Positions 1-64,000 of a stretch of DNA of 64,000 nt are shown in pieces. The notes beneath the pieces were generated by a model, which did no database searches, was not told where the DNA came from, and saw nothing but the letters and a program-made list of their open reading frames with translations. A program made the translations under genes and the position numbers. Source of the DNA: an uncultured Roseburia sp. (lineage in GTDB: Bacteria > Bacillota > Clostridia > Lachnospirales > Lachnospiraceae); assembly GCA_947642555.1 (NCBI GenBank), contig CANRSX010000016.1, positions 1 to 64,000 of the forward strand. The letters are read 5' to 3'. Each line of letters opens with the position of its first letter. Positions within the stretch are counted from its first letter, which is position 1.

Positions 1-5
1 AAGCC

Positions 6-356
6 ATGAAACATAATTTAGAGCATTTCTCTGAACTCATGGAAACACAATTAACAGAAGAAGCGAAAGAAATTGGAAAGCAATCTGATATGCTGTATGG
101 CAGACTAACCGCTGATTTGTCAGAAGATGTTTCTTCTCCTAAAATGCAATCCATTGTAGATGAACTGTTGCAGCTTATACAGAAAAACAGCATCAGCATA
201 TCTCTCGATAAGCCCTATATCAATGTCCTTATCGACACATATTCAAACGATTATATCAAAAGCATGACTGACAGCAAATATGGAGAAGGGGCTTCTGATT
301 ATATCGTAAAAGCGTTCCGTTATTACTCGGAGAATAACGCTTCCGAAAACAATTAG
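6..356 (+). CDS. TipAS-like ligand-binding domain protein (possibly the C-terminal part of a MerR-family regulator)
   Basis: The 116-residue product looks like the C-terminal TipAS-type effector domain of MerR-family regulators such as TipA: an all-helical segment ending in a YGEGASDYIVKAFRYY-type helix (residues about 90-107). In that family the domain binds thiopeptide-like or other drug ligands. No DNA-binding helix-turn-helix is present here. The reading frame is open to the left edge of the window, so the ATG at 6 may be internal and the HTH part may lie outside. A hairpin terminator follows. The family call is moderate; the gene boundary is unknown. Confidence 0.55.
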   Translation: MKHNLEHFSELMETQLTEEAKEIGKQSDMLYGRLTADLSEDVSSPKMQSIVDELLQLIQKNSISISLDKPYINVLIDTYSNDYIKSMTDSKYGEGASDYIVKAFRYYSENNASENN

Positions 357-385
357 AGCCATTTTAGAGCCAACAGGCATAAAGC

Positions 386-427
386 AATCCCGGAAACGCC
401 CATTTTATCAGCATTTCCGGGATTTTA
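386..427. terminator. Convergent bidirectional terminator hairpin
   Basis: A perfect 11-bp inverted repeat, AATCCCGGAAA at 386-396 and TTTCCGGGATT at 414-424, encloses a 17-nt loop and runs into a short T tract on the + strand. It lies between the convergent TipAS-like gene and guaA, so it probably ends both. Confidence 0.75.
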
Positions 428-431
428 TCCG

Positions 432-1991
432 TTACTCGAACTCTATCGTCCCCGGCGGCTTACTTGTGAGGTCATAGAAAATTCGATTCACCCCCCTGAC
501 CTCATTGATAATCCGGCTCATCACCGTCTGCAGCACCGCAAAGGGCACCTCCGCGCTCTCCGCCGTCATGAAATCCACCGTATTTACCGCCCGAAGCGCC
601 ACGGCATAATCATAGGTGCGCTCATCCCCCATAACGCCGACGGAACGCATATTTGTGAGCACCGCAAAATACTGCCCAATTGATTTATCCAGTCCGGCTT
701 TCGCGATCTCCTCGCGGTAGATCGCGTCCGCGTCCTGCACGATCCGCACCTTCTCCGCCGTGACGTCGCCGATAATGCGGATTCCGAGTCCCGGCCCCGG
801 GAACGGCTGACGGTAGACCAGTTTTTCGGGAATTCCGAGCTCCAGCCCGGCTTTTCTGACCTCATCCTTAAACAGATTCCGCAGCGGCTCGATGATTTCT
901 TTGAAATCAACATAATCCGGCAGACCGCCGACATTGTGATGCGACTTGATCACAGCGGATTCGCCGCCAAGCCCGCTCTCCACCACATCCGGATAGATAG
1001 TTCCCTGCACCAGGAATTCCACCGCGCCGATTTTTTTCGCTTCCTCCTCGAAGACGCGGATAAATTCTTCCCCGATGATCTTGCGCTTCTCTTCCGGCTC
1101 CGTCACGCCCGCCAGTTTTACATAAAAACGATCCTGCGCATTGACACGGACAAAGTTCAGCTCATAGGGGCCGTTCGGGCCGAACACCTCCTCGACCTCA
1201 TCCCCCTCATTTTTCCGCAGAAGCCCGTGATCGACGAAGACACAGGTCAGCTGATCGCCTACCGCCTTTGAGAGGAGTACTGCCGCCACGGAAGAGTCGA
1301 CACCGCCGGACAGACCGCAGAGCACCTTTCCGTCTCCGACCTTTTCGCGAATTTCAGCGATCGCATGTTCCACAAAGGAATCCATCCGCCAGGTTCCCGC
1401 ACAGCCGCAGACGCTGCGCACAAAGTTGTGCAGCATCTTCGTTCCCTCCTGCGTGTGAAGCACCTCCGGATGAAACTGAATCGCGTACAGCTGCCTCTTT
1501 CGATCCTCCGCCGCCGCTACCGGACAGTCCGCCGTGTGCGCCGTGACGGTAAAGCCGGGGGCTGTTTTCGAAATATAATCAAAATGACTCATCCAGCAGA
1601 CGGTGGAGGGAGAGACGTCCGCAAACAGCGGGGATGTCTGCTCCACGAAAACCTCCGTCTTCCCATACTCGCGCACCGGCGCCCGCTCCACGGTTCCGCC
1701 CAACACATGCATCATCAGCTGCGCGCCGTAGCAGAGCCCCAGTACCGGGATCCCGAGCTCAAACAGCTCCTTCGTGCAGGTCGGCGCCCCTTTCTCGTAA
1801 CAGCTGTTCGGCCCTCCGGTGAGAATGATTCCTTTCGGTTTCAGCTCCTTAATCTTATCGAGGTCTGTCCGATACGAATAAATCTCGCAGTAGACATTGC
1901 ATTCCCTGACCCGTCTCGCCACGAGCTGATTATACTGTCCGCCAAAATCGATCACAATTATTTTTTCCTGAAAAAAAACCTGTCTGCCCAT
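432..1991 (-). CDS. guaA: GMP synthase (glutamine-hydrolysing)
   Basis: Converts XMP to GMP using ATP and glutamine, the last step of guanine nucleotide synthesis in the cytosol. The 519-residue length is normal. The class I glutamine amidotransferase domain (residues about 10-190) has the nucleophile Cys87 in GLCYGAQ and the His174/Glu176 pair in QFHPEV. The ATP pyrophosphatase domain has the PP-loop SGGVDSS at 228-234. The C-terminal dimerisation domain ends with the family-typical KPPGTIEFE. The ATG start is supported by GGAGAGGAG upstream. It is monocistronic, with its own promoter at 2068-2096. Confidence 0.98.
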
Positions 1992-2067
1992 CCCGGCTCC
2001 TCTCCTTCATTTGTCTGAATCACCTTATTAAAATGCTGTGGTCAGATGCGTCCGACCCTGGCATCTT

Positions 2068-2096
2068 ATTATAAAATACGCCCCGCCGCATGGCAA
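2068..2096 (-). promoter_or_regulatory. Sigma-A promoter of guaA
   Basis: Reading leftward, TTGCCA (2096-2091) and TATAAT (2073-2068) are separated by exactly 17 bp. The predicted transcription start is near 2061, giving a leader of about 70 nt before guaA. I looked for a purine riboswitch in this leader and there is no room for one. Confidence 0.7.
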
Positions 2097-2193
2097 GACG
2101 TTTTTTGCCGGTCAGAACTCCTCCTAATGCAAAACAGGCAAAAACAAACCGCATTCGCGCATACAGCGCCCGATACGGGAACATACTAATCCC

Positions 2194-2808
2194 ATGAAAA
2201 AACAAACGCACCTGCCGGATTTTCGCAAACTCTGCCCACCGGAGCAGAATCATACCGCATTCGTGCTCTCACAGCTGATTTTTTTCTTTTTTCTGACCTC
2301 TGTCGGCGGATTTCTGTGGGAGGTTCTGCTCTTCCTTGTAAAAGAAGGGACATTTGCCAACCGCGGGTTTCTCTATGGCCCCTGGCTGCCGGTCTACGGT
2401 GCGGGCGCCGTTTTGTTTTACATCTGCCTTGTAAAATTAAAAAACCATCCTGTCATCGTGTTCCTTCTCTCCCTTCTCATCGGAAGCGGAGTGGAATTCG
2501 TGATCGGATGGTTTCTCGACACGGTATGGGATCTGCGCTACTGGGATTACCGCGGCAGTTTTCTGAATGTTCACGGCTATATCTGTCTGTGGTCCGCCCT
2601 GGGTTTTGGCATCGCCGGCGTCCTCTGGGTCTGCTTTCTCTCCGGATTTCTCACCCGGTGCTGGCTGCTGCTTCCGGCTCCCGTGCGAAGCCGCATCCTT
2701 TCCGTGCTCCTGCTGCTGTTTCTCGTAGACTGCGCAGCCGCGCTGATTTTTCCAAACATCGGGAAATATATCACCTTTTCCGCCACGGTATGCCGCCGGG
2801 CATTCTGA
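2194..2808 (+). CDS. CmpB-like putative ABC-transporter type IV membrane protein
   Basis: A 204-residue polytopic membrane protein resembling the Pfam family 'putative ABC-transporter type IV' (CmpB-like, PF06541). Hydrophobic segments lie at about 27-50, 70-90, 92-112, 130-155 and 160-185. The family-like signature GGFLWEVLLFL precedes NRGFLYGPWLPVYGAGA, and an SGVEFVIGW segment follows. The function of the family is not established. It is divergent from guaA and convergent with larE. No strong ribosome binding site is visible before the ATG, so the start is less certain than the family. Confidence 0.8.
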   Translation: MKKQTHLPDFRKLCPPEQNHTAFVLSQLIFFFFLTSVGGFLWEVLLFLVKEGTFANRGFLYGPWLPVYGAGAVLFYICLVKLKNHPVIVFLLSLLIGSGVEFVIGWFLDTVWDLRYWDYRGSFLNVHGYICLWSALGFGIAGVLWVCFLSGFLTRCWLLLPAPVRSRILSVLLLLFLVDCAAALIFPNIGKYITFSATVCRRAF

Positions 2809-2873
2809 CCCGATCCGGTCTGACCTGCGCCCCGGGTACCGGCCGTTTCCATGCTGCCTCACCGGTTATGGTC

Positions 2874-3740
2874 TCATCGATCTGCATCCAGCCCGATATC
2901 CATGCTTCCCGAGCGAAATCCGGCGAGATCCAGTGTGACATAGGGATAGCCCAGGCCGTTTAAGGCATTCGTAATTTCTTTCTGATGGTCCGACACAAGA
3001 GGAAACTCCTCCACATCCACCTCGATCCTGGCAATCGTATCATGCACCCGCAGCCGGACATTCCGAAATCCCAGTGTTTTTAAAAAATCTTCTCCCTTTC
3101 CCACGGCTTCCAGCTTTTCATATGTGAGCTTCGTCCCGTAGGGAAAGCGCGTCGCCAGGCAGGGAGCAGCGGGTTTTGCCGCCACGGACATGCCGTATTC
3201 CGCCGCAAGTCTGCGCACATCCGCCTTTGTCATGCCGGCGTCTGCCAGGGGACTTTTTATCCCAAGCTCTTTTAGCGCACGGATCCCGGGGCGGTAGACA
3301 TGCAGGTCATCCTCATTCGTCCCCTCGAGGATCCTTCTGACGCCAAGCTCCTCCGCTTTCTGTAACATCTGCATAAAAAGAAATTTCTTACATCTGTAGC
3401 AACGGTCTGTCGGATTATCTCCGATCCCCGCGCTTTCCAGTTCGTCCACCGGGATCACAAGATGTACTGCGCCGATTTTCTCCGCCAGCGCCTCCGCGGC
3501 CCGGATCTCTCCCGCCGGATGAAGCCTCGTCTGCATCGTCACCGCGTACACGGTTGTCCCTCGCGCCTTCGCCGCCTCACAGGTCAGTTTTAACAGCAGG
3601 CTGCTGTCCACGCCGCCGGAAAACGCCACGATGACGGGTTTCTGCGCAGCATCCGCAAGTGCCGCCCGCAGGCTGTCCCGTTTTTCCCCGTACTCACATG
3701 CGGGCACGTCGTCTTTTATTGTTTCTTTCTTTTTATTCAT
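2874..3740 (-). CDS. larE: ATP-dependent sacrificial sulfur transferase LarE
   Basis: LarE adds sulfur to the adenylylated pyridine biscarboxylate precursor of the nickel-pincer nucleotide cofactor used by lactate racemase (LarA) and relatives. The PP-loop ATPase motif SGGVDSS is near the N-terminus (residues 44-50 counted from the upstream GTG). Cysteines are present as a CYRC pair (117/120) and in PCLATRF (197). The three-cysteine arrangement is the one associated with iron-sulfur-cluster LarE proteins, unlike the single-cysteine L. plantarum enzyme. I prefer the ATG at 3740 (weak GGTGA site) over the GTG at 3749. It follows larC by about 100 nt in the same direction. Confidence 0.92.
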   Translation of the reverse strand: MNKKKETIKDDVPACEYGEKRDSLRAALADAAQKPVIVAFSGGVDSSLLLKLTCEAAKARGTTVYAVTMQTRLHPAGEIRAAEALAEKIGAVHLVIPVDELESAGIGDNPTDRCYRCKKFLFMQMLQKAEELGVRRILEGTNEDDLHVYRPGIRALKELGIKSPLADAGMTKADVRRLAAEYGMSVAAKPAAPCLATRFPYGTKLTYEKLEAVGKGEDFLKTLGFRNVRLRVHDTIARIEVDVEEFPLVSDHQKEITNALNGLGYPYVTLDLAGFRSGSMDIGLDADR

Positions 3741-3837
3741 ATTTTTCACCGTTTTTCACAGGATCATGCCATAGCCGTTTGTGGCAGGCGCCCCTGTCAA
3801 TCTTTCACACCGGCCCGAAATTCTTTCCGCGACCCTC

Positions 3838-5226
3838 TCACAGCCACGCTTCCGCGTCGCTTTCCGCGCCTCCCGCATCCTCTTCCTCTGCGTGATAAAA
3901 CAGCTCCATCATCTGCCAGAAGGAGATTCCCTGCGCTTTCGCAAGCTTCGCCACGCTCTCATATTCCGGGTAACGGCGCACCTGTCCGTTTGGAAGCGTA
4001 CATTTTTTCACCGCCAGCTCCCCGCAGGGAAGCGTCACGGTATCCGCCTCCCGTTTCAGTACTGTCCGTTCCATGGGGATTTTCCGAATACCTATAGTTG
4101 TGGTTTCCTCAAAAATAATCTGCTCCAGCTCCGAAACCTTTTCCTCACCGCAGATCACGCAGAGTTCATAGGCCGGTCTGTGTTTTTTCATGTAAACCGG
4201 CACAAAATGGACGTCGCGGGCCCCGCTTTCCATCAGCCGGTCCATCACATGTCCGAGAGCCTCCCCGGTGCAGTCATCGACATTTGTCTCTAGTTTATAA
4301 ATGCAGTCCGCCTGGCGAAATGACTCTGTCTCAGATGCCGGCACTGCCTGCCGCCCTCCCTCTGCATCCCGCGGCATCCCGGGAGCAGACCCCTGCGCTT
4401 CGATCAGCATGGCCCGCAGCAGGCTCGGGTTCTCATAATTGCGCTTTCCGGCCCCGATTCCGATCCGACGGATCACGAAGCGTTCCGGCAGACGGCCCGA
4501 CGTGCGGATGGCGGCTGCCACGGCGGCTCCGGTGGGCGTCACCAGCTCCCCCTCCGTTTCCGTAATATGGAGCGGAATCTGATACTTCTGTACGATATTT
4601 GCCACCGCCGGTACCGGCACCGGCAGGATTCCGTGCTGGCAGCGGACGGTTCCCCTCCCCTCGCACAGACAGGGCACGACAGTCTCCGTGATATCGAGAT
4701 TGTCCAGGCACACGGCCACAGCGAGGATGTCCACAATGGAGTCGATGGCGCCCACCTCATGGAAATGTACCTGATCCGCCGGCACGCCGTGGGCCTTCGC
4801 CTCGGCCTCCGCCAGTACGGCAAAGATCCGGCGCGCCATATCCTTCGCCCGGTCCGTCATCGCCGCCGCGTCGATGATCGCAAGGATCTCCGGCAGGCCG
4901 CGGTGCTCGTGATGATGTCCGTGCGCATGGTCATGGTCGTGGCTGCCGTGCTCATGCTCATGACTCTGCCCCCCATGCGTATGCCCGTACAGGTATTCCA
5001 TGTCGTGGTCATGATTCTCATGGGCCGCATCCAGCTTCACGTCAAAATCGCACACGTCCAGCCCGGCTTTTTTCGCCCGGCTGATTTTTATCTCAAAGCC
5101 CTGTACCGGCAGGCTGTCAAGGGCGTGCTGTAACACCTCCTGATCCGCTCCCAGATCGAGAAGCGCCGCCACCATCATATCTCCGCTGATCCCGGTATCG
5201 CATTCCAGGTATAATGTCTGTCCCAT
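3838..5226 (-). CDS. larC: Nickel-insertion protein LarC (pyridinium bisthiocarboxylate mononucleotide nickel chelatase)
   Basis: LarC inserts nickel into the pincer cofactor precursor. The N-terminus LYLECDTGISGDMM, the HFHEVGAIDSIVDI segment and the C-terminal ETNVDDCTGEALGHVMDRL segment are diagnostic. A histidine-rich stretch (residues about 68-108, many HD/HE/HG pairs) probably stores nickel. The track ORF begins 70 codons earlier, but ATG 5226 has AAAGGGG just upstream and starts the family-like sequence. LarC1 and LarC2 regions are one uninterrupted frame, whereas L. plantarum uses programmed frameshifting. larA and larB are not in the window. Confidence 0.95.
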   Translation of the reverse strand: MGQTLYLECDTGISGDMMVAALLDLGADQEVLQHALDSLPVQGFEIKISRAKKAGLDVCDFDVKLDAAHENHDHDMEYLYGHTHGGQSHEHEHGSHDHDHAHGHHHEHRGLPEILAIIDAAAMTDRAKDMARRIFAVLAEAEAKAHGVPADQVHFHEVGAIDSIVDILAVAVCLDNLDITETVVPCLCEGRGTVRCQHGILPVPVPAVANIVQKYQIPLHITETEGELVTPTGAAVAAAIRTSGRLPERFVIRRIGIGAGKRNYENPSLLRAMLIEAQGSAPGMPRDAEGGRQAVPASETESFRQADCIYKLETNVDDCTGEALGHVMDRLMESGARDVHFVPVYMKKHRPAYELCVICGEEKVSELEQIIFEETTTIGIRKIPMERTVLKREADTVTLPCGELAVKKCTLPNGQVRRYPEYESVAKLAKAQGISFWQMMELFYHAEEEDAGGAESDAEAWL

Positions 5227-5299
5227 GTCTTTTATCCCCTTTCTCTGCAGATCGGTCAGCGCCGCACATATCCTTTTCCTGTGCAGTGCCGACAGAACT

Positions 5300-5328
5300 A
5301 TTTTACAGAAAACGGACCCATCAGACAA
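5300..5328 (-). promoter_or_regulatory. Sigma-A promoter of larC-larE
   Basis: Reading leftward, TTGTCT (5328-5323) and TAAAAT (5305-5300) are spaced by 17 bp. The start would be near 5293, about 67 nt before the larC ATG. The palindromic element at 5340 begins just upstream of it. Confidence 0.6.
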
Positions 5329-5339
5329 GACTGATTTTA

Positions 5340-5530
5340 TAAAAAAGTTCAGCCATGCTTCGCAAAATGGGCGAATCGTGCTCGCATGAATGAGCACATT
5401 CTGCGATGCATGAGCGGAGCGCCCGTATATGAGCAAAAGTGAGCCGTGAAACGGCGGGGAGCGCCGTAGGCGCGGTTTTGCGAATGGCGCGGGCTGAACG
5501 ATAACTTTTTTAGAAAAAGTTCAGCCATGC
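5340..5530. repeat. Structured palindromic element with terminal inverted repeats (MITE-like or intergenic repeat)
   Basis: The ends are perfect 10-bp inverted repeats, TAAAAAAGTT at 5340-5349 and AACTTTTTTA at 5503-5512. The pairing continues imperfectly inward: CAGCC and TTCGCAAAA on the left match their complements on the right. Inside are further short hairpins: GTGCTC/GAGCAC, GCCGT/ACGGC and GCGCC/GGCGC. A second copy of the left end, AAAAAGTTCAGCCATGC, follows at 5514-5530 (the first is at 5342-5358). No ORF is present. It fills most of the 376-bp gap between larC and the TetR gene. Confidence 0.7.
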
Positions 5531-5541
5531 ATCACAATCTC

Positions 5542-5588
5542 TTGACTTTTTGAACTGCGTTCAATATAATATATTTGAACAACGTTCA
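5542..5588 (+). promoter_or_regulatory. Promoter with two TetR-type operators, autoregulating the TetR gene
   Basis: TTGACT (5542-5547) and TATAAT (5565-5570) are 17 bp apart. Two copies of the palindrome TGAAC-N3-GTTCA flank the -10 box: TGAACTGCGTTCA at 5551-5563 in the spacer, and TGAACAACGTTCA at 5576-5588 over the start site. This placement would block RNA polymerase. The AGGAGG site follows at 5591. Confidence 0.85.
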
Positions 5589-5602
5589 GCAGGAGGTATC
5601 GT

Positions 5603-6175
5603 GTGGATAATAAAGAAGCAATCATACAGGCAACGATGAATCTCATTGAGGAAAAAGGGGAACATGTAGAGGAGGTTACAGTCCGTGAGATATGCAAAAG
5701 CGCAGGCGTTGGATTAGGGCTTGTAAATTATCATTTTGGAAACAAAGATAAACTCATCGAGCAATGCATTGAGCGTATGATAAACGGAACAGTTGAGCAT
5801 TTTCAAAATATACGAGAGAAAACAGATGTTTTTACTCCTTTTGAGAAGTTGGAGTATCTCGGCAATATGACACTTGATTTTCTGTTTGAACATTATGCCA
5901 TTTCCAAAATTTCTGTTCTTACCGATATGCAGTCACCGAAAGAAAATGACAACACTTGCAGAACTTATGCGGCATATCTTCCGCTTGTTGCAGCCTGCCG
6001 TCCTGACCTTGATGAAGCGGCGATAAGGCGAAAAACGCTGTATCTGATTACCGTTATGCAGCAGATGTTCCTGCGATACGAAATTATTTCGCAAATATTG
6101 GGGATTGACCTTAGACAGAAAGAAAACCGCAGGAATTTTCATACACAGGTTTTACACGATATTCTGGAGGTATAA
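5603..6175 (+). CDS. TetR/AcrR-family transcriptional repressor
   Basis: A 190-residue regulator. The N-terminal helix-turn-helix is clear: VTVREICKSAGVGLGLVNYHFGNKDKLIE at about residues 24-52, with the TetR-typical YHFGNKDKL. The C-terminal half is a divergent ligand and dimerisation domain. The start is GTG 5603, six bases after AGGAGG. It is the first gene of a two-gene unit with the frameshifted oxidoreductase that begins 3 nt after its stop. The twin palindromes in its promoter imply autorepression. The ligand is unknown. Confidence 0.93.
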   Translation: MDNKEAIIQATMNLIEEKGEHVEEVTVREICKSAGVGLGLVNYHFGNKDKLIEQCIERMINGTVEHFQNIREKTDVFTPFEKLEYLGNMTLDFLFEHYAISKISVLTDMQSPKENDNTCRTYAAYLPLVAACRPDLDEAAIRRKTLYLITVMQQMFLRYEIISQILGIDLRQKENRRNFHTQVLHDILEV

Positions 6176-6178
6176 AGA

Positions 6179-6897
6179 GTGAAAATAACAGTGATAAACG
6201 GAACCGAAAAACACGGCGTTACCTACCGTTTAAAAGAGATGTTTTTAGCAGAATTCAGGGATAAGGCGGATATTACAGAATATTATCTTCCAAAGGATTG
6301 TCCGGGCTTCTGCACAGGTTGCCTGAGTTGTATATATTAAAGAGTGAAAACACTTGCAAAGACGCAGAATATATTGGGAGAATTGATAAATCACTTTTAG
6401 AAGCAGATCTGATTGTGATGACGTCTCCTGCCTATGTGTTTCACGCCACGGGAGCAATGAAAGCATTTCTTGACCATTTCGCTTACCGCTGGATACCGCA
6501 CCGCCCTGCTCCTGAAATGTTTCGAAAGCGCGCAGTCATCATAGCGCAATGCTTAGGCAGTGGAGCAAAATCTGCGGCGAAAGATATGAAGCATAGTTTA
6601 TCCTGGTGGGGAATTTCTAAAATCGGGATATTTACTGGTGCTTTGATGAGCGATATTGTCTGGGAAAACCTTTCCCGTAAGAAACAAGCCGAGTTTACGG
6701 GAAAGATTCAAAAGCTATCCCAAAAGTTTGCCCGTATAGATTATACAAAGCCCGCACACACAAATCTGATTACGAAATTCAGGGTTTTCTTTTGCCGTAT
6801 GATGCAGAAATCCATACACAAATCAGACCCCGAATACCCTGACGGGAAGTACTGGGCAGAACAGGGGTGGCTCGACAGCGGCAGACCATGGAAATAG
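6179..6897 (+). pseudogene. NAD(P)H-dependent oxidoreductase / flavodoxin-like protein, frameshifted
   Basis: Translation from GTG 6179 gives VKITVINGTEKHGVTY..., a flavodoxin-fold start, through CPGFCTGCLSC and then a stop at 6338-6340. The rest of the protein (DLIVMTSPAYVFHATGAMKAF, the flavin-proximal segment of the family) continues in another frame to 6897. Removing one TA from the run TATATA at 6331-6336 would restore a single reading frame (CLSCILKSENTC). The gene therefore looks broken by a 2-nt slippage, or is phase-variable, or carries a sequencing error. The track ORF beginning at 6298 is only the second half. It is probably co-transcribed with the TetR gene. Confidence 0.85.
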
Positions 6898-6931
6898 CAG
6901 AAGCATTTGAATTATTGTATCGCAAAAACCC

Positions 6932-9241
6932 TCAGCTGCCAGCCGATGTCATCACCACCCGCTTCCCCCGTTCCCGCAGTCCTGCATCATCGATTACACA
7001 TTCTACATTCGAAGGTACCTCCGTCTCCAGCAGAATCTCCTCCGCCGTCTCCTTTACGTGCACGCGGATCCGTCCCCTTACCGACTGATAAGCACAGGTA
7101 AATTCATGGATGCTCTCCGGCAGCCAGGGGCGAATCGTCACCTTTGCAAAGCCCGGCTCCTTTGGGATAATACCGGCGATGCCGTTATAGTACCACTCGA
7201 TGATATGCCCCATCATATCGTGGCAGTGGCTCCGCGGATTCGTCTCCCAGTACTCCCCCAGCGTGGTCTCGCCGTCCAGGACAAAGGCGTAATAGCCCGG
7301 ATGGGTTTCGCGCAGGACAAAGCGGCTGATCTGCTCATTCATCCCATACCTCCTGGCACACTGGATGATATATGGCAGTCCGACCTCCCCGGCGATCAGC
7401 GCGCCCTCCGCATCAATGGTATCCCGCAGCGCCCGGATGACATCCTCTTTTTTCTCTTCCAGCGTCATCCCCCAGAACAGCGGCAGCGCCTGGGAAGCCT
7501 GGGTCAAAGTGCTGCCGTCAGCCTCGCCGCGGTCGGCATTCCACAGGCCGTAGCACCAGTACCCTTTCTCCGGGTGGCGGATCAGCAGCTTTGCGTTGTA
7601 GCGATCCCGGATATCCTCCGCCTGCTTTTGCAGCGTCCTCTGCTCCTCTGGGCGGTTTAAAATCCCTGCGAACTCTGCCAGGCACACGGCGTCCGCGTAG
7701 AGAAACGCGGTCTCCACATTTTCGCGCGCCAGCTCGTTTTTCGGATTGCCCCAGTCGCCCAGGCCGTGGCAGATAAAACCGTCATCGTTTACCTTTGTAA
7801 GCAGATGCTGAAAATACCGCATCCCGGCTTCGTAATTATCCTCAATGATCCCGATGTCCCCGTAAAACAGGTAATGCCAGTACGGGCCCAGGATACAGGC
7901 GCTGCCCCAGGGGATGATGTCATAAAAGCTCCCCATCCCCGGCACCGGGAGCACGTTCGGGATGTAGCAGGGGCACTGGGAGGGCATCAGCCCGTCGCCG
8001 GGATAAAATTTTTCCCCGGCAAAATCGTAAAAATAATCCTCCTTCGTGTGCTGCGCCACGCGCATGTCCCGCAAAAATTTTTCCCAAAGCAGCCTGCCGT
8101 CCTTCATGTAAAAAATGGAGCAGGCCATCAGATGATTCGGCTCCTGCCACGCGAAACGCTCGATAGTGGGGCAGTCGGTGTGAACGCCCACCATATTTGC
8201 CTCCACCGTCCGCTCAATCATGTCGTATACCTGATTGTAGCGCTCATCGTCGCAGGTGAAGCTCCCGTCCGTCTTATGGGCGCTGGTGATCGCGTGGGCA
8301 GTAAGGCCACGGATTGCGGCGTGCTCCGGCAGCTCCACGCCCACATAGCGCCCAGCGAAATAGGTAAAGGCCATGCGGTATGTTTCCCACACGTCATCCG
8401 CTCCGACGATATAAGTGATACAGGAATCCACGGTCGTCCAGCCCTTTGCCACCTGGTCCACATCGCCGTCTGCCCCCAGCTTTTCCGCCGGATAAACGCG
8501 GATCTCATCCCCTGTTTTTCCTTTTACCTCAAATTCCAGGATCCCGGACATATTCTGGCCGAAATCGTAGATCTCTCTCCCATTTACCGCGCCGCAAGGT
8601 CTGCCAGGGTATGATTTTATCACCTTCACCGGCGGCATGGTCTGCTCCCGGATCTCTGCCCCGGGGATCTCCTCCTTCGGCACAAGGGACGCCTGCTGCC
8701 ACGCGCTGTCGTCAAATCCCGCCTCGCACCAGCCCTTCTGCGCCAGTCTGCCGTCCATTGTCTCCGAGCCATAGACATTGCTCATGACGACGGGATGCTC
8801 CTTCACCCGGAACCGCTCGTCCGCCGTGACCACCTCCGATGTCCCGTCCTCATATTCCAGCGCAAGCTCCATCGCAAAGATCAGGCAGCTGCCAAAAGGC
8901 CGGTAGGGATTCGGATTCGGCGGCATGAACTTCGGAAAGGAAAAGGTATAGTGCTCGTCACATTTGATGTACCAGCCGTTCCCCACCGCGGCGCCGATCA
9001 CATTTTTCCCCTTCCGAAGCAGGTCTGTCACGTCAAATATAGTATAATAGATCAGCTTCCGGTAATCGGTCCAGGCAGGGTCGAGCTCATGGTCCCCCGC
9101 CTTTTTTCCATTGATATAAAAATGAAACTGCCCCAGGCCGCAGACCTTTGCCACGGCGCGGGTTACCGGCCTCGTGATCCCGATTTCCCTTCTCGCGTAA
9201 AAGGGTCTTGCCGTCTGATTTGTGATCCATGTCTGAAACAT
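6932..9241 (-). CDS. Glycoside hydrolase family 78 protein (alpha-L-rhamnosidase)
   Basis: A 769-residue enzyme expected to release terminal L-rhamnose from plant glycans. An N-terminal jelly-roll region (about 20-110, with GLGQFHFYINGKKAGDHELDP) is followed by a second beta domain, the alpha/alpha-barrel catalytic domain (about 330-670) and a C-terminal beta-sandwich. The catalytic segment reads TDCPTIERFAWQEPNHLM instead of the commoner DCPQRDERLGWTGD, marking a distinct clostridial subgroup. There is no signal peptide, so it probably acts on imported oligosaccharides. AAGGAGG supports the ATG. It is the last gene of the glycan operon, 20 nt after the regulator. Confidence 0.92.
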   Translation of the reverse strand: MFQTWITNQTARPFYARREIGITRPVTRAVAKVCGLGQFHFYINGKKAGDHELDPAWTDYRKLIYYTIFDVTDLLRKGKNVIGAAVGNGWYIKCDEHYTFSFPKFMPPNPNPYRPFGSCLIFAMELALEYEDGTSEVVTADERFRVKEHPVVMSNVYGSETMDGRLAQKGWCEAGFDDSAWQQASLVPKEEIPGAEIREQTMPPVKVIKSYPGRPCGAVNGREIYDFGQNMSGILEFEVKGKTGDEIRVYPAEKLGADGDVDQVAKGWTTVDSCITYIVGADDVWETYRMAFTYFAGRYVGVELPEHAAIRGLTAHAITSAHKTDGSFTCDDERYNQVYDMIERTVEANMVGVHTDCPTIERFAWQEPNHLMACSIFYMKDGRLLWEKFLRDMRVAQHTKEDYFYDFAGEKFYPGDGLMPSQCPCYIPNVLPVPGMGSFYDIIPWGSACILGPYWHYLFYGDIGIIEDNYEAGMRYFQHLLTKVNDDGFICHGLGDWGNPKNELARENVETAFLYADAVCLAEFAGILNRPEEQRTLQKQAEDIRDRYNAKLLIRHPEKGYWCYGLWNADRGEADGSTLTQASQALPLFWGMTLEEKKEDVIRALRDTIDAEGALIAGEVGLPYIIQCARRYGMNEQISRFVLRETHPGYYAFVLDGETTLGEYWETNPRSHCHDMMGHIIEWYYNGIAGIIPKEPGFAKVTIRPWLPESIHEFTCAYQSVRGRIRVHVKETAEEILLETEVPSNVECVIDDAGLRERGKRVVMTSAGS

Positions 9242-9261
9242 ATCTGCCTCCTTCCAAAGCG

Positions 9262-10017
9262 CTATCGCGATTCCCGGTACTGCTGCGGCGTCATCCCGGT
9301 TTTCTTTTTGAAGATCCTCGTAAAATAGGAGGAATAGGAAAAACCGGTCCGCTGGGAGATCTCCACAATACTTAAGTTTGTCGTCGCGAGCAGCTGTTTT
9401 GCGATTGAGATCCGCTTCTGAATGATATAATCGCTTAAGGACATACCCGTCTCTTTCCGAAAAAGCTTCGTCAGATAATCCGGGCTCATATACACCTGTT
9501 TTGCGAGCTCTTCCCGCGAGAGCTCCACCTGAATGTTCTCCGTGATGATCCGCTTTACGGTATCCACCGGCGAATCCGCCTCCGGCGTTTTGGTGAGCTC
9601 GCCCCAGATCGTCTCAAGATTTTTTGTATCCTTCTGCCTTTGTACCGAAAGAAGGCCTTTTCTGATGATCTCTTCCAGCTCGTCATATGGGATCGGCTTT
9701 AACACATAATCCGCCGCCCCCATCCGGATCGCGTCCTGGCAATAGGAAAATTCTGCATGACAGGTGTAGAATATGCTGACGATATCCGGGTAATGTTCCC
9801 GCACCCACCGGATCAGTTCAAGACCGCTGCCGCCCGGCATCTCGATATCGCTTACCATGATATCTACCGGATGCCGTTCTATCACCCTGACCGCCCGCTC
9901 CAGGCTGTCCGCCTTATAGATTTTTGTGATATGAAGGGCCGGCCAGTCCACGCCGTTTTCCATGCCGGCCAGGGCCAGCTCCTCGTCATCCACCAGCAGT
10001 ATCGCGTACTGTCCCAT
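9262..10017 (-). CDS. YesN-type response regulator with AraC DNA-binding domain
   Basis: The receiver domain (residues about 1-120) has the acidic DDEE pocket, the phospho-acceptor Asp in IMVSDIEMPG and the Lys in YVLKPI. A linker leads to a C-terminal pair of AraC-type helix-turn-helix motifs (SREELAKQVYMSPDYLTKLF and SIVEISQRTGFSYSSYFTRIF). The second ATG (10017) is spaced correctly from GGAGG, whereas the first ATG at 10026 directly abuts it. It overlaps the end of the sensor kinase by 32 nt, so the two are translationally coupled. It probably activates this operon in response to a sugar signal. Confidence 0.95.
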   Translation of the reverse strand: MGQYAILLVDDEELALAGMENGVDWPALHITKIYKADSLERAVRVIERHPVDIMVSDIEMPGGSGLELIRWVREHYPDIVSIFYTCHAEFSYCQDAIRMGAADYVLKPIPYDELEEIIRKGLLSVQRQKDTKNLETIWGELTKTPEADSPVDTVKRIITENIQVELSREELAKQVYMSPDYLTKLFRKETGMSLSDYIIQKRISIAKQLLATTNLSIVEISQRTGFSYSSYFTRIFKKKTGMTPQQYRESR

Positions 10018-11743
10018 CTGTCTCATCCTCCTGCCAGCGCAGCGGTATAAAGATCAGAGCCACCGCGCCGTCCTCGTTTTTCAGAATCACCCGCGCCGCA
10101 TCGCCAAAAACCAGTGCAAGCCGCTGCTTCACATTTCGGATCCCCACATATTTTCCGGTGGCGTCCGCCCCTGCATCCTGCCGGATCATCGCAAGCACTT
10201 CCTCCTGATAGCCCTTCCCGTTATCCCGGACCTCGATCAGTACGTAGAGTTCCCCGTGGTCTTCCACGATCCTGCCCCGAATGGAGCAGACGTTGTGCTG
10301 CTCGAAATTCACCGCGTATTTGATGCTGTTCTCCACAAAGCTCTGTATGACGAAGGGCGGGATCAGCGCGTCCTCCACCTCGGCGCTGATATCCGCCACG
10401 AACCGGATCCGGTCGGGAAACCGCAGCTTCTGGATCTTCATGTAATGCTCCACATGCTCCATCTCCTGCTGCACAGTCACAAGCTGTTCCGGCGAGCGGA
10501 ACATATATCTCGAGTACTCCACAAGACTCATCGTCATCTCCTGAATCAGCGCATAATTTTTCACCTGTGCCAGAGAATAGATGATATTTAAGGCATTCAG
10601 GTAAAAATGCGGGTTCACCTGCATCTGCAGATACTGGAGATAAGATTTCTGAATATCCAGCTCCTTCTCATAATTATCGATCTTCAGATTTTTAATCTCG
10701 GAGACCATGTCGTTAAAATTGTGAAGCATGTTATCGTACTCCGCGACAACGCTGTCACTTTTTACCACATAATCCCATTCGCCGTCCCCGACCCGTTTCA
10801 TTGCGGTGTCCATCTGACGGACAGGCTGATACAATGCCCTTTGTATGACAAACGACGATATTGTCATAAACAGCAGCAGACCTGCGATAAAGGCAAGAAT
10901 CAGCCGGCGGATCTCCCGCATCTGATTGCGCAGCGAGTCAGGCCTCGTCCAGGTTCCGATGTAAAAATCACGCTCCCCTGACAGATGGCAGAGCTGCAGA
11001 TACCGCTCCCCCGACAGCTCCACAAAATCGCCGTTTCGCGTGATGTCCACAACGTCACAGAGATTTTCCGTCGCAGAGATCACGCTGCCGTCCAGATCAC
11101 AGATAAACGCCATGCAGTCATAATCCGTTGTCAGCTCCTCTAACGGTTCCAGTACGGTATCCCCGTTTAAACACATGCCGATGTAGCTGTTCCGGATCTT
11201 ATAAAAACGGATCAGGTAGCCCTCGCTGTCTTCCTTTACGAGCAGATATCCCCTTCCCGGCGCTTTTCCCTCCTCATAACATCCATCGATGTAATCCCGG
11301 ATCTGTGCCTCTAACGCGTCATCCGTAAGCACCTCACCCCGTCCCGCCGTCACCCGGGTAAACAGAGGATCCGCACTTCCCGGCACATAATAAAATAAAA
11401 ACTGCAGGGACTCGTTCCACCCGGAAATCTTTGACAGGGAATTTACAATCTCCTGTTTTGCCATAAACATCTGCGTCTCACTGCCTCCGGTCTCCAGCCG
11501 TACCACTGCCTCCGAATCGTTAAAATACTGATACAGATAGCTCTCGATCGAATCCAGCGACTGATTGACATAACCGATGTTAAGCTTTAAAAGCGCACTG
11601 CGGTTTTCGATCTCCTGTCCCGTCAGATTTTCGATGCTCGCGATTCCGAAACGCAGAAAAAAGGCGGAAAAAGCGCACAAAAGAATCCCCGTGATCACGC
11701 CCAGCCACCAGATCAGTCTGTGTTTTTTTCCCACCTTCATCAT
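9986..11743 (-). CDS. YesM-type membrane sensor histidine kinase
   Basis: A 585-residue kinase with a transmembrane helix near residues 11-33, an extracellular sensor region, a second helix near 293-315 and a HAMP-like segment. The His_kinase domain has the phospho-acceptor in NPHFYLNAL, the N box FVENSIKYAV and the G box NGKGY. Such sensors detect extracellular oligosaccharides. Its partner is the overlapping downstream regulator. A GAGG site precedes paired ATGs. It is 28 nt after the GH43 gene within the glycan operon. Confidence 0.95.
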   Translation of the reverse strand: MMKVGKKHRLIWWLGVITGILLCAFSAFFLRFGIASIENLTGQEIENRSALLKLNIGYVNQSLDSIESYLYQYFNDSEAVVRLETGGSETQMFMAKQEIVNSLSKISGWNESLQFLFYYVPGSADPLFTRVTAGRGEVLTDDALEAQIRDYIDGCYEEGKAPGRGYLLVKEDSEGYLIRFYKIRNSYIGMCLNGDTVLEPLEELTTDYDCMAFICDLDGSVISATENLCDVVDITRNGDFVELSGERYLQLCHLSGERDFYIGTWTRPDSLRNQMREIRRLILAFIAGLLLFMTISSFVIQRALYQPVRQMDTAMKRVGDGEWDYVVKSDSVVAEYDNMLHNFNDMVSEIKNLKIDNYEKELDIQKSYLQYLQMQVNPHFYLNALNIIYSLAQVKNYALIQEMTMSLVEYSRYMFRSPEQLVTVQQEMEHVEHYMKIQKLRFPDRIRFVADISAEVEDALIPPFVIQSFVENSIKYAVNFEQHNVCSIRGRIVEDHGELYVLIEVRDNGKGYQEEVLAMIRQDAGADATGKYVGIRNVKQRLALVFGDAARVILKNEDGAVALIFIPLRWQEDETDGTVRDTAGG

Positions 11744-11771
11744 TTCCTCATTTCCGTGCCGCCGCAGTGTT

Positions 11772-13163
11772 TCAGCGTAATGTCAGATCCAGAATCTCAA
11801 GCCCCTCCGGGTTTAAAAACCGCAGCGTCAGCTCACAGCCGGTCCCGTCCGCCGCACTTTTCCCACAGCCCGGATCCGCAAATTCTAATTTTCTATATTT
11901 GTCATCATTCACTCCCGGTTTCCCGACCGGCCCGATCTCCATCGTCCCGGCGCAGACCCCGTCCAGGTACACCGCAATGGTTCCGGTTCCACGGCAGGTC
12001 ACTGCGATCCCGCGAAAGCCCTGTGCGCTTTTCACATAGCGGAATACCGCCTCGTCACCGTCGGCAATATGTGTCAGCTTCTCTCCGTACTGCTCATCCA
12101 CATCGATGTATGTGCTTCCGCGCAGGCCGCAGGCCTGATAGCCCATGATCTTCTCCCCCGGCGCAAAGGGAGCGCCGACGCCCTGGGAGGTCATCTTCAC
12201 CTCGTCGATGGAACCGTCTGCGTTGATCCGGATCGGCTCGATGCAGAGCCTGCGGTGTTCCTGCGTGCCCCTGCTGCAGCGGTGATAAAAGACATACCAC
12301 TGCCCGTTCACGCACTCGATAGAGCCGTGGTTATTCCAGCTGGCCGGATCGCAGCCGTCATTGTCGATGATGATTCCCCGGTAGGTGAAGGGTCCCAGGG
12401 GGGATTTCCCGGTGGCATAGCCGAGAGAAGTCGGCTTTCCCCGCTCCATATCCGCATAGACATAATAATAGGTGTCGCCGATTTTGCGCATGGAGGATCC
12501 CTCGTGGAAGAAATGCTCCTCCTCCGTCACCAGGTCGTCCACCACCGCATTCCGGTCAAAGGACACCATGTCCGGGTTTAACCGCACGCCGTGTGAAAAG
12601 AGCTGGCCCCAGTAATAATAGGCCTGATCGTCGTCATCGATGAATACAGCCGGGTCGATCCCCCCGCAGGGCAGCTGCTTCGGATCAAGGAACGGCCCCT
12701 CCGGACGGTCTGACACGGCGACGCCCTCGCTGTCGTCCTTCATGCAGAAATAGAGATAATATTTCCCGTCCCGATACACGGCGTCCGGCGCAAATAAAAG
12801 CGGCGGATCCGGCTCGTCACCCTTTTTCTCAAACTTCTCCTTATCCGCGGCGAGATCCATGTCCGCCAGCATTTTCTGTATAAAGGGCGTGGGGTGCGTC
12901 CAGTCGATTCCCGGATACTTCGGCGCGTCCGGGTCGCCGAACCAGGGAACGTCCTTCCCCCGCAGCGAGACGTCGTGCACCCTCCAGCGCTCCATATTCG
13001 GCGTGGACACCACATGGTATTCCTCGCTGCAGTACACGTCCTCCCTGTCGTCATAGCTCCCGTAGAGATAAAGCTTCCCGTCCGGCATCACATGCGCCTC
13101 GGCGTCCGGCACATGATGCTCTAACGGCAGGATCGGATTTCTCCTGTTACAGAATTCACGCAT
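11772..13163 (-). CDS. Glycoside hydrolase family 43-like enzyme with C-terminal carbohydrate-binding region
   Basis: A 463-residue five-bladed beta-propeller hydrolase of the arabinofuranosidase/xylosidase type. Candidate catalytic residues are the Asp in PDAEAHVM near the N-terminus, the Asp in FAPDAVY and the general acid Glu in FFHEGSS. The last ~120 residues look like a beta-sandwich of carbohydrate-binding type. The track start 25 codons upstream is a run-in; ATG 13163 overlaps the upstream stop (ATGCGTGA), indicating coupling. There is no signal peptide, so it is cytosolic. Substrate is not determinable from sequence alone. Confidence 0.9.
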   Translation of the reverse strand: MREFCNRRNPILPLEHHVPDAEAHVMPDGKLYLYGSYDDREDVYCSEEYHVVSTPNMERWRVHDVSLRGKDVPWFGDPDAPKYPGIDWTHPTPFIQKMLADMDLAADKEKFEKKGDEPDPPLLFAPDAVYRDGKYYLYFCMKDDSEGVAVSDRPEGPFLDPKQLPCGGIDPAVFIDDDDQAYYYWGQLFSHGVRLNPDMVSFDRNAVVDDLVTEEEHFFHEGSSMRKIGDTYYYVYADMERGKPTSLGYATGKSPLGPFTYRGIIIDNDGCDPASWNNHGSIECVNGQWYVFYHRCSRGTQEHRRLCIEPIRINADGSIDEVKMTSQGVGAPFAPGEKIMGYQACGLRGSTYIDVDEQYGEKLTHIADGDEAVFRYVKSAQGFRGIAVTCRGTGTIAVYLDGVCAGTMEIGPVGKPGVNDDKYRKLEFADPGCGKSAADGTGCELTLRFLNPEGLEILDLTLR

Positions 13164-14223
13164 AGTCTTCCACCCTCCATTCCTCTTTCCAGTCGATCCA
13201 GACCCGCTCCTCCTCAAACCGGAGCGGCAGCCAGACATAATCGGAGACAGAGGAATTGATCCTCATCTCACGCGCATCCTCCTCGGTGAAGACAAAGTCG
13301 CTGTCCGGGTCAAAGATCTTCTGAAACTTCTCATGAATCTTTTTATAAAATGCTCCCGTGGCAAAGGCCTCCCCTTCCTGCGCGGCAAGCTCCGGCTTCC
13401 AGCGGTCCGCCAGCGCAATATACAGATCCCGCTTCGCCGGATGTTTAAAGACAGATGTAATCTGTGATCCGAAGGAGGTCATGCTCGTATCCCCGGCATG
13501 GGGACTTCCCTGCACCGCATAGGGCCCGTGCCAGTCGGCTGCCGCCGCCACTTCCGAGGGATTCGGATAATAGCCCGTGGTGCCGGAGGTGATCAGATAG
13601 TGGACGTCGTTTCTCATAAAATGCGCCGGCGCCTCTCTGGAATCCGGCGGCCCTTCGTGTACGAAATGCTTCGTGTACTCCCCCTTCACATCCGTGTAGT
13701 CCTCATTCAGCTCCACGCTGTAGATAAAGGTATGAGGGCTCTCGCTGAACAGATACGCCCGTCCCGTTTCGGGATCCGCCTTGAGATCAAAATCCCCGAC
13801 CTGCAGCCCGCAGGGATTCAGCCTGGGATTCACCATCTCATACGGCCCTAAGATATGCTCCGCCCGCAGCACCGCAAAGGCCGACGGCTCCCCCATGATT
13901 TTTAACCACGCGACATATGTCTTTGTCCTCTCATGGTACAGGATGTGCGGCCGGTCCATCATGGCCGAGGGATGCAGCGGGGAGGACGGGTCATCCGGCT
14001 CCGGGGGAATGATGATCCCCTCGCTCTTCCAGTTGTACAGATCCTTCGAGGAATAGCAGCGCACGCCCCAGTGCCAGATCTCATTCTCCCCGGTGGTCCG
14101 CTCCTTGTTTTCCCCGTACCAGTAAAAGGTATCGCCCACGGCCAGAATGCTTCCGCCGTGGGCCTGTATCCGGTTTCCCTCCGTATCCAGCCAGATCCGG
14201 CCGGGTCTGATCGCATCGTACAT
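13156..14223 (-). CDS. Glycoside hydrolase family 43-like enzyme (galactanase-like subgroup)
   Basis: A 355-residue beta-propeller glycosidase. The N-terminus IWLDTEGNRIQAHGGSIL with TFYWYGENKE resembles the GH43 subgroup containing exo-beta-1,3-galactanases (GH43_24 and relatives), where the usual N-terminal Asp is replaced and the active site is built around a Glu. DRPHILYHERTKTYVAW and HFVHEGPPDSREAPAHF carry the other candidate acidic residues. I prefer ATG 14223 because AGGGAGGAG precedes it; the track ATG at 14241 sits next to the GH3 stop codon. Cytosolic, in the glycan operon; substrate inferred only. Confidence 0.85.
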   Translation of the reverse strand: MYDAIRPGRIWLDTEGNRIQAHGGSILAVGDTFYWYGENKERTTGENEIWHWGVRCYSSKDLYNWKSEGIIIPPEPDDPSSPLHPSAMMDRPHILYHERTKTYVAWLKIMGEPSAFAVLRAEHILGPYEMVNPRLNPCGLQVGDFDLKADPETGRAYLFSESPHTFIYSVELNEDYTDVKGEYTKHFVHEGPPDSREAPAHFMRNDVHYLITSGTTGYYPNPSEVAAAADWHGPYAVQGSPHAGDTSMTSFGSQITSVFKHPAKRDLYIALADRWKPELAAQEGEAFATGAFYKKIHEKFQKIFDPDSDFVFTEEDAREMRINSSVSDYVWLPLRFEEERVWIDWKEEWRVEDYA

Positions 14224-14237
14224 TTTTGTCTCCTCCC

Positions 14238-16502
14238 TCATTTTAGCACAACCTGAACCGTTTTTTCCAGTACCCGCTCGCTGTCCGTTCCCACAAAGAG
14301 GCGGAATTCTCCCGGCTCGACCACATAGTCGCAGGATCGGTTATAAAATCCCATCTCGCTTACCGGCAGTTCGAACCGCACCATCGCCCGCTCCCCTGCC
14401 GCGAGGGAAATTTTTTCAAACCGTTTCAGCTCCTTCACCGGCCGCGCACAGGACGCCGTCACATCGCGCAGATAGAGCTGAACGATCTCCTCCCCCGCAT
14501 ATGCGCCGGTATTTTCCACCTCCACGCTGCACCGTAAGGTTTCCTCCACCGTCAGCGTTTCCTGTTCGATCCGGAAATCTTCATACGAAAATGTCGTATA
14601 GCTTAAGCCGTAGCCGAAGGGGTAAAGCGGCGCGATCGGAATGTCCTGATATTTTGATGTAAATTTAAAATCGCTGCCTGGCTTTCCGGTATTCGGGTGA
14701 TTGTAATACATGGGCTCCTGGCCGGCCTCATTCGCAAAGGTCACGGACAGCTTCCCGGAGGGATTATAGCGGCCGTAAAGGATCTCCGCGATCACATTTC
14801 CGCACTCCGTTCCCGGATGCCACGCCTCTAAAATCGCCTGAATCCCCGGATTCTCTTTGAGACAGCCGACCGCTAACGGCCTGCCATTTATAAGCACCAC
14901 CGCCACCGGCGTCCCGGTTTTCACAAGTCCCGACAGAAATTCCTCCTGCGCCCCCGCCAGATGCAGGTTCGCCCTGGATGCCGCCTCGCCGCTCATATAC
15001 TCCCGCTCTCCGCCCACCGCGATCACGAGATCCGCCTGCTTCGCCGCCTCATACGCCTCCGCAAAGTCCGACCGGTCGTCATTCACATCAAAGCCCCGCA
15101 CATACCGCACATCGACCCCTTCTGATGCATAACTCCGCAGTCCTTCGACGACTGTCACCACCGGCTCCGCACTCCCGGTAAACGCCCAGGGACCGAGCAG
15201 CGCCTGTCTGTCCTCCGCGATGGCACCGGTGACCAGGATACGCGTTACCTCCCTGCGGATCGGGAGAATTCCGTCATTTTTTAACAGGACCACGGAGCGT
15301 TTTCCCACCTCACGCGCACATTTCCGGTTTTCCTCTGTCAGCGTCACCTCCGCGATCTTTGCCGGATCATACGTATAGTCCCGGTCAAACAGTCCGAATT
15401 CGAATTTTTTCTTCAGCACGCGCCGCACCGCCTCATCGACAACCGTCTCGTCCAGTTCTCCCTCCGACACCAGCTCCTCCAGATAACCGGCATAATCAAG
15501 CGATGACATATCCATATCCCCGCCTGCCAGAAGCGCAAGCCGTGCCGCATCCTTTTCGTCCTTCGCGCAGCCGTGCGCCACACACTGCCTCACTCCTTCC
15601 GCGTCGCTGACGACAAATCCGGTAAAACCCATTTTTCCCCGCAGCAGATCCGTTAACAGCCAGCGGTCCATGGTACAGGGCACGCCGTTTAAATCGTGAA
15701 ACGCGCTCATCACCGCACCCACGCCCGCATCGATCGCCGCCTGAAACGGCGGAAGGTATGTTTCGTACAGCTGCCGCTCCGACAGATCCACCGTGTAATA
15801 ATCCTGCCCGCCGCTGACCGCGCCGTACGCGAGAAAATGCTTCGCAGAAGCCATCAGACGGCAGCCGTCCTCCTCTTTTCGCTGAAATTCCTTCACGAGC
15901 GTCTCCCCGATCCGGCCCGCCAGATACGGATCCTCGCCGGGGCTCTCCACGATCCGGCCCCATCTGGCATCCCGCGCAATATCGAGCATCGGACCGAAGG
16001 TCCAGTTCACGCCTCCCGCATACGCTTCCCGCTTCGCCACATGCGCCATCGTGCGCACGCATTCCATATCCCAGCTGCAGGAGAGCGCCAGGGGCGTCGG
16101 AAAGATCGTGCGGTAGCCGCGGATCACGTCCGCGCCGATCAACAGCGGGATTTTCAGACGGCTGTCTTCCACTGCGGCCTTCTGTACCCGCGCAATCTTT
16201 TCATCCTCATAGAGATTCACAAAATTTCCCAGCTCGCCGGACGCCACCTCATCCTCCCGCAGATTTTCCTCGCACATGGCAAGCCTTCGGTCCAGCTCTT
16301 CCTTCGCGAGCTTTCCCTGCAGCATCTCGGAAACCCAGGTATCGATATCGGCCTCAAAGCCCGGCAGGGCGCAGTTCATTCTGGTCCCCGCCTGATTTAA
16401 CTGCCCGATTTTCTCCCTCAGCGTCATGCTTTGCAGCAATTCTTCCACACGTTCATCGATTGTCATTTCCGTCGTCCGCCTTTCCGCGGTGCGGCGGGTC
16501 AT
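14238..16502 (-). CDS. Glycoside hydrolase family 3 (beta-glycosidase)
   Basis: Retaining beta-glucosidase/xylosidase-type enzyme. The N-terminal TIM-barrel domain (about 30-350) carries KHFLAYG and the nucleophile Asp in GFVVSDAEGV. An alpha/beta sandwich domain follows (about 400-620), then a C-terminal fibronectin-III-like domain (YPFGYGLSYTTF onward). No signal peptide is seen, fitting intracellular processing of imported oligosaccharides. ATG 16502 shares an ATGA with the permease stop codon, so I chose it over the longer track start; ATG 16466 is a possible alternative. Confidence 0.93.
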   Translation of the reverse strand: MTRRTAERRTTEMTIDERVEELLQSMTLREKIGQLNQAGTRMNCALPGFEADIDTWVSEMLQGKLAKEELDRRLAMCEENLREDEVASGELGNFVNLYEDEKIARVQKAAVEDSRLKIPLLIGADVIRGYRTIFPTPLALSCSWDMECVRTMAHVAKREAYAGGVNWTFGPMLDIARDARWGRIVESPGEDPYLAGRIGETLVKEFQRKEEDGCRLMASAKHFLAYGAVSGGQDYYTVDLSERQLYETYLPPFQAAIDAGVGAVMSAFHDLNGVPCTMDRWLLTDLLRGKMGFTGFVVSDAEGVRQCVAHGCAKDEKDAARLALLAGGDMDMSSLDYAGYLEELVSEGELDETVVDEAVRRVLKKKFEFGLFDRDYTYDPAKIAEVTLTEENRKCAREVGKRSVVLLKNDGILPIRREVTRILVTGAIAEDRQALLGPWAFTGSAEPVVTVVEGLRSYASEGVDVRYVRGFDVNDDRSDFAEAYEAAKQADLVIAVGGEREYMSGEAASRANLHLAGAQEEFLSGLVKTGTPVAVVLINGRPLAVGCLKENPGIQAILEAWHPGTECGNVIAEILYGRYNPSGKLSVTFANEAGQEPMYYNHPNTGKPGSDFKFTSKYQDIPIAPLYPFGYGLSYTTFSYEDFRIEQETLTVEETLRCSVEVENTGAYAGEEIVQLYLRDVTASCARPVKELKRFEKISLAAGERAMVRFELPVSEMGFYNRSCDYVVEPGEFRLFVGTDSERVLEKTVQVVLK

Positions 16503-17380
16503 CCCTTCACCGCACCGATTGTCATTCCTTTTACAAAATATTTCTGGAAGAATGGGTAAACACATAAGATCGGCACCACGCCGAGCACCGCCACCGCCAT
16601 TCTCACCGATGTCGTGGGCACGGCTCCCGTCCCGACATTGCCCATCGTAGCCGCCTGTTTCAGATACTGTGCGTTGGTCAGCATCCGGTTTAACAGGCCC
16701 TGAATGCTGTTCAGCTCCGGCTCCGTGATATAGTACAGGTTGTTGTTCCAGTCATTCCAGTAAGAAATGCCGGACATCAGGCCGACTGTCGCCATGATCG
16801 GAAGGCTCATCGGTATCACGATCCGAAACAGGATATACAGCTCCCCCGCACCGTCCATCCGCGCGCTCTCTAACACCTCTCCCGGAATATTCGCCTGAAA
16901 ATAACTGCGCATCATCATGATCACAAACCCGTTTGTCACCAGATTCGGGAGCAGCAGCGCCGCAAAGGTATTTTTGATATGAAAGGTCTGCGTCCACATC
17001 ATATAGGTCGGCACCAGCCCGCCCGCAAAGAGCATGGTGAAAAACACGTAAAAGCTGAAAATCCCTCTTCCCGGCAGGCTGCTTAAGGAAAGCGGATATG
17101 CGATCAGCGTCGTCACCAGAATGCTTAGCGTCGTCCCGAGCACCGTGAGCAGCAGGGTCACGCCGTACGCATGAAACACACTCGCGTCTTTTAACAGAAA
17201 TTCATATGCCGTCGTCGTAAATTCCTTTGGCAGAAACGAATAGCCACTTGCGATCAGCGCCGTCTCGGAAGAAAAAGACGACGCGATCAGAAGGAGAAAC
17301 GGCGCCAGGCACGCGATACACATCAGAATCAGTATCGTGTTGATTGTTATTTTATATCCTCTGCTGTTATCTACCATCAT
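16499..17380 (-). CDS. CUT1 sugar ABC transporter permease (LplC/YtcP-like)
   Basis: A 293-residue inner-membrane permease with six predicted helices. The cytoplasmic coupling loop has the EAA-type motif (ESARMDGAGELYILFRIVIPMS, about residues 172-193). It ends in the family-typical FFQKYFVKGMTIGAVKG. It would pair with the adjacent permease and use a housekeeping MsmX-type ATPase, since no ATPase gene is in this operon. GGGAGG precedes a double ATG. Confidence 0.95.
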   Translation of the reverse strand: MMVDNSRGYKITINTILILMCIACLAPFLLLIASSFSSETALIASGYSFLPKEFTTTAYEFLLKDASVFHAYGVTLLLTVLGTTLSILVTTLIAYPLSLSSLPGRGIFSFYVFFTMLFAGGLVPTYMMWTQTFHIKNTFAALLLPNLVTNGFVIMMMRSYFQANIPGEVLESARMDGAGELYILFRIVIPMSLPIMATVGLMSGISYWNDWNNNLYYITEPELNSIQGLLNRMLTNAQYLKQAATMGNVGTGAVPTTSVRMAVAVLGVVPILCVYPFFQKYFVKGMTIGAVKG

Positions 17381-17389
17381 GGCACCTCC

Positions 17390-18316
17390 CTAAAACATGG
17401 CATTTTCTCTGCTGACCTTATTTACGATCGCATTTGTGGTCATTACCAGGATAAATCCGACAATGGACTGGTAAAATCCCGCAGCGGCGCTCATCCCGAT
17501 ATTCCCGTTATTCATCAGCCCGTAAAAGACATAGGTATCAATTGTCTGCGTCACGTTAAACAGCGCGCCGGACTGCATCGGAACCTGATAAAACAGGCCG
17601 AAATCCGAATAAAACATTTTTCCGATTGCAAGGATCGTCATCGTGATAATCGTCGGTTTTAAGCACGGCAGCGTAATGTGGATAAATTTCTGCCACCTGG
17701 TCGCCCCGTCTAAGGAAGCGGCCTCGTAAAATCCGGGATCGATCCCGCCGATATTTGCCAGATACATGATACAGCTGTACCCGACTCCCTTCCACAGATT
17801 GATCAGCACCAGCAGGAAGGGCCAGTATTTCGGCTCCGAATAAAAGGAGACCGGCTGCCGCCCCAGCGGCTCCAAAATATGATGATTGACAAATCCCGTG
17901 TCCGAGGCGAGAAATCCGTTGACCAGATACGCGACCACGACAATCGAAATCATATACGGCAGCAGAATGATCGTCTGGTAGACCTTTTTCCGCCGTTTGG
18001 ATACGATATCATTCAGAATGACCGCAACCCCGATGGCGCAGGCGGTTCCGAGCACGATGAATACCAGATTATAGAGAATCGTATTCCTCGTAATCGTCCA
18101 CGCGTCTTTTGTCGTAAACAGATATTCAAAGTTGGTAAGGCCCGCCCAGGGGCTTTTGTACACGCCGTCCCTGACGTTGTAGCGTTTAAACGCCAGCACC
18201 AGCCCCGGCATCGGCATATAGTTATTGATAAACAGATAGATCAGCGCCGGAAGCATCATGAAGTAGAATGGCAGATGCTTTCTGATCTGTTTTCCCAGGG
18301 ATTTTTGTTTCATCAT
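17390..18316 (-). CDS. CUT1 sugar ABC transporter permease (LplB-like)
   Basis: About 308 residues with six transmembrane helices. The EAA-type loop EAASLDGATRWQKFIHITLP is the ATPase-coupling site, and the C-terminus VNKVSRENAMF is typical of LplB-type permeases. The track ORF starts 25 codons early; the ATG pair at 18316/18313 is preceded by AGGAGGG. It sits 9 nt upstream of the second permease and 53 nt downstream of the binding protein, forming the transporter core. Confidence 0.95.
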   Translation of the reverse strand: MMKQKSLGKQIRKHLPFYFMMLPALIYLFINNYMPMPGLVLAFKRYNVRDGVYKSPWAGLTNFEYLFTTKDAWTITRNTILYNLVFIVLGTACAIGVAVILNDIVSKRRKKVYQTIILLPYMISIVVVAYLVNGFLASDTGFVNHHILEPLGRQPVSFYSEPKYWPFLLVLINLWKGVGYSCIMYLANIGGIDPGFYEAASLDGATRWQKFIHITLPCLKPTIITMTILAIGKMFYSDFGLFYQVPMQSGALFNVTQTIDTYVFYGLMNNGNIGMSAAAGFYQSIVGFILVMTTNAIVNKVSRENAMF

Positions 18317-18369
18317 GGCCCTCCTGTTATTGTAAAAGCATTTCGTTTTGTCCGCGCGGTTCGCAGGCT

Positions 18370-19908
18370 CTATTCCTGTGCGGCCAGCCATGCGTCCAGC
18401 TGTCTCTGCTTCTCCCCGATTACCTTGTCAATTCCCGCGTCCTTTAACGCCTGCCTGAATTCCGGCAGCACCGTATCCACGTCCACGGCGCCGACTTCAA
18501 GGCCGTATGCATACTGCTGGATTACATTGTTGCAGGCCGTTACCTCATTAATGACACTGGTATTATCAAACGTAAATCCCATCGCCTTTGATTTCTTTGC
18601 GTTCTGGTTGAACTCCGTCATCTTTTTGCCGAGCTCCGGCGCAGCTCCCTGCCACTCTCCGCCGATATAGCTGTTTGGCCAGATCCAGGTCATGGCCGGG
18701 TGATACGCGCAGGAAGACATATCCTGTCCGTCCAGCCAGGTATAGGTTCCGTCCTCCGCCACCTGATAGTGGACGCCCTCGATCCCGTAATTGAGCAGAT
18801 CGGATACAGCCGGGTCCGAATACATCAGATTTAAAAATTTCATGGCTGCCTCCGGCTCCGCTGCCGCGTAGGGAATGCTCCACATCACAGCCGTCACGTT
18901 TCCGGTTGTGGACAGCGGCTCCGTAATCGGAATCACGCCGATGGGATATCCTGTATTTAAGGTGTGCTCGTATTCGGAACCCGGATTTCCCGTCACCAGT
19001 GAAAAGAACCCTTTCCCGGAACGCACCATATCGCCCCAGCTCTCCGTATTGGTCGCCGCGTCCTTATCCACCAGGCCCGCCTGATACCACTCCCGCATCT
19101 GCCGGATCAGCGCTTCGTACTCTTCCGTCTCATAGAGATTGACAACCTCCGTGCCCTCTCCATAATTCATCAGCACGCCGAGCCGGTCCTCCAGGCTGTC
19201 CCAGTTGTAGCTGCCGAACTGATTTAAGGTATTTCCGCCGTTTGAGACGAATACCGGCATATCCGGGTACGCCTCGTGCACCGCCTCCATCACGGGAGTC
19301 CAGTCCGCCAGCGTCTTTACATTGCTGACATCCAGATTCAGCTCCTCCACGATATCCTTCCGGTATGTAATGGCCGTCGTCGCCGCAAAATCCTTCTGTC
19401 CCGCAATCCCGTACAGATTCCCGTTAATCACGCCGGCCTTTAAAAATTCCTCGTCATAACAGGCTGCAATATCCTGTCCGTACTGCGCGTACAGATCGTC
19501 CAGCTCCAGAAACGCCCCCTGGGATACGCCCTGTGACACGCCGCCCATATTTACCATCAGATCCACCGGCTCGCTTCCGCTTAACAGCAGATTGTACTGC
19601 TCGAACCACTGCCCGATGTCGAGCACGGTCCAGTTGACCTCCACGCCGATCTTCTCCCGGCTGATCTCGTTGATCGCATCCTGGACAGCCTTGTAATCCG
19701 TCGTGCTGCCGATTCCCATGGTATACATGTTGATCGTCTGAACCTCTCCGGTTCCCTCCGCCCCGGCGGATCCGCCGTTTTCCGTCGTCCCGGCCGCAGC
19801 CTGGTTTTCTCCCACTGCAGCGCCGCCCTGTTCCTGTCCGCCGCAGCCCGCCAGAAGGCCTGCCGCCATCGCACCCGCCAGTAACATCCCGATTACCCGT
19901 CTCTTCAT
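18370..19908 (-). CDS. Extracellular solute-binding lipoprotein of a CUT1 oligosaccharide transporter
   Basis: A 512-residue lipoprotein that captures the oligosaccharide outside the cell. The signal peptide ends in the lipobox LLAGC (lipidated Cys22 counted from ATG 19908), followed by a low-complexity Gly/Ala/Glu linker. The mature part has the family 1 / LipO-like fold (MYTMGIGSTTDYKAVQDAINE onward). GGAGG precedes this ATG, so the 40 extra residues of the track ORF are leader. It is the first gene of the operon and probably the most highly expressed. The ligand is inferred to be a plant cell-wall oligosaccharide. Confidence 0.94.
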   Translation of the reverse strand: MKRRVIGMLLAGAMAAGLLAGCGGQEQGGAAVGENQAAAGTTENGGSAGAEGTGEVQTINMYTMGIGSTTDYKAVQDAINEISREKIGVEVNWTVLDIGQWFEQYNLLLSGSEPVDLMVNMGGVSQGVSQGAFLELDDLYAQYGQDIAACYDEEFLKAGVINGNLYGIAGQKDFAATTAITYRKDIVEELNLDVSNVKTLADWTPVMEAVHEAYPDMPVFVSNGGNTLNQFGSYNWDSLEDRLGVLMNYGEGTEVVNLYETEEYEALIRQMREWYQAGLVDKDAATNTESWGDMVRSGKGFFSLVTGNPGSEYEHTLNTGYPIGVIPITEPLSTTGNVTAVMWSIPYAAAEPEAAMKFLNLMYSDPAVSDLLNYGIEGVHYQVAEDGTYTWLDGQDMSSCAYHPAMTWIWPNSYIGGEWQGAAPELGKKMTEFNQNAKKSKAMGFTFDNTSVINEVTACNNVIQQYAYGLEVGAVDVDTVLPEFRQALKDAGIDKVIGEKQRQLDAWLAAQE

Positions 19909-19998
19909 GATTTCCTCCGTTTCCGCCGCAACCCGGTCAAAAGTCCTGCTGTTTCTCCGGTGCGGCTGTCTGTCATTCCTGATTGTTCTGATGCTCTG

Positions 19999-20027
19999 AT
20001 TATAGCGGGATCCGGGATCTGCATCCA
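19999..20027 (-). promoter_or_regulatory. Possible promoter of the glycan operon
   Basis: Reading leftward there is a consensus TATAAT (20004-19999), but the hexamer 17 bp upstream is only TGGATG. A poor -35 with a good -10 is what an activator-dependent (YesN-type) promoter would look like. The start would fall about 85 nt before the binding-protein gene. Confidence 0.35.
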
Positions 20028-20105
20028 TAAATATTCCGTCCTGTGCCTTACACTTTTCCGTCCGGCTGCTTTGTCGCGAAGGGCAGTGCCGTCTGCCGGA
20101 AATAC

Positions 20106-20145
20106 AATGACCGGGAAAAACCTGTCACGGTTCTTCCCGGTCATT
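20106..20145. terminator. Strong hairpin, possible terminator
   Basis: AATGACCGGGAA (20106-20117) and TTCCCGGTCATT (20134-20145) form a perfect 12-bp stem with a 16-nt loop. It could end leftward transcription from the DIP1984-like gene 277 nt away, but the U tract is weak on both strands, so the role is uncertain. Confidence 0.4.
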
Positions 20146-20421
20146 CTCTTTGTCTGAAATGAAAAACAAATCAGACACAGTCTCTAACCGAACTCGGCTG
20201 TAAAAGGATTCCCACGCAGGTCACCCCAGTTTTTTCCGCATCTGCCCTTTAAATAAATATGCCGGTAACGGCTCAAACAATTCTGACAGGGAGGCGTATA
20301 CCTTGTACCATAAGCAATAACCAATAACAAAAAATAATAATACGCGTTCTTCCCCGACCTTTTACATTTTCATGAGCGTAATCGTTTCCATTTTCTGTGG
20401 CAGACCCGGACGGAAAGCATA

Positions 20422-20943
20422 TTAATCCGGTAACTCAAATTCCATCGTCACGGTCGTGTTTACAACATCAAGAGCGGTCTGAATCATCCGCAGTTCATCC
20501 GATATTCTTGTATAGTCCTCCTTCGCTTTTTCCACGGAATAGTTGGCATAGCAATAGTCTATGATCATGTTGCGGCCAATCCCGCCGACATAAGTCCTCT
20601 GTTTTGGCAAACGGTTCTGCATATCAAATAATCTGTCCCGCATCTCTGTCAGCTGTGGAATATATACCAGTATCTGGTCAATCGTCATCCCGGTATCTCC
20701 AACTGTCTGTGAGGAATTAAAGCAGTTAATGGCATGTTTCAGGATTCTGATTTTCCGATTGAAGAACTCTAAAGATCTCTGTGTTTCCTCGTAGTTGTAG
20801 ACAGGCCGGACAGATTCAGCCTCCTCCCCGAGCGAAGCGTTGAATATGCTGCTCTGGCGCTCATTTGCCAGCAAAATATTTTTTTCTTCCAAAACCTTTT
20901 TCAGCATCTTTGATGCTTCCGCCGACGTAACCGTGTACTTCAT
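20422..20943 (-). CDS. DIP1984-like (septicolysin-related) small helical protein
   Basis: About 173 residues, almost entirely helical, resembling the DIP1984/septicolysin-like family of unknown function. The recognisable parts are MTIDQILVYIPQLTEMRDRL in the middle and a C-terminal helix DYTRISDELRMIQTALDVVN. The track ORF begins at 21084, but ATG 20943 (MKYTVTSAEAS) has AAAAGGAG 9 nt upstream and fits the family start. No signal peptide. It stands alone between the glycan operon and an esterase gene. Confidence in the gene is high, in the family moderate. Confidence 0.7.
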   Translation of the reverse strand: MKYTVTSAEASKMLKKVLEEKNILLANERQSSIFNASLGEEAESVRPVYNYEETQRSLEFFNRKIRILKHAINCFNSSQTVGDTGMTIDQILVYIPQLTEMRDRLFDMQNRLPKQRTYVGGIGRNMIIDYCYANYSVEKAKEDYTRISDELRMIQTALDVVNTTVTMEFELPD

Positions 20944-21113
20944 GTCACTGATCTCCTTTTTTAAGATTTCAATTTCATTCTTCGCGCCATCTGCACCGCC
21001 TGTCGTCAATGCACGTTCATTTATCTTTAACAAATTATAAGATATGTATATGCATTTATTACCGCTGCTCACAAATTCCTGCACCTGTCCTGACGGCAGT
21101 CTGCCTCAGATGA

Positions 21114-21980
21114 TTATTCCTCCCCCGGATACATGGCCGCATGCCGGATCGGGAGCCATTCGCGGATCGCCTTTCTCAAAGACAGATCCCAGAAATCCCA
21201 TTCGTGCGCATAGCCGGGCACCTCCTCAAAAGAGGCGTCGTAGCCGAGCGCCTTTAATTCCTCATAGCCCTGCCGGCAGCGGCCCAGCGAACCGTCATTC
21301 CCGCCGCAGGTGAAGAAAAATTTCGTCGACATCTTCCCCGCTTCGGCATTCCGCTTTGCGGCTGCATATGCGTCATGGGGCCCGCCCTTAAAGGCATCCA
21401 GATCCCCGTAAATATATTTCATCTCCGGCATCGGCATCAGATCCGGATCCATCTCCTCTAACTGCTTCGGCTTCTTTAAGGGTGCGAAGTTCTTTATGAT
21501 ATCCGGATGACGGGCCGCTCCCGACATGATCAGCGCCGCCGCAAACCGGTCCGGATCCATCAGCGCCCATTTCATCGCGCCGTGGGCTCCCATGGAAAGC
21601 CCGCCGACAAAGTTGTCCTCCTGCCGGTCCGACAGCGCGAAGAGGCTCTGGCACATGACCGGAAGCTCTTTCGTTAAGTATTTCCAGTATTTCGGCCCGT
21701 GCTCTGCATCCGTGTAATCCGCATTGTGATCGGCGGGCATAACCACTGCCAGCTTGTGGTCATCCGCATAGCGGAGGATATTCGAAAAATTCACGTAATC
21801 CGAATCGTCCCCGCTGCCGCCGTGCAGCAGATACAGGGTCTGATACTGCATCCCCTTCACATAATTCTCCCCGGCGCGTCCTCCCATGACGTCCGCAAAG
21901 GAAAAGCTCGGCAGACAGATCGTGACATTTGTCTGCATTCCCAGATACTTGGATAAAAAGTTCATTTTAATCAGTGCCAT
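21114..21980 (-). CDS. Esterase of the alpha/beta-hydrolase PF00756 (esterase D / tributyrin esterase) type
   Basis: A 288-residue alpha/beta hydrolase. The oxyanion region is LLHGGSGDDSDYV, the nucleophile Ser129 lies in GGLSMGAHG, and the catalytic His is in GYAHEWDFWD near the C-terminus. Members hydrolyse short acyl esters, often acetyl or feruloyl groups on sugars. No signal peptide. It is a distant paralogue of the esterase at 25141. Substrate unknown; deacylation of imported glycans is a reasonable guess given the neighbouring glycan operon. Confidence 0.88.
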   Translation of the reverse strand: MALIKMNFLSKYLGMQTNVTICLPSFSFADVMGGRAGENYVKGMQYQTLYLLHGGSGDDSDYVNFSNILRYADDHKLAVVMPADHNADYTDAEHGPKYWKYLTKELPVMCQSLFALSDRQEDNFVGGLSMGAHGAMKWALMDPDRFAAALIMSGAARHPDIIKNFAPLKKPKQLEEMDPDLMPMPEMKYIYGDLDAFKGGPHDAYAAAKRNAEAGKMSTKFFFTCGGNDGSLGRCRQGYEELKALGYDASFEEVPGYAHEWDFWDLSLRKAIREWLPIRHAAMYPGEE

Positions 21981-22109
21981 TGTGCTGCTCCTTTCTTAAA
22001 AACACATTCTGTGTTGTCTTCACTTTTATTTTATAGCGTTTTCCGGCACGATCATAGAAATATTGTCCTCTATCATATAAAAATTGTATCCGTTTTGTCG
22101 GGAAAACGA

Positions 22110-22889
22110 TCAGATCCGTATCATCCTCTGATACATCTGCTCCGCCTCCTCAGTCACCTGAATCCTGCCCTCCCGGATATAATGCTCAATCCGCGCCGCG
22201 TACCAGTAATCCCCGACATCCATCCGGTACAATCCGATCAGGTCCCCGATGAGGCGGCCTTCCTTCACGGGTGTCTCCCCCAGCCGTTTCCAGATCAGAA
22301 AGTCGTAAAAATCCTCCGGCACGCCGGTGAGCCGGCCGTTAATCAGCGCGCGCAGGGGACTGTTGTCCTCCACAAGCTCCCTCCATTCCGACGCGAACAT
22401 GCGGATCTCGTTTCTGGTCAGCTCTCTCTGGCGCGGCAGGAATTCCTCAAACTGTTCCGCGGAAACATTGCGCCAGCTGCCATGACTGACGATGGTCTGC
22501 CCTTTTACGCAGTACTCCGGCAGCTTTACGACACTGACCGGATTCTCACAGCCGCACAGCCGCGCACACAGCTCGTACAGGCCGCAGCGCGCATATGCGC
22601 TGTCGCTGTACCAGATCCGGAGCGGCTCCCCGGCTTCTATGTATTCCGCCAGCCGGGAGGTCTCCACAGCCTGGTGTGCTGCCAGCTTTTTCCGGAATGC
22701 CTCCTGTCGCTGCCGATCCGGCTCACAGAGGGAAGCGATCAGCTCCTGCCGGTACGCACTGTCCGGCTCCTTCTGGATATCGCCGATGTCCAAAAGATAT
22801 CCCAGGCAGATCACCTTTTTCGATTCCTTCCGCGGCTTCGCCACCTTTAACGACTCCGCCTCGCTGTATCCGAATAAAACTTCTATCAT
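22110..22889 (-). CDS. DUF1835/DUF3658 domain protein
   Basis: A 259-residue cytosolic protein with the two-domain DUF1835-DUF3658 architecture common in clostridia and bacilli. The N-terminal part carries VICLGYLLDIGDIQ and LRIWYSDSAYARCGLYELC. The C-terminal part carries DNSPLRALINGRLTGVPEDFYDFLIWKRL. Function is not established in the family. It starts with ATG 22889 after an AGGAGG-like site, and is divergent from the Rpn-family gene. Confidence 0.8.
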   Translation of the reverse strand: MIEVLFGYSEAESLKVAKPRKESKKVICLGYLLDIGDIQKEPDSAYRQELIASLCEPDRQRQEAFRKKLAAHQAVETSRLAEYIEAGEPLRIWYSDSAYARCGLYELCARLCGCENPVSVVKLPEYCVKGQTIVSHGSWRNVSAEQFEEFLPRQRELTRNEIRMFASEWRELVEDNSPLRALINGRLTGVPEDFYDFLIWKRLGETPVKEGRLIGDLIGLYRMDVGDYWYAARIEHYIREGRIQVTEEAEQMYQRMIRI

Positions 22890-23026
22890 ACTGTTTCCTC
22901 CTGCAATCAGAAATAATGTTCTTTTCTATAACAGCGAACTCTCCTTCACCGAAAATATCCGGCACGCTCAGTATACATATTTCAGACTGTTTTTTCAATG
23001 GTTTCCCTCACGTAAGTAAAACGCTA

Positions 23027-23055
23027 TTGCATTTGATTTATCTTTGTCGTATAAT
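23027..23055 (+). promoter_or_regulatory. Promoter of the Rpn-family gene
   Basis: TTGCAT (23027-23032) and TATAAT (23050-23055) are 17 bp apart, with a predicted start near 23062 and a leader of about 115 nt. The region 22890-23177 otherwise contains no gene. Confidence 0.65.
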
Positions 23056-23177
23056 CACTCTGTAAATCTTTTTAATCTTTTATCCCATCATTCTATCGCG
23101 CTTTCGGAATTCCCGAAACTTTTCAGACAGGAATGGTTGAGAAAAAACACAAAAACACGTATAATGGAGGAAAGCCT

Positions 23178-24143
23178 GTGGCAAAAAACACAACATGGTA
23201 TCAGAAGAATTTCTTTTGGAAAAGACTGCGGATCAACCGGAAGTACAAAGACCGCCTGTTCCGCTTCCTTTTTCAGGACAAAACAGACCTGCTGGCACTG
23301 TACAACGCGGTGAACGGGAGCTCCTACGGCGACCCGGAGAGCCTGGAGATCGTCACCCTCGACGACGTGATCTTCATGAAAATGAAAAACGATCTCTCCT
23401 TCATGATCTCGAATCAGCTGAATCTGTACGAGCATCAGAGCACCTACTCTCCCAACATGCCCCTGCGCGGCCTGATCTATTTCACGCACCAGTATGAGGG
23501 ACTGCTCTCCCGCCAGGAGGAAAACCTGTATGGCACAAAGCTGCTTCGTCTGCCCACGCCGGAGTACGTCATCTTCTACAATGGCAGAAAGGAACAGCCG
23601 GACCGCACGGAGCTGTTCTTATCCGACGCCTTTGAGACAGGGCACGGCACCGGCTGCCTGGAATGCCGGGCGATGATGCTGAACATCAATCGGGGGCACA
23701 ACGGGGAGCTGATGAAAAAATGCAGACGCCTTTGGGAATATTCCGAATTTATTGCGGAGGTAAACGACAACCTCGACCAGAACATGTCCCTGAAGGCAGC
23801 GACGGTCCGGGCCATGGATGCCTGTATCCAGAAAGGAATTCTTACCGATATCCTGCTATCCAACAGAGCGGAGGTGCTTGGCATGCTGCTGACAGAATAC
23901 GATGAGAAAAAACATATGCGGACGCTGTACCGGGAGGGCTATGAGGACGGATTTGACAAAGGTGAGCAGGCTGGCTTCAGCAGAGGCGAACAGGCCGGCT
24001 TTGACAGAGGCGAGCAGAATCTGCTGGAACGAATGATTCACAAAAAGCTGCAACGCGGGAAGGATGCCGCTGCCATTGCGGAGGAACTCGAGACAGATGT
24101 CGATGTCGTTCGGAAGATAATGGAGAAGCTTTCCTCCGTCTGA
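23178..24143 (+). CDS. Rpn/YhgA-family recombination-promoting nuclease (PD-(D/E)XK nuclease-type transposase family)
   Basis: About 321 residues. The PD-(D/E)XK-like core includes KYKDRLFRFLF, the acidic LDDVIFMKMKNDLSF and the EHQSTYSPNMPLRGLIYF segment that marks this clostridial family. E. coli RpnA relatives are DNA nucleases that promote RecA-independent recombination. The C-terminal tail has tandem RGEQAGF-type repeats (about 265-285) followed by a helix. The start is GTG 23178 with GGAGG 7 nt upstream; the track ATG at 23133 lies in the leader. Such genes are often mobile and multicopy. Confidence 0.85.
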   Translation: MAKNTTWYQKNFFWKRLRINRKYKDRLFRFLFQDKTDLLALYNAVNGSSYGDPESLEIVTLDDVIFMKMKNDLSFMISNQLNLYEHQSTYSPNMPLRGLIYFTHQYEGLLSRQEENLYGTKLLRLPTPEYVIFYNGRKEQPDRTELFLSDAFETGHGTGCLECRAMMLNINRGHNGELMKKCRRLWEYSEFIAEVNDNLDQNMSLKAATVRAMDACIQKGILTDILLSNRAEVLGMLLTEYDEKKHMRTLYREGYEDGFDKGEQAGFSRGEQAGFDRGEQNLLERMIHKKLQRGKDAAAIAEELETDVDVVRKIMEKLSSV

Positions 24144-24165
24144 TGCGGATCCGATTCTGACGCTG

Positions 24166-24194
24166 ACTGCCCGGCAGGTATTCTGCCGGGCAGT
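24166..24194. terminator. Convergent terminator between the Rpn gene and the kinase operon
   Basis: ACTGCCCGGCAG (24166-24177) and CTGCCGGGCAGT (24183-24194) form a perfect 12-bp stem with a 5-nt loop. It lies between the convergent stops at 24143 and 24223 and could serve both strands; the T tract on the + strand is loose. Confidence 0.65.
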
Positions 24195-24222
24195 TCATTC
24201 GTCTCCTCTTTTCTCCTGCCCT

Positions 24223-25083
24223 TTACAGATAGGAAAAAGGCTCCCCCGCATCCAGAAAGACCGCCGGGATTCCCTCCGTGATCGGAGCCAGCCAGTCGGG
24301 CAGATATTTCATCCCCCACTCCTCACTGCGCTCATGCCCGAGCACCAGCATCCCCTTATTCATGCCGAGCATCGCCGCGTCGCGCACGTAAGCCGACAGG
24401 GTCCACTCCGTGATATCCCCGCAGATCACGACATCGATGTTTTCCCGGTCCATCTGAATCATGGGCGCCTCCTCCCGGCCGAGACCGAGACTGCCTCCGC
24501 CGACCAGCACCGACACACGACGCACCGGCATGTCCGGATTGCCGACGATCTGCACCACATCCATGCCCGCCTTTTCCTTAAAGAAACCGCACAGCTCCCG
24601 CAGCGTCGTCTCCGGCAGCTCATAGACCGCGCCGAAATGTCTCCAGAACTCCGCCTTTGCGGGATCATTTTCTCCATACTTTTCTACATCTGTCATGTTC
24701 GTGCGATACGCCTCCCAGCCGAAGGCGCGGTCAAACCCTGTATAGATCTCGTCGGTGTGCCCGATGTGCATGTGATCGTGAAAGCGCCAGATCGCAATCT
24801 GTTTTTCCTCAATAAGCCGCCGCTTCTCCTGATAGACCGGATCGCATTCCACCCAGTCCGTCTGATCCGCCCCGGTAAACCAGGTGGGCTCGTGGGTGAT
24901 AATAAAATTGACCCCCCGGGCCGCAGCCTCGCGGATCACCTCTACGGTGGCCATAAAGGTACAGCCGATCTTTTTTACCTCCATCCCCGGATCGCCGGCC
25001 ATCAGCTGATCACAGGTCTGATCCAGGGGCAGGTTTACCCCTGTCTTTTCCTTTATTCTGTCAATAAGTTCCTGTACGGTCAT
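24223..25083 (-). CDS. DUF34/Nif3-like dinuclear metal-centre protein
   Basis: A 286-residue member of the Nif3-like (DUF34) family. Metal-binding motifs are visible: THEPTWF near residue 63, HDHMH near 104 and the C-terminal LGHERSE. Family members hold two divalent metals, and some are suggested GTP cyclohydrolase-like or hydrolytic enzymes, but no general reaction is proven. I chose ATG 25083 (MTVQELIDRIKEK), with GAGGA just upstream. It is the last gene of the kinase-phosphatase transcription unit, 57 nt after the esterase, and its relation to the signalling genes is unknown. Confidence 0.85.
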   Translation of the reverse strand: MTVQELIDRIKEKTGVNLPLDQTCDQLMAGDPGMEVKKIGCTFMATVEVIREAAARGVNFIITHEPTWFTGADQTDWVECDPVYQEKRRLIEEKQIAIWRFHDHMHIGHTDEIYTGFDRAFGWEAYRTNMTDVEKYGENDPAKAEFWRHFGAVYELPETTLRELCGFFKEKAGMDVVQIVGNPDMPVRRVSVLVGGGSLGLGREEAPMIQMDRENIDVVICGDITEWTLSAYVRDAAMLGMNKGMLVLGHERSEEWGMKYLPDWLAPITEGIPAVFLDAGEPFSYL

Positions 25084-25140
25084 CCTGTCCTCTTTTCTGC
25101 ACGGTATCGTGCGCATCTTTCTTCTGGTCCGGCTGCCGGA

Positions 25141-25938
25141 TCACTCCCCCAGCATCCACTGAATCGCCGGCTCCAGATACTGATTCCAGAACAGCCAGTT
25201 GTGCTCCCCCGGGCTCTCATAGTATGCATGCGGTACATTCCGCTCCTCTAAAAATCCATGGAACCCGCGGTTTTCCTGCAGCAGAAAATCCTCGGTACCG
25301 CATGCCATAAAAATCCCCGGAATCTCCTTCCCTACATCCTGAAGCCTTCTGACCAGCTCCTCGGGATTGTTCTCGCTCTTAAGCAGCTCCTCCGGCGCAC
25401 CGAAGACCATCCGGTAGTACTCATAATTCGCCACCGGATTTCCATTTCCGGGCTTCATATCCGCCACCTCGTGCATGATCAGCGCCGACGAGAGCGCAAA
25501 GGCCTTTGAAAAGGTCTCCGGGTACGCCAGCGCCGTATGCAGTGCGCCAAAACCGCCCATGGAAAGGCCGCCGATCAGGGTGTCCTCCCGGCGGGCCGAA
25601 AGGCCGAAGGTATCCCGCACATACGCCACGAGCTCCTTTCCGACATGTGTCGCATATCCGCGCCCGGTTTCCGGTCCGTCCAGATAAAAGCTGTTTTCCC
25701 CTGACGGACAGACCACCGCCAGGTTATACGCTGCGGAAAACTCCTGAATCCTGCTTCCGTACAGCCAGTCACTGCAGCCCCCCGTGTACCCGTGCAATAA
25801 AAACAGTGTCTTCGCCGGACGCTTAAAGTGAGGATTCTCCTCCCGCATCATCTCCGGCAGATCGTTTGGCAGGATCACCTCAAAGGGTACCATCCTGCTC
25901 AGTGTCTCTGAGTGAAACTCCATTCGTGCTGTTGCCAT
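25141..25938 (-). CDS. Esterase family protein (tributyrin esterase / PF00756 type)
   Basis: A 265-residue cytosolic alpha/beta hydrolase: LFLLHGYTGGCSDW oxyanion region, nucleophile Ser126 in GGLSMGGFG and a C-terminal GEHNWLFW histidine. Close to EstA-type carbohydrate or short-chain esterases. ATG 25938 has GGAG upstream; the track start overlaps the PP2C gene. Only 5 nt separate it from the PP2C stop, so it is co-transcribed with the kinase-FHA-PP2C genes. Whether it is functionally linked to them is an open question. Confidence 0.88.
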   Translation of the reverse strand: MATARMEFHSETLSRMVPFEVILPNDLPEMMREENPHFKRPAKTLFLLHGYTGGCSDWLYGSRIQEFSAAYNLAVVCPSGENSFYLDGPETGRGYATHVGKELVAYVRDTFGLSARREDTLIGGLSMGGFGALHTALAYPETFSKAFALSSALIMHEVADMKPGNGNPVANYEYYRMVFGAPEELLKSENNPEELVRRLQDVGKEIPGIFMACGTEDFLLQENRGFHGFLEERNVPHAYYESPGEHNWLFWNQYLEPAIQWMLGE

Positions 25939-25943
25939 AATCT

Positions 25944-26711
25944 CTATTCTCCTCTCTCTTCCCATTCCAGCATCACCACCGACCTGTCATCCGTGGATCC
26001 GCCTGCCACGGCCTCGTTTGCAAGCTCCGGCAGAAGCTCCTCCGCCGGCCGGCCGCTTCCCATCAGCTCCGCAAGCTTCTCCGGCGGAATATGGTCATGA
26101 ATCCCGTCCGACGTCAGGAAAAAGCGCTTTGTGCCGGGCAGGTAGATTTCCTCTGTCTCCAGCCGTTTTGCAAATCCGGCCTCCGGCATTCCGACATAAG
26201 CCGTGAGCGCCTCCCCGCCTTTCACCCCGTCTAAGGAATCAATCTCACCGTTTTCCAGCCAGTCGTTTTTCTGATTGTGATCCACCGTCAGCTGCATCAC
26301 ATGTCCGGCATCCCCGGTCACCTGGTAGAGCCTGCTGTTCCCCGCCCACAGGACGTAAGCCTTCTCTCCCAGCCGGTAAAATCCGACAAAGGTAGAGGCC
26401 ATCCCGCGGCATTTCTCCGTGCCCCGGGCGATCTGCGCAATGGTCTCATTTACCTGCGCCAGCCGGATCCGCAGCGCTTCCACCGGCAGGTTCTCCCCGC
26501 CCGCCTGGGACAGCAGCGACGCCGTAAGCCCGGAGGCCGCCTCCCCCGCGCGGTGTCCTCCCACGCCGTCCGCGACGCCCAGCAGAAAATTCTGCGGCAC
26601 CGCGATCCGGATGGAACCGCTGCTCATCACAAGATGGCTGAGCAGCACCGTATCCTGACAGACGCCGTTCCTGTGGTGTTCTCCCTTTTTTACATATGCG
26701 TATACGATCAT
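25944..26711 (-). CDS. PP2C-family Ser/Thr protein phosphatase
   Basis: A 255-residue Mn/Mg-dependent phosphatase expected to reverse phosphorylation by the kinase encoded 3.3 kb upstream. Metal ligands are visible at Asp20 (CQD), Asp48 in VADGVGGHRAGEAAS, the Asp in FLTSDGIHD and the Asp pair in GGSTDDRSVV near the C-terminus. There is no membrane segment or added domain. It lies 52 nt after the FHA-HEPN gene. The PP2C, kinase and FHA set is a standard phospho-signalling combination, here without a VWA protein. Confidence 0.93.
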   Translation of the reverse strand: MIVYAYVKKGEHHRNGVCQDTVLLSHLVMSSGSIRIAVPQNFLLGVADGVGGHRAGEAASGLTASLLSQAGGENLPVEALRIRLAQVNETIAQIARGTEKCRGMASTFVGFYRLGEKAYVLWAGNSRLYQVTGDAGHVMQLTVDHNQKNDWLENGEIDSLDGVKGGEALTAYVGMPEAGFAKRLETEEIYLPGTKRFFLTSDGIHDHIPPEKLAELMGSGRPAEELLPELANEAVAGGSTDDRSVVMLEWEERGE

Positions 26712-26763
26712 CCGATTCTCCTTTTATTCTGCCAGTCAGAACCGCTTTGCTGCTCTGGCCCTG

Positions 26764-28233
26764 TCACCTTCCCGCTGTCTGGGGTGTGCGCAGATAGAGG
26801 GCGTGCATCGTCTCCAGCGTGTCTGACGTAAACAGCCGCTCCTTGATCTCCTGATAGCGCTCCCTGGTGATCTCCTCCACCACGCCGTCCACCGGCTCCT
26901 CGGTATCCGGGTCGCAGTGGCTGGCGTCGTTCCTGGCGATGCGCACCATGTGAAGCACATTCAGCGCCTCATCCATGCGCCGCGCAAAGCCGACATCCCG
27001 CCCAAAGCCCGCCGCCCGGAGAATCCGCGCCTTCGCACCGTTATTCCGGCAGAGGCCTAAGATGTCATTCTGATTTAATCTGCCTGATTTGTCCCGGTGG
27101 AGTCTGGCGTAGGCGTCATGATTAAAGGTTTCCGCCACCCTTGCGATCTCTCCCATCACAAAGCCCTCCACCGCTTTTCCGAGAAAGCTCATCGGCCCTG
27201 CGTAATCCCCGAGTCCGATGGCCTCACAGGCATTCTCATAAAAAGCCGCCTGGTAGAGCAGATGCCCCCGCCGCTCCCTGGCATTAAAAAACTCCAGCTT
27301 CTTCCGGTATCCCTCCGAGCCCTCCTCGAGCACCGACTTTAAAAAACCTCGGATGTATTCCTCCCGCGTCACCGGCGCCACCTCCGGCACCCGGGCCGAC
27401 AAACGATCTTCGTAGTCGATTCTTCCTTCATCCGCGCGGATTCTTAAATCATCGGGGCTGATCGCGGCGACAGCTCCGTTGATCCGCTGTATGTCCCCCT
27501 GGATCTGTGTCAGGCTCTCGTTTGCCAGCACCACACCCCGGTAGGTCTCGCTGGTCTTCTGCCGGATCTCCTCCATAAAATCCTGCAGGATATCCCATTG
27601 CACCGGATCCGACGCGGCAGCCGCGGGCTTCACCGGAAGATTGTCCTCCCCCGCTGCCAGGATCCGCACGTCGATGGTCTGGTCCGACGCGTTTCTCCCG
27701 CCAAACCGGAGCACATCGCCCCCGGACAGCTCGCGGATCTCGTCTTTTTTCAGCCGCTCCTGGTTCACATACACCGCGGATTTCTGTCCCGTGTCCCGGC
27801 AGTAGCCCACAAAGAGCCGGTCCTGATCGATGTGCAGCTCGACGTTGTAGCGGCTGATACAGGCGTAATGCCGGTCGATCTCCCCGCTGCCGCTACTGAA
27901 AAAGAATCTGCTGTCTGTGGTAAACGCGATCCGGCCAAGCACCAGCCCCTCCGGCCCGATGGGAATACGGGTCACCTTCGCCTGCACCGGCTTTCCCTTT
28001 TCATACCTCGTAGCCGTAATATAAAACAGCGGCTCCGGCTCTTCCCAGGGTTCCTCCTCGTCGTCGTTCCAGCTTATGGCCTCCGTCTCCACGCCAAAGG
28101 GTTTTTCCTCCTCCTTTAAAAAGCTCTCCGCCCGGGGCATCTGATTCTCCCAGGAATCCGGCTCTGATGCCGGCAGATGCCGAAACACCGGCTTACGCTG
28201 ATAATACCTCGTATTCTGATCTGAAGCGCCCAT
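26764..28233 (-). CDS. FHA-domain protein with a C-terminal HEPN-type domain
   Basis: A 489-residue protein. An acidic, disordered N-terminus (1-68) precedes an FHA domain (about 85-190) that would bind phosphothreonine; recognisable parts are EGLVLGR, a SRYNVELHI segment and GGDVLRFGG. A helical linker (210-300) leads to a helical C-terminal domain (about 310-480) containing RNDASH at 434-439, which fits the HEPN RNase motif R-x4-6-H with the typical Asn after Arg. HEPN proteins often cleave RNA in toxin and defence systems. The FHA call is firm; HEPN rests on one motif in a suitable helical context. AAAGGAG precedes the ATG. Confidence 0.78.
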   Translation of the reverse strand: MGASDQNTRYYQRKPVFRHLPASEPDSWENQMPRAESFLKEEEKPFGVETEAISWNDDEEEPWEEPEPLFYITATRYEKGKPVQAKVTRIPIGPEGLVLGRIAFTTDSRFFFSSGSGEIDRHYACISRYNVELHIDQDRLFVGYCRDTGQKSAVYVNQERLKKDEIRELSGGDVLRFGGRNASDQTIDVRILAAGEDNLPVKPAAAASDPVQWDILQDFMEEIRQKTSETYRGVVLANESLTQIQGDIQRINGAVAAISPDDLRIRADEGRIDYEDRLSARVPEVAPVTREEYIRGFLKSVLEEGSEGYRKKLEFFNARERRGHLLYQAAFYENACEAIGLGDYAGPMSFLGKAVEGFVMGEIARVAETFNHDAYARLHRDKSGRLNQNDILGLCRNNGAKARILRAAGFGRDVGFARRMDEALNVLHMVRIARNDASHCDPDTEEPVDGVVEEITRERYQEIKERLFTSDTLETMHALYLRTPQTAGR

Positions 28234-28260
28234 CTGATTCTCCTTTATCCGTCAATTATC

Positions 28261-30039
28261 TTATTTTTTCATGCCGCGGATCCGCGCAAAGAAGCCGAAC
28301 CGCTCTTTCTTCCCGGGCTTCGCAGGCACCTCTTTTTTCTCCGCCGGTGCGTCCTCTTTTTCCAAAAAACCTTCGTAGTACTCAAATCCACCTTTTCCGT
28401 AAAAAGGGCGGAAGCGCTGTCTGGCATTCAGAATCGCCTGTCCCTGCCGGTTCTTAAAATTCTCCCCGGCAGCCCGTTTAAACATTCCGCGCACCTCCCA
28501 CTTCAGCTGCGGATCCATCCTGATCTGTTCCGTCAGTTCCTGAAAATAATACTCCAGCCAGCACATCGCCAGCTCGTCGTCTATCTCATACCGCATTCCG
28601 CAAAGCGGCGTTCCCTCCAGCGCCTCCTTCGTCGAGGGCAGGCCGGGACAGTCCGCCTCCGATCCCGACAGCATCTCTTCCCATGTCTTCCCTGACACGA
28701 AACACTCCGGATCTTTCGCATACTGGGCCAGCTGCTCAAAGGCCAGCAGGTGTGACAGTTCCCGTATCAGCTCTTCCCCGAAATGCTGCGGATGTATCAC
28801 GCCGGTCCTCTCCCAGTTTTTCTGTATATAAAACCCGCACAGCTCCCACATCAGCGTGATGACAGGCACACCCGTCCTGACCGTCCCGTCCTCCGCCTCC
28901 ATACGGGTGACAGCTCTCCCTTTTTGGGGATCCCATACAGAAGCGCCCGGCGGCAGCTTCTGATGTATTTCCTCAACCGACACCTGAAACTGACGGGACT
29001 TTGTATAGTTCCGGATCCCGGCGTCAAACATTTCCCTGTATTCCGCCGCCTGGGGCGAGTCCGACCATTCTGGCAGATATGGCTCCACATGAAAAACACT
29101 GCAGTGGCGAAGATATTCCGGGAGCCCTTCTTTTAATGCATCCCGCATCTTAAGATGATAGCCATTCTCCTTCATCGCGCGCTCAAAGCAGTCTTTCCAC
29201 AGCTTCAGAAATCCCGCCGGCAGCTGCGCCTTCCCGTCCCACCGGAAAAGAACGCCCAGATAAAAAAATTCCCCCCGGCAGTCATACCCGTCCGCCGCAA
29301 TGCATTTCGTCAGCTTCAGCGCCCGATCGGGAATATCCTCCGCCTGGAACGCATCCAGAAGCTTCTCCGCCGTCTTCCAAAGACTCTCCGCCTCCGCCCT
29401 GTCCGTAAAGTAAAGCTGCGCCGCGCTCTGCTGCAGCAGAGACGCCTCCACCGCGGTCAGACAGGCGGCTGTCTCCGAATCCATGTACCGGTCCAGATCG
29501 CTTCGCGACAGATATAATTCAAATATCCGGACCGCCTCGGCATTCTGTGTCGGCTCCCGGGGAACTATGGTCTGCAGCAGCCAGTATTTCGCCTGCACGG
29601 TCAGATCCTGTGTCTGGCAGGGATCTGCCGCTGCTCCATTTCCCGCCAGAACCCTGCGCTCCGCCTTCTCCAGCTGCAGGATATCCCCCAGCAGCCTTGC
29701 CGCCTCAAGACCCCCGCTTCTGTCCGGCGCAAGGAATTCGATCCGTGCCTCACAATCCGCGATTTCCTGGTTTTGCCTGCTCATTTCCTGTTTCACAGAA
29801 TCAGTCCGCACAAGGGTCTGGCCGCCGTAGGCAAACATCTCCGCCAAAAGCCTGATCCGTTCCTCTTTTTTCTCAAGCTCTCGTTTTGGCTTTTTCAGAT
29901 TCTTTAACTGTTTTTTCACTCTGCCGTATTCGGCTGCCCTCTCTTTTTGCCCCTGCGCCTGCTCCCGTTTCTGCTCCAGTTCAGAATTGAATGCATTCAG
30001 AACCTTTTGTAATTTCTTCCGATCCGGTTTCCTGTTCAT
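28261..30039 (-). CDS. Large protein of unknown family with N-terminal coiled coil, in the kinase operon
   Basis: A 592-residue protein I do not recognise. The first ~105 residues are highly charged and predicted coiled coil (LQKVLNAFNSELEQKREQ, ELEKKEERIRLL). The middle (about 110-300) is helical and could form repeat-like hairpins. The C-terminal third includes GYPVITLMWELC-like hydrophobic and IDDELAMCWLEYYFQ segments, and the last 25 residues are Lys/Pro-rich. There is no signal peptide or membrane helix. Its ATG overlaps the kinase stop codon by 4 nt, implying tight coupling with the kinase, and the FHA gene starts 27 nt later. It could be a kinase substrate or scaffold. Confidence 0.8.
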   Translation of the reverse strand: MNRKPDRKKLQKVLNAFNSELEQKREQAQGQKERAAEYGRVKKQLKNLKKPKRELEKKEERIRLLAEMFAYGGQTLVRTDSVKQEMSRQNQEIADCEARIEFLAPDRSGGLEAARLLGDILQLEKAERRVLAGNGAAADPCQTQDLTVQAKYWLLQTIVPREPTQNAEAVRIFELYLSRSDLDRYMDSETAACLTAVEASLLQQSAAQLYFTDRAEAESLWKTAEKLLDAFQAEDIPDRALKLTKCIAADGYDCRGEFFYLGVLFRWDGKAQLPAGFLKLWKDCFERAMKENGYHLKMRDALKEGLPEYLRHCSVFHVEPYLPEWSDSPQAAEYREMFDAGIRNYTKSRQFQVSVEEIHQKLPPGASVWDPQKGRAVTRMEAEDGTVRTGVPVITLMWELCGFYIQKNWERTGVIHPQHFGEELIRELSHLLAFEQLAQYAKDPECFVSGKTWEEMLSGSEADCPGLPSTKEALEGTPLCGMRYEIDDELAMCWLEYYFQELTEQIRMDPQLKWEVRGMFKRAAGENFKNRQGQAILNARQRFRPFYGKGGFEYYEGFLEKEDAPAEKKEVPAKPGKKERFGFFARIRGMKK

Positions 30040-32090
30040 CCCGATGTCATCCCTCTCTCTTTTGCCAGCTTCTCACACATAGCCGCCTCTGGACGCTTCA
30101 CGGTATCCTTCGCCTCCATGAGAAACGCGTAATAATCGACCCTCAGCTTTCCGTCCCCCGTGTAACACGCCTGCTGGATCCGCAGCGCCTTATTCAGATC
30201 CGTCTCATACAGCTCTTTTAACCAGGCAAGGAAATTCCGGTTTTCCTCAAAATCCCTGCCAGCCCGGTTCAGCCAGGCGCTGCCCTGCATACAGAAGGAA
30301 AGCCGGTACAGCTTCGCAATTACGCATGTCTTGTTTCCTTTGGCAAGCTCTTCCGTTATCTGTTTCGCCAGCGCCATATCATGCGCTCCTATCCCCCATG
30401 CATCCGGATAATTCTGGAAAAACCGCTCCACCGTACCTGAGGCAAACATCTCCACAAGCTCCTGATACAGATCCTTCGGCCCGTCTTTCACCGGTTTCGG
30501 AAGACGGTATCCGCCGCCACTTCTCTTCTTTTCTTCCAGCAATACTGCATAGATCGTCCGCCCGAACTCCTCTCTCGTGGCAAAAACATGATTGCGGTAA
30601 CGCAGCCTGCGCTCATAGAACTCCGCCGGCAGATAAGTCTCCATGATCATCTGATCAAAGATCTCTTCCTTCCTGGCCTCATCCGCCTGCATCTCCTCCC
30701 GGACCTGGTCAAAAAGATTCGCCACATCCTCGCCGAATCTGCTAAAGATCCGGCTCCATCTCGCGTTGCGCAGCAGGTTTTCGATCGTCTCGTCCCAGTG
30801 CTCCAGAAACAGAACCGCCATCTCCTCCGTGGAGTGGATCTTTACCGGCCGCTCCTGCCCGTATTTTACGACGACCTCCGTCTGTGGGCCGGCCACAGTC
30901 TTTTGTACTCTCGCAGTTCCCCGCTGCATTTCCGTCTGCCCGGATTGTCCGCCCGCAGCCTCCTGACCAGATGTCTGCACGCCAAAACCGGCGCCTCTCT
31001 GCTGCTCCGCCGCGATCTCGAGGCCGGTTCGGATGCCGCGGGCCGCGTCATGGTTCCCTTCTTTTACATATGTAATCCATGTTCTGATCTGCTTTGCGCC
31101 CCAGCGGTTATGGTTTCTCTCCCGCCGGTCCGTATCGCTGTAGATCGTGCCCTCAAAAAAACGCGCCAGGTAGTCCGGCAGCTGCTGCGGCAGCAAAAGG
31201 CCGTACCAGGTGTAGGCGGATTCCATATTCCGCCCCCGGTAGGCCTGATCCTCCGCCGTGTCGTTCATCTCGTCCATCCGCGGATAACGCCCCGCCACAA
31301 ATTCCGCCATGGTAAAGCCGAAGGAATAATAGTCTGTGGCGGCGCTGACCTTCGCCTTCCGCGCGTTCGTGAGCTCCGGCGCCGTGTAGCCGCGGGTCAC
31401 CATCGTGGCCGTCACGCTGCTCTCACCCTCCGGATGCCGTTCCCCGCCGACTCCGGCTCCGAAGTCGATAAGCACCAGGTGGTTTTTCCCGTCCGTTCCC
31501 TCGTACTGCATGATGTTGTCCGGCTTGATATCGGAATGAAAGATATGCTGCCCGTGCAGCGCAAAAAGCGCGTCATTCAGCCCCTCCGCCTCCTCGAGGA
31601 ACAGCCGTTCAAACAGTTTTTTATTTTTGCCAAAGGACTCGAATTCCAGGAAACCGTCATAGGGCTCATAAGCGCGCATCACAACCATATAGTACTTGTG
31701 ATCCTCCGTGATGCCGTCCGCGAAGATTTTTGCCAGGTGCGGGTGATTCAGCCCCATTACGGTCCGGTTCACCTCATGGATCTTCTCGATCCTCGCCCGT
31801 GTATTTTTCGCCAGCGGATAAAGCTTTGCCACCGCGGACACGCCGTCCGGCAGCTTCCCCTCCCGCAGAAAACAGTCGTATACCTTCGCCTGGCCGCCCT
31901 TATTCCGCGGAAGGCTCCCTTTTGGAACGTACCAGGGCCCCATCACAGCCCGGCCAGACAGCGGCTGGCCCGATGCGCCGGCGGCCGGCTGTACCCGGGC
32001 GTCTGTCTTCCGCTCCTCTTCCTGCTCCAGATATGTCGTGGGAACCGCCTCATACGCCGGCCCGCCCGGTTTCTTTTCCGATGTATTCAT
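30036..32090 (-). CDS. Hanks-type Ser/Thr protein kinase with a long C-terminal domain of unknown function
   Basis: A 684-residue soluble kinase. The catalytic domain spans about 52-345: glycine-rich KGGQAKVY (64-71), Lys89 in AVAKLY, catalytic HSDIKPDN (185-192), LIDFGAG (208-213) and TAPEL (236-240). All key residues are present, so it should be active. Unlike PrkC-type kinases it lacks a membrane helix and PASTA repeats. The last ~270 residues (from about 415) are helical and unrecognised, perhaps a sensor. AAGGAG precedes the ATG. It is the first gene of the unit with the coiled-coil, FHA-HEPN and PP2C genes. Confidence 0.93.
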   Translation of the reverse strand: MNTSEKKPGGPAYEAVPTTYLEQEEERKTDARVQPAAGASGQPLSGRAVMGPWYVPKGSLPRNKGGQAKVYDCFLREGKLPDGVSAVAKLYPLAKNTRARIEKIHEVNRTVMGLNHPHLAKIFADGITEDHKYYMVVMRAYEPYDGFLEFESFGKNKKLFERLFLEEAEGLNDALFALHGQHIFHSDIKPDNIMQYEGTDGKNHLVLIDFGAGVGGERHPEGESSVTATMVTRGYTAPELTNARKAKVSAATDYYSFGFTMAEFVAGRYPRMDEMNDTAEDQAYRGRNMESAYTWYGLLLPQQLPDYLARFFEGTIYSDTDRRERNHNRWGAKQIRTWITYVKEGNHDAARGIRTGLEIAAEQQRGAGFGVQTSGQEAAGGQSGQTEMQRGTARVQKTVAGPQTEVVVKYGQERPVKIHSTEEMAVLFLEHWDETIENLLRNARWSRIFSRFGEDVANLFDQVREEMQADEARKEEIFDQMIMETYLPAEFYERRLRYRNHVFATREEFGRTIYAVLLEEKKRSGGGYRLPKPVKDGPKDLYQELVEMFASGTVERFFQNYPDAWGIGAHDMALAKQITEELAKGNKTCVIAKLYRLSFCMQGSAWLNRAGRDFEENRNFLAWLKELYETDLNKALRIQQACYTGDGKLRVDYYAFLMEAKDTVKRPEAAMCEKLAKERGMTSG

Positions 32091-32147
32091 GTAACTTCTC
32101 CTTCACTGTCCGCTCCGTGGTCTTACGCTTACGCAAACAGCGGCGCT

Positions 32148-32215
32148 CTGTCAGTTTTCCTTCTATCCTATCATAGTGCACTTCCGATTATTTGCCAAGG
32201 AAAAATTACTGACAG
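32148..32215. repeat. Inverted repeat flanking the kinase-operon promoter
   Basis: CTGTCAGT (32148-32155) and ACTGACAG (32208-32215) are perfect inverted arms 52 bp apart that bracket the promoter. The outer flanks (CGGCGCT and GCGGCG) extend the symmetry imperfectly. A regulator bound to both arms could loop or block the promoter. Confidence 0.5.
32170..32198 (-). promoter_or_regulatory. Promoter of the kinase / FHA-HEPN / PP2C operon
   Basis: Reading leftward, TTGGCA (32198-32193) and TATGAT (32175-32170) are 17 bp apart. The predicted start near 32163 gives a 5' leader of about 73 nt to the kinase ATG. Confidence 0.65.
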
Positions 32216-32309
32216 CGGCGTCCACATTTTGGCTTTACTTTTTTGTCGAATGATTTTATATTTAAGTTATATCAGCAGGGCATGATCCCGGAAAGGCGGT
32301 GCGGACGCG

Positions 32310-33512
32310 ATGCGCAGACGGATTATTTCAGTTTACATATGTCTTCTTCTGGCTTTTCTGCCGGTTTTTGCCGCATCGCGCGAACCGGTTTTTGCCGCAT
32401 CGCAGTCCGGCGCCGCAAAAGACGGGGACGCTGCTTTTGTTTACGAAGATTATCAGGAATACAACGCCCGGCTCGCGGCCGTCGCGCATGCATCGGATCT
32501 TCCTGACTGCGGGTTTGACGTCGTGGAGGAGCAGATCTTTCCCTTTACGCTGACCATATCGGATGATCCGGCGGACGACGCAGACCGCTCAGATGCGCCT
32601 GTGGAGTCAGGTGCGCCTGACGAAACAGACGACGCGGACACAGTATACCTCGTCCCTGCCTTTGACCGGGAGTACCGCCGCCTGGCGCTGTTTTTTACTG
32701 ACAGGGAGGGCGCGGTATTTTACAGAACCGATCAGCTCGAGACGAACCACAGGGCAGCCGGACAGCTCGCACAGCCAAACGAGGGCATTCTCGCCGTCTC
32801 CTTTTCGGATCAGAACGGCGATTCGCTGACCGATATCACGCTCATTACCTCCTGCGTCAACGAAACCGGCGCCTACGCGGGGAGGAGTTATAAGATCGGG
32901 GACGTGCTCTTTCAGGACGGCGCGTCGCATACGTTTTACAGGGACTACCGGATTTCGGATAAGATCAACCGGTTCGGGATGAACAAAAGCGTCAATGAGA
33001 TCACAGCCTTTGTCCGGGACGGCTCCTCCGCGGAATTTATGTATACCGCGACAACGCTCACGGAATTAAAGACGCACGGCATGGTCATCGTGGAGGAACA
33101 GTGTTATACGCGAACCTTCGAAAAACAGGGTCGCCTTACGGTCGTGCCGGGCATCTGCCGGATTGCGAATTACGATGTATTTATGATTTATCTGGTCAAT
33201 GAACAGGACTATATCGTATCCAGCTTACAGCCGATGGGAGAAGCGGATAATCTCTATGCGCTGCGCGGCATCCAGTGCCGTGATATCGACGGGGACGGTC
33301 TTAAGGATATCGTGGTGCTGGCAAAATACAGCTATGAGGAGGCGGACGGACAGTTTGCGGTGGTAAACGATTATTCCGTTTATTACCAGCGCACCGGCGG
33401 TTTTTCCGCGGATACGGAGATAAAAAAAAGCTGTCCGTGCACGGACGGGGACACGATGGAGCAGCTGGTGGAACGGCTGCGCGCTTACTGGGGGTGGAAA
33501 TCAGAGCAATGA
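32310..33512 (+). CDS. Exported protein with VCBS/FG-GAP-like calcium-binding motifs
   Basis: A 400-residue protein with a signal peptide (hydrophobic SVYICLLLAFLPVFAAS, residues about 7-23). Two acidic loops, DQNGDSLTDI (about 170) and DIDGDGLKDI (about 330), resemble the DxDxDGxxD loops of VCBS/FG-GAP repeats. No enzymatic motif is seen. Its stop overlaps the ATG of the response regulator (ATGA), so it is expressed with a two-component system and may be its extracytoplasmic sensor partner. The family is otherwise unknown to me. Confidence 0.75.
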   Translation: MRRRIISVYICLLLAFLPVFAASREPVFAASQSGAAKDGDAAFVYEDYQEYNARLAAVAHASDLPDCGFDVVEEQIFPFTLTISDDPADDADRSDAPVESGAPDETDDADTVYLVPAFDREYRRLALFFTDREGAVFYRTDQLETNHRAAGQLAQPNEGILAVSFSDQNGDSLTDITLITSCVNETGAYAGRSYKIGDVLFQDGASHTFYRDYRISDKINRFGMNKSVNEITAFVRDGSSAEFMYTATTLTELKTHGMVIVEEQCYTRTFEKQGRLTVVPGICRIANYDVFMIYLVNEQDYIVSSLQPMGEADNLYALRGIQCRDIDGDGLKDIVVLAKYSYEEADGQFAVVNDYSVYYQRTGGFSADTEIKKSCPCTDGDTMEQLVERLRAYWGWKSEQ

Positions 33513-34168
33513 TAAAAATACTGGTAGTGGACGATGAAAAACCAATCTGCGATCTGATCGACTTAAACCTTTCCGCCGCGGGCTATCACTGCAGCACGGT
33601 GCAGGACGGACTTGCGGCGATCGACCGGATTGAACAGGAACATTTTGATCTGATTCTGCTCGACGTCATGCTGCCCGGCGCGGACGGCTACGATATCATG
33701 GAATACATACGCCCGCTTGAGATTCCCGTGATCTTCGTCACAGCAAAGCACGCTGTCAGGGACCGGGTGAAAGGGTTAAAGCTGGGCGCGGACGACTATC
33801 TGGTCAAGCCCTTCGACGTCGTGGAGCTCGTGGCGAGGGTGGAGGCCGTGCTGCGGCGTTATCATAAGGCGGACCAGCAGCTGACCGCAGGCGACGTCGT
33901 CGTGGATGTGGACGCCAGGACAGTGACAAAAAACGGGAAACCCGTGGTGCTGACCAACAAGGAATTCGGGCTTCTCGTACTGTTTATCAAAAATAAAAAT
34001 GTCGCGCTCTTTCGTGAAACCCTGTATGAGAAAGTCTGGGAAGAAGAGTATTGCGGTGACAGCCGCACCCTCGACCTCCATGTGCAGCGCCTGCGCAGGA
34101 AGCTGGGATGGGAACGTCACCTGGTGGCGGTGTATAAGGTCGGATACCGCCTGGAGCTGCCCGGATAA
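33509..34168 (+). CDS. OmpR/PhoB-type response regulator
   Basis: A 219-residue regulator. The receiver domain (1-115) has the DDEK pocket, the phospho-acceptor Asp in LILLDVMLPG and Lys in YLVKPF. A winged-helix DNA-binding domain follows (about 125-219; NKEFGLLVLF, DSRTLDLHVQRLRRKLG, GYRLELPG). The correct ATG is 33509, overlapping the stop of the exported protein, not the track start at 33437. Regulators of this class bind direct repeats of 10-11 bp; four such repeats lie upstream of the amidase-deacetylase gene at 36448-36491. Confidence 0.96.
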   Translation: MIKILVVDDEKPICDLIDLNLSAAGYHCSTVQDGLAAIDRIEQEHFDLILLDVMLPGADGYDIMEYIRPLEIPVIFVTAKHAVRDRVKGLKLGADDYLVKPFDVVELVARVEAVLRRYHKADQQLTAGDVVVDVDARTVTKNGKPVVLTNKEFGLLVLFIKNKNVALFRETLYEKVWEEEYCGDSRTLDLHVQRLRRKLGWERHLVAVYKVGYRLELPG

Positions 34169-34195
34169 GCAGGCTGCGCGGGCACGGAGGTTTTC

Positions 34196-35626
34196 ATGAA
34201 ATTTTCATCAAAGCTTTTGCTATCTACAATTATAGTACTTGCGATGGCGCTGGGTTTCAGCGGATATTATCTGGTCAATTATGTGTTCGAATCCTCCTTA
34301 AACCGGGAGATCCGGCAGGCGATGGACGAGAGCAGCATCTTAGGCTTCGCCTTTGAGACGGCAGCCTTAAATATTCCGGCGAAATACAGCGTGCTGCCGG
34401 ACGGCACCGCGGAGGAAATCGCTTCGAGCCTTGAGCGCAGCGGCCCGGATTCCAGCCGTCTGATCCGCATTTCCGACGAGAAAAAGCAGGCGCTTTATGC
34501 CAGCGTCGGCTTTGAGGCGGATTCTGGACTGCTCGAAGAGACCGGCGAACAGACCAAAGCGTACCGGATTTTAAAAACGGAGCACGGATATTTCATCCAT
34601 ACAGGCCTCGCGGTCACCACGCCGGACCGGATCCTTTACCTTGAGATGATGAAGGACGTCTCCGAGGTATTTAAAGAGCGTGAGACCGGATTTTCCCTTT
34701 ACCGGAGGGTCATGCTTGTCATGCTCCTCGCCGGCACGGTTGTCATGCACTTCATCGCCTCTCTGTTAACCCGGCCGATCCGCATTTTAACCAGGGCGAC
34801 CAGGCGGATGGCGGCAGGGGAATACCGGTACCGCGCAAAGCAGGTGAGCCGGGATGAACTCGGGCAGCTCACGGCGGATTTTAACCGCATGGCCGGAGTG
34901 CTCGAGGAGACCATCCAGAAGCTTGAGGACGAGCTGGATGCAAAAGAAGAATTTATCGGCGCGTTTGCGCACGAGCTGAAAACGCCGCTGACCGCGATCA
35001 TCGGGTACGCGGATGTGCTGCGCTCCCACCGGCTGGATGAAGAAAAACAGTTTTTATCGGCAAATTACATCTATACCGAAGGGAAACGGTTAGAGGCCAT
35101 GTCGTTCCGTCTTCTGGACATTATTGTCACAAAAAAACAGGAGATCCACCCCCGGCGCATTCCGGCGGCTTCCCTGTCCGACTATCTGCAGGGCATGTTC
35201 GGCATGGATTCAGAATGGATCTTTTGCTTTGATTTTGAACCCGGAATCGTTTACGCGGAGGGAAATCTCTTAAAAACCGTTTTGGTAAACTTAATTGACA
35301 ATGCCTGCAAGGCGTCCGAGCCCGGAAGCGAAATCCGCATCACCGGCAGAGCGGAAGAAAACGGATACCGCTTTGCGGTCCGGGATTTCGGGGTCGGGAT
35401 TCCGCAGGAAGAGCTTCACAAAATCACGCAGGCATTTTACATGGTTGATAAATCCCGCGCCAGGAGCAAAAACGGCGCCGGTCTCGGCCTTGCGCTCTGT
35501 GCGGAAATTTTAACGCTGCACCACAGCGCACTTGAGATTGAAAGCACCCCGGGAGAGGGAACCCGCATCGGCTTCATTCTGCCCGGACAGAAAGGAGGGG
35601 AGCAGCTTGCAGAACATACGGATTAA
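34196..35626 (+). CDS. Membrane sensor histidine kinase (HAMP-HisKA-HATPase)
   Basis: A 476-residue kinase with two transmembrane helices (about 7-29 and 164-186) around an extracytoplasmic sensor domain. HAMP follows (about 187-240), then HisKA with the phospho-acceptor in FAHELKTPLTAIIGY. The HATPase domain has NLIDNACKAS (N box), DFGVGIP (G1) and GAGLGLALC (G2). It lies 27 nt after its regulator gene. The C-terminus overlaps the start of the next gene by 20 nt. Confidence 0.96.
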   Translation: MKFSSKLLLSTIIVLAMALGFSGYYLVNYVFESSLNREIRQAMDESSILGFAFETAALNIPAKYSVLPDGTAEEIASSLERSGPDSSRLIRISDEKKQALYASVGFEADSGLLEETGEQTKAYRILKTEHGYFIHTGLAVTTPDRILYLEMMKDVSEVFKERETGFSLYRRVMLVMLLAGTVVMHFIASLLTRPIRILTRATRRMAAGEYRYRAKQVSRDELGQLTADFNRMAGVLEETIQKLEDELDAKEEFIGAFAHELKTPLTAIIGYADVLRSHRLDEEKQFLSANYIYTEGKRLEAMSFRLLDIIVTKKQEIHPRRIPAASLSDYLQGMFGMDSEWIFCFDFEPGIVYAEGNLLKTVLVNLIDNACKASEPGSEIRITGRAEENGYRFAVRDFGVGIPQEELHKITQAFYMVDKSRARSKNGAGLGLALCAEILTLHHSALEIESTPGEGTRIGFILPGQKGGEQLAEHTD

Positions 35627-36449
35627 ACCGGACGCCCGGCTGGCGTTCCCCTTATGCGCCGGCCTGATCGTGCTCTTATCCGTCTTCGGCCCTGAAGCCC
35701 TGGCACGCTATAAGGACAGGTCCATCCTCAATGAGATTCACGCGGAAGCAGTGGAAGGAGCCGGAACCGGTTACCGTTACCAATTAAGCCCGAACGAAAA
35801 AATCTACATCCTCTCCTGCTGTCTGTTAAGCCGGACGCTTCCGGAAAGCGAACAGAGCGCGCTGACCCGCCCCGAGGCTTCCGTCGTCACGTATCCTGAT
35901 CTGGAGGGGACGTATGCATTTGTCGTGAATCACAGAGGGCCGTCCGGAAAAGAGCTTACATCCGAAGAAATCTATGAGACCTGTTCCGGGGAGATTGCCG
36001 CCTTACAAGCGCTTGACATCCTGCCCGACGGAATCCGGGAAATTGACGAGGCATCCTATGACGCCACGCTCTACTCGGCCATCGATATTCCTGAGCCGGG
36101 AAATAATGTCTCTGTCTGGAAGGTGTCCCTGTCGGATAGTCAGAAAAATGCCGATAAGACAAACCGGCTGATCGACGCCTATATCGACGCGGACGACGGG
36201 AAGATCTGCGAATTTTATGTCCGGACGGAATTGTCCTGGGAGGAAATCGATCCGGATGCCATCGTGGAGGCGTGGAGAACTTATATCGGGCTTGACGCGC
36301 CCACAATTTACGAGTCGGACAATCCGCTTCTTGAGACCACGCCGTATTTTAAAAAATATGTCTTTTCCGGGATCGGGGAAGGAAAAACCGTGGTTACCGT
36401 CGGTTTTTATGAGGGGATCAACGAATTGTTTTTAAAGGTTTCGAAATGA
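35607..36449 (+). CDS. Membrane-anchored or exported protein of unknown family
   Basis: About 280 residues starting at TTG 35607, which has AAAGGAGGGG 8 nt upstream and lies inside the kinase gene; the track ATG at 35532 is too early. One N-terminal hydrophobic helix (about 11-32) would anchor or export it. The rest is a soluble extracytoplasmic domain with no recognised motif. Being the fourth gene of the two-component operon, it may tune the sensor. Its stop codon overlaps the first of the 11-bp operator repeats. Confidence 0.7.
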   Translation: MQNIRIKPDARLAFPLCAGLIVLLSVFGPEALARYKDRSILNEIHAEAVEGAGTGYRYQLSPNEKIYILSCCLLSRTLPESEQSALTRPEASVVTYPDLEGTYAFVVNHRGPSGKELTSEEIYETCSGEIAALQALDILPDGIREIDEASYDATLYSAIDIPEPGNNVSVWKVSLSDSQKNADKTNRLIDAYIDADDGKICEFYVRTELSWEEIDPDAIVEAWRTYIGLDAPTIYESDNPLLETTPYFKKYVFSGIGEGKTVVTVGFYEGINELFLKVSK

Positions 36450-36491
36450 TGCAACTTTGATGCAACTTTGATGACAATCTGATGCAGCCCG
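36448..36491 (+). promoter_or_regulatory. Four tandem 11-bp repeats, likely OmpR/PhoB-type operator
   Basis: GATGCAACTTT (36448-36458), GATGCAACTTT (36459-36469), GATGACAATCT (36470-36480) and GATGCAGCCCG (36481-36491) follow each other without gaps. Eleven-bp periodicity puts each half site on the same helix face, as in Pho-box-like sites for winged-helix response regulators. A loosely matching -10 (TATATG, 36494-36499) follows directly, and the amidase-deacetylase ATG is 51 bp downstream. Confidence 0.7.
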
Positions 36492-36542
36492 CATATATGC
36501 TGTGTATGAACACAAAGCACACGCAGGAAGGGGCATCCGGTT

Positions 36543-37949
36543 ATGTACGAAAGAACGTATCACATCATCCGTAAGACACACAGGCAGAAGATCCGGCAGA
36601 CCATACGGCGCATCGCCGCCATGACAGCCGTCACCGCGCTGATCATCACAGCCACGATACTCGCAGGCAGGCTGCTGCCGGTAAAAGCCTCTGCCCCTGG
36701 CGGCGCACGCACGGCTTTCACGACCGTTCAGGCGGCAGGCAGCGCCATGCATCCGGCCGTATCCGGGTTCATCCTTTCCTACAGCGAAGCAGCTCCCACA
36801 GCGGATCCGGGCGTCCCGGTCATCATCCTCGACCCCGGTCACGGCGGGGAGGATGAGGGCTGCATCTGCGGCGGCATTCTGGAAAAGGACTTAAACCTCT
36901 CCATTGCAAACCTGGTGAAAACCCGGCTGGAGGCCCTCGGCTTTTCCGTGATCCTGACCCGGGACGCGGATATATATCTCCCCAAGGAAGACCGGGTGAT
37001 CCTGGCGAATCAGAGCGGCGCCTCCCTCTACGTCAGCATCCACCAGAATTCCGCGGAGGATCCCGGGATAAGCGGCCTTGAGGTGTGGTATGACGAGGAC
37101 GGCGTCCGCGACAGCGGACGGCTGGCCCGGCTGATCGAACAGCAGGCTCTCGCACAGACCGGCGCGGCAAAACGGGAGCTCCACGGCGATGCCGGGTTTC
37201 ATGTGACCGGCCAGACTGTAATGCCCGCCTGCCTGGTGGAATGCGGATTCCTTACAAACGACGCGGAGCGGGGGATGATGGTCACGGCAGAATATCAGGG
37301 GCGGATCGCGGACGGGATCGCACAGGGTATTGACCTGTATTTTCACCCGAAAACCATGTATTTAACCTTTGACGACGGTCCTTCCCCGGAGAACACGGTC
37401 CGTGTGCTGGACATCTTAAAAGAACGGGATATCCGGGCAACCTTTTTCCTTGTCGGGGAAAACGTGCGCAGATATCCCGAAATTGTTCAGCGGATCGTCG
37501 CGGAGGGGCACACCATCGGCATTCACTGTGACAGCCATGACTACAACCGGATTTACGCGAGCGCAGACAGCTATCTCGCCGACTTTGAAGCCGCCCATCA
37601 GACTCTCCTGGAGCTGACCGGCATCGACGTGAAGCTGTTCCGGTTTCCCGGCGGGAGCGTCAATGATTTTAACGCTGGCGTCCGGGATGAAATCATCCGT
37701 GAAATGACGGCACGCGGCTGTATTTATTTTGACTGGAACGCCAGCTTAGAAGACGCGACGGCAGAGGCCGACCCCGCGCAGCTTGTCGCAAACGGCGTGT
37801 CGACGACGCTGGGGCGGCAGAAGGTCGTCATGCTCGCCCACGATGTCAAAACGCATACCGCGCTCTGCTTAGAGACGCTTCTGGATTCACTCCCGGAATA
37901 CCGGATGCTGCCGCTGGATGAAACGGTGGAACCGATTCAGTTTCGCTGA
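36543..37949 (+). CDS. Fused N-acetylmuramoyl-L-alanine amidase and polysaccharide deacetylase
   Basis: A 468-residue extracytoplasmic enzyme. An N-terminal signal anchor (about 24-47) is followed by an Amidase_3 zinc hydrolase domain (about 97-262: DPGHGGEDEG, EKDLNLSIA, SIHQNS, LVECGFLTN). A NodB/CE4 deacetylase domain comes next (about 270-455: TFDDGPSPENT, HCDSHDY, RFPGGS). Both active sites look complete. It could cut the peptide from peptidoglycan and deacetylate the glycan. The start is ATG 36543, after AGGAAGGGG. It probably belongs to the regulon of the adjacent two-component system. Confidence 0.94.
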   Translation: MYERTYHIIRKTHRQKIRQTIRRIAAMTAVTALIITATILAGRLLPVKASAPGGARTAFTTVQAAGSAMHPAVSGFILSYSEAAPTADPGVPVIILDPGHGGEDEGCICGGILEKDLNLSIANLVKTRLEALGFSVILTRDADIYLPKEDRVILANQSGASLYVSIHQNSAEDPGISGLEVWYDEDGVRDSGRLARLIEQQALAQTGAAKRELHGDAGFHVTGQTVMPACLVECGFLTNDAERGMMVTAEYQGRIADGIAQGIDLYFHPKTMYLTFDDGPSPENTVRVLDILKERDIRATFFLVGENVRRYPEIVQRIVAEGHTIGIHCDSHDYNRIYASADSYLADFEAAHQTLLELTGIDVKLFRFPGGSVNDFNAGVRDEIIREMTARGCIYFDWNASLEDATAEADPAQLVANGVSTTLGRQKVVMLAHDVKTHTALCLETLLDSLPEYRMLPLDETVEPIQFR

Positions 37950-38015
37950 CCCCGGGCAGCTGTGCCGGACGCGTCCCAGAAAATATGAAATTAACTCCCA
38001 CCTCCGGCCGGTATG

Positions 38016-38024
38016 TGCTATAAT
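38016..38024 (+). promoter_or_regulatory. Extended -10 promoter before the RhaM-like gene
   Basis: TGCTATAAT at 38016-38024 matches the TGnTATAAT extended -10 element. No good -35 is found at 16-18 bp. The start would be near 38031, about 77 nt before the ATG. Confidence 0.45.
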
Positions 38025-38107
38025 GGCCAAAGAAGAACATTCATTCTGCGGCTGTCTGTTCGCCCATTTTGCGAAGCATGACGGAACTTTTACGAGGAGG
38101 TATTCTG

Positions 38108-38755
38108 ATGAAACGACACACTTTTGCCATGGAAATAAAAAACGGCCAGATGAACCTTTACCGGAAAAAACTGAGGGAATTGTGGCCGGATCTTGTCCGG
38201 TTTCTCGATGAAAACAGCATTCACAATTTCAGCATCTGGAACTGCACATCCCTGATCTTCGGGTACTGTGAAAGTGATGACGAAAGCGTGCGTTCCGCTG
38301 ACGCCGCAGAGCAGATCAGGGCGCTCACCGCCTGCATCGAAGATACCTTCACCTGGATTTCGACTCCCGGAGAAAATATGCGCCTGATGTATCATAATTT
38401 TGGCATCGTGAGGGAAAGCAAAGAGCTGATCCGTCACAGAATGTTTATGACTAAATTAAAACCGGGCTGTGAGGAAGAGTACAAGGCGCGCCACGACGCC
38501 CTGATCGCAAAGAGAGGCGATGCGCCCGATCCCGGCCCCGACAGCAACTTCAGCATCTGGAGCGCGGGCGGCTACATTTTCGGCTACGACGAAATCGACA
38601 CCACCATGGAAACGGAGGAAACGCCCCAGGCCCGCGAAGGCACCGTAGCCTGGGAGACAAAGCAGCTCGGAATCATGGACTGGATCACCAACGATATGGA
38701 CTGGCTTACGAACTCCTGTCACCCCGCCAGTGTGCGGCTTGCATGGCATGCGTAG
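38108..38755 (+). CDS. L-rhamnose mutarotase-like protein with two tandem RhaM domains
   Basis: RhaM interconverts the anomers of L-rhamnose; the usual protein is about 105 residues. Here 215 residues carry two copies. The first (1-110) has KLRELWPDLVRFLDENSIHNFSIW and LIFGYCE. The second (about 110-210) has MFMTKLKPGCEEEY and NFSIWSAGGYIFGYDE. The first start at 38069 is only upstream run-in; ATG 38108 has AGGAGG 8 nt before. It stands alone, away from the GH78 gene but with related substrate logic. One copy may have lost catalysis. Confidence 0.85.
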   Translation: MKRHTFAMEIKNGQMNLYRKKLRELWPDLVRFLDENSIHNFSIWNCTSLIFGYCESDDESVRSADAAEQIRALTACIEDTFTWISTPGENMRLMYHNFGIVRESKELIRHRMFMTKLKPGCEEEYKARHDALIAKRGDAPDPGPDSNFSIWSAGGYIFGYDEIDTTMETEETPQAREGTVAWETKQLGIMDWITNDMDWLTNSCHPASVRLAWHA

Positions 38756-38778
38756 CAGAAGGACATTTTGAGAAAAAA

Positions 38779-38832
38779 GCGCCGGGAAGTCGCATAAACA
38801 CTATGTTTTTGCATGCTCCCGGCGTTCTTTTT
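38779..38832 (+). terminator. Terminator of the RhaM-like gene
   Basis: GCGCCGGGA (38779-38787) pairs with TCCCGGCGT (38817-38825) with one G-U pair, and a CTTTTTATT tract follows. The A-rich stretch before the stem could make it work for the convergent M28 peptidase gene as well. Confidence 0.7.
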
Positions 38833-38854
38833 ATTCCCTGTTTCTGCTGTGCTT

Positions 38855-40117
38855 CTAGGTTTCTTCCTCCTCCGTATCCCGATGGAAATATTTGTCGAGA
38901 TCTTTTTTGCGTTCCTCCGACATTCCCTTTTTCACCGGAAGCACCGCCGCGTTAGCGACATCCCCGATCATCCGGATCGCGAATTCCACATTCCGCTGTA
39001 TCGCCGTCTCGCTTAACGTATCCATCAGGTCATGGATCGTATGGATCTCCGCAGAGCCTGTCTCTCTGCTTAAACCAAGCGCCGGAATCCCGTGATCGCA
39101 GAACGGCGCGGAATCGCTCGAATGCACAAGCGCCTTTATCTCCGCGGAATAGCCCGCCAGCTTGCAGTACTGCTCCGCAAAGGTCTCAAGCTCTTTCTCC
39201 CCGGTCACAAAAATCTGGTTTGATCCGAGGATCGTCCCGCACATATCGAAATTAAAGCAGAAGCCGATCTGCTCCAGCAGCGTTTCGTTCTGCTCAATGT
39301 ACGCCTTTGAACCAAGCAGCCCCTGCTCCTCGCCGCCGCACCAGAGAAAGCGCAGCGTCCGCTTCGGCGGGTGCGCAAGAAAATAGCGATAAATCGCCAG
39401 AAGGGCGGTGGTCCCGGTGGCATTGTCCCAGGATCCCGTGCCGAGCGGCACAGAATCATAATGCGCGGTCAGAACAATGGATTCCTCCTTATGTACCGTT
39501 CCCTCGATCACCGCCAGCACATTCTGGCTCTCCGCGTCGTAATTCTCCTGCTCCAGGGTAAGCGTCACGCTTTTTACCTCGTCCCGCACAAGCGCCGCAG
39601 CGTCCGCCGACGTGATCATAAATCCCGGAATCACACCGTTGCGCGAAAAATGATCCCGCAGCCGCAGCGGATACAGGGAAGCTTCCTTCTCCGAAGCATA
39701 ATATTTCCCCTTCATCACCAGAAACGCCGCAGCGTGATGCTCCGCGAGACGCTTGTAGGTCTTTTCATCCGCCAGCTTATTGAGCAGCACCGCCGTATCG
39801 CTTAAATCCCCGGCTTCGGAAAAATCGATTTCAGATCCATCTTCCAGAAAAAGCAGCTTACATTCCCGGTCGATATTGCCGGATCCCAGATACGGCACGC
39901 AGTAAATCTCCTTTCCCCCTGCCTTCACCGAACACTTACTCACCCTCGCAAACGGAAACGAAAACGTCATCCGCTCACCGCGCACATCAGGCTTTCCCGC
40001 CGCCTCGCCAGCGAGCGCGATCTCCCGTTCGATCAGCTTTGCCGCCTTCTTCTCCTCCGGGCTTCCCGCCACGCGGACAAAGCTTAGTTCCTCCACAAAA
40101 TCCAGCAATCTCTCCAT
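38855..40117 (-). CDS. M28-family zinc aminopeptidase
   Basis: A 420-residue peptidase. A PA-type insert lies around residues 90-190. The M28 core (about 200-400) has metal ligands in TAHYDS, SWDNATG, GGEEQG, NFDMCG and a late HDLMDTL. No signal peptide is seen, so it probably works in the cytosol on short peptides. The start at ATG 40117 has AAGGGAG upstream; the track ORF is 30 codons too long. It lies 4 nt after the YkgJ-like gene and is probably co-transcribed with it. Confidence 0.92.
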   Translation of the reverse strand: MERLLDFVEELSFVRVAGSPEEKKAAKLIEREIALAGEAAGKPDVRGERMTFSFPFARVSKCSVKAGGKEIYCVPYLGSGNIDRECKLLFLEDGSEIDFSEAGDLSDTAVLLNKLADEKTYKRLAEHHAAAFLVMKGKYYASEKEASLYPLRLRDHFSRNGVIPGFMITSADAAALVRDEVKSVTLTLEQENYDAESQNVLAVIEGTVHKEESIVLTAHYDSVPLGTGSWDNATGTTALLAIYRYFLAHPPKRTLRFLWCGGEEQGLLGSKAYIEQNETLLEQIGFCFNFDMCGTILGSNQIFVTGEKELETFAEQYCKLAGYSAEIKALVHSSDSAPFCDHGIPALGLSRETGSAEIHTIHDLMDTLSETAIQRNVEFAIRMIGDVANAAVLPVKKGMSEERKKDLDKYFHRDTEEEET

Positions 40118-40121
40118 GATA

Positions 40122-40763
40122 TTACTCCCTTCTCTTTTCTTTTTCAAACCGGCGTGCCCTCTCCTCAAACTGCCCGTAAAAATCCTTTGGCGCATACTGC
40201 TCCTCATAAAACGTGTGGAGCAGGTTCAGGTTGATCTGCTTTAAAAGCTCCTCATCCTCCCCGGCACACGCCCAGGTCCGCTCCATAAGCCCCTTTCTGA
40301 TCCCATGCCATCTCACCAGGAACGCCTCATACCGTTTCAGCTCCGGCACCCCAAGCCATTTTTTTATCTTCACCTTCGTGTGATTCTGGCTCACGCAGGC
40401 CTCCTCCAGCAGAAAATAGGAAAGCCCCTCCTCCTCATAGCGCCTTCCCAGCGGAAACAGGCGGCAGAGCCCCGGACGGAACACATGGATCCCGCAGCGG
40501 TTTTCCTCATTTAAAAACCCGCAGCGCTCCGCCTCCCCCTGCATGGCAAGGCATGGCAGAATCAGACCCTCCTCCACCCGAAGCTCCACTTTCTCCCGCA
40601 AAAGTCCGGCGAACGTAGTATGGAGATTCGTCTCCAGCTGCCAGACATCATACGGATCCAGCACAATGGAATCCCCCATCCCCTGACAGCAGTGAAAACA
40701 GCCCCGGCAGTCGTTACAGCCGGCTTTTACCATATCGTTTGCATGAAATAAGATTGTGCTCAT
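40122..40763 (-). CDS. YkgJ-family cysteine-cluster (zinc/iron-chelating) protein
   Basis: A 213-residue protein with the YkgJ-type metal-binding cysteines: CNDCRGCFHCC near the N-terminus, LPCLAMQGEAERCGFL and NRCGIHVFRPGLCRLFPLG. Family members bind Zn or an Fe-S cluster, and the biochemical role is unknown. GGAGGTGAG precedes the ATG, and it has a strong promoter. First gene of a two-gene unit with the M28 peptidase. Confidence 0.9.
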   Translation of the reverse strand: MSTILFHANDMVKAGCNDCRGCFHCCQGMGDSIVLDPYDVWQLETNLHTTFAGLLREKVELRVEEGLILPCLAMQGEAERCGFLNEENRCGIHVFRPGLCRLFPLGRRYEEEGLSYFLLEEACVSQNHTKVKIKKWLGVPELKRYEAFLVRWHGIRKGLMERTWACAGEDEELLKQINLNLLHTFYEEQYAPKDFYGQFEERARRFEKEKRRE

Positions 40764-40783
40764 TGGATTCTCACCTCCGCCCT

Positions 40784-40812
40784 ATTATAACCCCGGAGGT
40801 CAGAAATGTTAA
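40784..40812 (-). promoter_or_regulatory. Promoter of the YkgJ-M28 peptidase unit
   Basis: Reading leftward, TTAACA (40812-40807) and TATAAT (40789-40784) are 17 bp apart. The start near 40777 leaves only a short leader that contains the ribosome binding site. Confidence 0.7.
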
Positions 40813-40847
40813 GGCCCGAAAAAGAAAAATGATACTTTGCTGAATAA

Positions 40848-42320
40848 TCAGGCCGCTTTCGCCCCGGCCTTGATCTCGGCGATACGCTCCTGAATCTCCT
40901 CCATCTTCTCTTTTGTCAGGGGATAGAACTTCATCGCAATAATATTACAGATCCAGCCCAGTACAGGCGCCCCGATAAAGCATGCCATTGTCACCCAGAA
41001 AATAGCGGTGGAATACGGCGTATCCTGCGTCGGCTGCTCCGTCCGAAAGCCGATCGCCGCAATCATCAGTGACACAAACATTCCTGCCAGTGAAGAAATC
41101 ATTTTATCCACGAAAGAAAATAATGTCCCCATCAGCCCCGGCACATATTTTCCGGACCGGTACACCTCATAATCGGCGCAGTCGGCTGTCATTGGAATCA
41201 CAATGTTGCCGGACATGCTGGTACAGCCGCTCATCACGACAAATATCACAATATACGCTACTGTAAAGAATGAAATACTGGTCAGGCTGTAAGTCGTCGG
41301 ATCCCCGAATACAAACAGTAACAGCAGCAGTCCGGCGCATATGATCCCGCCCCAGGTACCAGTCAGAAGAGCCTTTTTCTGCCCCATTCGCCGCGCAACA
41401 AAGTTCATCAGCGCCAGTGAAGCCAGAATATTCGGAATGGTAAGCAGCGCGCTCGTTGAGCCATACAGCGAATAGTCTCCGATAATAATACCGAACAGCA
41501 TAACATATACGACCGAATTTGTCTTCATAGACTGCGAAAGCTTATCGGAAGATGCGGATACCACCAGCATTTGAATTGCACGGTTATTTTTCAACACCTC
41601 CCAGTAATCACGGATGCGGATTCTGACCACTTCTCCGGTTCCGTAATACTCCAGCCGGTCCTTTCTCGACAGTCCGATGACTGCCAGAATCGCAAACAGC
41701 AGTGAGACCGGAGCCAGCGTACCCCACAGCGCCATAAAAAAATCGGGTCTGCCAAATGCCTCCGCTCCGCCATACTTCGGAATCAGGACATTCGTCACAA
41801 TCAGCGGCACAATCGCCATCATAAGCGTATTATACACTGCATCAAACATTGCAAACACCGGCCTCTGCGACGGGTCGTTCGTCAGACATGTCTGTGCAGA
41901 TTTTGTAACCACACACTGGCAGGTATATCCAATGATATAAATCATATACATGACAATGTAAAACGGAAATCGTGCCGCCTGCGGAAGCACGGGCGTCACC
42001 TTAAAAATAATAAAGCTGGTGATCATAAGAATCAGATCACCGATTATGATAAACGGCCTGTTCTTCCCAAATCTTGTATTTGTTTTGTCCACAATAAATC
42101 CGATCACAGGGTCGGTAACGCCGTCCCACATTCTCATAATTGTCGTAATCGAACCGGCCAGCACAACCCCTACTCCCACAATTCCTACGAGGAAATAAGA
42201 CACATACATAAAAATCATCATATACAGATTCGTTGATGTGTTGTTGAGCGCGTAAAATCCAATCTCCCATATTTTCGCGCGATGAATACTGCCTTCTGTT
42301 TTCGTGTTGCCTGTTCCCAT
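40848..42320 (-). CDS. GPH-family (glycoside-pentoside-hexuronide) sugar:cation symporter
   Basis: A 490-residue transporter with about 12 transmembrane segments. The GPH signature appears early (WDGVTDPVIGFIVDKTNTRFGKNRPFI, residues about 65-90). It should import glycosides or uronides with Na+ or H+. Only 54 nt separate it from the upstream GH79-like gene, so the two form an importer-plus-hydrolase unit, probably for a glucuronide. AAAGGAGGAG precedes the ATG. Confidence 0.95.
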   Translation of the reverse strand: MGTGNTKTEGSIHRAKIWEIGFYALNNTSTNLYMMIFMYVSYFLVGIVGVGVVLAGSITTIMRMWDGVTDPVIGFIVDKTNTRFGKNRPFIIIGDLILMITSFIIFKVTPVLPQAARFPFYIVMYMIYIIGYTCQCVVTKSAQTCLTNDPSQRPVFAMFDAVYNTLMMAIVPLIVTNVLIPKYGGAEAFGRPDFFMALWGTLAPVSLLFAILAVIGLSRKDRLEYYGTGEVVRIRIRDYWEVLKNNRAIQMLVVSASSDKLSQSMKTNSVVYVMLFGIIIGDYSLYGSTSALLTIPNILASLALMNFVARRMGQKKALLTGTWGGIICAGLLLLLFVFGDPTTYSLTSISFFTVAYIVIFVVMSGCTSMSGNIVIPMTADCADYEVYRSGKYVPGLMGTLFSFVDKMISSLAGMFVSLMIAAIGFRTEQPTQDTPYSTAIFWVTMACFIGAPVLGWICNIIAMKFYPLTKEKMEEIQERIAEIKAGAKAA

Positions 42321-42374
42321 CGTACACTCCTCCTTTAGTTAAAATAAAATCATACCCGAACAGCAGATAACGGT

Positions 42375-43853
42375 CTATATCACAAGATAGGCTATTGTCA
42401 GCGGAAGAAGTTCCAGCCTGCCTGCTGCGGTCTTCGGAACAATCTCTGGCATCGTCCCCTCTCTGCTCAGTTCTGCGGTCTTTCCGTTTATCTGCATCCT
42501 CTGCGAGCGGATATGTTCGGCGCTCAGCACATATACCTCGGCCTTCCCCTCAAATTTCAGCACTGTAGTTTCTTTTGGAGAATTGTTGATCACTGCATAT
42601 GCAAAGCCGTCTCTGCCGTCTCTCCTGGAATGCACGTAGATATGTGCGCCTTCCCTCTGCGAAATCCCCGGATCATATACCGTTGTTCCCATTACCCGGT
42701 TCCAGAGACAGACCGCCCAGTAATTCGGACGCGGAAGATGCGTAACCGGATCCAGATATCCGTAGTCAGAGGATGCAAGTGTATTGTGAAAAATGATGCC
42801 GTCTGTAACCGCTGCAAAGCTTCCAAGCTCATTCACGGTCCGGAATACATCCAGAAACGTCGGTCCCCAGGTATTTCCTCCTCCGCCGGCATCTCCCGCC
42901 TCCGTCACCCACAGGGGTGCGCCGGGACAAAACCGGTCACGAAGCGATCCGTAATATCCGGCAGCTTTTTTTACCACTGCAAGATACTCCTCCCCGATCG
43001 CCTCCTCCTGTGCCCAGTGCCCTTTTCCAGTCTCTGCGAGACGCTCGGACAGGCCGTTATAACAATGATAACTGAATACATCCGGCATTTCCCTGCACAT
43101 CTCCATCAGCCGCTCCGTCGGGATCGGCTTCAGGCGCCTTACCGCTGACCGCTCTGACTGCCTGCTTGCACCGGTCCTGTCCCCGCAGCCGCATGGCCCT
43201 GCAAGGATAACCTCCGGATAATTTTTCCTGACAAAACGGTAGAAGGCATCCTGATCCTTTGCGAGATCCTGCTCTTTGTACGCGACAGAGATATTGTCCC
43301 CGACAAAATTTGGTTCGTTCATAAACTCTGCCGCCGCAATCGGAACGCCGTAATCTCTGCTGTAGTCGAACAACAGCTTCGCCTGCTCCGGCGTCCAGGG
43401 CTTTCCCCCCTTATGATCTCCCTTGCAGTTGCTGACGGAAATCATAAGTTTTCCCTTCGTCTCCCGCACGAAATCAAGCACCCCGTCCCACTGTTCTTTC
43501 GTCAGCAGCGCCTGATAGCCCTCAGGAACCTCTCCTCCCGTATGACCGTCAAAGTCATAATATGTCCCCGTCGCCCAGCCCCCGCTGACACGGATATAGC
43601 AGGACCCCAGCGCCGATGCCAGCATACGGATTCTCTCCCCGCCGAGGTTTACAGGATCATACTGCTGCATCATTTCGCCGTATCGCGTAAGCTCTACCGG
43701 CACGACCTGTATTTCCCCGCTTATCTGTTCCGGCGTATACGCCTTCCAAAAGGTTCCCCCGGTGACATTCGCCATCTCAATGTTATAAGAAACCAGGCGT
43801 TCATCAGCCTTTCTCAATTTCCTGAACCCTGTCGGTTCCAGCCTTACTTCCAC
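42375..43853 (-). CDS. GH79-like (beta-glucuronidase/heparanase-type) glycosidase
   Basis: A retaining glycosidase of clan GH-A, most like GH79. The acid/base Glu is in AEFMNEPNFVG and the nucleophile Glu in LWVTEAGDAGGG. The heparanase-like pattern YLDPVTHLPRPNYWAVCLWNRVMGTTVYDP follows, and a small C-terminal beta domain ends it. The track starts at a TTG (43940) with no ribosome binding site; GTG 43853, behind GGTGGAGG, fits the promoter at 43893-43901 better. No signal peptide. It is divergent from an AraC regulator and upstream of the GPH transporter. Glucuronide specificity is inferred. Confidence 0.78.
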   Translation of the reverse strand: MEVRLEPTGFRKLRKADERLVSYNIEMANVTGGTFWKAYTPEQISGEIQVVPVELTRYGEMMQQYDPVNLGGERIRMLASALGSCYIRVSGGWATGTYYDFDGHTGGEVPEGYQALLTKEQWDGVLDFVRETKGKLMISVSNCKGDHKGGKPWTPEQAKLLFDYSRDYGVPIAAAEFMNEPNFVGDNISVAYKEQDLAKDQDAFYRFVRKNYPEVILAGPCGCGDRTGASRQSERSAVRRLKPIPTERLMEMCREMPDVFSYHCYNGLSERLAETGKGHWAQEEAIGEEYLAVVKKAAGYYGSLRDRFCPGAPLWVTEAGDAGGGGNTWGPTFLDVFRTVNELGSFAAVTDGIIFHNTLASSDYGYLDPVTHLPRPNYWAVCLWNRVMGTTVYDPGISQREGAHIYVHSRRDGRDGFAYAVINNSPKETTVLKFEGKAEVYVLSAEHIRSQRMQINGKTAELSREGTMPEIVPKTAAGRLELLPLTIAYLVI

Positions 43854-43892
43854 CACAGAGTCCTCCACCCCCCTTCCATATTCTCTGACCTG

Positions 43893-43901
43893 AGTATAAC
43901 A
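43893..43901 (-). promoter_or_regulatory. Extended -10 promoter of the GH79-GPH unit
   Basis: Reading leftward, TGTTATACT (43901-43893) is an extended -10 element. The start near 43886 lies downstream of the TTG used in the ORF track, which supports the GTG 43853 start. No matching -35 hexamer is seen, fitting activation by the divergent AraC-type regulator. Confidence 0.5.
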
Positions 43902-43961
43902 GGTTCCGGCATATTGATTTATCAATTTTTTTATGTTCAATCAGATATTATTTATATCAAG

Positions 43962-43990
43962 TTGTAATTACCCGAATATTATGCGATAAT
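43962..43990 (+). promoter_or_regulatory. Promoter of the AraC-family gene
   Basis: TTGTAA (43962-43967) and GATAAT (43985-43990) are 17 bp apart, with the start near 43997 and an AGGAGG site before ATG 44023. Confidence 0.6.
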
Positions 43991-44022
43991 ATCTGCAATT
44001 TCTTTGACAGGAGGTTCCTCAT

Positions 44023-45252
44023 ATGTATCGGCAGCTACTGGAATTTACGATCGCCACCCTGAATGAAATCAGACTTTCCTCCCGCTTTCTGAAAGATCCG
44101 CTCCTTCCTGATACGGAATATGATCTCGGACTGCGGAATACCCTGTTTGCACACAGCGAAGACCCCGCACAGACCTGTTTTCAGATATCGCCCTATACGT
44201 CCCACTATCTGTGCCGTATTACGGATATCTACCATTGCGAATATTTTCTGTTAAAGATACCGGATCTGACATCCGACACCTTTTTCCTGGCCGGCCCGTT
44301 TTTAAACCATGCGTTTTCAACAACCGACCTCTATGAATTATGCGATCATCTTCGGCTGCCCAAAACCATATTTGGTTTTATACAACAGTATTACACTGCG
44401 CTTCCCATCGTTTCGGATGATCGCTGGATAGAAGGCATGTTCTGTTCCCTTGTGCAGACGCTGTGGCCGGACAGAGAAGATTTATGCCTGTACCGCTGTC
44501 AGGCCGAGCCCCCTGCCTGCCCTTTCGCACCGGCAGACATCCCTGCTCCCACCGAAAATACCATCGCTTATCTCGAACAAAAATATGCAAGTGAAGAATC
44601 CCTGATTCGCACCATACGGCAGGGACGGCTTGAAGAGATTGACAGGATCTGTTCCAGACTGGATCTCACAACAGTACGGCAGCATTTTCCAGACTCTGTA
44701 CGCGATCAGAAAAACTGCCTGATCGTGCTCAATACCATCTGTAAAAAGGCAGCACAGTACGGCGGCGTACACCCGGTTTACCTCGATGACCTGTTCCAGA
44801 AAACCGCCTTTTCTATTGAAAGTGCCGTCTCCCTGAAGGATCGGAATCTTATTTTCCGGCAGATCCCCCGCCGATACTGTATGCTCGTGCGCTCGCACTC
44901 GACGGCCGGCTATTCCTCCCTGATTTCGCACGCCATCTCCTATATTGATTTTCATTTTGACGATGAGGATCTGAGTTTAAAGCAAATCGCCTCGGTTCTG
45001 GCGGTGAATAAAAGCTATTTGTCCACGCTTTTCAGACAGGAAACCGGCAGCACGCTGACTGCCCATATCACCCGTATACGAATGGAAAACGCTGTTTATC
45101 TGCTGAATACCTCGACGCTCTCTCTGCAGGAGATCGCCAATTTCTGCGGCATAAGCGATCTGAATTATTTTATCCGGCTGTTTAAAAAGCATACCGGCAG
45201 GACTCCGGGAAAATACCGTGAGACAATCCTGCGGAAAAATCGGGAACTGTAA
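44023..45252 (+). CDS. AraC-family transcriptional regulator
   Basis: A 409-residue regulator. The N-terminal ~290 residues form a sensory region with a divergent cupin-like or helical composition and no clear family. The C-terminal ~100 residues are a double helix-turn-helix (SLKQIASVLAVNKSYLSTLF and SLQEIANFCGISDLNYFIRLF, then HTGRTPGKYR). Divergence from the GH79-GPH unit suggests it controls that unit. ACAGGAGG precedes the ATG. Confidence 0.93.
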   Translation: MYRQLLEFTIATLNEIRLSSRFLKDPLLPDTEYDLGLRNTLFAHSEDPAQTCFQISPYTSHYLCRITDIYHCEYFLLKIPDLTSDTFFLAGPFLNHAFSTTDLYELCDHLRLPKTIFGFIQQYYTALPIVSDDRWIEGMFCSLVQTLWPDREDLCLYRCQAEPPACPFAPADIPAPTENTIAYLEQKYASEESLIRTIRQGRLEEIDRICSRLDLTTVRQHFPDSVRDQKNCLIVLNTICKKAAQYGGVHPVYLDDLFQKTAFSIESAVSLKDRNLIFRQIPRRYCMLVRSHSTAGYSSLISHAISYIDFHFDDEDLSLKQIASVLAVNKSYLSTLFRQETGSTLTAHITRIRMENAVYLLNTSTLSLQEIANFCGISDLNYFIRLFKKHTGRTPGKYRETILRKNREL

Positions 45253-45261
45253 CTGCACCCG

Positions 45262-45306
45262 AAAAAACCGGGCCGGATCTCCTGACATTCAGGCGATCCG
45301 GCCCGG
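45262..45306 (-). terminator. Terminator of the Dpp-reductase operon
   Basis: CCGGGCCGGATC (45268-45279) and GATCCGGCCCGG (45295-45306) form a perfect 12-bp stem. Read leftward it is followed by a six-T tract (complement of 45262-45267). It lies 20 nt beyond the OppF-like gene and may also catch AraC transcripts from the other side. Confidence 0.85.
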
Positions 45307-45326
45307 TACTATTCCGGGTCTTGTAA

Positions 45327-46295
45327 CTATGCATGTTCGAAAAGCGGGAAATGGCAGGCACAGCTCCTCCCGTTGCCCATATCCCGGAATGCGGGCACCT
45401 CCTCTGCGCAGCGCTCCTTCGCGTAGGGACAGCGGGTGTGGAACCGGCAGCCGGAGGGCGGCGCGATGGGACTCGGGACATCCCCGCCCAGGGGTTCGTG
45501 CTCCTCCTTCCGGCGCTCCGGGTCCGGAATCGGTACGGATTCCAGCAGGCACTTCGTGTAGGGGTGCAGCGGCTTCTCATACACCTCCTCCGCGGATCCG
45601 ATCTCGCAGATCCTCCCCAGAAACATCACGCAGACGCGGTCCGAGATGTACCGCACCACGCTTAAGTCATGTGAGATAAATAAATAGGTCAGGCCCAGCT
45701 CCTGCTGCAGATCCTTCAGCAGATTTAAAATCTGCGCCTGGATCGAGACGTCCAGCGCGGATACCGGCTCGTCGCAGACCACCAGCTCCGGGTTCAACGC
45801 CAGCGCCCGGGCGATTCCGATCCGCTGTCTCTGTCCGCCCGAAAACTGGTGCGGATACCGGTTGTAATACTCCGGCCGGATGCCGGTGCGTTTCATCAGC
45901 TCCCGCACCCTCGCCTCCCGCTCCTGCTTACTGCCATAGAGCCCGTGAATCTTCATCGGCTCCTCGATAATCTCCCCCACCTTCATCCGCGGGTCAAGGG
46001 AAGAAAACGGATCCTGGAAGATGATCTGCATCCGCTGGCGGAATTCCCGCAGCTGCTTCTTTTTTATCTGCGACAGGTCTGTTCCGTCAAATTCGATCCG
46101 GCCGGCCGTGGGCTCGATCAGGCGCAGCAGCAGCCGGCCCAGGGTGGATTTGCCGCAGCCGGACTCACCCACGAGGGCCAGTGTCTCCCCGCGCCGGATG
46201 GAAAGATCCACCCCCGCCACCGAGCTGACCACACCGCCGGGCACATAAAAATCCTTGACCAGGCCTTCCGCCTTTAAGAGTACTTCCTGTCCCAT
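45327..46295 (-). CDS. Peptide/nickel-type ABC transporter ATPase, second subunit (DppF/OppF-like)
   Basis: A 322-residue ATPase with complete motifs: Walker [10 protein letters not shown], signature [15 protein letters not shown], Walker [13 protein letters not shown], and the C-terminal peptide-transporter extension with its cysteine cluster ([14 protein letters not shown]). ATG 46295 shares one base with the stop of the preceding ATPase gene, so they are coupled. It is the last gene of the operon. Substrate could be a peptide or another small amide. Confidence 0.94.
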
Positions 46296-47293
46296 CACGT
46301 CTCCCCTCCTTCCTTCATCCGGCAGCACCGCACCAGGTGTCCGCCGCCGCAGTCTGTCAGCACCGGCTCCTGTGCGACGCATGTCTCACACGTTGCCTCG
46401 CATCTGGGCGCAAAGCGGCAGCCCTTCGGCAGCTTTAACAGATCCGGCACCATTCCTTTGATATTATAAAGCCTCTCCCCGCCGGACTGCATCTTCGGCA
46501 GGGACTGGATCAGCCCTCTCGTGTAGGGATGTAAGGGATTGCGGAAGAGCTCGTGCACATCGGCATACTCCACCACCTGGCCCGCATACATGACATACAC
46601 GTAATCGCAGATCTCCGCCACCACCCCCAGGTTGTGGGTGATCATCAGGATCGACGTGCCCTGTTCCTTCTGGAGCTGCTTCATCAGCCAGAGAATCTGG
46701 GCCTCGATGGTCACATCGAGCGCTGTGGTGGGTTCGTCCGCGATCAGAAGATCGGGGCGGCAGGCCATGGCCATGGCGATCATCACGCGCTGGCGCAGTC
46801 CCCCGGAGAGCTGGTGCGGATAACTGCGGAACCGCCTCTCCGGGTCCGGGATTCCGACCTGTCGGAACAGGGTCAGCACCTTCTCCTTCGCCTCCTCCTT
46901 TCCGATCTCTTTTTTATTGTGGATCAGGATCGCCTCCCGCACCTGCTTTCCCACGGTCTCCACCGGGTTTAAGGAGGTCATAGGCTCCTGAAAAATGATC
47001 GAAATGCGGTTGCCGCAGAGCTGCCTGCGCTCCTTTGCCGAAAGCGTTAAGAGGTCCTCCCCATGGAAGAGGATCTCGCCCTCCGTCACCTTCCCGGGGC
47101 GCGATACCAGCCCCATGACCGACATGGCCGTCATGCTATTGCCGCACCCGGATTCCCCCACCAGCCCCACGGTTTTCCCCGCGGGGATCTCGATGTCGAC
47201 ACCGTCCACGGCCCTGACAATGCCCGCCTTTGTGTCAAACTGCGTGTGCAGGTTTCTGATCGAAAGCAGAGACTCTGTCTGTTGTTCTGTCAT
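46295..47293 (-). CDS. Peptide-type ABC transporter ATPase, first subunit (DppD/OppD-like), with substituted Walker A lysine
   Basis: A 332-residue ATPase. The signature [16 protein letters not shown], Walker [14 protein letters not shown]-loop MITHNLG and the C-terminal cysteine cluster ([14 protein letters not shown]) are all normal. Walker A reads GESGCGNSM: codon 52 is AAT (Asn; complement of 47138-47140) instead of a Lys codon. This lysine contacts the ATP phosphates, so one nucleotide site should be impaired. The rest of the protein shows no decay. A sequencing or assembly error must be excluded. Confidence 0.92.
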
Positions 47294-47308
47294 CGGCGTC
47301 CTCCTTTC

Positions 47309-47620
47309 TCAGATCCGGCACAGCAGATCTTTTACTACGTTTGCATTCACAGGCTCTAACAGCATTTCCTCCTGCGCCCGCTCCTTACAGGCCAGCCGCA
47401 CTTCCCCGTTGAGCTTTAAGAGGCATTTGCCGCAGGCTGCCTGCCTGCATGCCGCATGATCAAAATACGCCAGCGTCGGATCCAGCCTGCGGTAGATATA
47501 GTCCAGCACGTTCATCACGGAAACCTCCTCCCCCTCCGGAAAGGGCACGTGGTACTCCTGCGTCCACTGCCGCTCCTCCGTCGGGCTGTAGCGCCGGATC
47601 GTTACATGATAATCTTTCAT
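47309..47620 (-). CDS. Small 2Fe-2S ferredoxin-domain protein (FrdB/SdhB N-terminal type)
   Basis: A 103-residue protein matching only the N-terminal plant-ferredoxin-like domain of fumarate reductase/succinate dehydrogenase iron-sulfur subunits. Cys58, Cys63, Cys66 and Cys78 have the SdhB spacing C-x4-C-x2-C-x11-C. The C-terminal domain that normally carries the 4Fe-4S and 3Fe-4S clusters is absent. It lies 12 nt after the flavoprotein gene and 15 nt before the first ATPase, so it is most likely the electron donor to the flavoprotein. AAGGAG precedes the ATG. Confidence 0.85.
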   Translation of the reverse strand: MKDYHVTIRRYSPTEERQWTQEYHVPFPEGEEVSVMNVLDYIYRRLDPTLAYFDHAACRQAACGKCLLKLNGEVRLACKERAQEEMLLEPVNANVVKDLLCRI

Positions 47621-47632
47621 CCTAATCTCCTT

Positions 47633-49396
47633 CTATTCCAGGGTCTCCACCACTTTTTCAATATAATCCGGATAGCTCTGACAGCAGTCCTCCGGCCTCA
47701 TCTTCGTCAGCACCGCCGGGACCAGCTGCTCCCTTAAATCCATGCCGGAGAGCACTATATTGTACAGACAGTTGTGGTTGTCCGTCACAAAATAATCGCT
47801 GCGGATATGAACGCCGCGGCTCTCCTTCCGAAGCAGCGCGGAGGTCGCCACCGCCCTCGCGCAGGGAAGCATATTCCGAAGCTCTAAGTATTCTCTCCAC
47901 TGACGGTTGTACGCCCGCCCTTTATCCTGCATGGCGGCAGACGCGAGCGCCGCCTCAAGCTCCTCTAATCCCGCGATCGCATCGTTCAGCTTCTTTTCAC
48001 ACCGGATCACCGGCAGGCTTCCCGCGGTCAGTTCATGCATCCGTTCCTTTAACGCTCCGGGCGCTTCGCCCTCCGACCTGCCAAACGGGCGCACAAGCTC
48101 TTCCTCGATCCCGGAGAGCTCCGAATCGCCGGCTGTCAGCAGATCACAGTCCGCCGCAAATGCCGCCGCGGATGCCCCGGCCTTCGCGCCTTCCACCAGC
48201 ATCTCCGTCGTCGCCGCCGATACGCGGTTCGCGCCGAACATTCCGCCGCTGCACTCCCCTGCCGCAAACAGGCCCGGCACACAGGTGCTCATGTCCGTCG
48301 CGACGCGGATTCCTCCCTCAAAATAGTGGGCGGAGGGCTGTACGGTGATGGAGCGCCCGGCCTCAAAGATCTTCATGATGTCCGCATAGATCCCCTTCTT
48401 CAGCGGGGGCAGATCCAGATACAGCTCCTCCATGATCTCCGTCGGCTCCTTCGGAAGGGAGAAATACACGCCGCCGGCCGCGGCTCCCCTGCCTGCCAGG
48501 ATCTCCGACTGGATCGCGTAGGATAACAGCATCTTATTCCACTCGGTATCCAACGCCAGCCGCTCCACCTTCGGGGAGAGATAACGCTGGGTAAAGGTCT
48601 TGCCGTACTTATTCAGCAGCACCCCGTACCCGGTGGATATAAAAATGTAGGGAAGGATATTCCCCTTATACATGAGCGGATACCGCGTCACCGTGGGGCA
48701 GAAGGAGATCATCTCCATGTCGATCAGCTCCGCTCCCGCCCGAAGCGCCGCCGCCTGTCCCTCCCCGCAGAGATCCGTGGATCCGCTGTTTTCCGGGAAA
48801 ATATTGTGGGCGCCGCCCGTAGCGAGAACGACTGCCTTTGACGGAACCGCCAGGATGCCGCCCTCCGCCAGATCCACGCAGACCACGCCGCAGACCTGGC
48901 CGTCTTTCACGATCAGATCCGTAAACATGGTATCCTGCAGAAATGTCACGCCAAGCTCCCGCGCCTTTTTATAGAGCACATCCAGGATATCGGAACCGAA
49001 TACCGATACCTCCCGTTCTCCCTCCATGCCCCGGATCGTTAAGCCCCACTCCGTCATCTCCGTAAGGCGGCTGCCCGCCGTCTCCACAAAAAGTGTGAGC
49101 ATCTCCTGATTGTTTAAGTAAAACCCCTCTTTTACGATATCCGCAAACCACTTCTCCGGCGTATCGTCCGCTAATCTGCTGCTGATTCCAAGCCGGTCAA
49201 GCGTCGCCCCGTCACAGGCGATATCCGCACTGATATTCGCTCCCGCCAGAAGGGTCGCACCGCTGCGGTTTGCCTTTCCCCGGCAGATCACAAGCGTCCT
49301 CGCCCCGTTTTCGGCGGCGCCGATTGCGGCCCGCAGGCCCCCTCCGCCGCTTCCCACCACGATTACGTCATACGCCTTTTCCATTTTCATCGCCAT
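47633..49396 (-). CDS. FAD-dependent fumarate-reductase/L-aspartate-oxidase-like flavoprotein
   Basis: A 587-residue cytosolic flavoprotein. The FAD-binding start is VIVVGSGGGGLRAAIGAA, and further FAD contacts are in VLATGGAHNIF and PGLFAAGECSGGMFGANR. The capping-domain core has QPSAHYFEGGI, equivalent to the active-site region of fumarate reductase. The His that covalently holds FAD in FrdA/SdhA is absent (SGATLLAG), so FAD is probably non-covalent. There is no FMN-binding or heme domain. It overlaps the upstream gene by 29 nt. It probably reduces or dehydrogenates the imported compound. Confidence 0.88.
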   Translation of the reverse strand: MAMKMEKAYDVIVVGSGGGGLRAAIGAAENGARTLVICRGKANRSGATLLAGANISADIACDGATLDRLGISSRLADDTPEKWFADIVKEGFYLNNQEMLTLFVETAGSRLTEMTEWGLTIRGMEGEREVSVFGSDILDVLYKKARELGVTFLQDTMFTDLIVKDGQVCGVVCVDLAEGGILAVPSKAVVLATGGAHNIFPENSGSTDLCGEGQAAALRAGAELIDMEMISFCPTVTRYPLMYKGNILPYIFISTGYGVLLNKYGKTFTQRYLSPKVERLALDTEWNKMLLSYAIQSEILAGRGAAAGGVYFSLPKEPTEIMEELYLDLPPLKKGIYADIMKIFEAGRSITVQPSAHYFEGGIRVATDMSTCVPGLFAAGECSGGMFGANRVSAATTEMLVEGAKAGASAAAFAADCDLLTAGDSELSGIEEELVRPFGRSEGEAPGALKERMHELTAGSLPVIRCEKKLNDAIAGLEELEAALASAAMQDKGRAYNRQWREYLELRNMLPCARAVATSALLRKESRGVHIRSDYFVTDNHNCLYNIVLSGMDLREQLVPAVLTKMRPEDCCQSYPDYIEKVVETLE

Positions 49397-50108
49397 CTGC
49401 CCACTCCTTCTTACTTACAATTGTATCAAACGCCTGCCGGCTGCGCGCCGCAAGCTCCTTCGCCGCCTCTTCTCCGTACTCCGCCGCAAACCCGGCCAGC
49501 ACCTCTTCCGTCACGTGCGCTCCCTCCGCGCCAAAGACGCCCTCTGACACCGCGGAATACACATGAAACACATGGGCGCAGTGATAAAACAGCGGCATCA
49601 CCGGATCCGCGCCCGCCTCCGCGCTCCTCTGCTCCGCCAGCTCTAACACATCGCTTCTCATGCCCTCGTCGCGGAAATAAAACCGGCAGCAGTCTCCGTA
49701 ATGCTGGGTCGACGTCGTCTCCAGCACCAGCTCCGGTTGAAAGCCCCTTACAATCGCGCGGTCGATCTCCTTACAGTAGACTGCCCCGCACTCCTTCATC
49801 CCTCTTCTGGCAAACTGCTGTGCCCAGGGGCAGCGGGTCACCTGCTCGTTGACCACGCCGGGCTCCCCCCACATTTTTACATCGAAAAATTCCTCCGTGC
49901 TGCCATATTCGCCGTACGCAAAATAGGACACAAAGTCTAAGGGCTGCCCGTCCGCTATGGCGCGCATGGCCATGCGTTTACCGCGCTGCTCCCCGTAGGT
50001 CTGCGCCGCCTGGATAAACGCCGCTTTGCCGCGCTCCCCCCACTTTGCGGTGAGCAGCCGGTAATATTCGCTGACAATCCAGGCGTGATGATATTCATTC
50101 CACTCCAT
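49368..50108 (-). CDS. L-2-amino-thiazoline-4-carboxylic acid hydrolase-like protein
   Basis: A 246-residue protein resembling the ATC-hydrolase family (PF14196), named for an enzyme that opens the thiazoline ring of L-ATC on the way to cysteine. Features are HHAWIVSEYYRLL at the N-terminus and a Cys/His-rich centre (RCPWAQQF, GDCCRFYF, FYHCAHVFHV). Most family members in clostridia have unproven substrates. ATG 50108 after GAGGGGG is preferred to the track start. It lies between the permease genes and the flavoprotein gene, so it probably acts on the transported compound or its product. Confidence 0.78.
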   Translation of the reverse strand: MEWNEYHHAWIVSEYYRLLTAKWGERGKAAFIQAAQTYGEQRGKRMAMRAIADGQPLDFVSYFAYGEYGSTEEFFDVKMWGEPGVVNEQVTRCPWAQQFARRGMKECGAVYCKEIDRAIVRGFQPELVLETTSTQHYGDCCRFYFRDEGMRSDVLELAEQRSAEAGADPVMPLFYHCAHVFHVYSAVSEGVFGAEGAHVTEEVLAGFAAEYGEEAAKELAARSRQAFDTIVSKKEWADGDENGKGV

Positions 50109-50152
50109 GATAATCCCCCTCATCCCGGTGCACGCTCACACCGGCGTTCCTG

Positions 50153-51079
50153 TTATTTCTTCTGTCTCGGATCCATCGCGTCCCGCACGCCGTCCCCCAA
50201 AAGGTTAAAGGACAGCGAGGTGATGACAATGGCAAGTCCTGGCGCCAGTACCATCCAGGGCGCGTCCCGCATGTATTCCCTCGCGTCGGAGAGCATGGCC
50301 CCCCACTCCGGCGTCGGCGGCTGCACGCCCATGCCGATAAAGCTTAAGCTCGCCGCGATCATGATCATGGTGGAAAGGCTGATGGTAGCCTCCACGATAA
50401 TCGGCCCCATACAGTTCGGTATGATGTGCCGCATGATAATGTGCAGATCCGTCGCGCCGTTCGCCCTGGCCGCCTCGATATAGTCCATGGAATTGACGCT
50501 TAAGACCGTCGCTCGTACTACTCTTGTAAAATACGGTGTCATCGTGATACTGACCGCCAGGATCAGATTTCCCATGCCGTTACCGATGGCCGCCACGATG
50601 GACAGTGAAAACAAAAGCGGCGGCAGGCACATAAACACATCCACAATCCGCATCACAATCGTGTCCACCGTTCCCCCGCGATATCCGCAGAGCACCCCCA
50701 GCAGAATCCCTGCAAGGCATGAGATAAAGATCGTGGAAAATGCGATAAACAGGGATGATCTCGCCCCGAACACCACCCGGGTAAAAATATCCCTCCCGTA
50801 TCCGTCCGTGCCGAAGAGATGGCCGGCCCCGGGGCCCTGGGACCGCACCGAGATATCCTGCAGCGTCACCAGCTCCGCGTCCGCGATCACATTTGCGAAC
50901 ACCGCCATCAGAATAATGATCACCATAACGACAAGTCCAAGCAAAGCCGTCTTATTTTCACAGAACCGGTGCCAGAACTCAAACTTTTCTTTTTCGATAA
51001 ATTCCTCTTCCTCCGTCGGCACCCTGCCGGTAACCTCCCCCGCGGGGACCGCCGGTTCTTTTTCCTTCCATCTCATCAT
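50153..51079 (-). CDS. Peptide-type ABC transporter permease (DppC-like)
   Basis: A 308-residue inner-membrane permease with the N-terminal OppC domain (FWHRFCENKTALLGLVVM) and six helices. The EAA loop EAARANGATDLHIIMRHIIPN sits about two thirds along. It ends with the typical NLLGDGVRDAMDPRQKK. The start overlaps the stop of the DppB-like gene by 4 nt (ATGA). Confidence 0.96.
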   Translation of the reverse strand: MMRWKEKEPAVPAGEVTGRVPTEEEEFIEKEKFEFWHRFCENKTALLGLVVMVIIILMAVFANVIADAELVTLQDISVRSQGPGAGHLFGTDGYGRDIFTRVVFGARSSLFIAFSTIFISCLAGILLGVLCGYRGGTVDTIVMRIVDVFMCLPPLLFSLSIVAAIGNGMGNLILAVSITMTPYFTRVVRATVLSVNSMDYIEAARANGATDLHIIMRHIIPNCMGPIIVEATISLSTMIMIAASLSFIGMGVQPPTPEWGAMLSDAREYMRDAPWMVLAPGLAIVITSLSFNLLGDGVRDAMDPRQKK

Positions 51080-52071
51080 GATGCCTTCACCTCCGAATCC
51101 GGTTTCCCCCTGTCCCGTTTTCCGGAGGGGCGTTTTCCTGTCCCGATATAGCTGGTGCGCACGCGCGGATCGATCACCGTGTACGCCACATCCACGATCA
51201 GAAGGATCACGCAGAAAAGAAACGCGATAAACAGCGTGCCTGCCATCACCTGCGGCACATCCTTCGTCCGGATGGAAGTCACGATCAGATTCCCCAGGCC
51301 TGGCAGGGAAAATACCGTCTCGATCACGACGGCGCCCCCTAGAAGGCTGCCGAAATTCGAACCGATGACCGTGATCACCGGCATCAGCGCATTCTTTAAC
51401 GCATGCCCGAAGATCACACCGCCCTCCATCCGTCCCTTGGCCCGTGCCGTCCGGATATAATCCTGATGGATGGTGTCAAGCATGGCGGAGCGGGTCATGC
51501 GGATGACCTCCGCCAGGGACGGCAGCGAAAGCGCGATCACCGGCATCACATAGGATTTCCAGCCGCTCTCCACCCCGTAGGAGGGGAGGATGCCAAGCTT
51601 TAGTGAGAAAAACAGCATCATCATCAGGCCCAGCCAGAAGCTGGGAATCGAAGCCGCCATCATGGAAAACACCGTCAGAATCCGGTCCAGTATGGAATAC
51701 TGCTTTACGGCGGAAATCACGCCGAGAAAAATGCCGAGCACGCTCACCGTGACGATGCTTAAGCCTGCCAGCTTTAAGGTGACCGGAAACCGGGCAAAAA
51801 TCTCAAGAAACACAGACTGACGACTCCGGTAGGAGACGCCGAAATCCCCGTGCAGCACGCCCCACATATAGTTGCCGTACTGTACCAGAAACGGCTTGTC
51901 GAGCCCTAACTCCGCGCGCATCTTATCCAGCGCATCCTGCGGCGCACTCGCGCCGAGCATGATACGCGCCGGGTCTGCAGGGGTAAAATATAAAATCGAA
52001 AACACAATAAAGGAAACCGCGATCATGATCGGTATGAGGATCAGGATCCGTTTCAACACATACTTTGCCAA
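51076..52071 (-). CDS. Peptide-type ABC transporter permease (DppB-like)
   Basis: A 331-residue permease. The N-terminus AKYVLKRILILIPIMIAVSFIVF followed by ILYFTPADPA is typical of DppB. The EAA loop is RTARAKGRMEGGVIFGHALKNAL. The start codon is TTG 52071 behind GAGGTGG. It is separated by 80 nt from the binding-protein gene and coupled to the DppC-like gene. Confidence 0.96.
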   Translation of the reverse strand: MAKYVLKRILILIPIMIAVSFIVFSILYFTPADPARIMLGASAPQDALDKMRAELGLDKPFLVQYGNYMWGVLHGDFGVSYRSRQSVFLEIFARFPVTLKLAGLSIVTVSVLGIFLGVISAVKQYSILDRILTVFSMMAASIPSFWLGLMMMLFFSLKLGILPSYGVESGWKSYVMPVIALSLPSLAEVIRMTRSAMLDTIHQDYIRTARAKGRMEGGVIFGHALKNALMPVITVIGSNFGSLLGGAVVIETVFSLPGLGNLIVTSIRTKDVPQVMAGTLFIAFLFCVILLIVDVAYTVIDPRVRTSYIGTGKRPSGKRDRGKPDSEVKAS

Positions 52072-52151
52072 TGCTAACCACCTCTTCCGACTACGGTAAA
52101 AAGAAGGAGGGAGAAGTGATCCCGCTTCCCTCTCCTTCTGTCATCCTTACA

Positions 52152-53765
52152 TTAGTTCCATGAAAAATCCTTATACATATATTTCTGGGTCGGAACTGCT
52201 TTTACGCCCTTTAAGTTCGCATTGTAAACCACAGTCGACGCCTGGAAATACAGCGGTACAAAATATGCCTCGTCCGCAAGGATCTGATTTACCTTAATGT
52301 AGATCTCGTCGCGCTTTGCGGAATCCAGCTCTGTCCTGGCCTCATCCAGCAGCGCGTCGATCTCCGGGTTATTGATTCTGGATACGTTAAACGTACCGGT
52401 CGAGTGGAACATATCGTAGTAAGCGCTGTCCGTATTTGCGATCTCCATCGGGTAGCCGCCGCGGCTGACGTCATAGCCGCCGTCCTCGAAGGTCGCCCAC
52501 CAGGTACCGCTCTCCACCGGCTCAAGCTCTAAGGTAACGCCGACTGCCGAGAGCTGTGCCTGTAAGGTCTCGCCGAGCTTCGTGTTGTCCGTGGACTCAC
52601 CATAATAGAAGGTCAGCACCAGATCCTCCGCTCCGGCTGCCGCCAGCAGCTCCTTCGCCTTCTCCGGGTCATAGGGATATGTGGTGACGTCCGTGGTATA
52701 ACCTTCCTGCCCCTCTACCAGCGCCATGTCGCCAACATAACCGGTTCCCTCGGTAATCATGACGTTTAACGCCTCGCGGTCGATCGCGTAGGAGAGCGCC
52801 TGACGCACCTCCTTCGGGATGCGGTTGCTGTTGAAATTCGTGTAGTAGAAGCTGTTGCCCACCGTGCTGTCGGTCGCCAGGTTCTCATTGCTCTGCGCCT
52901 GCTGGTACGTCACTGCGGAGAGAGCCGTTCCGAAGGCCAGATCCGCCTCGCCGGTCTCTAATGCCACCAGCGCTGTATTTGTGTCTGCGATAAAGTTGAA
53001 GGTCAGGTTCTTAATGGACGGCGCGCCGTTCCAGTACTCCTCGTTCGCCTCCAGCTTCACATTCTGTCCTGCCGTCCAGCTGACAAATTTGTAAGCGCCG
53101 GTACCGATGGGGTTGCGGCCAAACTCTTCCAGGTCAACACTGTTGAAGTAATCCGCGTCGATAATCTCGCAGTACCACAGCATGTTCAGGAAATTACCGT
53201 AAGCGTATTTCAGATTGATCGTCACGGTATGATCGTCGACAATCTCACAGTCCTTAATGGCAAAGGACGCAAACTGCATCCAGGACTCCTCGGTAAAGCG
53301 GTCCACCGAAAGCTTCACATCCTCCGCGTCCATCACATCCCCGTTGTGGAACTTAATGCCCTCCTGAAGATGGAAGGTATAGCTCGTTCCGTCGTCGGAT
53401 ATATCCCAGCTGGAAGCCAGCATCGGCTGAACCTTTCCCTCCTCGTCAAGAGCCACCAGGCCGTCAAAAATATTGCTGCAGAAATTGATCTCCGCAACGG
53501 ACGGAAGCGCCTGCGGATCCAGTGTGGAAAATTCCGCGCCGAGGATCACCGTGAGATCATCCCGGTCCACAGCGCCAGCATCGGCGCTGCCCGCGTCACT
53601 TCCGGTATCGGCTCCGTCGTCACTCCCGGCGCTGCCGCCGGCCTCTGTGCCCGCCGCGCCCGATCCGCCAGCATCCTGCCCGCCGGACTGTTTGTCTCCG
53701 CCGCCGCACGCGGTCAGCGACAGCGCCATGCCAAGCGTCAAAAGCAGTGCAATTGGTTTTTTCAT
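52152..53765 (-). CDS. Substrate-binding lipoprotein of the peptide/nickel type (family 5)
   Basis: A 537-residue lipoprotein with signal peptide and lipobox SLTAC (Cys20), then a Gly/Ala/Asp-rich linker to about residue 68. The mature domain has the DppA/OppA pattern (LDPQALPSVAEINFCSNIFDGL, WDISDDGTSYTFHLQEGIKFHNGD, GTGAYKFVSW, ALSYAIDREALN). It captures the ligand for the DppBC-DF-type transporter encoded downstream. AAAAGGAGGAA precedes the ATG. The ligand is unknown and need not be a peptide. Confidence 0.95.
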   Translation of the reverse strand: MKKPIALLLTLGMALSLTACGGGDKQSGGQDAGGSGAAGTEAGGSAGSDDGADTGSDAGSADAGAVDRDDLTVILGAEFSTLDPQALPSVAEINFCSNIFDGLVALDEEGKVQPMLASSWDISDDGTSYTFHLQEGIKFHNGDVMDAEDVKLSVDRFTEESWMQFASFAIKDCEIVDDHTVTINLKYAYGNFLNMLWYCEIIDADYFNSVDLEEFGRNPIGTGAYKFVSWTAGQNVKLEANEEYWNGAPSIKNLTFNFIADTNTALVALETGEADLAFGTALSAVTYQQAQSNENLATDSTVGNSFYYTNFNSNRIPKEVRQALSYAIDREALNVMITEGTGYVGDMALVEGQEGYTTDVTTYPYDPEKAKELLAAAGAEDLVLTFYYGESTDNTKLGETLQAQLSAVGVTLELEPVESGTWWATFEDGGYDVSRGGYPMEIANTDSAYYDMFHSTGTFNVSRINNPEIDALLDEARTELDSAKRDEIYIKVNQILADEAYFVPLYFQASTVVYNANLKGVKAVPTQKYMYKDFSWN

Positions 53766-53780
53766 AATCGTTTCCTCCTT

Positions 53781-55016
53781 TTACATCAGCGCGATAATCT
53801 GATCGGCCGTGCGGTTTTTCACCCGCGCCAGCAGATCCTCGCACCAGGCTTTGTCATAATAACAGCCATCTTTTATCACAGCGAGATAAGATCTCGCATT
53901 GGATACATTCTCCAGCGGATTCTTCGCCATCACCAGGATATCCGCGTCCATTCCTTCTTTTAACATCCCCACATGGTCCAGGATTCCCATGTTTCTCGCC
54001 CCGTTGACCGTTCCGCACTGCAGCGCACGGTAAGGCGTAAAGCCGAAATAATTCACCAGATGCTCCAGCTCGTTATACACGGAAAATCCGCCTACCACAC
54101 CCGGATTCGGCACGTCAGTCCCAAGCATCACGCGGTCGGAGTATTTGTTAAAGATCTTCTGCCGCTCGACTTCCTCCAAAAAATCGTACTCATCATAACG
54201 ATGTTTGTCGATCCTCCACTGCGTCACCTTTTCCCAGTCCTTCTGCCAGTATGGATTCATGTACTCGCGCCCCGGCACCTGATTTAAGTCCCCGCGGATA
54301 TGTACAAAATTCTCGATGGTCAGCGCCACCTCCACGGTCGGGCAGGTCCACATCCCGGACTCCGCCAACATGATGATCTCCTCCTCATGCTTCGTATCCG
54401 GCAGGCAGCTGATATGCTCCAGCGAGTAGTAGCCGGATTTTGCCAGCTCCTCGAAGGTCACGAAACGGTTTCCATGTCCTACCACCGGGATCCCCAGCTC
54501 GTTCGCTGTGCGCATGATCTCAAAAAACGCATCCCGCGGGATATCCGGATAGGTCTTCACATACTGATAGCCGTCCCGGAAGCACTCCAGCACCGCCCGG
54601 TGTCCCTCCTCGGGCGTCGTCACGATCTTCGAGCCCGCCCAGTAGGTCACGCCGTCGGTCAGAGGGCCGGTGGAATACACGTGAGGACCCGGGCGGATAC
54701 CCGCGTCGATCTCGCGCACCCACTGCTGCGTCTCCAGAAAACCCCACATATTCCGGCAGGTCGTCACGCCGCAGGCGATCAGCATCTCCGTGATATCGTC
54801 GGAATCCATATGGATATGACAGTCAAAGAGCCCCGGCATCAGGAACTTTCCGGTGCAGTCCCGCTCCGCCACATCCGAGATGTCAATGTGCGGCGCTATT
54901 TTGTATATTTTGCCGTTTGCCACAAACAGATCCATCTCATAGAGCACCCGGTCGTTCTCCATGGTGATCAGATTCGCATTCCGCAGAATATACATGGAAT
55001 CATCTTTTCGATACAT
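53781..55016 (-). CDS. Metal-dependent amidohydrolase (imidazolonepropionase/prolidase-like)
   Basis: A 411-residue member of the amidohydrolase superfamily. Metal ligands are in GLFDCHIHM (HxH), the bridging Lys in YVKTY, and later His in VVGHGN and LEHIS and Asp in LGTDVPNPG. Relatives hydrolyse cyclic amides, Xaa-Pro dipeptides or similar C-N bonds. There is no signal peptide. It is the first gene of the transporter operon, 15 nt before the binding protein. GAGGGGAG supports ATG 55016. It probably cleaves the imported ligand. Confidence 0.88.
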   Translation of the reverse strand: MYRKDDSMYILRNANLITMENDRVLYEMDLFVANGKIYKIAPHIDISDVAERDCTGKFLMPGLFDCHIHMDSDDITEMLIACGVTTCRNMWGFLETQQWVREIDAGIRPGPHVYSTGPLTDGVTYWAGSKIVTTPEEGHRAVLECFRDGYQYVKTYPDIPRDAFFEIMRTANELGIPVVGHGNRFVTFEELAKSGYYSLEHISCLPDTKHEEEIIMLAESGMWTCPTVEVALTIENFVHIRGDLNQVPGREYMNPYWQKDWEKVTQWRIDKHRYDEYDFLEEVERQKIFNKYSDRVMLGTDVPNPGVVGGFSVYNELEHLVNYFGFTPYRALQCGTVNGARNMGILDHVGMLKEGMDADILVMAKNPLENVSNARSYLAVIKDGCYYDKAWCEDLLARVKNRTADQIIALM

Positions 55017-55131
55017 AACATCACTCCCCTCGTTTTACCAGACAGCCGCTTTGATCCGATGCGTGTTCGGATGCGACGGTGAATTTGCGATTCAGCAGTT
55101 TTTCGTTTTTAAATACTACAAATATAGTTCT

Positions 55132-55146
55132 ATTGTGTCAGACAAT
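55132..55146. promoter_or_regulatory. Palindrome, possible MarR operator
   Basis: ATTGT-GTCAG-ACAAT is a 15-bp inverted repeat in the 210-bp gap between the MarR gene and the amidohydrolase gene, in a position to control the operon. No clear promoter with standard spacing was found around it. Confidence 0.4.
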
Positions 55147-55226
55147 ATGATTTCACAGGTTCGCTTTTATAAAATTTTCACTGTCAAAGCACCCGTGAAA
55201 TCATCCTTCCGGATCACAGAAACGCC

Positions 55227-55679
55227 TTACTTCAGATACTCCTTCAGGTAATTCGTGTAATGCTCGATGAATTCGAGGATCGCTCTCTGCTCGTCTTCCG
55301 TGTAGTAATGAAAATACTCGTAGGTCATCGGACTGGTGCGCTCGTGGAACTGGTAATGTCCCTCGTATGCACGCTCCCCCAGCTCCGTCAGCCTGTAGAA
55401 TACCACCTTGCGGTTGTTCTCATTGTGATAGCTGGTCAGAAGACCAGAGGTCTCCAGCCGGTGCGTCATCTTGGAAAACGTACCCTTGCGAAGTCCCACC
55501 TTCTCCGCCAGCTCGGAAGCATTCAGATCCGGATGATTATGTACTGCCTCCAGCAGATGAACCTCCCGCGCGGACATCACAATCCCGCAGCCGTAGTCCC
55601 TGCGCTTCTCATCGACGATGTCGCTGTAGTTGCACAGCTGAACCATGGCCTCGTCCATCTGCTTGATAAAATTATCCAT
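55227..55679 (-). CDS. MarR-family transcriptional regulator
   Basis: A 150-residue winged-helix regulator. The recognition region is NASELAEKVGLRKGTFSKMTHRLETSGLL, with the wing NNRKVVFYRLTELGERAYE. MarR proteins usually repress until a small phenolic or metabolite ligand binds. It lies upstream of and in line with the Dpp-reductase operon and is the obvious regulator of that operon. No strong ribosome binding site is visible before ATG 55679. Confidence 0.93.
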   Translation of the reverse strand: MDNFIKQMDEAMVQLCNYSDIVDEKRRDYGCGIVMSAREVHLLEAVHNHPDLNASELAEKVGLRKGTFSKMTHRLETSGLLTSYHNENNRKVVFYRLTELGERAYEGHYQFHERTSPMTYEYFHYYTEDEQRAILEFIEHYTNYLKEYLK

Positions 55680-55756
55680 GCCATCACCCTGCTGCTTTCT
55701 AGTTTATAGCACTATACCACTTTAACATGTCAAAGTCAATAGTTTCCAAAGAAAAA

Positions 55757-55790
55757 GTTTCCGAAGAAACTATTTCTTCGGAAACTTTTT
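55757..55790. terminator. Bidirectional terminator after the AAA-TOPRIM pair
   Basis: GTTTCCGAAGAAA (55757-55769) and TTTCTTCGGAAAC (55773-55785) form a perfect 13-bp stem with a 3-nt loop. T tracts follow on both strands (TTTTT at 55786-55790, and the complement of GAAAAA at 55751-55756). It directly follows the TOPRIM-like gene. Confidence 0.9.
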
Positions 55791-56421
55791 ATAACAGGCC
55801 TTTTTCCAGCAGCATCCTCCGTATCCGTTTTATCGCGCCTGTCAGACTATCCGAATTCACACATGCCTCATCAATATTCCAAATCTCGTCGATATATTTT
55901 CCCCATATCGAGTTATATGTAGAAGGTTTTTTCCCGGGTCGTTCAAAAGAAAGCGCATTTCTTATCGAGACCGACTTTGATAATGGTGCTATCTCTGTCA
56001 GTATATACAGACTTGTTTTATAAGGAATATGATCTGAAATTTCTTTATCCACCCTGTGTTTTGAAGGAATCATATCAATCGGTATCCCAAAATATTCCGC
56101 CATACCTGTTCTGTCAGCCAGCAGCCAGGATTCCGCTTCATCAACAGCAAAATTGATCGCGGCATAATCAACATTTCTCTCTTTCTGCAGATACCGGTTC
56201 AGAAGATCTATGATACAGTTGTCATCCGAATCAAAAACCCCCACTACCGGATATTTCTTTGCAAAATTAAGCATTGTCCCAAGTGACTCAAGGGCCCGTG
56301 TACCATGCACGCGGAACGTCAGATCTTCAAATTCAGGTTCAGTCTCAGGCAGACAAAATCTGACCAGACGTTTTGCAATCTGTTTTGTCACAAAATCTTC
56401 CCCGCCAATATATATGGTCAT
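55789..56421 (-). CDS. TOPRIM/DUF4276-like protein, partner of the AAA ATPase
   Basis: A 210-residue protein with a TOPRIM-like arrangement: an early acidic GGED (residues 6-9), a DSDD motif after a hydrophobic strand (VVGVFDSDD, about 59-67) and VDEAESWLLAD (93-103), which resembles the DUF4276 family. TOPRIM effectors in defence systems are nucleases. No toxin activity can be proven from sequence. ATG 56421, 4 nt after GGGAGG, is preferred over the track start. It begins 13 nt after the ATPase stop. Confidence 0.72.
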   Translation of the reverse strand: MTIYIGGEDFVTKQIAKRLVRFCLPETEPEFEDLTFRVHGTRALESLGTMLNFAKKYPVVGVFDSDDNCIIDLLNRYLQKERNVDYAAINFAVDEAESWLLADRTGMAEYFGIPIDMIPSKHRVDKEISDHIPYKTSLYILTEIAPLSKSVSIRNALSFERPGKKPSTYNSIWGKYIDEIWNIDEACVNSDSLTGAIKRIRRMLLEKGLL

Positions 56422-56434
56422 TCTGCCTCCCGAT

Positions 56435-57601
56435 CTATAAAAAGTCAAATAGCGACAATTGTCCATCCATGATTCCTTTCGGTGTAACTTTGGGAATCAC
56501 TGCATCCGCCGGCGTATACCCTGCTTCGATTTTTGCTCTTACAGCGTCACTCGAACTGGCCTTTTCTATCGTTGTTCCCTCTTTTCCTGGCTCAAGTATC
56601 ATAATTTCATCCAGATCAATCGTATCTGTATCCAGAAGATCATAACTATGGGATGAAATTATAACCTGACGATTTTTGGCAATATTACTTTTCTGGGCAT
56701 TTGCAATAAACATCGGCAACTGTTTCACTATTTCGGAATGCAGATACAATTCCGGTTCCTCCAGCAGCAGAACCCCTGATCCGTCTAAAATTGCCCATAT
56801 GATTCCCAGCAGTCTCAACGTGCCGTCTGAGAACTGATCTTCTCTTTGGTATGCTTCCTGCGGTCTGAAATGTTCGTATTTTACCTGCAGATGCGGCCGG
56901 CCATTTTCATCCTGCTTAAATTCCAGATTTGAGAACTGCGGTACGGCCATTTTTAAAATCTTATTTATTATTTTCAGCCTGGAATCCCTTTTTCTTGCCG
57001 AAGTCGCCGATATACTTTCCAGCAGGTTTCTCCCATAAAAATCCTCCGTAGCTGCAGAAGGTAAAAATGAATCCGTCTCCCGTATCAGCTGCGGTATAAT
57101 GTTTACATATGAAATCTCTTTAAAGCAATCATACAGCACCCGGTATTCACCATTCATCGCCGGCTGCTCTAAAAAGGTAAACTGATTTGACAGATAATCT
57201 CCGGCAGCATATTTTCTGTCCAGCAATATTTTATCCTGACATGTGATTCGTTCCAGCCGGATATTAATGTCCCTGTTTTCCTGTTTTCCTGCCGCCGAAT
57301 TAAACTGCAGCTGGTATGTCCACTCAACAGCGCCATCCTTTTTTTCATCTGTCAGACGTACAAATATCTCGATATAATTCTGGCTTCTGGCATTCAGATA
57401 CCTTAATTTCTTTATTCCTCCCCGGGCATTGACTGCTTTTTGCAGACCATCTACTGTAACATCCTTTAAAAAGCGAAAGACATCCAGAAGATTCGATTTT
57501 CCGGCTGCGTTTGCTCCTATTATAAATGTTCTGTTTGTGAGTTCAAAATCAGCATTCCCAAAATTTCTCCAGTTTTTCAGCCCTAACTCCCGAATTTTCA
57601 A
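56435..57601 (-). CDS. SMC/OLD-like AAA ATPase (AAA_15/AAA_21 type)
   Basis: A 388-residue ABC-class ATPase. Walker A is GANAAGKS (29-36), the signature-like QFSDGTLRLLGI and Walker B GVLLLEEPELYLH follow, and the H-loop is in VIISSHSYDLL. The N-terminus LGLKNWRNFGNADFEL is typical of RecF/OLD-like ATPases. I chose TTG 57601 because GGGGGAGG lies 8 nt upstream; the track uses an earlier TTG without a good site. It is followed at once by the TOPRIM-like gene. Together they look like a split OLD-type nuclease system. Confidence 0.85.
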   Translation of the reverse strand: MKIRELGLKNWRNFGNADFELTNRTFIIGANAAGKSNLLDVFRFLKDVTVDGLQKAVNARGGIKKLRYLNARSQNYIEIFVRLTDEKKDGAVEWTYQLQFNSAAGKQENRDINIRLERITCQDKILLDRKYAAGDYLSNQFTFLEQPAMNGEYRVLYDCFKEISYVNIIPQLIRETDSFLPSAATEDFYGRNLLESISATSARKRDSRLKIINKILKMAVPQFSNLEFKQDENGRPHLQVKYEHFRPQEAYQREDQFSDGTLRLLGIIWAILDGSGVLLLEEPELYLHSEIVKQLPMFIANAQKSNIAKNRQVIISSHSYDLLDTDTIDLDEIMILEPGKEGTTIEKASSSDAVRAKIEAGYTPADAVIPKVTPKGIMDGQLSLFDFL

Positions 57602-57683
57602 TGCGGTATCCTCCCCCGTTTTTACTAAAAGCATCGTAACATATTCCGCTGAAAATTTCAAATGCTATGCTTCCTGCAGCAGA

Positions 57684-57779
57684 TCAGCCGCCACTTTCAA
57701 ACGGAAGGCCATGGAGCGATTCCGCCCCGGATGCTGTCATGAGAATCTCGTTTTCCAGCCGCACGCCGAATCTGCCAAA
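57684..57779 (-). pseudogene. Remnant of an M24 (Xaa-Pro aminopeptidase-like) C-terminus
   Basis: Reading leftward, one frame gives FGRFGVRLENEILMTASGAE and ends at a TGA (57686-57684). This matches the C-terminal pattern of M24 peptidases (G-x-R-x-E plus a bilobed metal ligand, then LVTxxGxE). About 31 codons survive and nothing upstream matches. It lies directly upstream of the AAA gene, so an M24 gene was probably truncated by insertion or deletion. Too short for the ORF track. Confidence 0.5.
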
Positions 57780-57833
57780 AAATAATAAATGTGCCCCGGA
57801 TAATGGAAATCAGCAGCAGAATCCCGTTCTTCC

Positions 57834-57862
57834 TTGACAAATCCGTGGCATTCCCTTAAACT
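57834..57862 (+). promoter_or_regulatory. Promoter of the small topoisomerase-tail-like gene
   Basis: TTGACA (57834-57839) and TAAACT (57857-57862) are 17 bp apart, with the start near 57869 and AAGGGGG before ATG 57899. Confidence 0.6.
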
Positions 57863-57898
57863 TTTATCAGTTTAATCCATATAAAGGGGGACACGATT

Positions 57899-58234
57899 AT
57901 GGGAATTGACTGGGAAGAGATTCTGGGCGCAGAGGGCGATGAGCTGGCGGATGCATATGAAGCCCGTATCGAAGAAGAAGAGCGGGCGTCCTCGCCTCGT
58001 CCGGTAACTCTGACAGATTATTGTACGGGTATCTGGCAGGGGAGAAATATCCGATTCAAAAAAATATTCAGCAATCATACATTTACAGCTGAGGAATGTG
58101 AGAAACTGCTGAAGGGGGAAGTAATCTCCTTTTCCGCTGTCAGTAAAAAAGGAAAACTGTATACGGCAAAGGGTAAACTGGCGGATTTAAATTATAATGG
58201 TCACAATTATGTCGGCTTTAAATTTGTCGATTAA
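57899..58234 (+). CDS. Small protein resembling the C-terminal domain of type III (TopB) topoisomerases
   Basis: A 111-residue protein. The first ~40 residues are acidic. The C-terminal part (about 48-110: IRFKKIFSNHTFTAEECEKLLKGE and YTAKGKLADLNYNGHNYVGFKF) resembles the short accessory domain at the C-terminus of mobile-element TopB proteins and related clostridial proteins. No catalytic domain is present. It has its own promoter and ribosome binding site, so it is probably a real small gene rather than debris. Function unknown. Confidence 0.65.
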   Translation: MGIDWEEILGAEGDELADAYEARIEEEERASSPRPVTLTDYCTGIWQGRNIRFKKIFSNHTFTAEECEKLLKGEVISFSAVSKKGKLYTAKGKLADLNYNGHNYVGFKFVD

Positions 58235-58263
58235 GCGGGCGCGTCAGAAGGCTTTCCTTACAC

Positions 58264-58305
58264 GAAAAAACGGCAGCACCCTGGCTCCTCCCCAGAATGC
58301 TGCCG
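58264..58305 (-). terminator. Terminator of spoIIID
   Basis: CGGCAGCA (58271-58278) and TGCTGCCG (58298-58305) form an 8-bp stem. Read leftward it is followed by a six-T tract (complement of AAAAAA just before 58271). It lies about 30 nt past the spoIIID stop codon. Confidence 0.8.
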
Positions 58306-58333
58306 CCCATCTGTCTCTTTTTTGTTCCGCCGC

Positions 58334-58594
58334 CTACACCGCCGGCTGCTGATGCAGATATTTTTCCTTCGTCGCCATCCCGCCCCGGATATGACGCTCG
58401 GATTTGTTCACGTCAAGTACTTTTCTCGTCTCCGCAGCAAGCGATGGATTGACCTGCGCAAGGCGTTCTGTGACATCTTTATGTACCGTGCTTTTACTTA
58501 TCCCGAAATGCTTCGCAGCCTGCCGGACCGTGGTATTGTTCTCGATAATATATCTTGCAATCTCCATCGCTCTTTCTTCAATATAACCTTTCAA
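58334..58594 (-). CDS. spoIIID: Sporulation transcriptional regulator SpoIIID
   Basis: An 86-residue DNA-binding protein of the mother cell that adjusts the sigma-E regulon and helps turn on sigma-K. The helix-turn-helix TVRQAAKHFGISKSTVHKDVTERL (about 22-45) is highly characteristic, and the basic C-terminus RHIRGGMATKEKY matches. The start codon is TTG 58594 with an AGGGGA site. It stands alone, with a sigma-E-type promoter upstream and a terminator after it. Its presence indicates a spore former. Confidence 0.97.
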   Translation of the reverse strand: MKGYIEERAMEIARYIIENNTTVRQAAKHFGISKSTVHKDVTERLAQVNPSLAAETRKVLDVNKSERHIRGGMATKEKYLHQQPAV

Positions 58595-58623
58595 AAGAAA
58601 TCCCCTGCACTACTTGTTTTTAC

Positions 58624-58653
58624 ATTGTATGCAGAGGAATCCCTGAATATGTC
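58624..58653 (-). promoter_or_regulatory. Sigma-E-type promoter of spoIIID
   Basis: Reading leftward, GACATATT (58653-58646) and CATACAAT (58631-58624) are separated by 14 bp. These fit the sigma-E consensus (-35 with ATATT, -10 CATACAmT, 14-bp spacing). The start near 58616 lies just before the gene. Confidence 0.85.
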
Positions 58654-58750
58654 TTCCGGTTCTGAGGCCGGAAGGGACAGCATTTACATCGGTTCCCGGA
58701 ATCTCTCTATCCTGCACTGATGCTTTCTTTTTCCCGCCGGGGCCTCCCTG

Positions 58751-59557
58751 TCATCTGCCCTCCGTAAATCTCTCCGCCCGATCCTCGAACTCCTCCGCCC
58801 AGCCGTCCATCTTCTCCTCGTACGCGCGCTCAGCTTCCGCAAGCCCTGCCTCCACCTCCGGCGAAAATTCCTCCGTATACAGATTGCCCATAAACGCATT
58901 GACGAAGGCGTCGCTGATGTGAAGCTTCCAGGCCCCGTCCTCCTCCCAGGCCTCCACCGCAATCTCCATCGTGCAGGTTTCTTTCGGATCCTGCTCCTCC
59001 ACGATGGCGAGCAGCGCATCCATCCCGCTTGCAAGATCCCTGATCTCCCCGACCAGCTCCCGGATTCCCAGGCCGTCGCTTTCCGACATCTGTCGCGTCA
59101 GATAAATCATATATTCGCCCATCACATCCGTCATATCCGTGTTTGTGATGGAAAGATCTACAAAGACGCCGTCCTTCTCCTCCCTCACCCCGGTAATTTC
59201 CCAGGACAGATGCTCTAAGATCCTTTCATTCAGCTCCCGGCTGGCCTCGTACCGTTTTCCCTTTCTTCTTCCCCCGAGCAGCTCGTTGAAGGTCCGGTAT
59301 TCCGTTTCGGTGGGCATCCCGATCCAGTTGTGATGCGTGCACACATAGTTGTCCGTGTACGCGTTGAAGGTCTCAAGATCCAGCGCCTGCAGGCTTCCCA
59401 TCACATACTCCGCGGCCTCCTCCGGCGAATCCGCCGGTTCTCCCGCCGCTCTTTTTCCGCAGCCGCCGGCAAACGCCAGCCCGGTCAGTGCCAGCCCGGT
59501 CAGCATCCATAGCGCTGTGCGTTTTTGTGTTGTCTTTTTTACAGTCATAGTTTCCAT
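58751..59557 (-). CDS. Lipoprotein of unknown family
   Basis: A 268-residue lipoprotein: positively charged N-terminus, hydrophobic helix (about 15-31) and lipobox AFAGGC (Cys33). The mature part is acidic, with two similar-looking halves (EEAAEYVMGSLQALDLETFNAY and an IAVEAWEEDGAWKLHISDAFVNAF segment), a pattern seen in small DUF5105-like lipoproteins. No enzyme motif is seen. It lies upstream of spoIIID and downstream of the AgrC/LytTR-type system, outside both units. Confidence 0.75.
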   Translation of the reverse strand: METMTVKKTTQKRTALWMLTGLALTGLAFAGGCGKRAAGEPADSPEEAAEYVMGSLQALDLETFNAYTDNYVCTHHNWIGMPTETEYRTFNELLGGRRKGKRYEASRELNERILEHLSWEITGVREEKDGVFVDLSITNTDMTDVMGEYMIYLTRQMSESDGLGIRELVGEIRDLASGMDALLAIVEEQDPKETCTMEIAVEAWEEDGAWKLHISDAFVNAFMGNLYTEEFSPEVEAGLAEAERAYEEKMDGWAEEFEDRAERFTEGR

Positions 59558-59679
59558 TCTACATGCCTCCTCTTCTCCCTGTCATCGCGGTTTCCTCTGC
59601 GTCCGAATCGTACACCCGTATTATAAAAAGAGACGGCCGCACCGGCAAGATGCCCGGCACGAATCGACGCTCTGACAGC

Positions 59680-59709
59680 AAAAAACGGCGGTCAGTACCG
59701 CCGCCGTTT
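59680..59709 (-). terminator. Terminator of the GHKL kinase gene
   Basis: AAACGGCGG (59683-59691) and CCGCCGTTT (59701-59709) form a perfect 9-bp stem with a 9-nt loop. Read leftward it ends in a six-T tract (complement of 59680-59685). It lies 7 nt past the histidine kinase stop codon. Confidence 0.85.
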
Positions 59710-59715
59710 CTGTCA

Positions 59716-61014
59716 TCATGCCGGATCATCCAGGTCAAACACTGCGGAGAAGCTGAAAAAACCTCCCTCGCAGCGGAGGGCGGAGACTGCACCGTATCGT
59801 TGTACCACCCCGTCCACATTGAGAAGGCCGATGCCGTGGCTGCCCTCCCCCTGCTTGCGGGTGGGCAGTGTCTTTCCGCGGATCTCCACCGGTTCGTCCA
59901 CCGGATTGCGCACCGAAAGGATCATCTGTCCCTCCTCTTTTACCATCTGAAACCAGATCACCCTCTCTGTGCCTTCCTGCAGACGGCAGCAGGCCTCGAT
60001 CGCATTGTCCAGCAGATTGACCAAAAGCGTCACCAGATCCTCCTCCCGCATCATGAGGCCGGAGAGGTCGCAGACATTCAGGATCATCACAATCCCCTGC
60101 TCCGACGCCTCCTGGTATTTCTGGTTCAGCACCACATTGACCACCGCATGGCCGGTATTGATGTGATCCGCATGCTTTTTTAAGCTCCCGGCCAGCCCGG
60201 CGACATAGTCCCGCGCCTCCTTTTCGTCACCGGCCTCGAGCATTCCCAGGATACAGTTCAGCTGGTTTTTATAATCGTGCAGCGCGCTTTTCTGCCGCTC
60301 ATACTCTTTCTGCATACTCCGGTAAAGGCTCATCTCGTTCTGGGTGCGCTCCTGTAACAGCGCCAGGCGCGACAGCTCCTCCTCCTTTCCGAGCATGCGC
60401 ACGATGACCTGGCAGACGCACACACAGATCACCGCAAGGCCGGATATCGCGGCCAGCCGCACCGAAGCGCCCGCCGTCGTCCCGTCCCAGGAGATCATGC
60501 TGACTGCCATAATCGCTGTCATGGCGGCCGCCGGCACATACCCGTAGCGCTCCAGCCGCATACGGCCGATTCCCCTGCCGCGCGCACGATACCGGTAACG
60601 GAACAACAGCATCAGGCACAGATTTACACACACGGTCGCAGATTCCACCACCTGTGCCGTCTGATCCGTGAGCGCGGGCAGAAACACTACGGCCCCGGAG
60701 GCCAGCAGTTCGGATATCAGCCAGTACAGTCCGCAGAGCAGCACGGAAAAAAGCAGCTTCCTTATCACACTGCCCTGATAATACAGCTGCTCCACGATAA
60801 AATACACCGCGATCACACGCACCGGCTGGAAAAGATAAGGCGGAATCGGCGAAATCGCAATGATCAGAAACCCTGCCGCAACCGCCAGAATGTCGGTATA
60901 TGCCAGCCATCTGTATCTGTCCGTCCACGTCCGCCTGGGCAGTACCGTCTCAAAAAAAGCGCTGCATCCGATCCCCATCAGCAGCGACATCATCCCAATT
61001 CTGATCAGGTCCAT
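59716..61014 (-). CDS. AgrC-like GHKL sensor histidine kinase
   Basis: A 432-residue kinase. The N-terminal ~200 residues hold about six transmembrane helices, as in AgrC-type peptide receptors. The cytoplasmic part has the phospho-acceptor in LHDYKNQLN, the N box LLVNLLDNAIEACC and a G box in SHGIGLLNV. ATG 61014 (AAAGGAG 7 nt upstream) is preferred to the GTG at 61020; the regulator gene overlaps it by about 10 nt. No AgrB/AgrD-like genes lie next to it, so the signal is unknown. Confidence 0.93.
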   Translation of the reverse strand: MDLIRIGMMSLLMGIGCSAFFETVLPRRTWTDRYRWLAYTDILAVAAGFLIIAISPIPPYLFQPVRVIAVYFIVEQLYYQGSVIRKLLFSVLLCGLYWLISELLASGAVVFLPALTDQTAQVVESATVCVNLCLMLLFRYRYRARGRGIGRMRLERYGYVPAAAMTAIMAVSMISWDGTTAGASVRLAAISGLAVICVCVCQVIVRMLGKEEELSRLALLQERTQNEMSLYRSMQKEYERQKSALHDYKNQLNCILGMLEAGDEKEARDYVAGLAGSLKKHADHINTGHAVVNVVLNQKYQEASEQGIVMILNVCDLSGLMMREEDLVTLLVNLLDNAIEACCRLQEGTERVIWFQMVKEEGQMILSVRNPVDEPVEIRGKTLPTRKQGEGSHGIGLLNVDGVVQRYGAVSALRCEGGFFSFSAVFDLDDPA

Positions 61015-61727
61015 CCGCACGCTCCTTTGTATACGGTATATGCTTCCTTTACCGCCTGATACTTAAGACGCGGCACCGGAAGCTCCTCCCCGGTATCCAG
61101 ATAAACCAGATAATTGCTGATTTTTCTGATATGCTTTGGATTGACGAGATAGCTTTTATGGATGCGCAGAAATTCATATTCCCGCAGCCGCGTTTCGATC
61201 TCATCCAGTTTTTCGTAGATCCCGTATGCGGCCGGCTCTGTGTCCATATAATAAAACACGGACTTGTGCTTCCTGCTCTCCACATAGAGAATGTTGTCAA
61301 TGAAAAGGCTCCTCTCTCCTCCGGTAAAGGGCAGCACGATCTGCGCCGCCCGCAGCTTCCGCAGGATGGCATCCATACACTCCGGCAGCGCCTGCTTCAG
61401 CGTGTCCTTCATGATATAGCGCACAGCGTCCACCTTATAGCCCTCCAGCACATAATTCATGTACGAGGTCACAAGCACGATCTGCGTGTCCGAGCGGAAG
61501 GAGCGGATCTTCATCGCGGTTTTTAAGCCGTCCATCTCTCCCATGCTGATATCCATAAACACGATATCATATTTTACCGCATTTTCGGACTGACGCAGAA
61601 ATGCCTCCCCGGAAGGAAAGGCATCCACTGTAAATCCGATCTCCTTTTTCTGAAAATATGCCTCCAGCAGCTGACGGATCTTTTTTCTGTAAAATTCCTC
61701 GTCGTCACACACCGCGATATAAAGCAT
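61005..61727 (-). CDS. LytTR-type response regulator
   Basis: A 240-residue regulator. The receiver domain has the phospho-acceptor Asp in IVFMDISMGEMDG and starts IAVCDDEEFYRKKI. The C-terminal LytTR domain (about 140-240) has GGERSLFIDNILYVES, a central basic RKHKSVFYY and LRIHKSYLVNPKHI. ATG 61727 is preceded by AGGAGTGAGG; the track ORF is 33 codons too long. It is the partner of the overlapping GHKL kinase. Confidence 0.95.
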   Translation of the reverse strand: MLYIAVCDDEEFYRKKIRQLLEAYFQKKEIGFTVDAFPSGEAFLRQSENAVKYDIVFMDISMGEMDGLKTAMKIRSFRSDTQIVLVTSYMNYVLEGYKVDAVRYIMKDTLKQALPECMDAILRKLRAAQIVLPFTGGERSLFIDNILYVESRKHKSVFYYMDTEPAAYGIYEKLDEIETRLREYEFLRIHKSYLVNPKHIRKISNYLVYLDTGEELPVPRLKYQAVKEAYTVYKGACGWT

Positions 61728-61834
61728 CCTCACTCCTGTCCCCTTCTGCAGCCGGGCTCCTGCACCGACGCGTTTCCGGCATCCTGCGGCTCTGCAAAGC
61801 AGCGCCTGCACCGACGGCCGTCGCAAAGCAGCGT

Positions 61835-62335
61835 CTACACCTGCGCGAGAATATCCGCCGCGATGATACGCACCGGCCTGCCGTCCGTCGGAACCATCAG
61901 ATCCGCCACCGTCTCGTACCGCTCCCTGCGTTTTTCCATCAGACCTCTTATATAGTCAATATTCATGTTTCCGTTTAACACCGGGCGGTTTGTGCTGTAG
62001 CGGACGCGTTCAAAGATCGTCTCGGGAGACGCCGTCAGAAGGACGATATGACCGCTTTCCTTCATGCGCGCAGCGTTCTCCTCCCTCAGCACGCTTCCCC
62101 CACCGCAGGAGACCACAAGCTCCGATTCGCCGGCAAGCGTTCTGACAAGCTCCGTTTCCAGATCCCGGAAATATTCCTCGCCGTATTTTGCAAAAATCTC
62201 CGTGATCGGCATTCCCGCTTCCTGCTCGATCCGCTGATCCATCTCAATCATATCCATTCCCGAAGCAGCGGATAACGCCCGTGCCACCGATGTTTTTCCC
62301 GCTCCCATAAATCCGATCAGATAAATATTTTTCAT
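61835..62335 (-). CDS. aroK: Shikimate kinase
   Basis: Phosphorylates shikimate at the 3-hydroxyl in chorismate synthesis. The 166-residue length is normal. The P-loop GFMGAGKTS is at 8-16, the shikimate-binding FRDLETE is near 56-62 and the GGGSV loop is near 78-82. It overlaps the stop of aroE by 4 nt, so aroE-aroK are coupled. Confidence 0.97.
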   Translation of the reverse strand: MKNIYLIGFMGAGKTSVARALSAASGMDMIEMDQRIEQEAGMPITEIFAKYGEEYFRDLETELVRTLAGESELVVSCGGGSVLREENAARMKESGHIVLLTASPETIFERVRYSTNRPVLNGNMNIDYIRGLMEKRRERYETVADLMVPTDGRPVRIIAADILAQV

Positions 62336-63201
62336 CGATAAAACAGCTCCTTTACCTCATCCACCGGCATATCCTGCCCGGTGAACAGCTTAAACGCCAC
62401 GACGCCCTGCCACAGCAGCATGCCTCTGCCGCCGATGCAGATACAGCCCGCTTCCTTTGCCTCGCGAAGCAGCCTGGTCTCCTCCGGGTTGTACACCACG
62501 TCCGCCACCACAAGCCCCGGCCGCAGCGCGCTGGTGTCCTTTAACACGCTTTCCGCGTCCATCGGCTTCATCCCTACAACTGTCGCGTTCGCAAAAATGT
62601 CGCTCTCCGCGATCTCCGCCGTCATCCGCTTTGTGTCGGCGATATCATATACGCGGATCACACATCCGGGCGCTTCCCCTTCCACCTTTTTCGCCAGTTC
62701 CTCCGTTCTTCCGAAAAATTCGTCTTTCCGGTTAAACACAGAGATCTCGCGCACACCGTCTAACGCGCACTGCACCATGATCGCTGCCGCCGCACCGCCG
62801 CCGCCGGCAAGCGTGAGCTTCTTCCCGCGGATCTTAACACCTTCGTCCCGCAGGCTTTCCACAAATCCGACGCCGTCCGTGTTGTGGCCGGTCAGCCTTC
62901 CGTCCTCATTTACAATTGTATTCACCGCGCCGATCAGACGCGCTGCGGGCGACAGTTCATCCATACAGTGGAATGCCGCGCTTTTGCAGGGCATCGTCAC
63001 GTTGCCGCCCCGCATCTTGTAGGTGCGCATTGCCGCAATCGCCGCCTCCGTCTCCCCGACCTTTGTATCGATCGCCACATAGACATAATCCAGCCCGAGC
63101 TTCGCAAAGCTGTAATTATACATCGCCGGGGATCCCGAATGCCCGATCGGCGAACCGAACAGCGCCATCAGTCCCGTATGTCCCGTAATCCTGTCTTCCA
63201 T
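62332..63201 (-). CDS. aroE: Shikimate dehydrogenase
   Basis: NADP-dependent reduction of 3-dehydroshikimate. About 289 residues. The shikimate-binding SPIGHSGSPAMYN is near the N-terminus, the catalytic Lys is in GGNVTMPCKSA (the common VPHK is here MPCK) and the Asp is in HNTDGVGF. The dinucleotide loop is LAGGGGAAAAI. The track ORF runs 22 codons too far; ATG 63201 has GGAGG 11 nt upstream. It is followed by aroK. Confidence 0.96.
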   Translation of the reverse strand: MEDRITGHTGLMALFGSPIGHSGSPAMYNYSFAKLGLDYVYVAIDTKVGETEAAIAAMRTYKMRGGNVTMPCKSAAFHCMDELSPAARLIGAVNTIVNEDGRLTGHNTDGVGFVESLRDEGVKIRGKKLTLAGGGGAAAAIMVQCALDGVREISVFNRKDEFFGRTEELAKKVEGEAPGCVIRVYDIADTKRMTAEIAESDIFANATVVGMKPMDAESVLKDTSALRPGLVVADVVYNPEETRLLREAKEAGCICIGGRGMLLWQGVVAFKLFTGQDMPVDEVKELFYR

Positions 63202-63300
63202 CTTTCTGTGAACCTCCGTTTTCTGATTTCCCCCGAAGCTCCTTCTCCCCACAGACACATCATGCACATGCCGGTTCCGTTTCCCCGCTGCCTTTTGCCG

Positions 63301-64000
63301 CTACCAGCAGAGCACCTCATGCCCTGTCTCTGTCACCAGCACCATGATCTCCCACTGCGCGGAAGGTTTTCCGTCCTCCGTGTAGACCTCCCAGTCGTTT
63401 TTGGGATCCACACAGATCTCCACCCCTCCCATATTCACCATGGGCTCTATCGTAAAAATCATCCCCGGCACCAGCAGCATCTCATGGCCGCGCGTACTGT
63501 TATACCCCACCCAGGGCTCCTCATGAAAATCCAGCCCGACTCCGTGGCCGCCGATCTCACGGACGACCGTATAGCCGTTGGCAAAGGCATGATCGTGCAC
63601 CGCCTGCCCCATATCCCCGAGAAATCCCCAGGGCCGTACCTGCTCTAATCCAAGCTGCACGCATTCCTTTGTGACCTCAACCAGCTTTCGCTTTTCCTCC
63701 CCCACATCCCCGATGCAGTACATCCGGGAGGAATCCGAGAAATATCCGTTTAAAATCGTCGACGCATCGACGTTTACGATATCGCCCTCTTTTAAAATGA
63801 CATCCTCCGACGGAAACCCGTGGCAGACCTGATCGTTGACCGAGGTGCAGACACTGTACGGATACCCCTGATAGTGCAGCGGCGCCGGGATTCCCCCCAT
63901 CTCCGTGGTCATCTCATAGACGATCCGGTCGATCTGCGCCGTGTTCATCCCTTCCTGAATGTGCTCCCCGATATAATCCAGCACGGCAATGTTAATCTTA
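63301..64000 (-). CDS. map: Methionine aminopeptidase type I (partial, 5' end outside the window)
   Basis: Removes the initiator methionine from new proteins. Metal ligands of the pita-bread fold are visible: VNVDAS (Asp), SDSSRM (Asp), GHGVG (His) and FTIEPM (Glu). The frame stays open to the right edge (KINIAVLDY precedes the track start, which is only an internal GTG), so the N-terminus lies beyond 64000. It is upstream of aroE with a gap of about 100 nt. Confidence 0.95.
   Translation of the reverse strand, partial: KINIAVLDYIGEHIQEGMNTAQIDRIVYEMTTEMGGIPAPLHYQGYPYSVCTSVNDQVCHGFPSEDVILKEGDIVNVDASTILNGYFSDSSRMYCIGDVGEEKRKLVEVTKECVQLGLEQVRPWGFLGDMGQAVHDHAFANGYTVVREIGGHGVGLDFHEEPWVGYNSTRGHEMLLVPGMIFTIEPMVNMGGVEICVDPKNDWEVYTEDGKPSAQWEIMVLVTETGHEVLCW

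Follow-up and report, generated by a model that had tools for sequence, protein, structure and literature searches.

A kinase/phosphatase gene cassette from an uncultured Roseburia sp. encodes an FHA protein with a candidate HEPN RNase domain

Introduction

Known means by which bacteria control HEPN RNases are antitoxins, guide RNA, cyclic nucleotides and ligand-binding domains. A kinase is found together with a COG1112-type RNA helicase and a PLD nuclease in the Mokosh system.

In HEPN families such as DUF4145, Abi_C and Csx1 (Anantharaman et al. 2013, PMC3710099) an R-N-x3-H motif ends a hydrophobic helix, an A-x-E helix lies upstream, and N, D or H is typical after the arginine where the motif is conserved; the text of that 2013 survey makes no mention of the FHA domain. 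Regulation of a HEPN nuclease by a sensor domain in one chain has been proposed for the experimentally validated CBS-HEPN protein DS-11 (PMC13092281), and fusions of FHA to PIN have been published in vWA-MoxR conflict systems (PMC7159879). In the kinase-kinase-phosphatase (KKP) phage defence system, a phosphorylation-based toxin/antitoxin, there are two kinases, PfkA, which carries a cold-shock domain, and PfkB, which is fused to an FHA domain (PMC11341870).

Here we describe a four-gene cassette from an uncultured Roseburia sp. in which a Ser/Thr kinase and a PP2C phosphatase accompany an FHA protein with a HEPN-like C-terminal region. Our search of open-licence papers found no description of an FHA-HEPN fusion, in line with an earlier sequence-only reading of this DNA, to which the architecture was not known by name. 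The protein resembles DS-11 in joining a sensor to a HEPN or HEPN-like domain in a single chain, but the sensor is a phosphothreonine-binding type of domain, FHA, rather than the ligand-binding CBS; it resembles the FHA-PIN proteins in joining FHA to a predicted RNase effector, but the effector is not PIN and the system is a different one.

Materials and Methods

The analysed DNA, referred to below as the window, is a stretch of 64,000 nt (GCA_947642555.1, contig CANRSX010000016.1, positions 1 to 64,000, forward strand). For comparison with HEPN domains we searched 60 genomes of this bacterial family with the Pfam models DUF4145 and Abi_C and built a profile from 16 of the sequences gathered. 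The decoys set against the C-terminal 205 residues of the FHA protein were tiles of real proteins, taken from E. coli K-12 stretches and from the loci compared here.

Results and Discussion

The gene and its FHA domain

The reading frame encoding the FHA protein (Table 1) is a real gene, since an AAAGGAG ribosome-binding site lies a few bases upstream of its ATG and its codon usage is host-like: the codon log-ratio of 0.236 lies towards the top of the values of the neighbouring genes (0.12-0.28), unlike the values for shifted and antisense frames of the same ORF (-0.36 to +0.11).

The Pfam model PF00498 scores 20.7 bits on the whole 489-aa protein, exactly at its curated cut-off (20.7), and 22.2 bits on residues 1-204 alone. 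Independently, a small local pairwise comparison matches 54 aa of the protein, at 35% and E 2e-7, to the FHA protein encoded by a related operon. Both matches bear out the sequence-only reading, which had placed an FHA domain at about residues 85-190, and the fold probably spans residues ~70-195. The FHA residues GR (R101) and SR (127-128) are retained, while the Asn of the NGT motif is replaced (QKSAVYVN). Phosphothreonine binding is probable from these residues, if not certain, and it may be weak because the conserved Asn is missing.

Among ~360 genomes (299 of the family and 62 of the genus) the FHA protein has no homologue beyond FHA-domain matches, the same-genus genomes contributing two of these (E 0.04), and genome contigs, viral contigs and plasmids gave FHA-domain matches or none. 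Its C-terminal half has no homologue among viral contigs, phages and plasmids. A match to an Enterococcus avium plasmid (E 9) sits in a sugar-transport operon and was rejected as noise, as was a weak NCBIfam match to glycerol-3-phosphate dehydrogenase (E 0.03-0.18, 11-13 of 473 bits). The combination of FHA with a HEPN-like region is represented so far by a single genome.

Table 1. Coordinates of the cassette genes, the parts of the FHA protein and the related operons
Feature	Position	Strand	Basis
FHA protein with HEPN-like C-terminal region, 489 aa	26764..28233	(-)	ATG start; RBS and codon usage; Pfam FHA
FHA core, residues 123-178	27700..27867	(-)	PF00498, 20.7-22.2 bits
Linker, residues 205-311	27301..27621	(-)	helices predicted at low confidence; no family match, no homologues
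Candidate HEPN domain, residues 312-470 (KAVE356 helix, long insertion, RNDASH helix, final helix)	26824..27300	(-)	HMM and hhalign
RNDASH, residues 434-439, candidate HEPN catalytic Rx4H motif	26917..26934	(-)	sequence
Ser/Thr kinase, 684 aa, conserved C-terminal helical region	30036..32090	(-)	Pkinase E 3e-20; full-length homologues G128, G023, G247
Orphan protein, 592 aa, charged coiled-coil at N-terminus	28261..30039	(-)	ORF; no family match
PP2C phosphatase, 255 aa	25944..26711	(-)	PF00481 E 2e-7
Recurring kinase/MSGPK/FHA/radical-SAM-like/AAA/PP2C operon	L038 688-7592; L039 5116-12800; L051 2196-9565	L039: (-)	

The C-terminal half as a candidate HEPN domain

The RNDASH motif, which the translation places just where the sequence-only reading had it, fits the HEPN rule Rx4-6H with a polar residue after the arginine, and its R, N and H are all intact; the statement of that reading that Asn after Arg is typical of catalytic HEPN motifs agrees with the published rule (PMC3710099). 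Taken bare, however, the motif is weak evidence, since shuffling the C-terminal 205 residues yields the loose pattern R[NDH]x3-5H by chance in 22% of cases and the stricter RNxx[AGSVC]H in 0.9%, and its weight comes only from its helix context. A composite two-motif pattern, found in 0.1% of shuffles, was set aside as evidence because it had been designed after the protein was seen.

The C-terminal half is matched by no family in Pfam, NCBIfam or PADLOC, HEPN models included, and by none of the PDB sequences. Against our HEPN profile, HMMER gives the C-terminal 205 residues 4.3 bits, a score reached by 11 of the 1040 tiles (top ~1%), one of which is a true Csx1 HEPN. True HEPN members score from -0.8 to 33 bits when their own subfamily is omitted from the profile; 4.3 bits is thus inside the range of true distant members, at its low end, and the score drops to 0.6 when one HEPN subfamily is left out. 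With hhalign the C-terminal 205 residues score 20.3 against the same profile and the true Csx1 HEPN 18.9, and 20.3 was reached by one of 700 real-protein tiles, which has no motif at the aligned place, and by none of 200 shuffles. The matched segment is the helix LNVLHMVRIARNDASH, residues 424-439, which ends in RNDASH, the significant part of the match being just these 16 residues. The upstream segment ENACEAIGLGDYAGPMSFLGKAVEGFV looks like the first two helices of HEPN, as judged by eye and from a colinear but negative-scoring HMM segment.

The region shares with the DUF4145, Abi_C and Csx1 families described above a hydrophobic helix ending in R-N-x3-H and an A-x-E helix upstream. It differs from DUF4145 members in having ~80 rather than ~50 residues between the two motifs, and from HEPN families at large in showing no significant full-domain similarity to them and in being fused to FHA. 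Helices appear at low confidence in two single-sequence AlphaFold models (pLDDT 38-39), the only ones of our results that bear on the all-helical domain of the earlier reading; Foldseek on the second, uninformative model returned no HEPN match. As for the fusion that this reading had proposed, the FHA part is confirmed, and for the other part the profile comparisons make a HEPN domain probable, if unproven.

The four-gene cassette

The gene for the FHA protein is the third of four co-directional genes, in the order kinase, 592-aa orphan, FHA protein and PP2C, with gaps of -4, 27 and 52 nt; the start of the orphan overlaps the kinase stop by 4 nt, and ribosome-binding sites precede the kinase, FHA and PP2C genes. 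The kinase retains its catalytic residues (AVAK, HSDIKPDN, DFG), and the PP2C its metal-site motifs (DGVGG, SDG, TDD). A four-gene kinase/phosphatase cassette with an FHA and HEPN-like protein is rare. For the 592-aa orphan, searches of 392 genomes of the order, of plasmids and of the MSGPK proteins described below gave no homologue; kinship with MSGPK or with a 783-aa protein of G128 was considered and rejected on comparison.

An esterase and a NIF3-family gene come after the cassette on the same strand, and the neighbours are metabolic (esterases, NIF3, amidase, transporter), with no defence island. In another genome of the genus (G302) the esterase and NIF3 genes lie close together and the cassette is absent, and none of the 61 further genomes of the genus matches the kinase tail at E 0.01. 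Given this absence from same-genus relatives, the cassette is, judged by its distribution, an accessory system, and since its codon usage is host-like its arrival was probably not very recent.

Like KKP (PMC11341870), the cassette carries a Ser/Thr kinase, a PP2C and an FHA domain in one operon, but it has one kinase instead of two, and its FHA domain belongs to a protein of its own, which ends in a HEPN-like tail. Identity with KKP was accordingly rejected, there being no kinase-FHA fusion and no match to the cold-shock domain. Identity with Mokosh was rejected as well, since the kinase domain alone matches MkoA and there is no helicase or PLD in the gene run.

Related kinase/FHA/PP2C operons

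Matches that span most or all of the kinase identify homologous kinases in G128 (25% identity, E 1e-54), G247 (E 1e-22) and G023 (E 4e-22), all of them other genomes. Common to G023, G247 and G925 is an operon, for which we found no published name, of a kinase, a coiled-coil protein whose sequence starts MSGPK, an FHA protein, a small protein that by eye resembles radical-SAM activating enzymes, a ClpB-like AAA ATPase and a PP2C. As these three operons carry the kinase homologue together with both FHA and PP2C, the latter two travel with the kinase lineage, in places beside defence genes, and the PP2C of the cassette is itself homologous to its counterparts there (E 7e-23). The present cassette, in contrast, has none of the MSGPK, radical-SAM-like, AAA and helicase genes of the related loci. 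The FHA proteins differ too, those of the related operons having paired cysteines at the N-terminus and no C-terminal extension, whereas the present one has a long C-terminal extension and lacks the cysteine pairs. From these comparisons the cassette is most likely related, in compact and diverged form, to a wider family of kinase/FHA/PP2C operons, and its FHA partner most likely gained the HEPN-like effector in this diverged form. It thereby draws attention to a little-described family whose operons sometimes occur with defence genes.

The G023 operon adjoins a PglZ gene. In G925 the contig starts inside csx1 and carries a CARF-HEPN Csx1 fragment and Csx20 (L051 1-1127) beside the kinase/FHA/AAA/PP2C operon; no other CRISPR genes were recognised on this 12.5-kb contig, and the proximity of Csx1 may be due to chance.

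The homologous kinases of G789 and G859 have a very large DUF4011/DUF3320 helicase upstream of them. This 1837-aa protein, which has an MTES_1575 REase domain, is encoded directly upstream of the kinase gene (L049 387-5900 and L050 1273-6786), and the L049 copy, from G789, is an Hhe-like helicase that matches PADLOC PDC-S37 with 1393 bits. Helicase and kinase at these two loci are possibly a multi-gene form of a candidate defence gene.

A phosphorylation-gated RNase and its alternatives

We propose that the cassette of kinase, 592-aa orphan, FHA protein and PP2C is a phosphorylation-gated RNase, to which as a whole we assign a probability of about 0.45. A signal would be sensed, perhaps via the C-terminal region of the kinase or by the 592-aa protein, upon which the kinase would phosphorylate itself or its partner on threonine. 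The FHA domain would dock on the phosphothreonine, bringing together or unlocking the C-terminal HEPN-like domains, a dimer of which would form the Rx4H RNase site; growth arrest or abortive infection would be the outcome, and removal of the phosphate mark by the PP2C would reset the system. The central element of this scheme, a HEPN RNase gated by phosphothreonine, with kinase and PP2C switching RNA cleavage by way of the FHA domain attached to it, is put forward tentatively. Such an RNase would plausibly have a role in phage defence.

On the other hand, the C-terminal half might be a lineage-specific helical domain for adaptor or oligomerisation functions, RNDASH being coincidental and the FHA protein linking the kinase to the 592-aa protein. 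The ease with which the loose motif arises by chance and the lack of any HEPN library match speak for such an adaptor, as do the FHA proteins of the related operons, which have no extension and may be small adaptors there; but the strict motif is far rarer in shuffles, and the whole RNDASH helix matches the HEPN profile as almost no tile and no shuffle does, and we regard an adaptor as rather unlikely. Were the HEPN fold present, it could still be catalytically silent and bind RNA or protein, given that several HEPN families lose motif or activity (PMC3710099), but with the R, N and H of the motif all intact this seems quite improbable.

A further alternative concerns the cassette rather than the domain, and would make it an ordinary Ser/Thr signalling unit of the Stp1/PrkC type, serving cell physiology and acting neither in defence nor as a toxin. 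The metabolic neighbours and host-like codon usage are consistent with this, and the PP2C is closest to the Stp1/IreP model (E 2e-27). Yet it reaches 96 of the 230 bits required by the NCBIfam cut-off and the kinase 46 of the 450 bits of the PASTA-kinase model, values on which identity with the housekeeping pair was rejected. Moreover, unlike a housekeeping system, the kinase tail is unmatched in the other genus genomes compared, the 592-aa protein occurs in this genome only among the 392 of the order, and some kinase homologues adjoin defence genes, all of which makes a physiological signalling unit unlikely.

If the phosphorylation-gated RNase is borne out, a bacterial HEPN toxin or defence effector would be switched directly by protein phosphorylation, and such control of a HEPN RNase at threonine would link two large realms of signalling.

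Other genes at the compared loci and in the window

In G128 the gene after the kinase (L037 2480-4831) encodes a protein with a coiled-coil, BspA-type leucine-rich repeats and, judged by eye, a likely transmembrane stretch, which is another way in which the operon has diversified. In the window, a 521-aa ORF with no Pfam match at E 0.001 (42375-43940) lies beside an MFS sugar transporter gene, and one fused protein (36543-37949) combines Amidase_3 and polysaccharide deacetylase domains.
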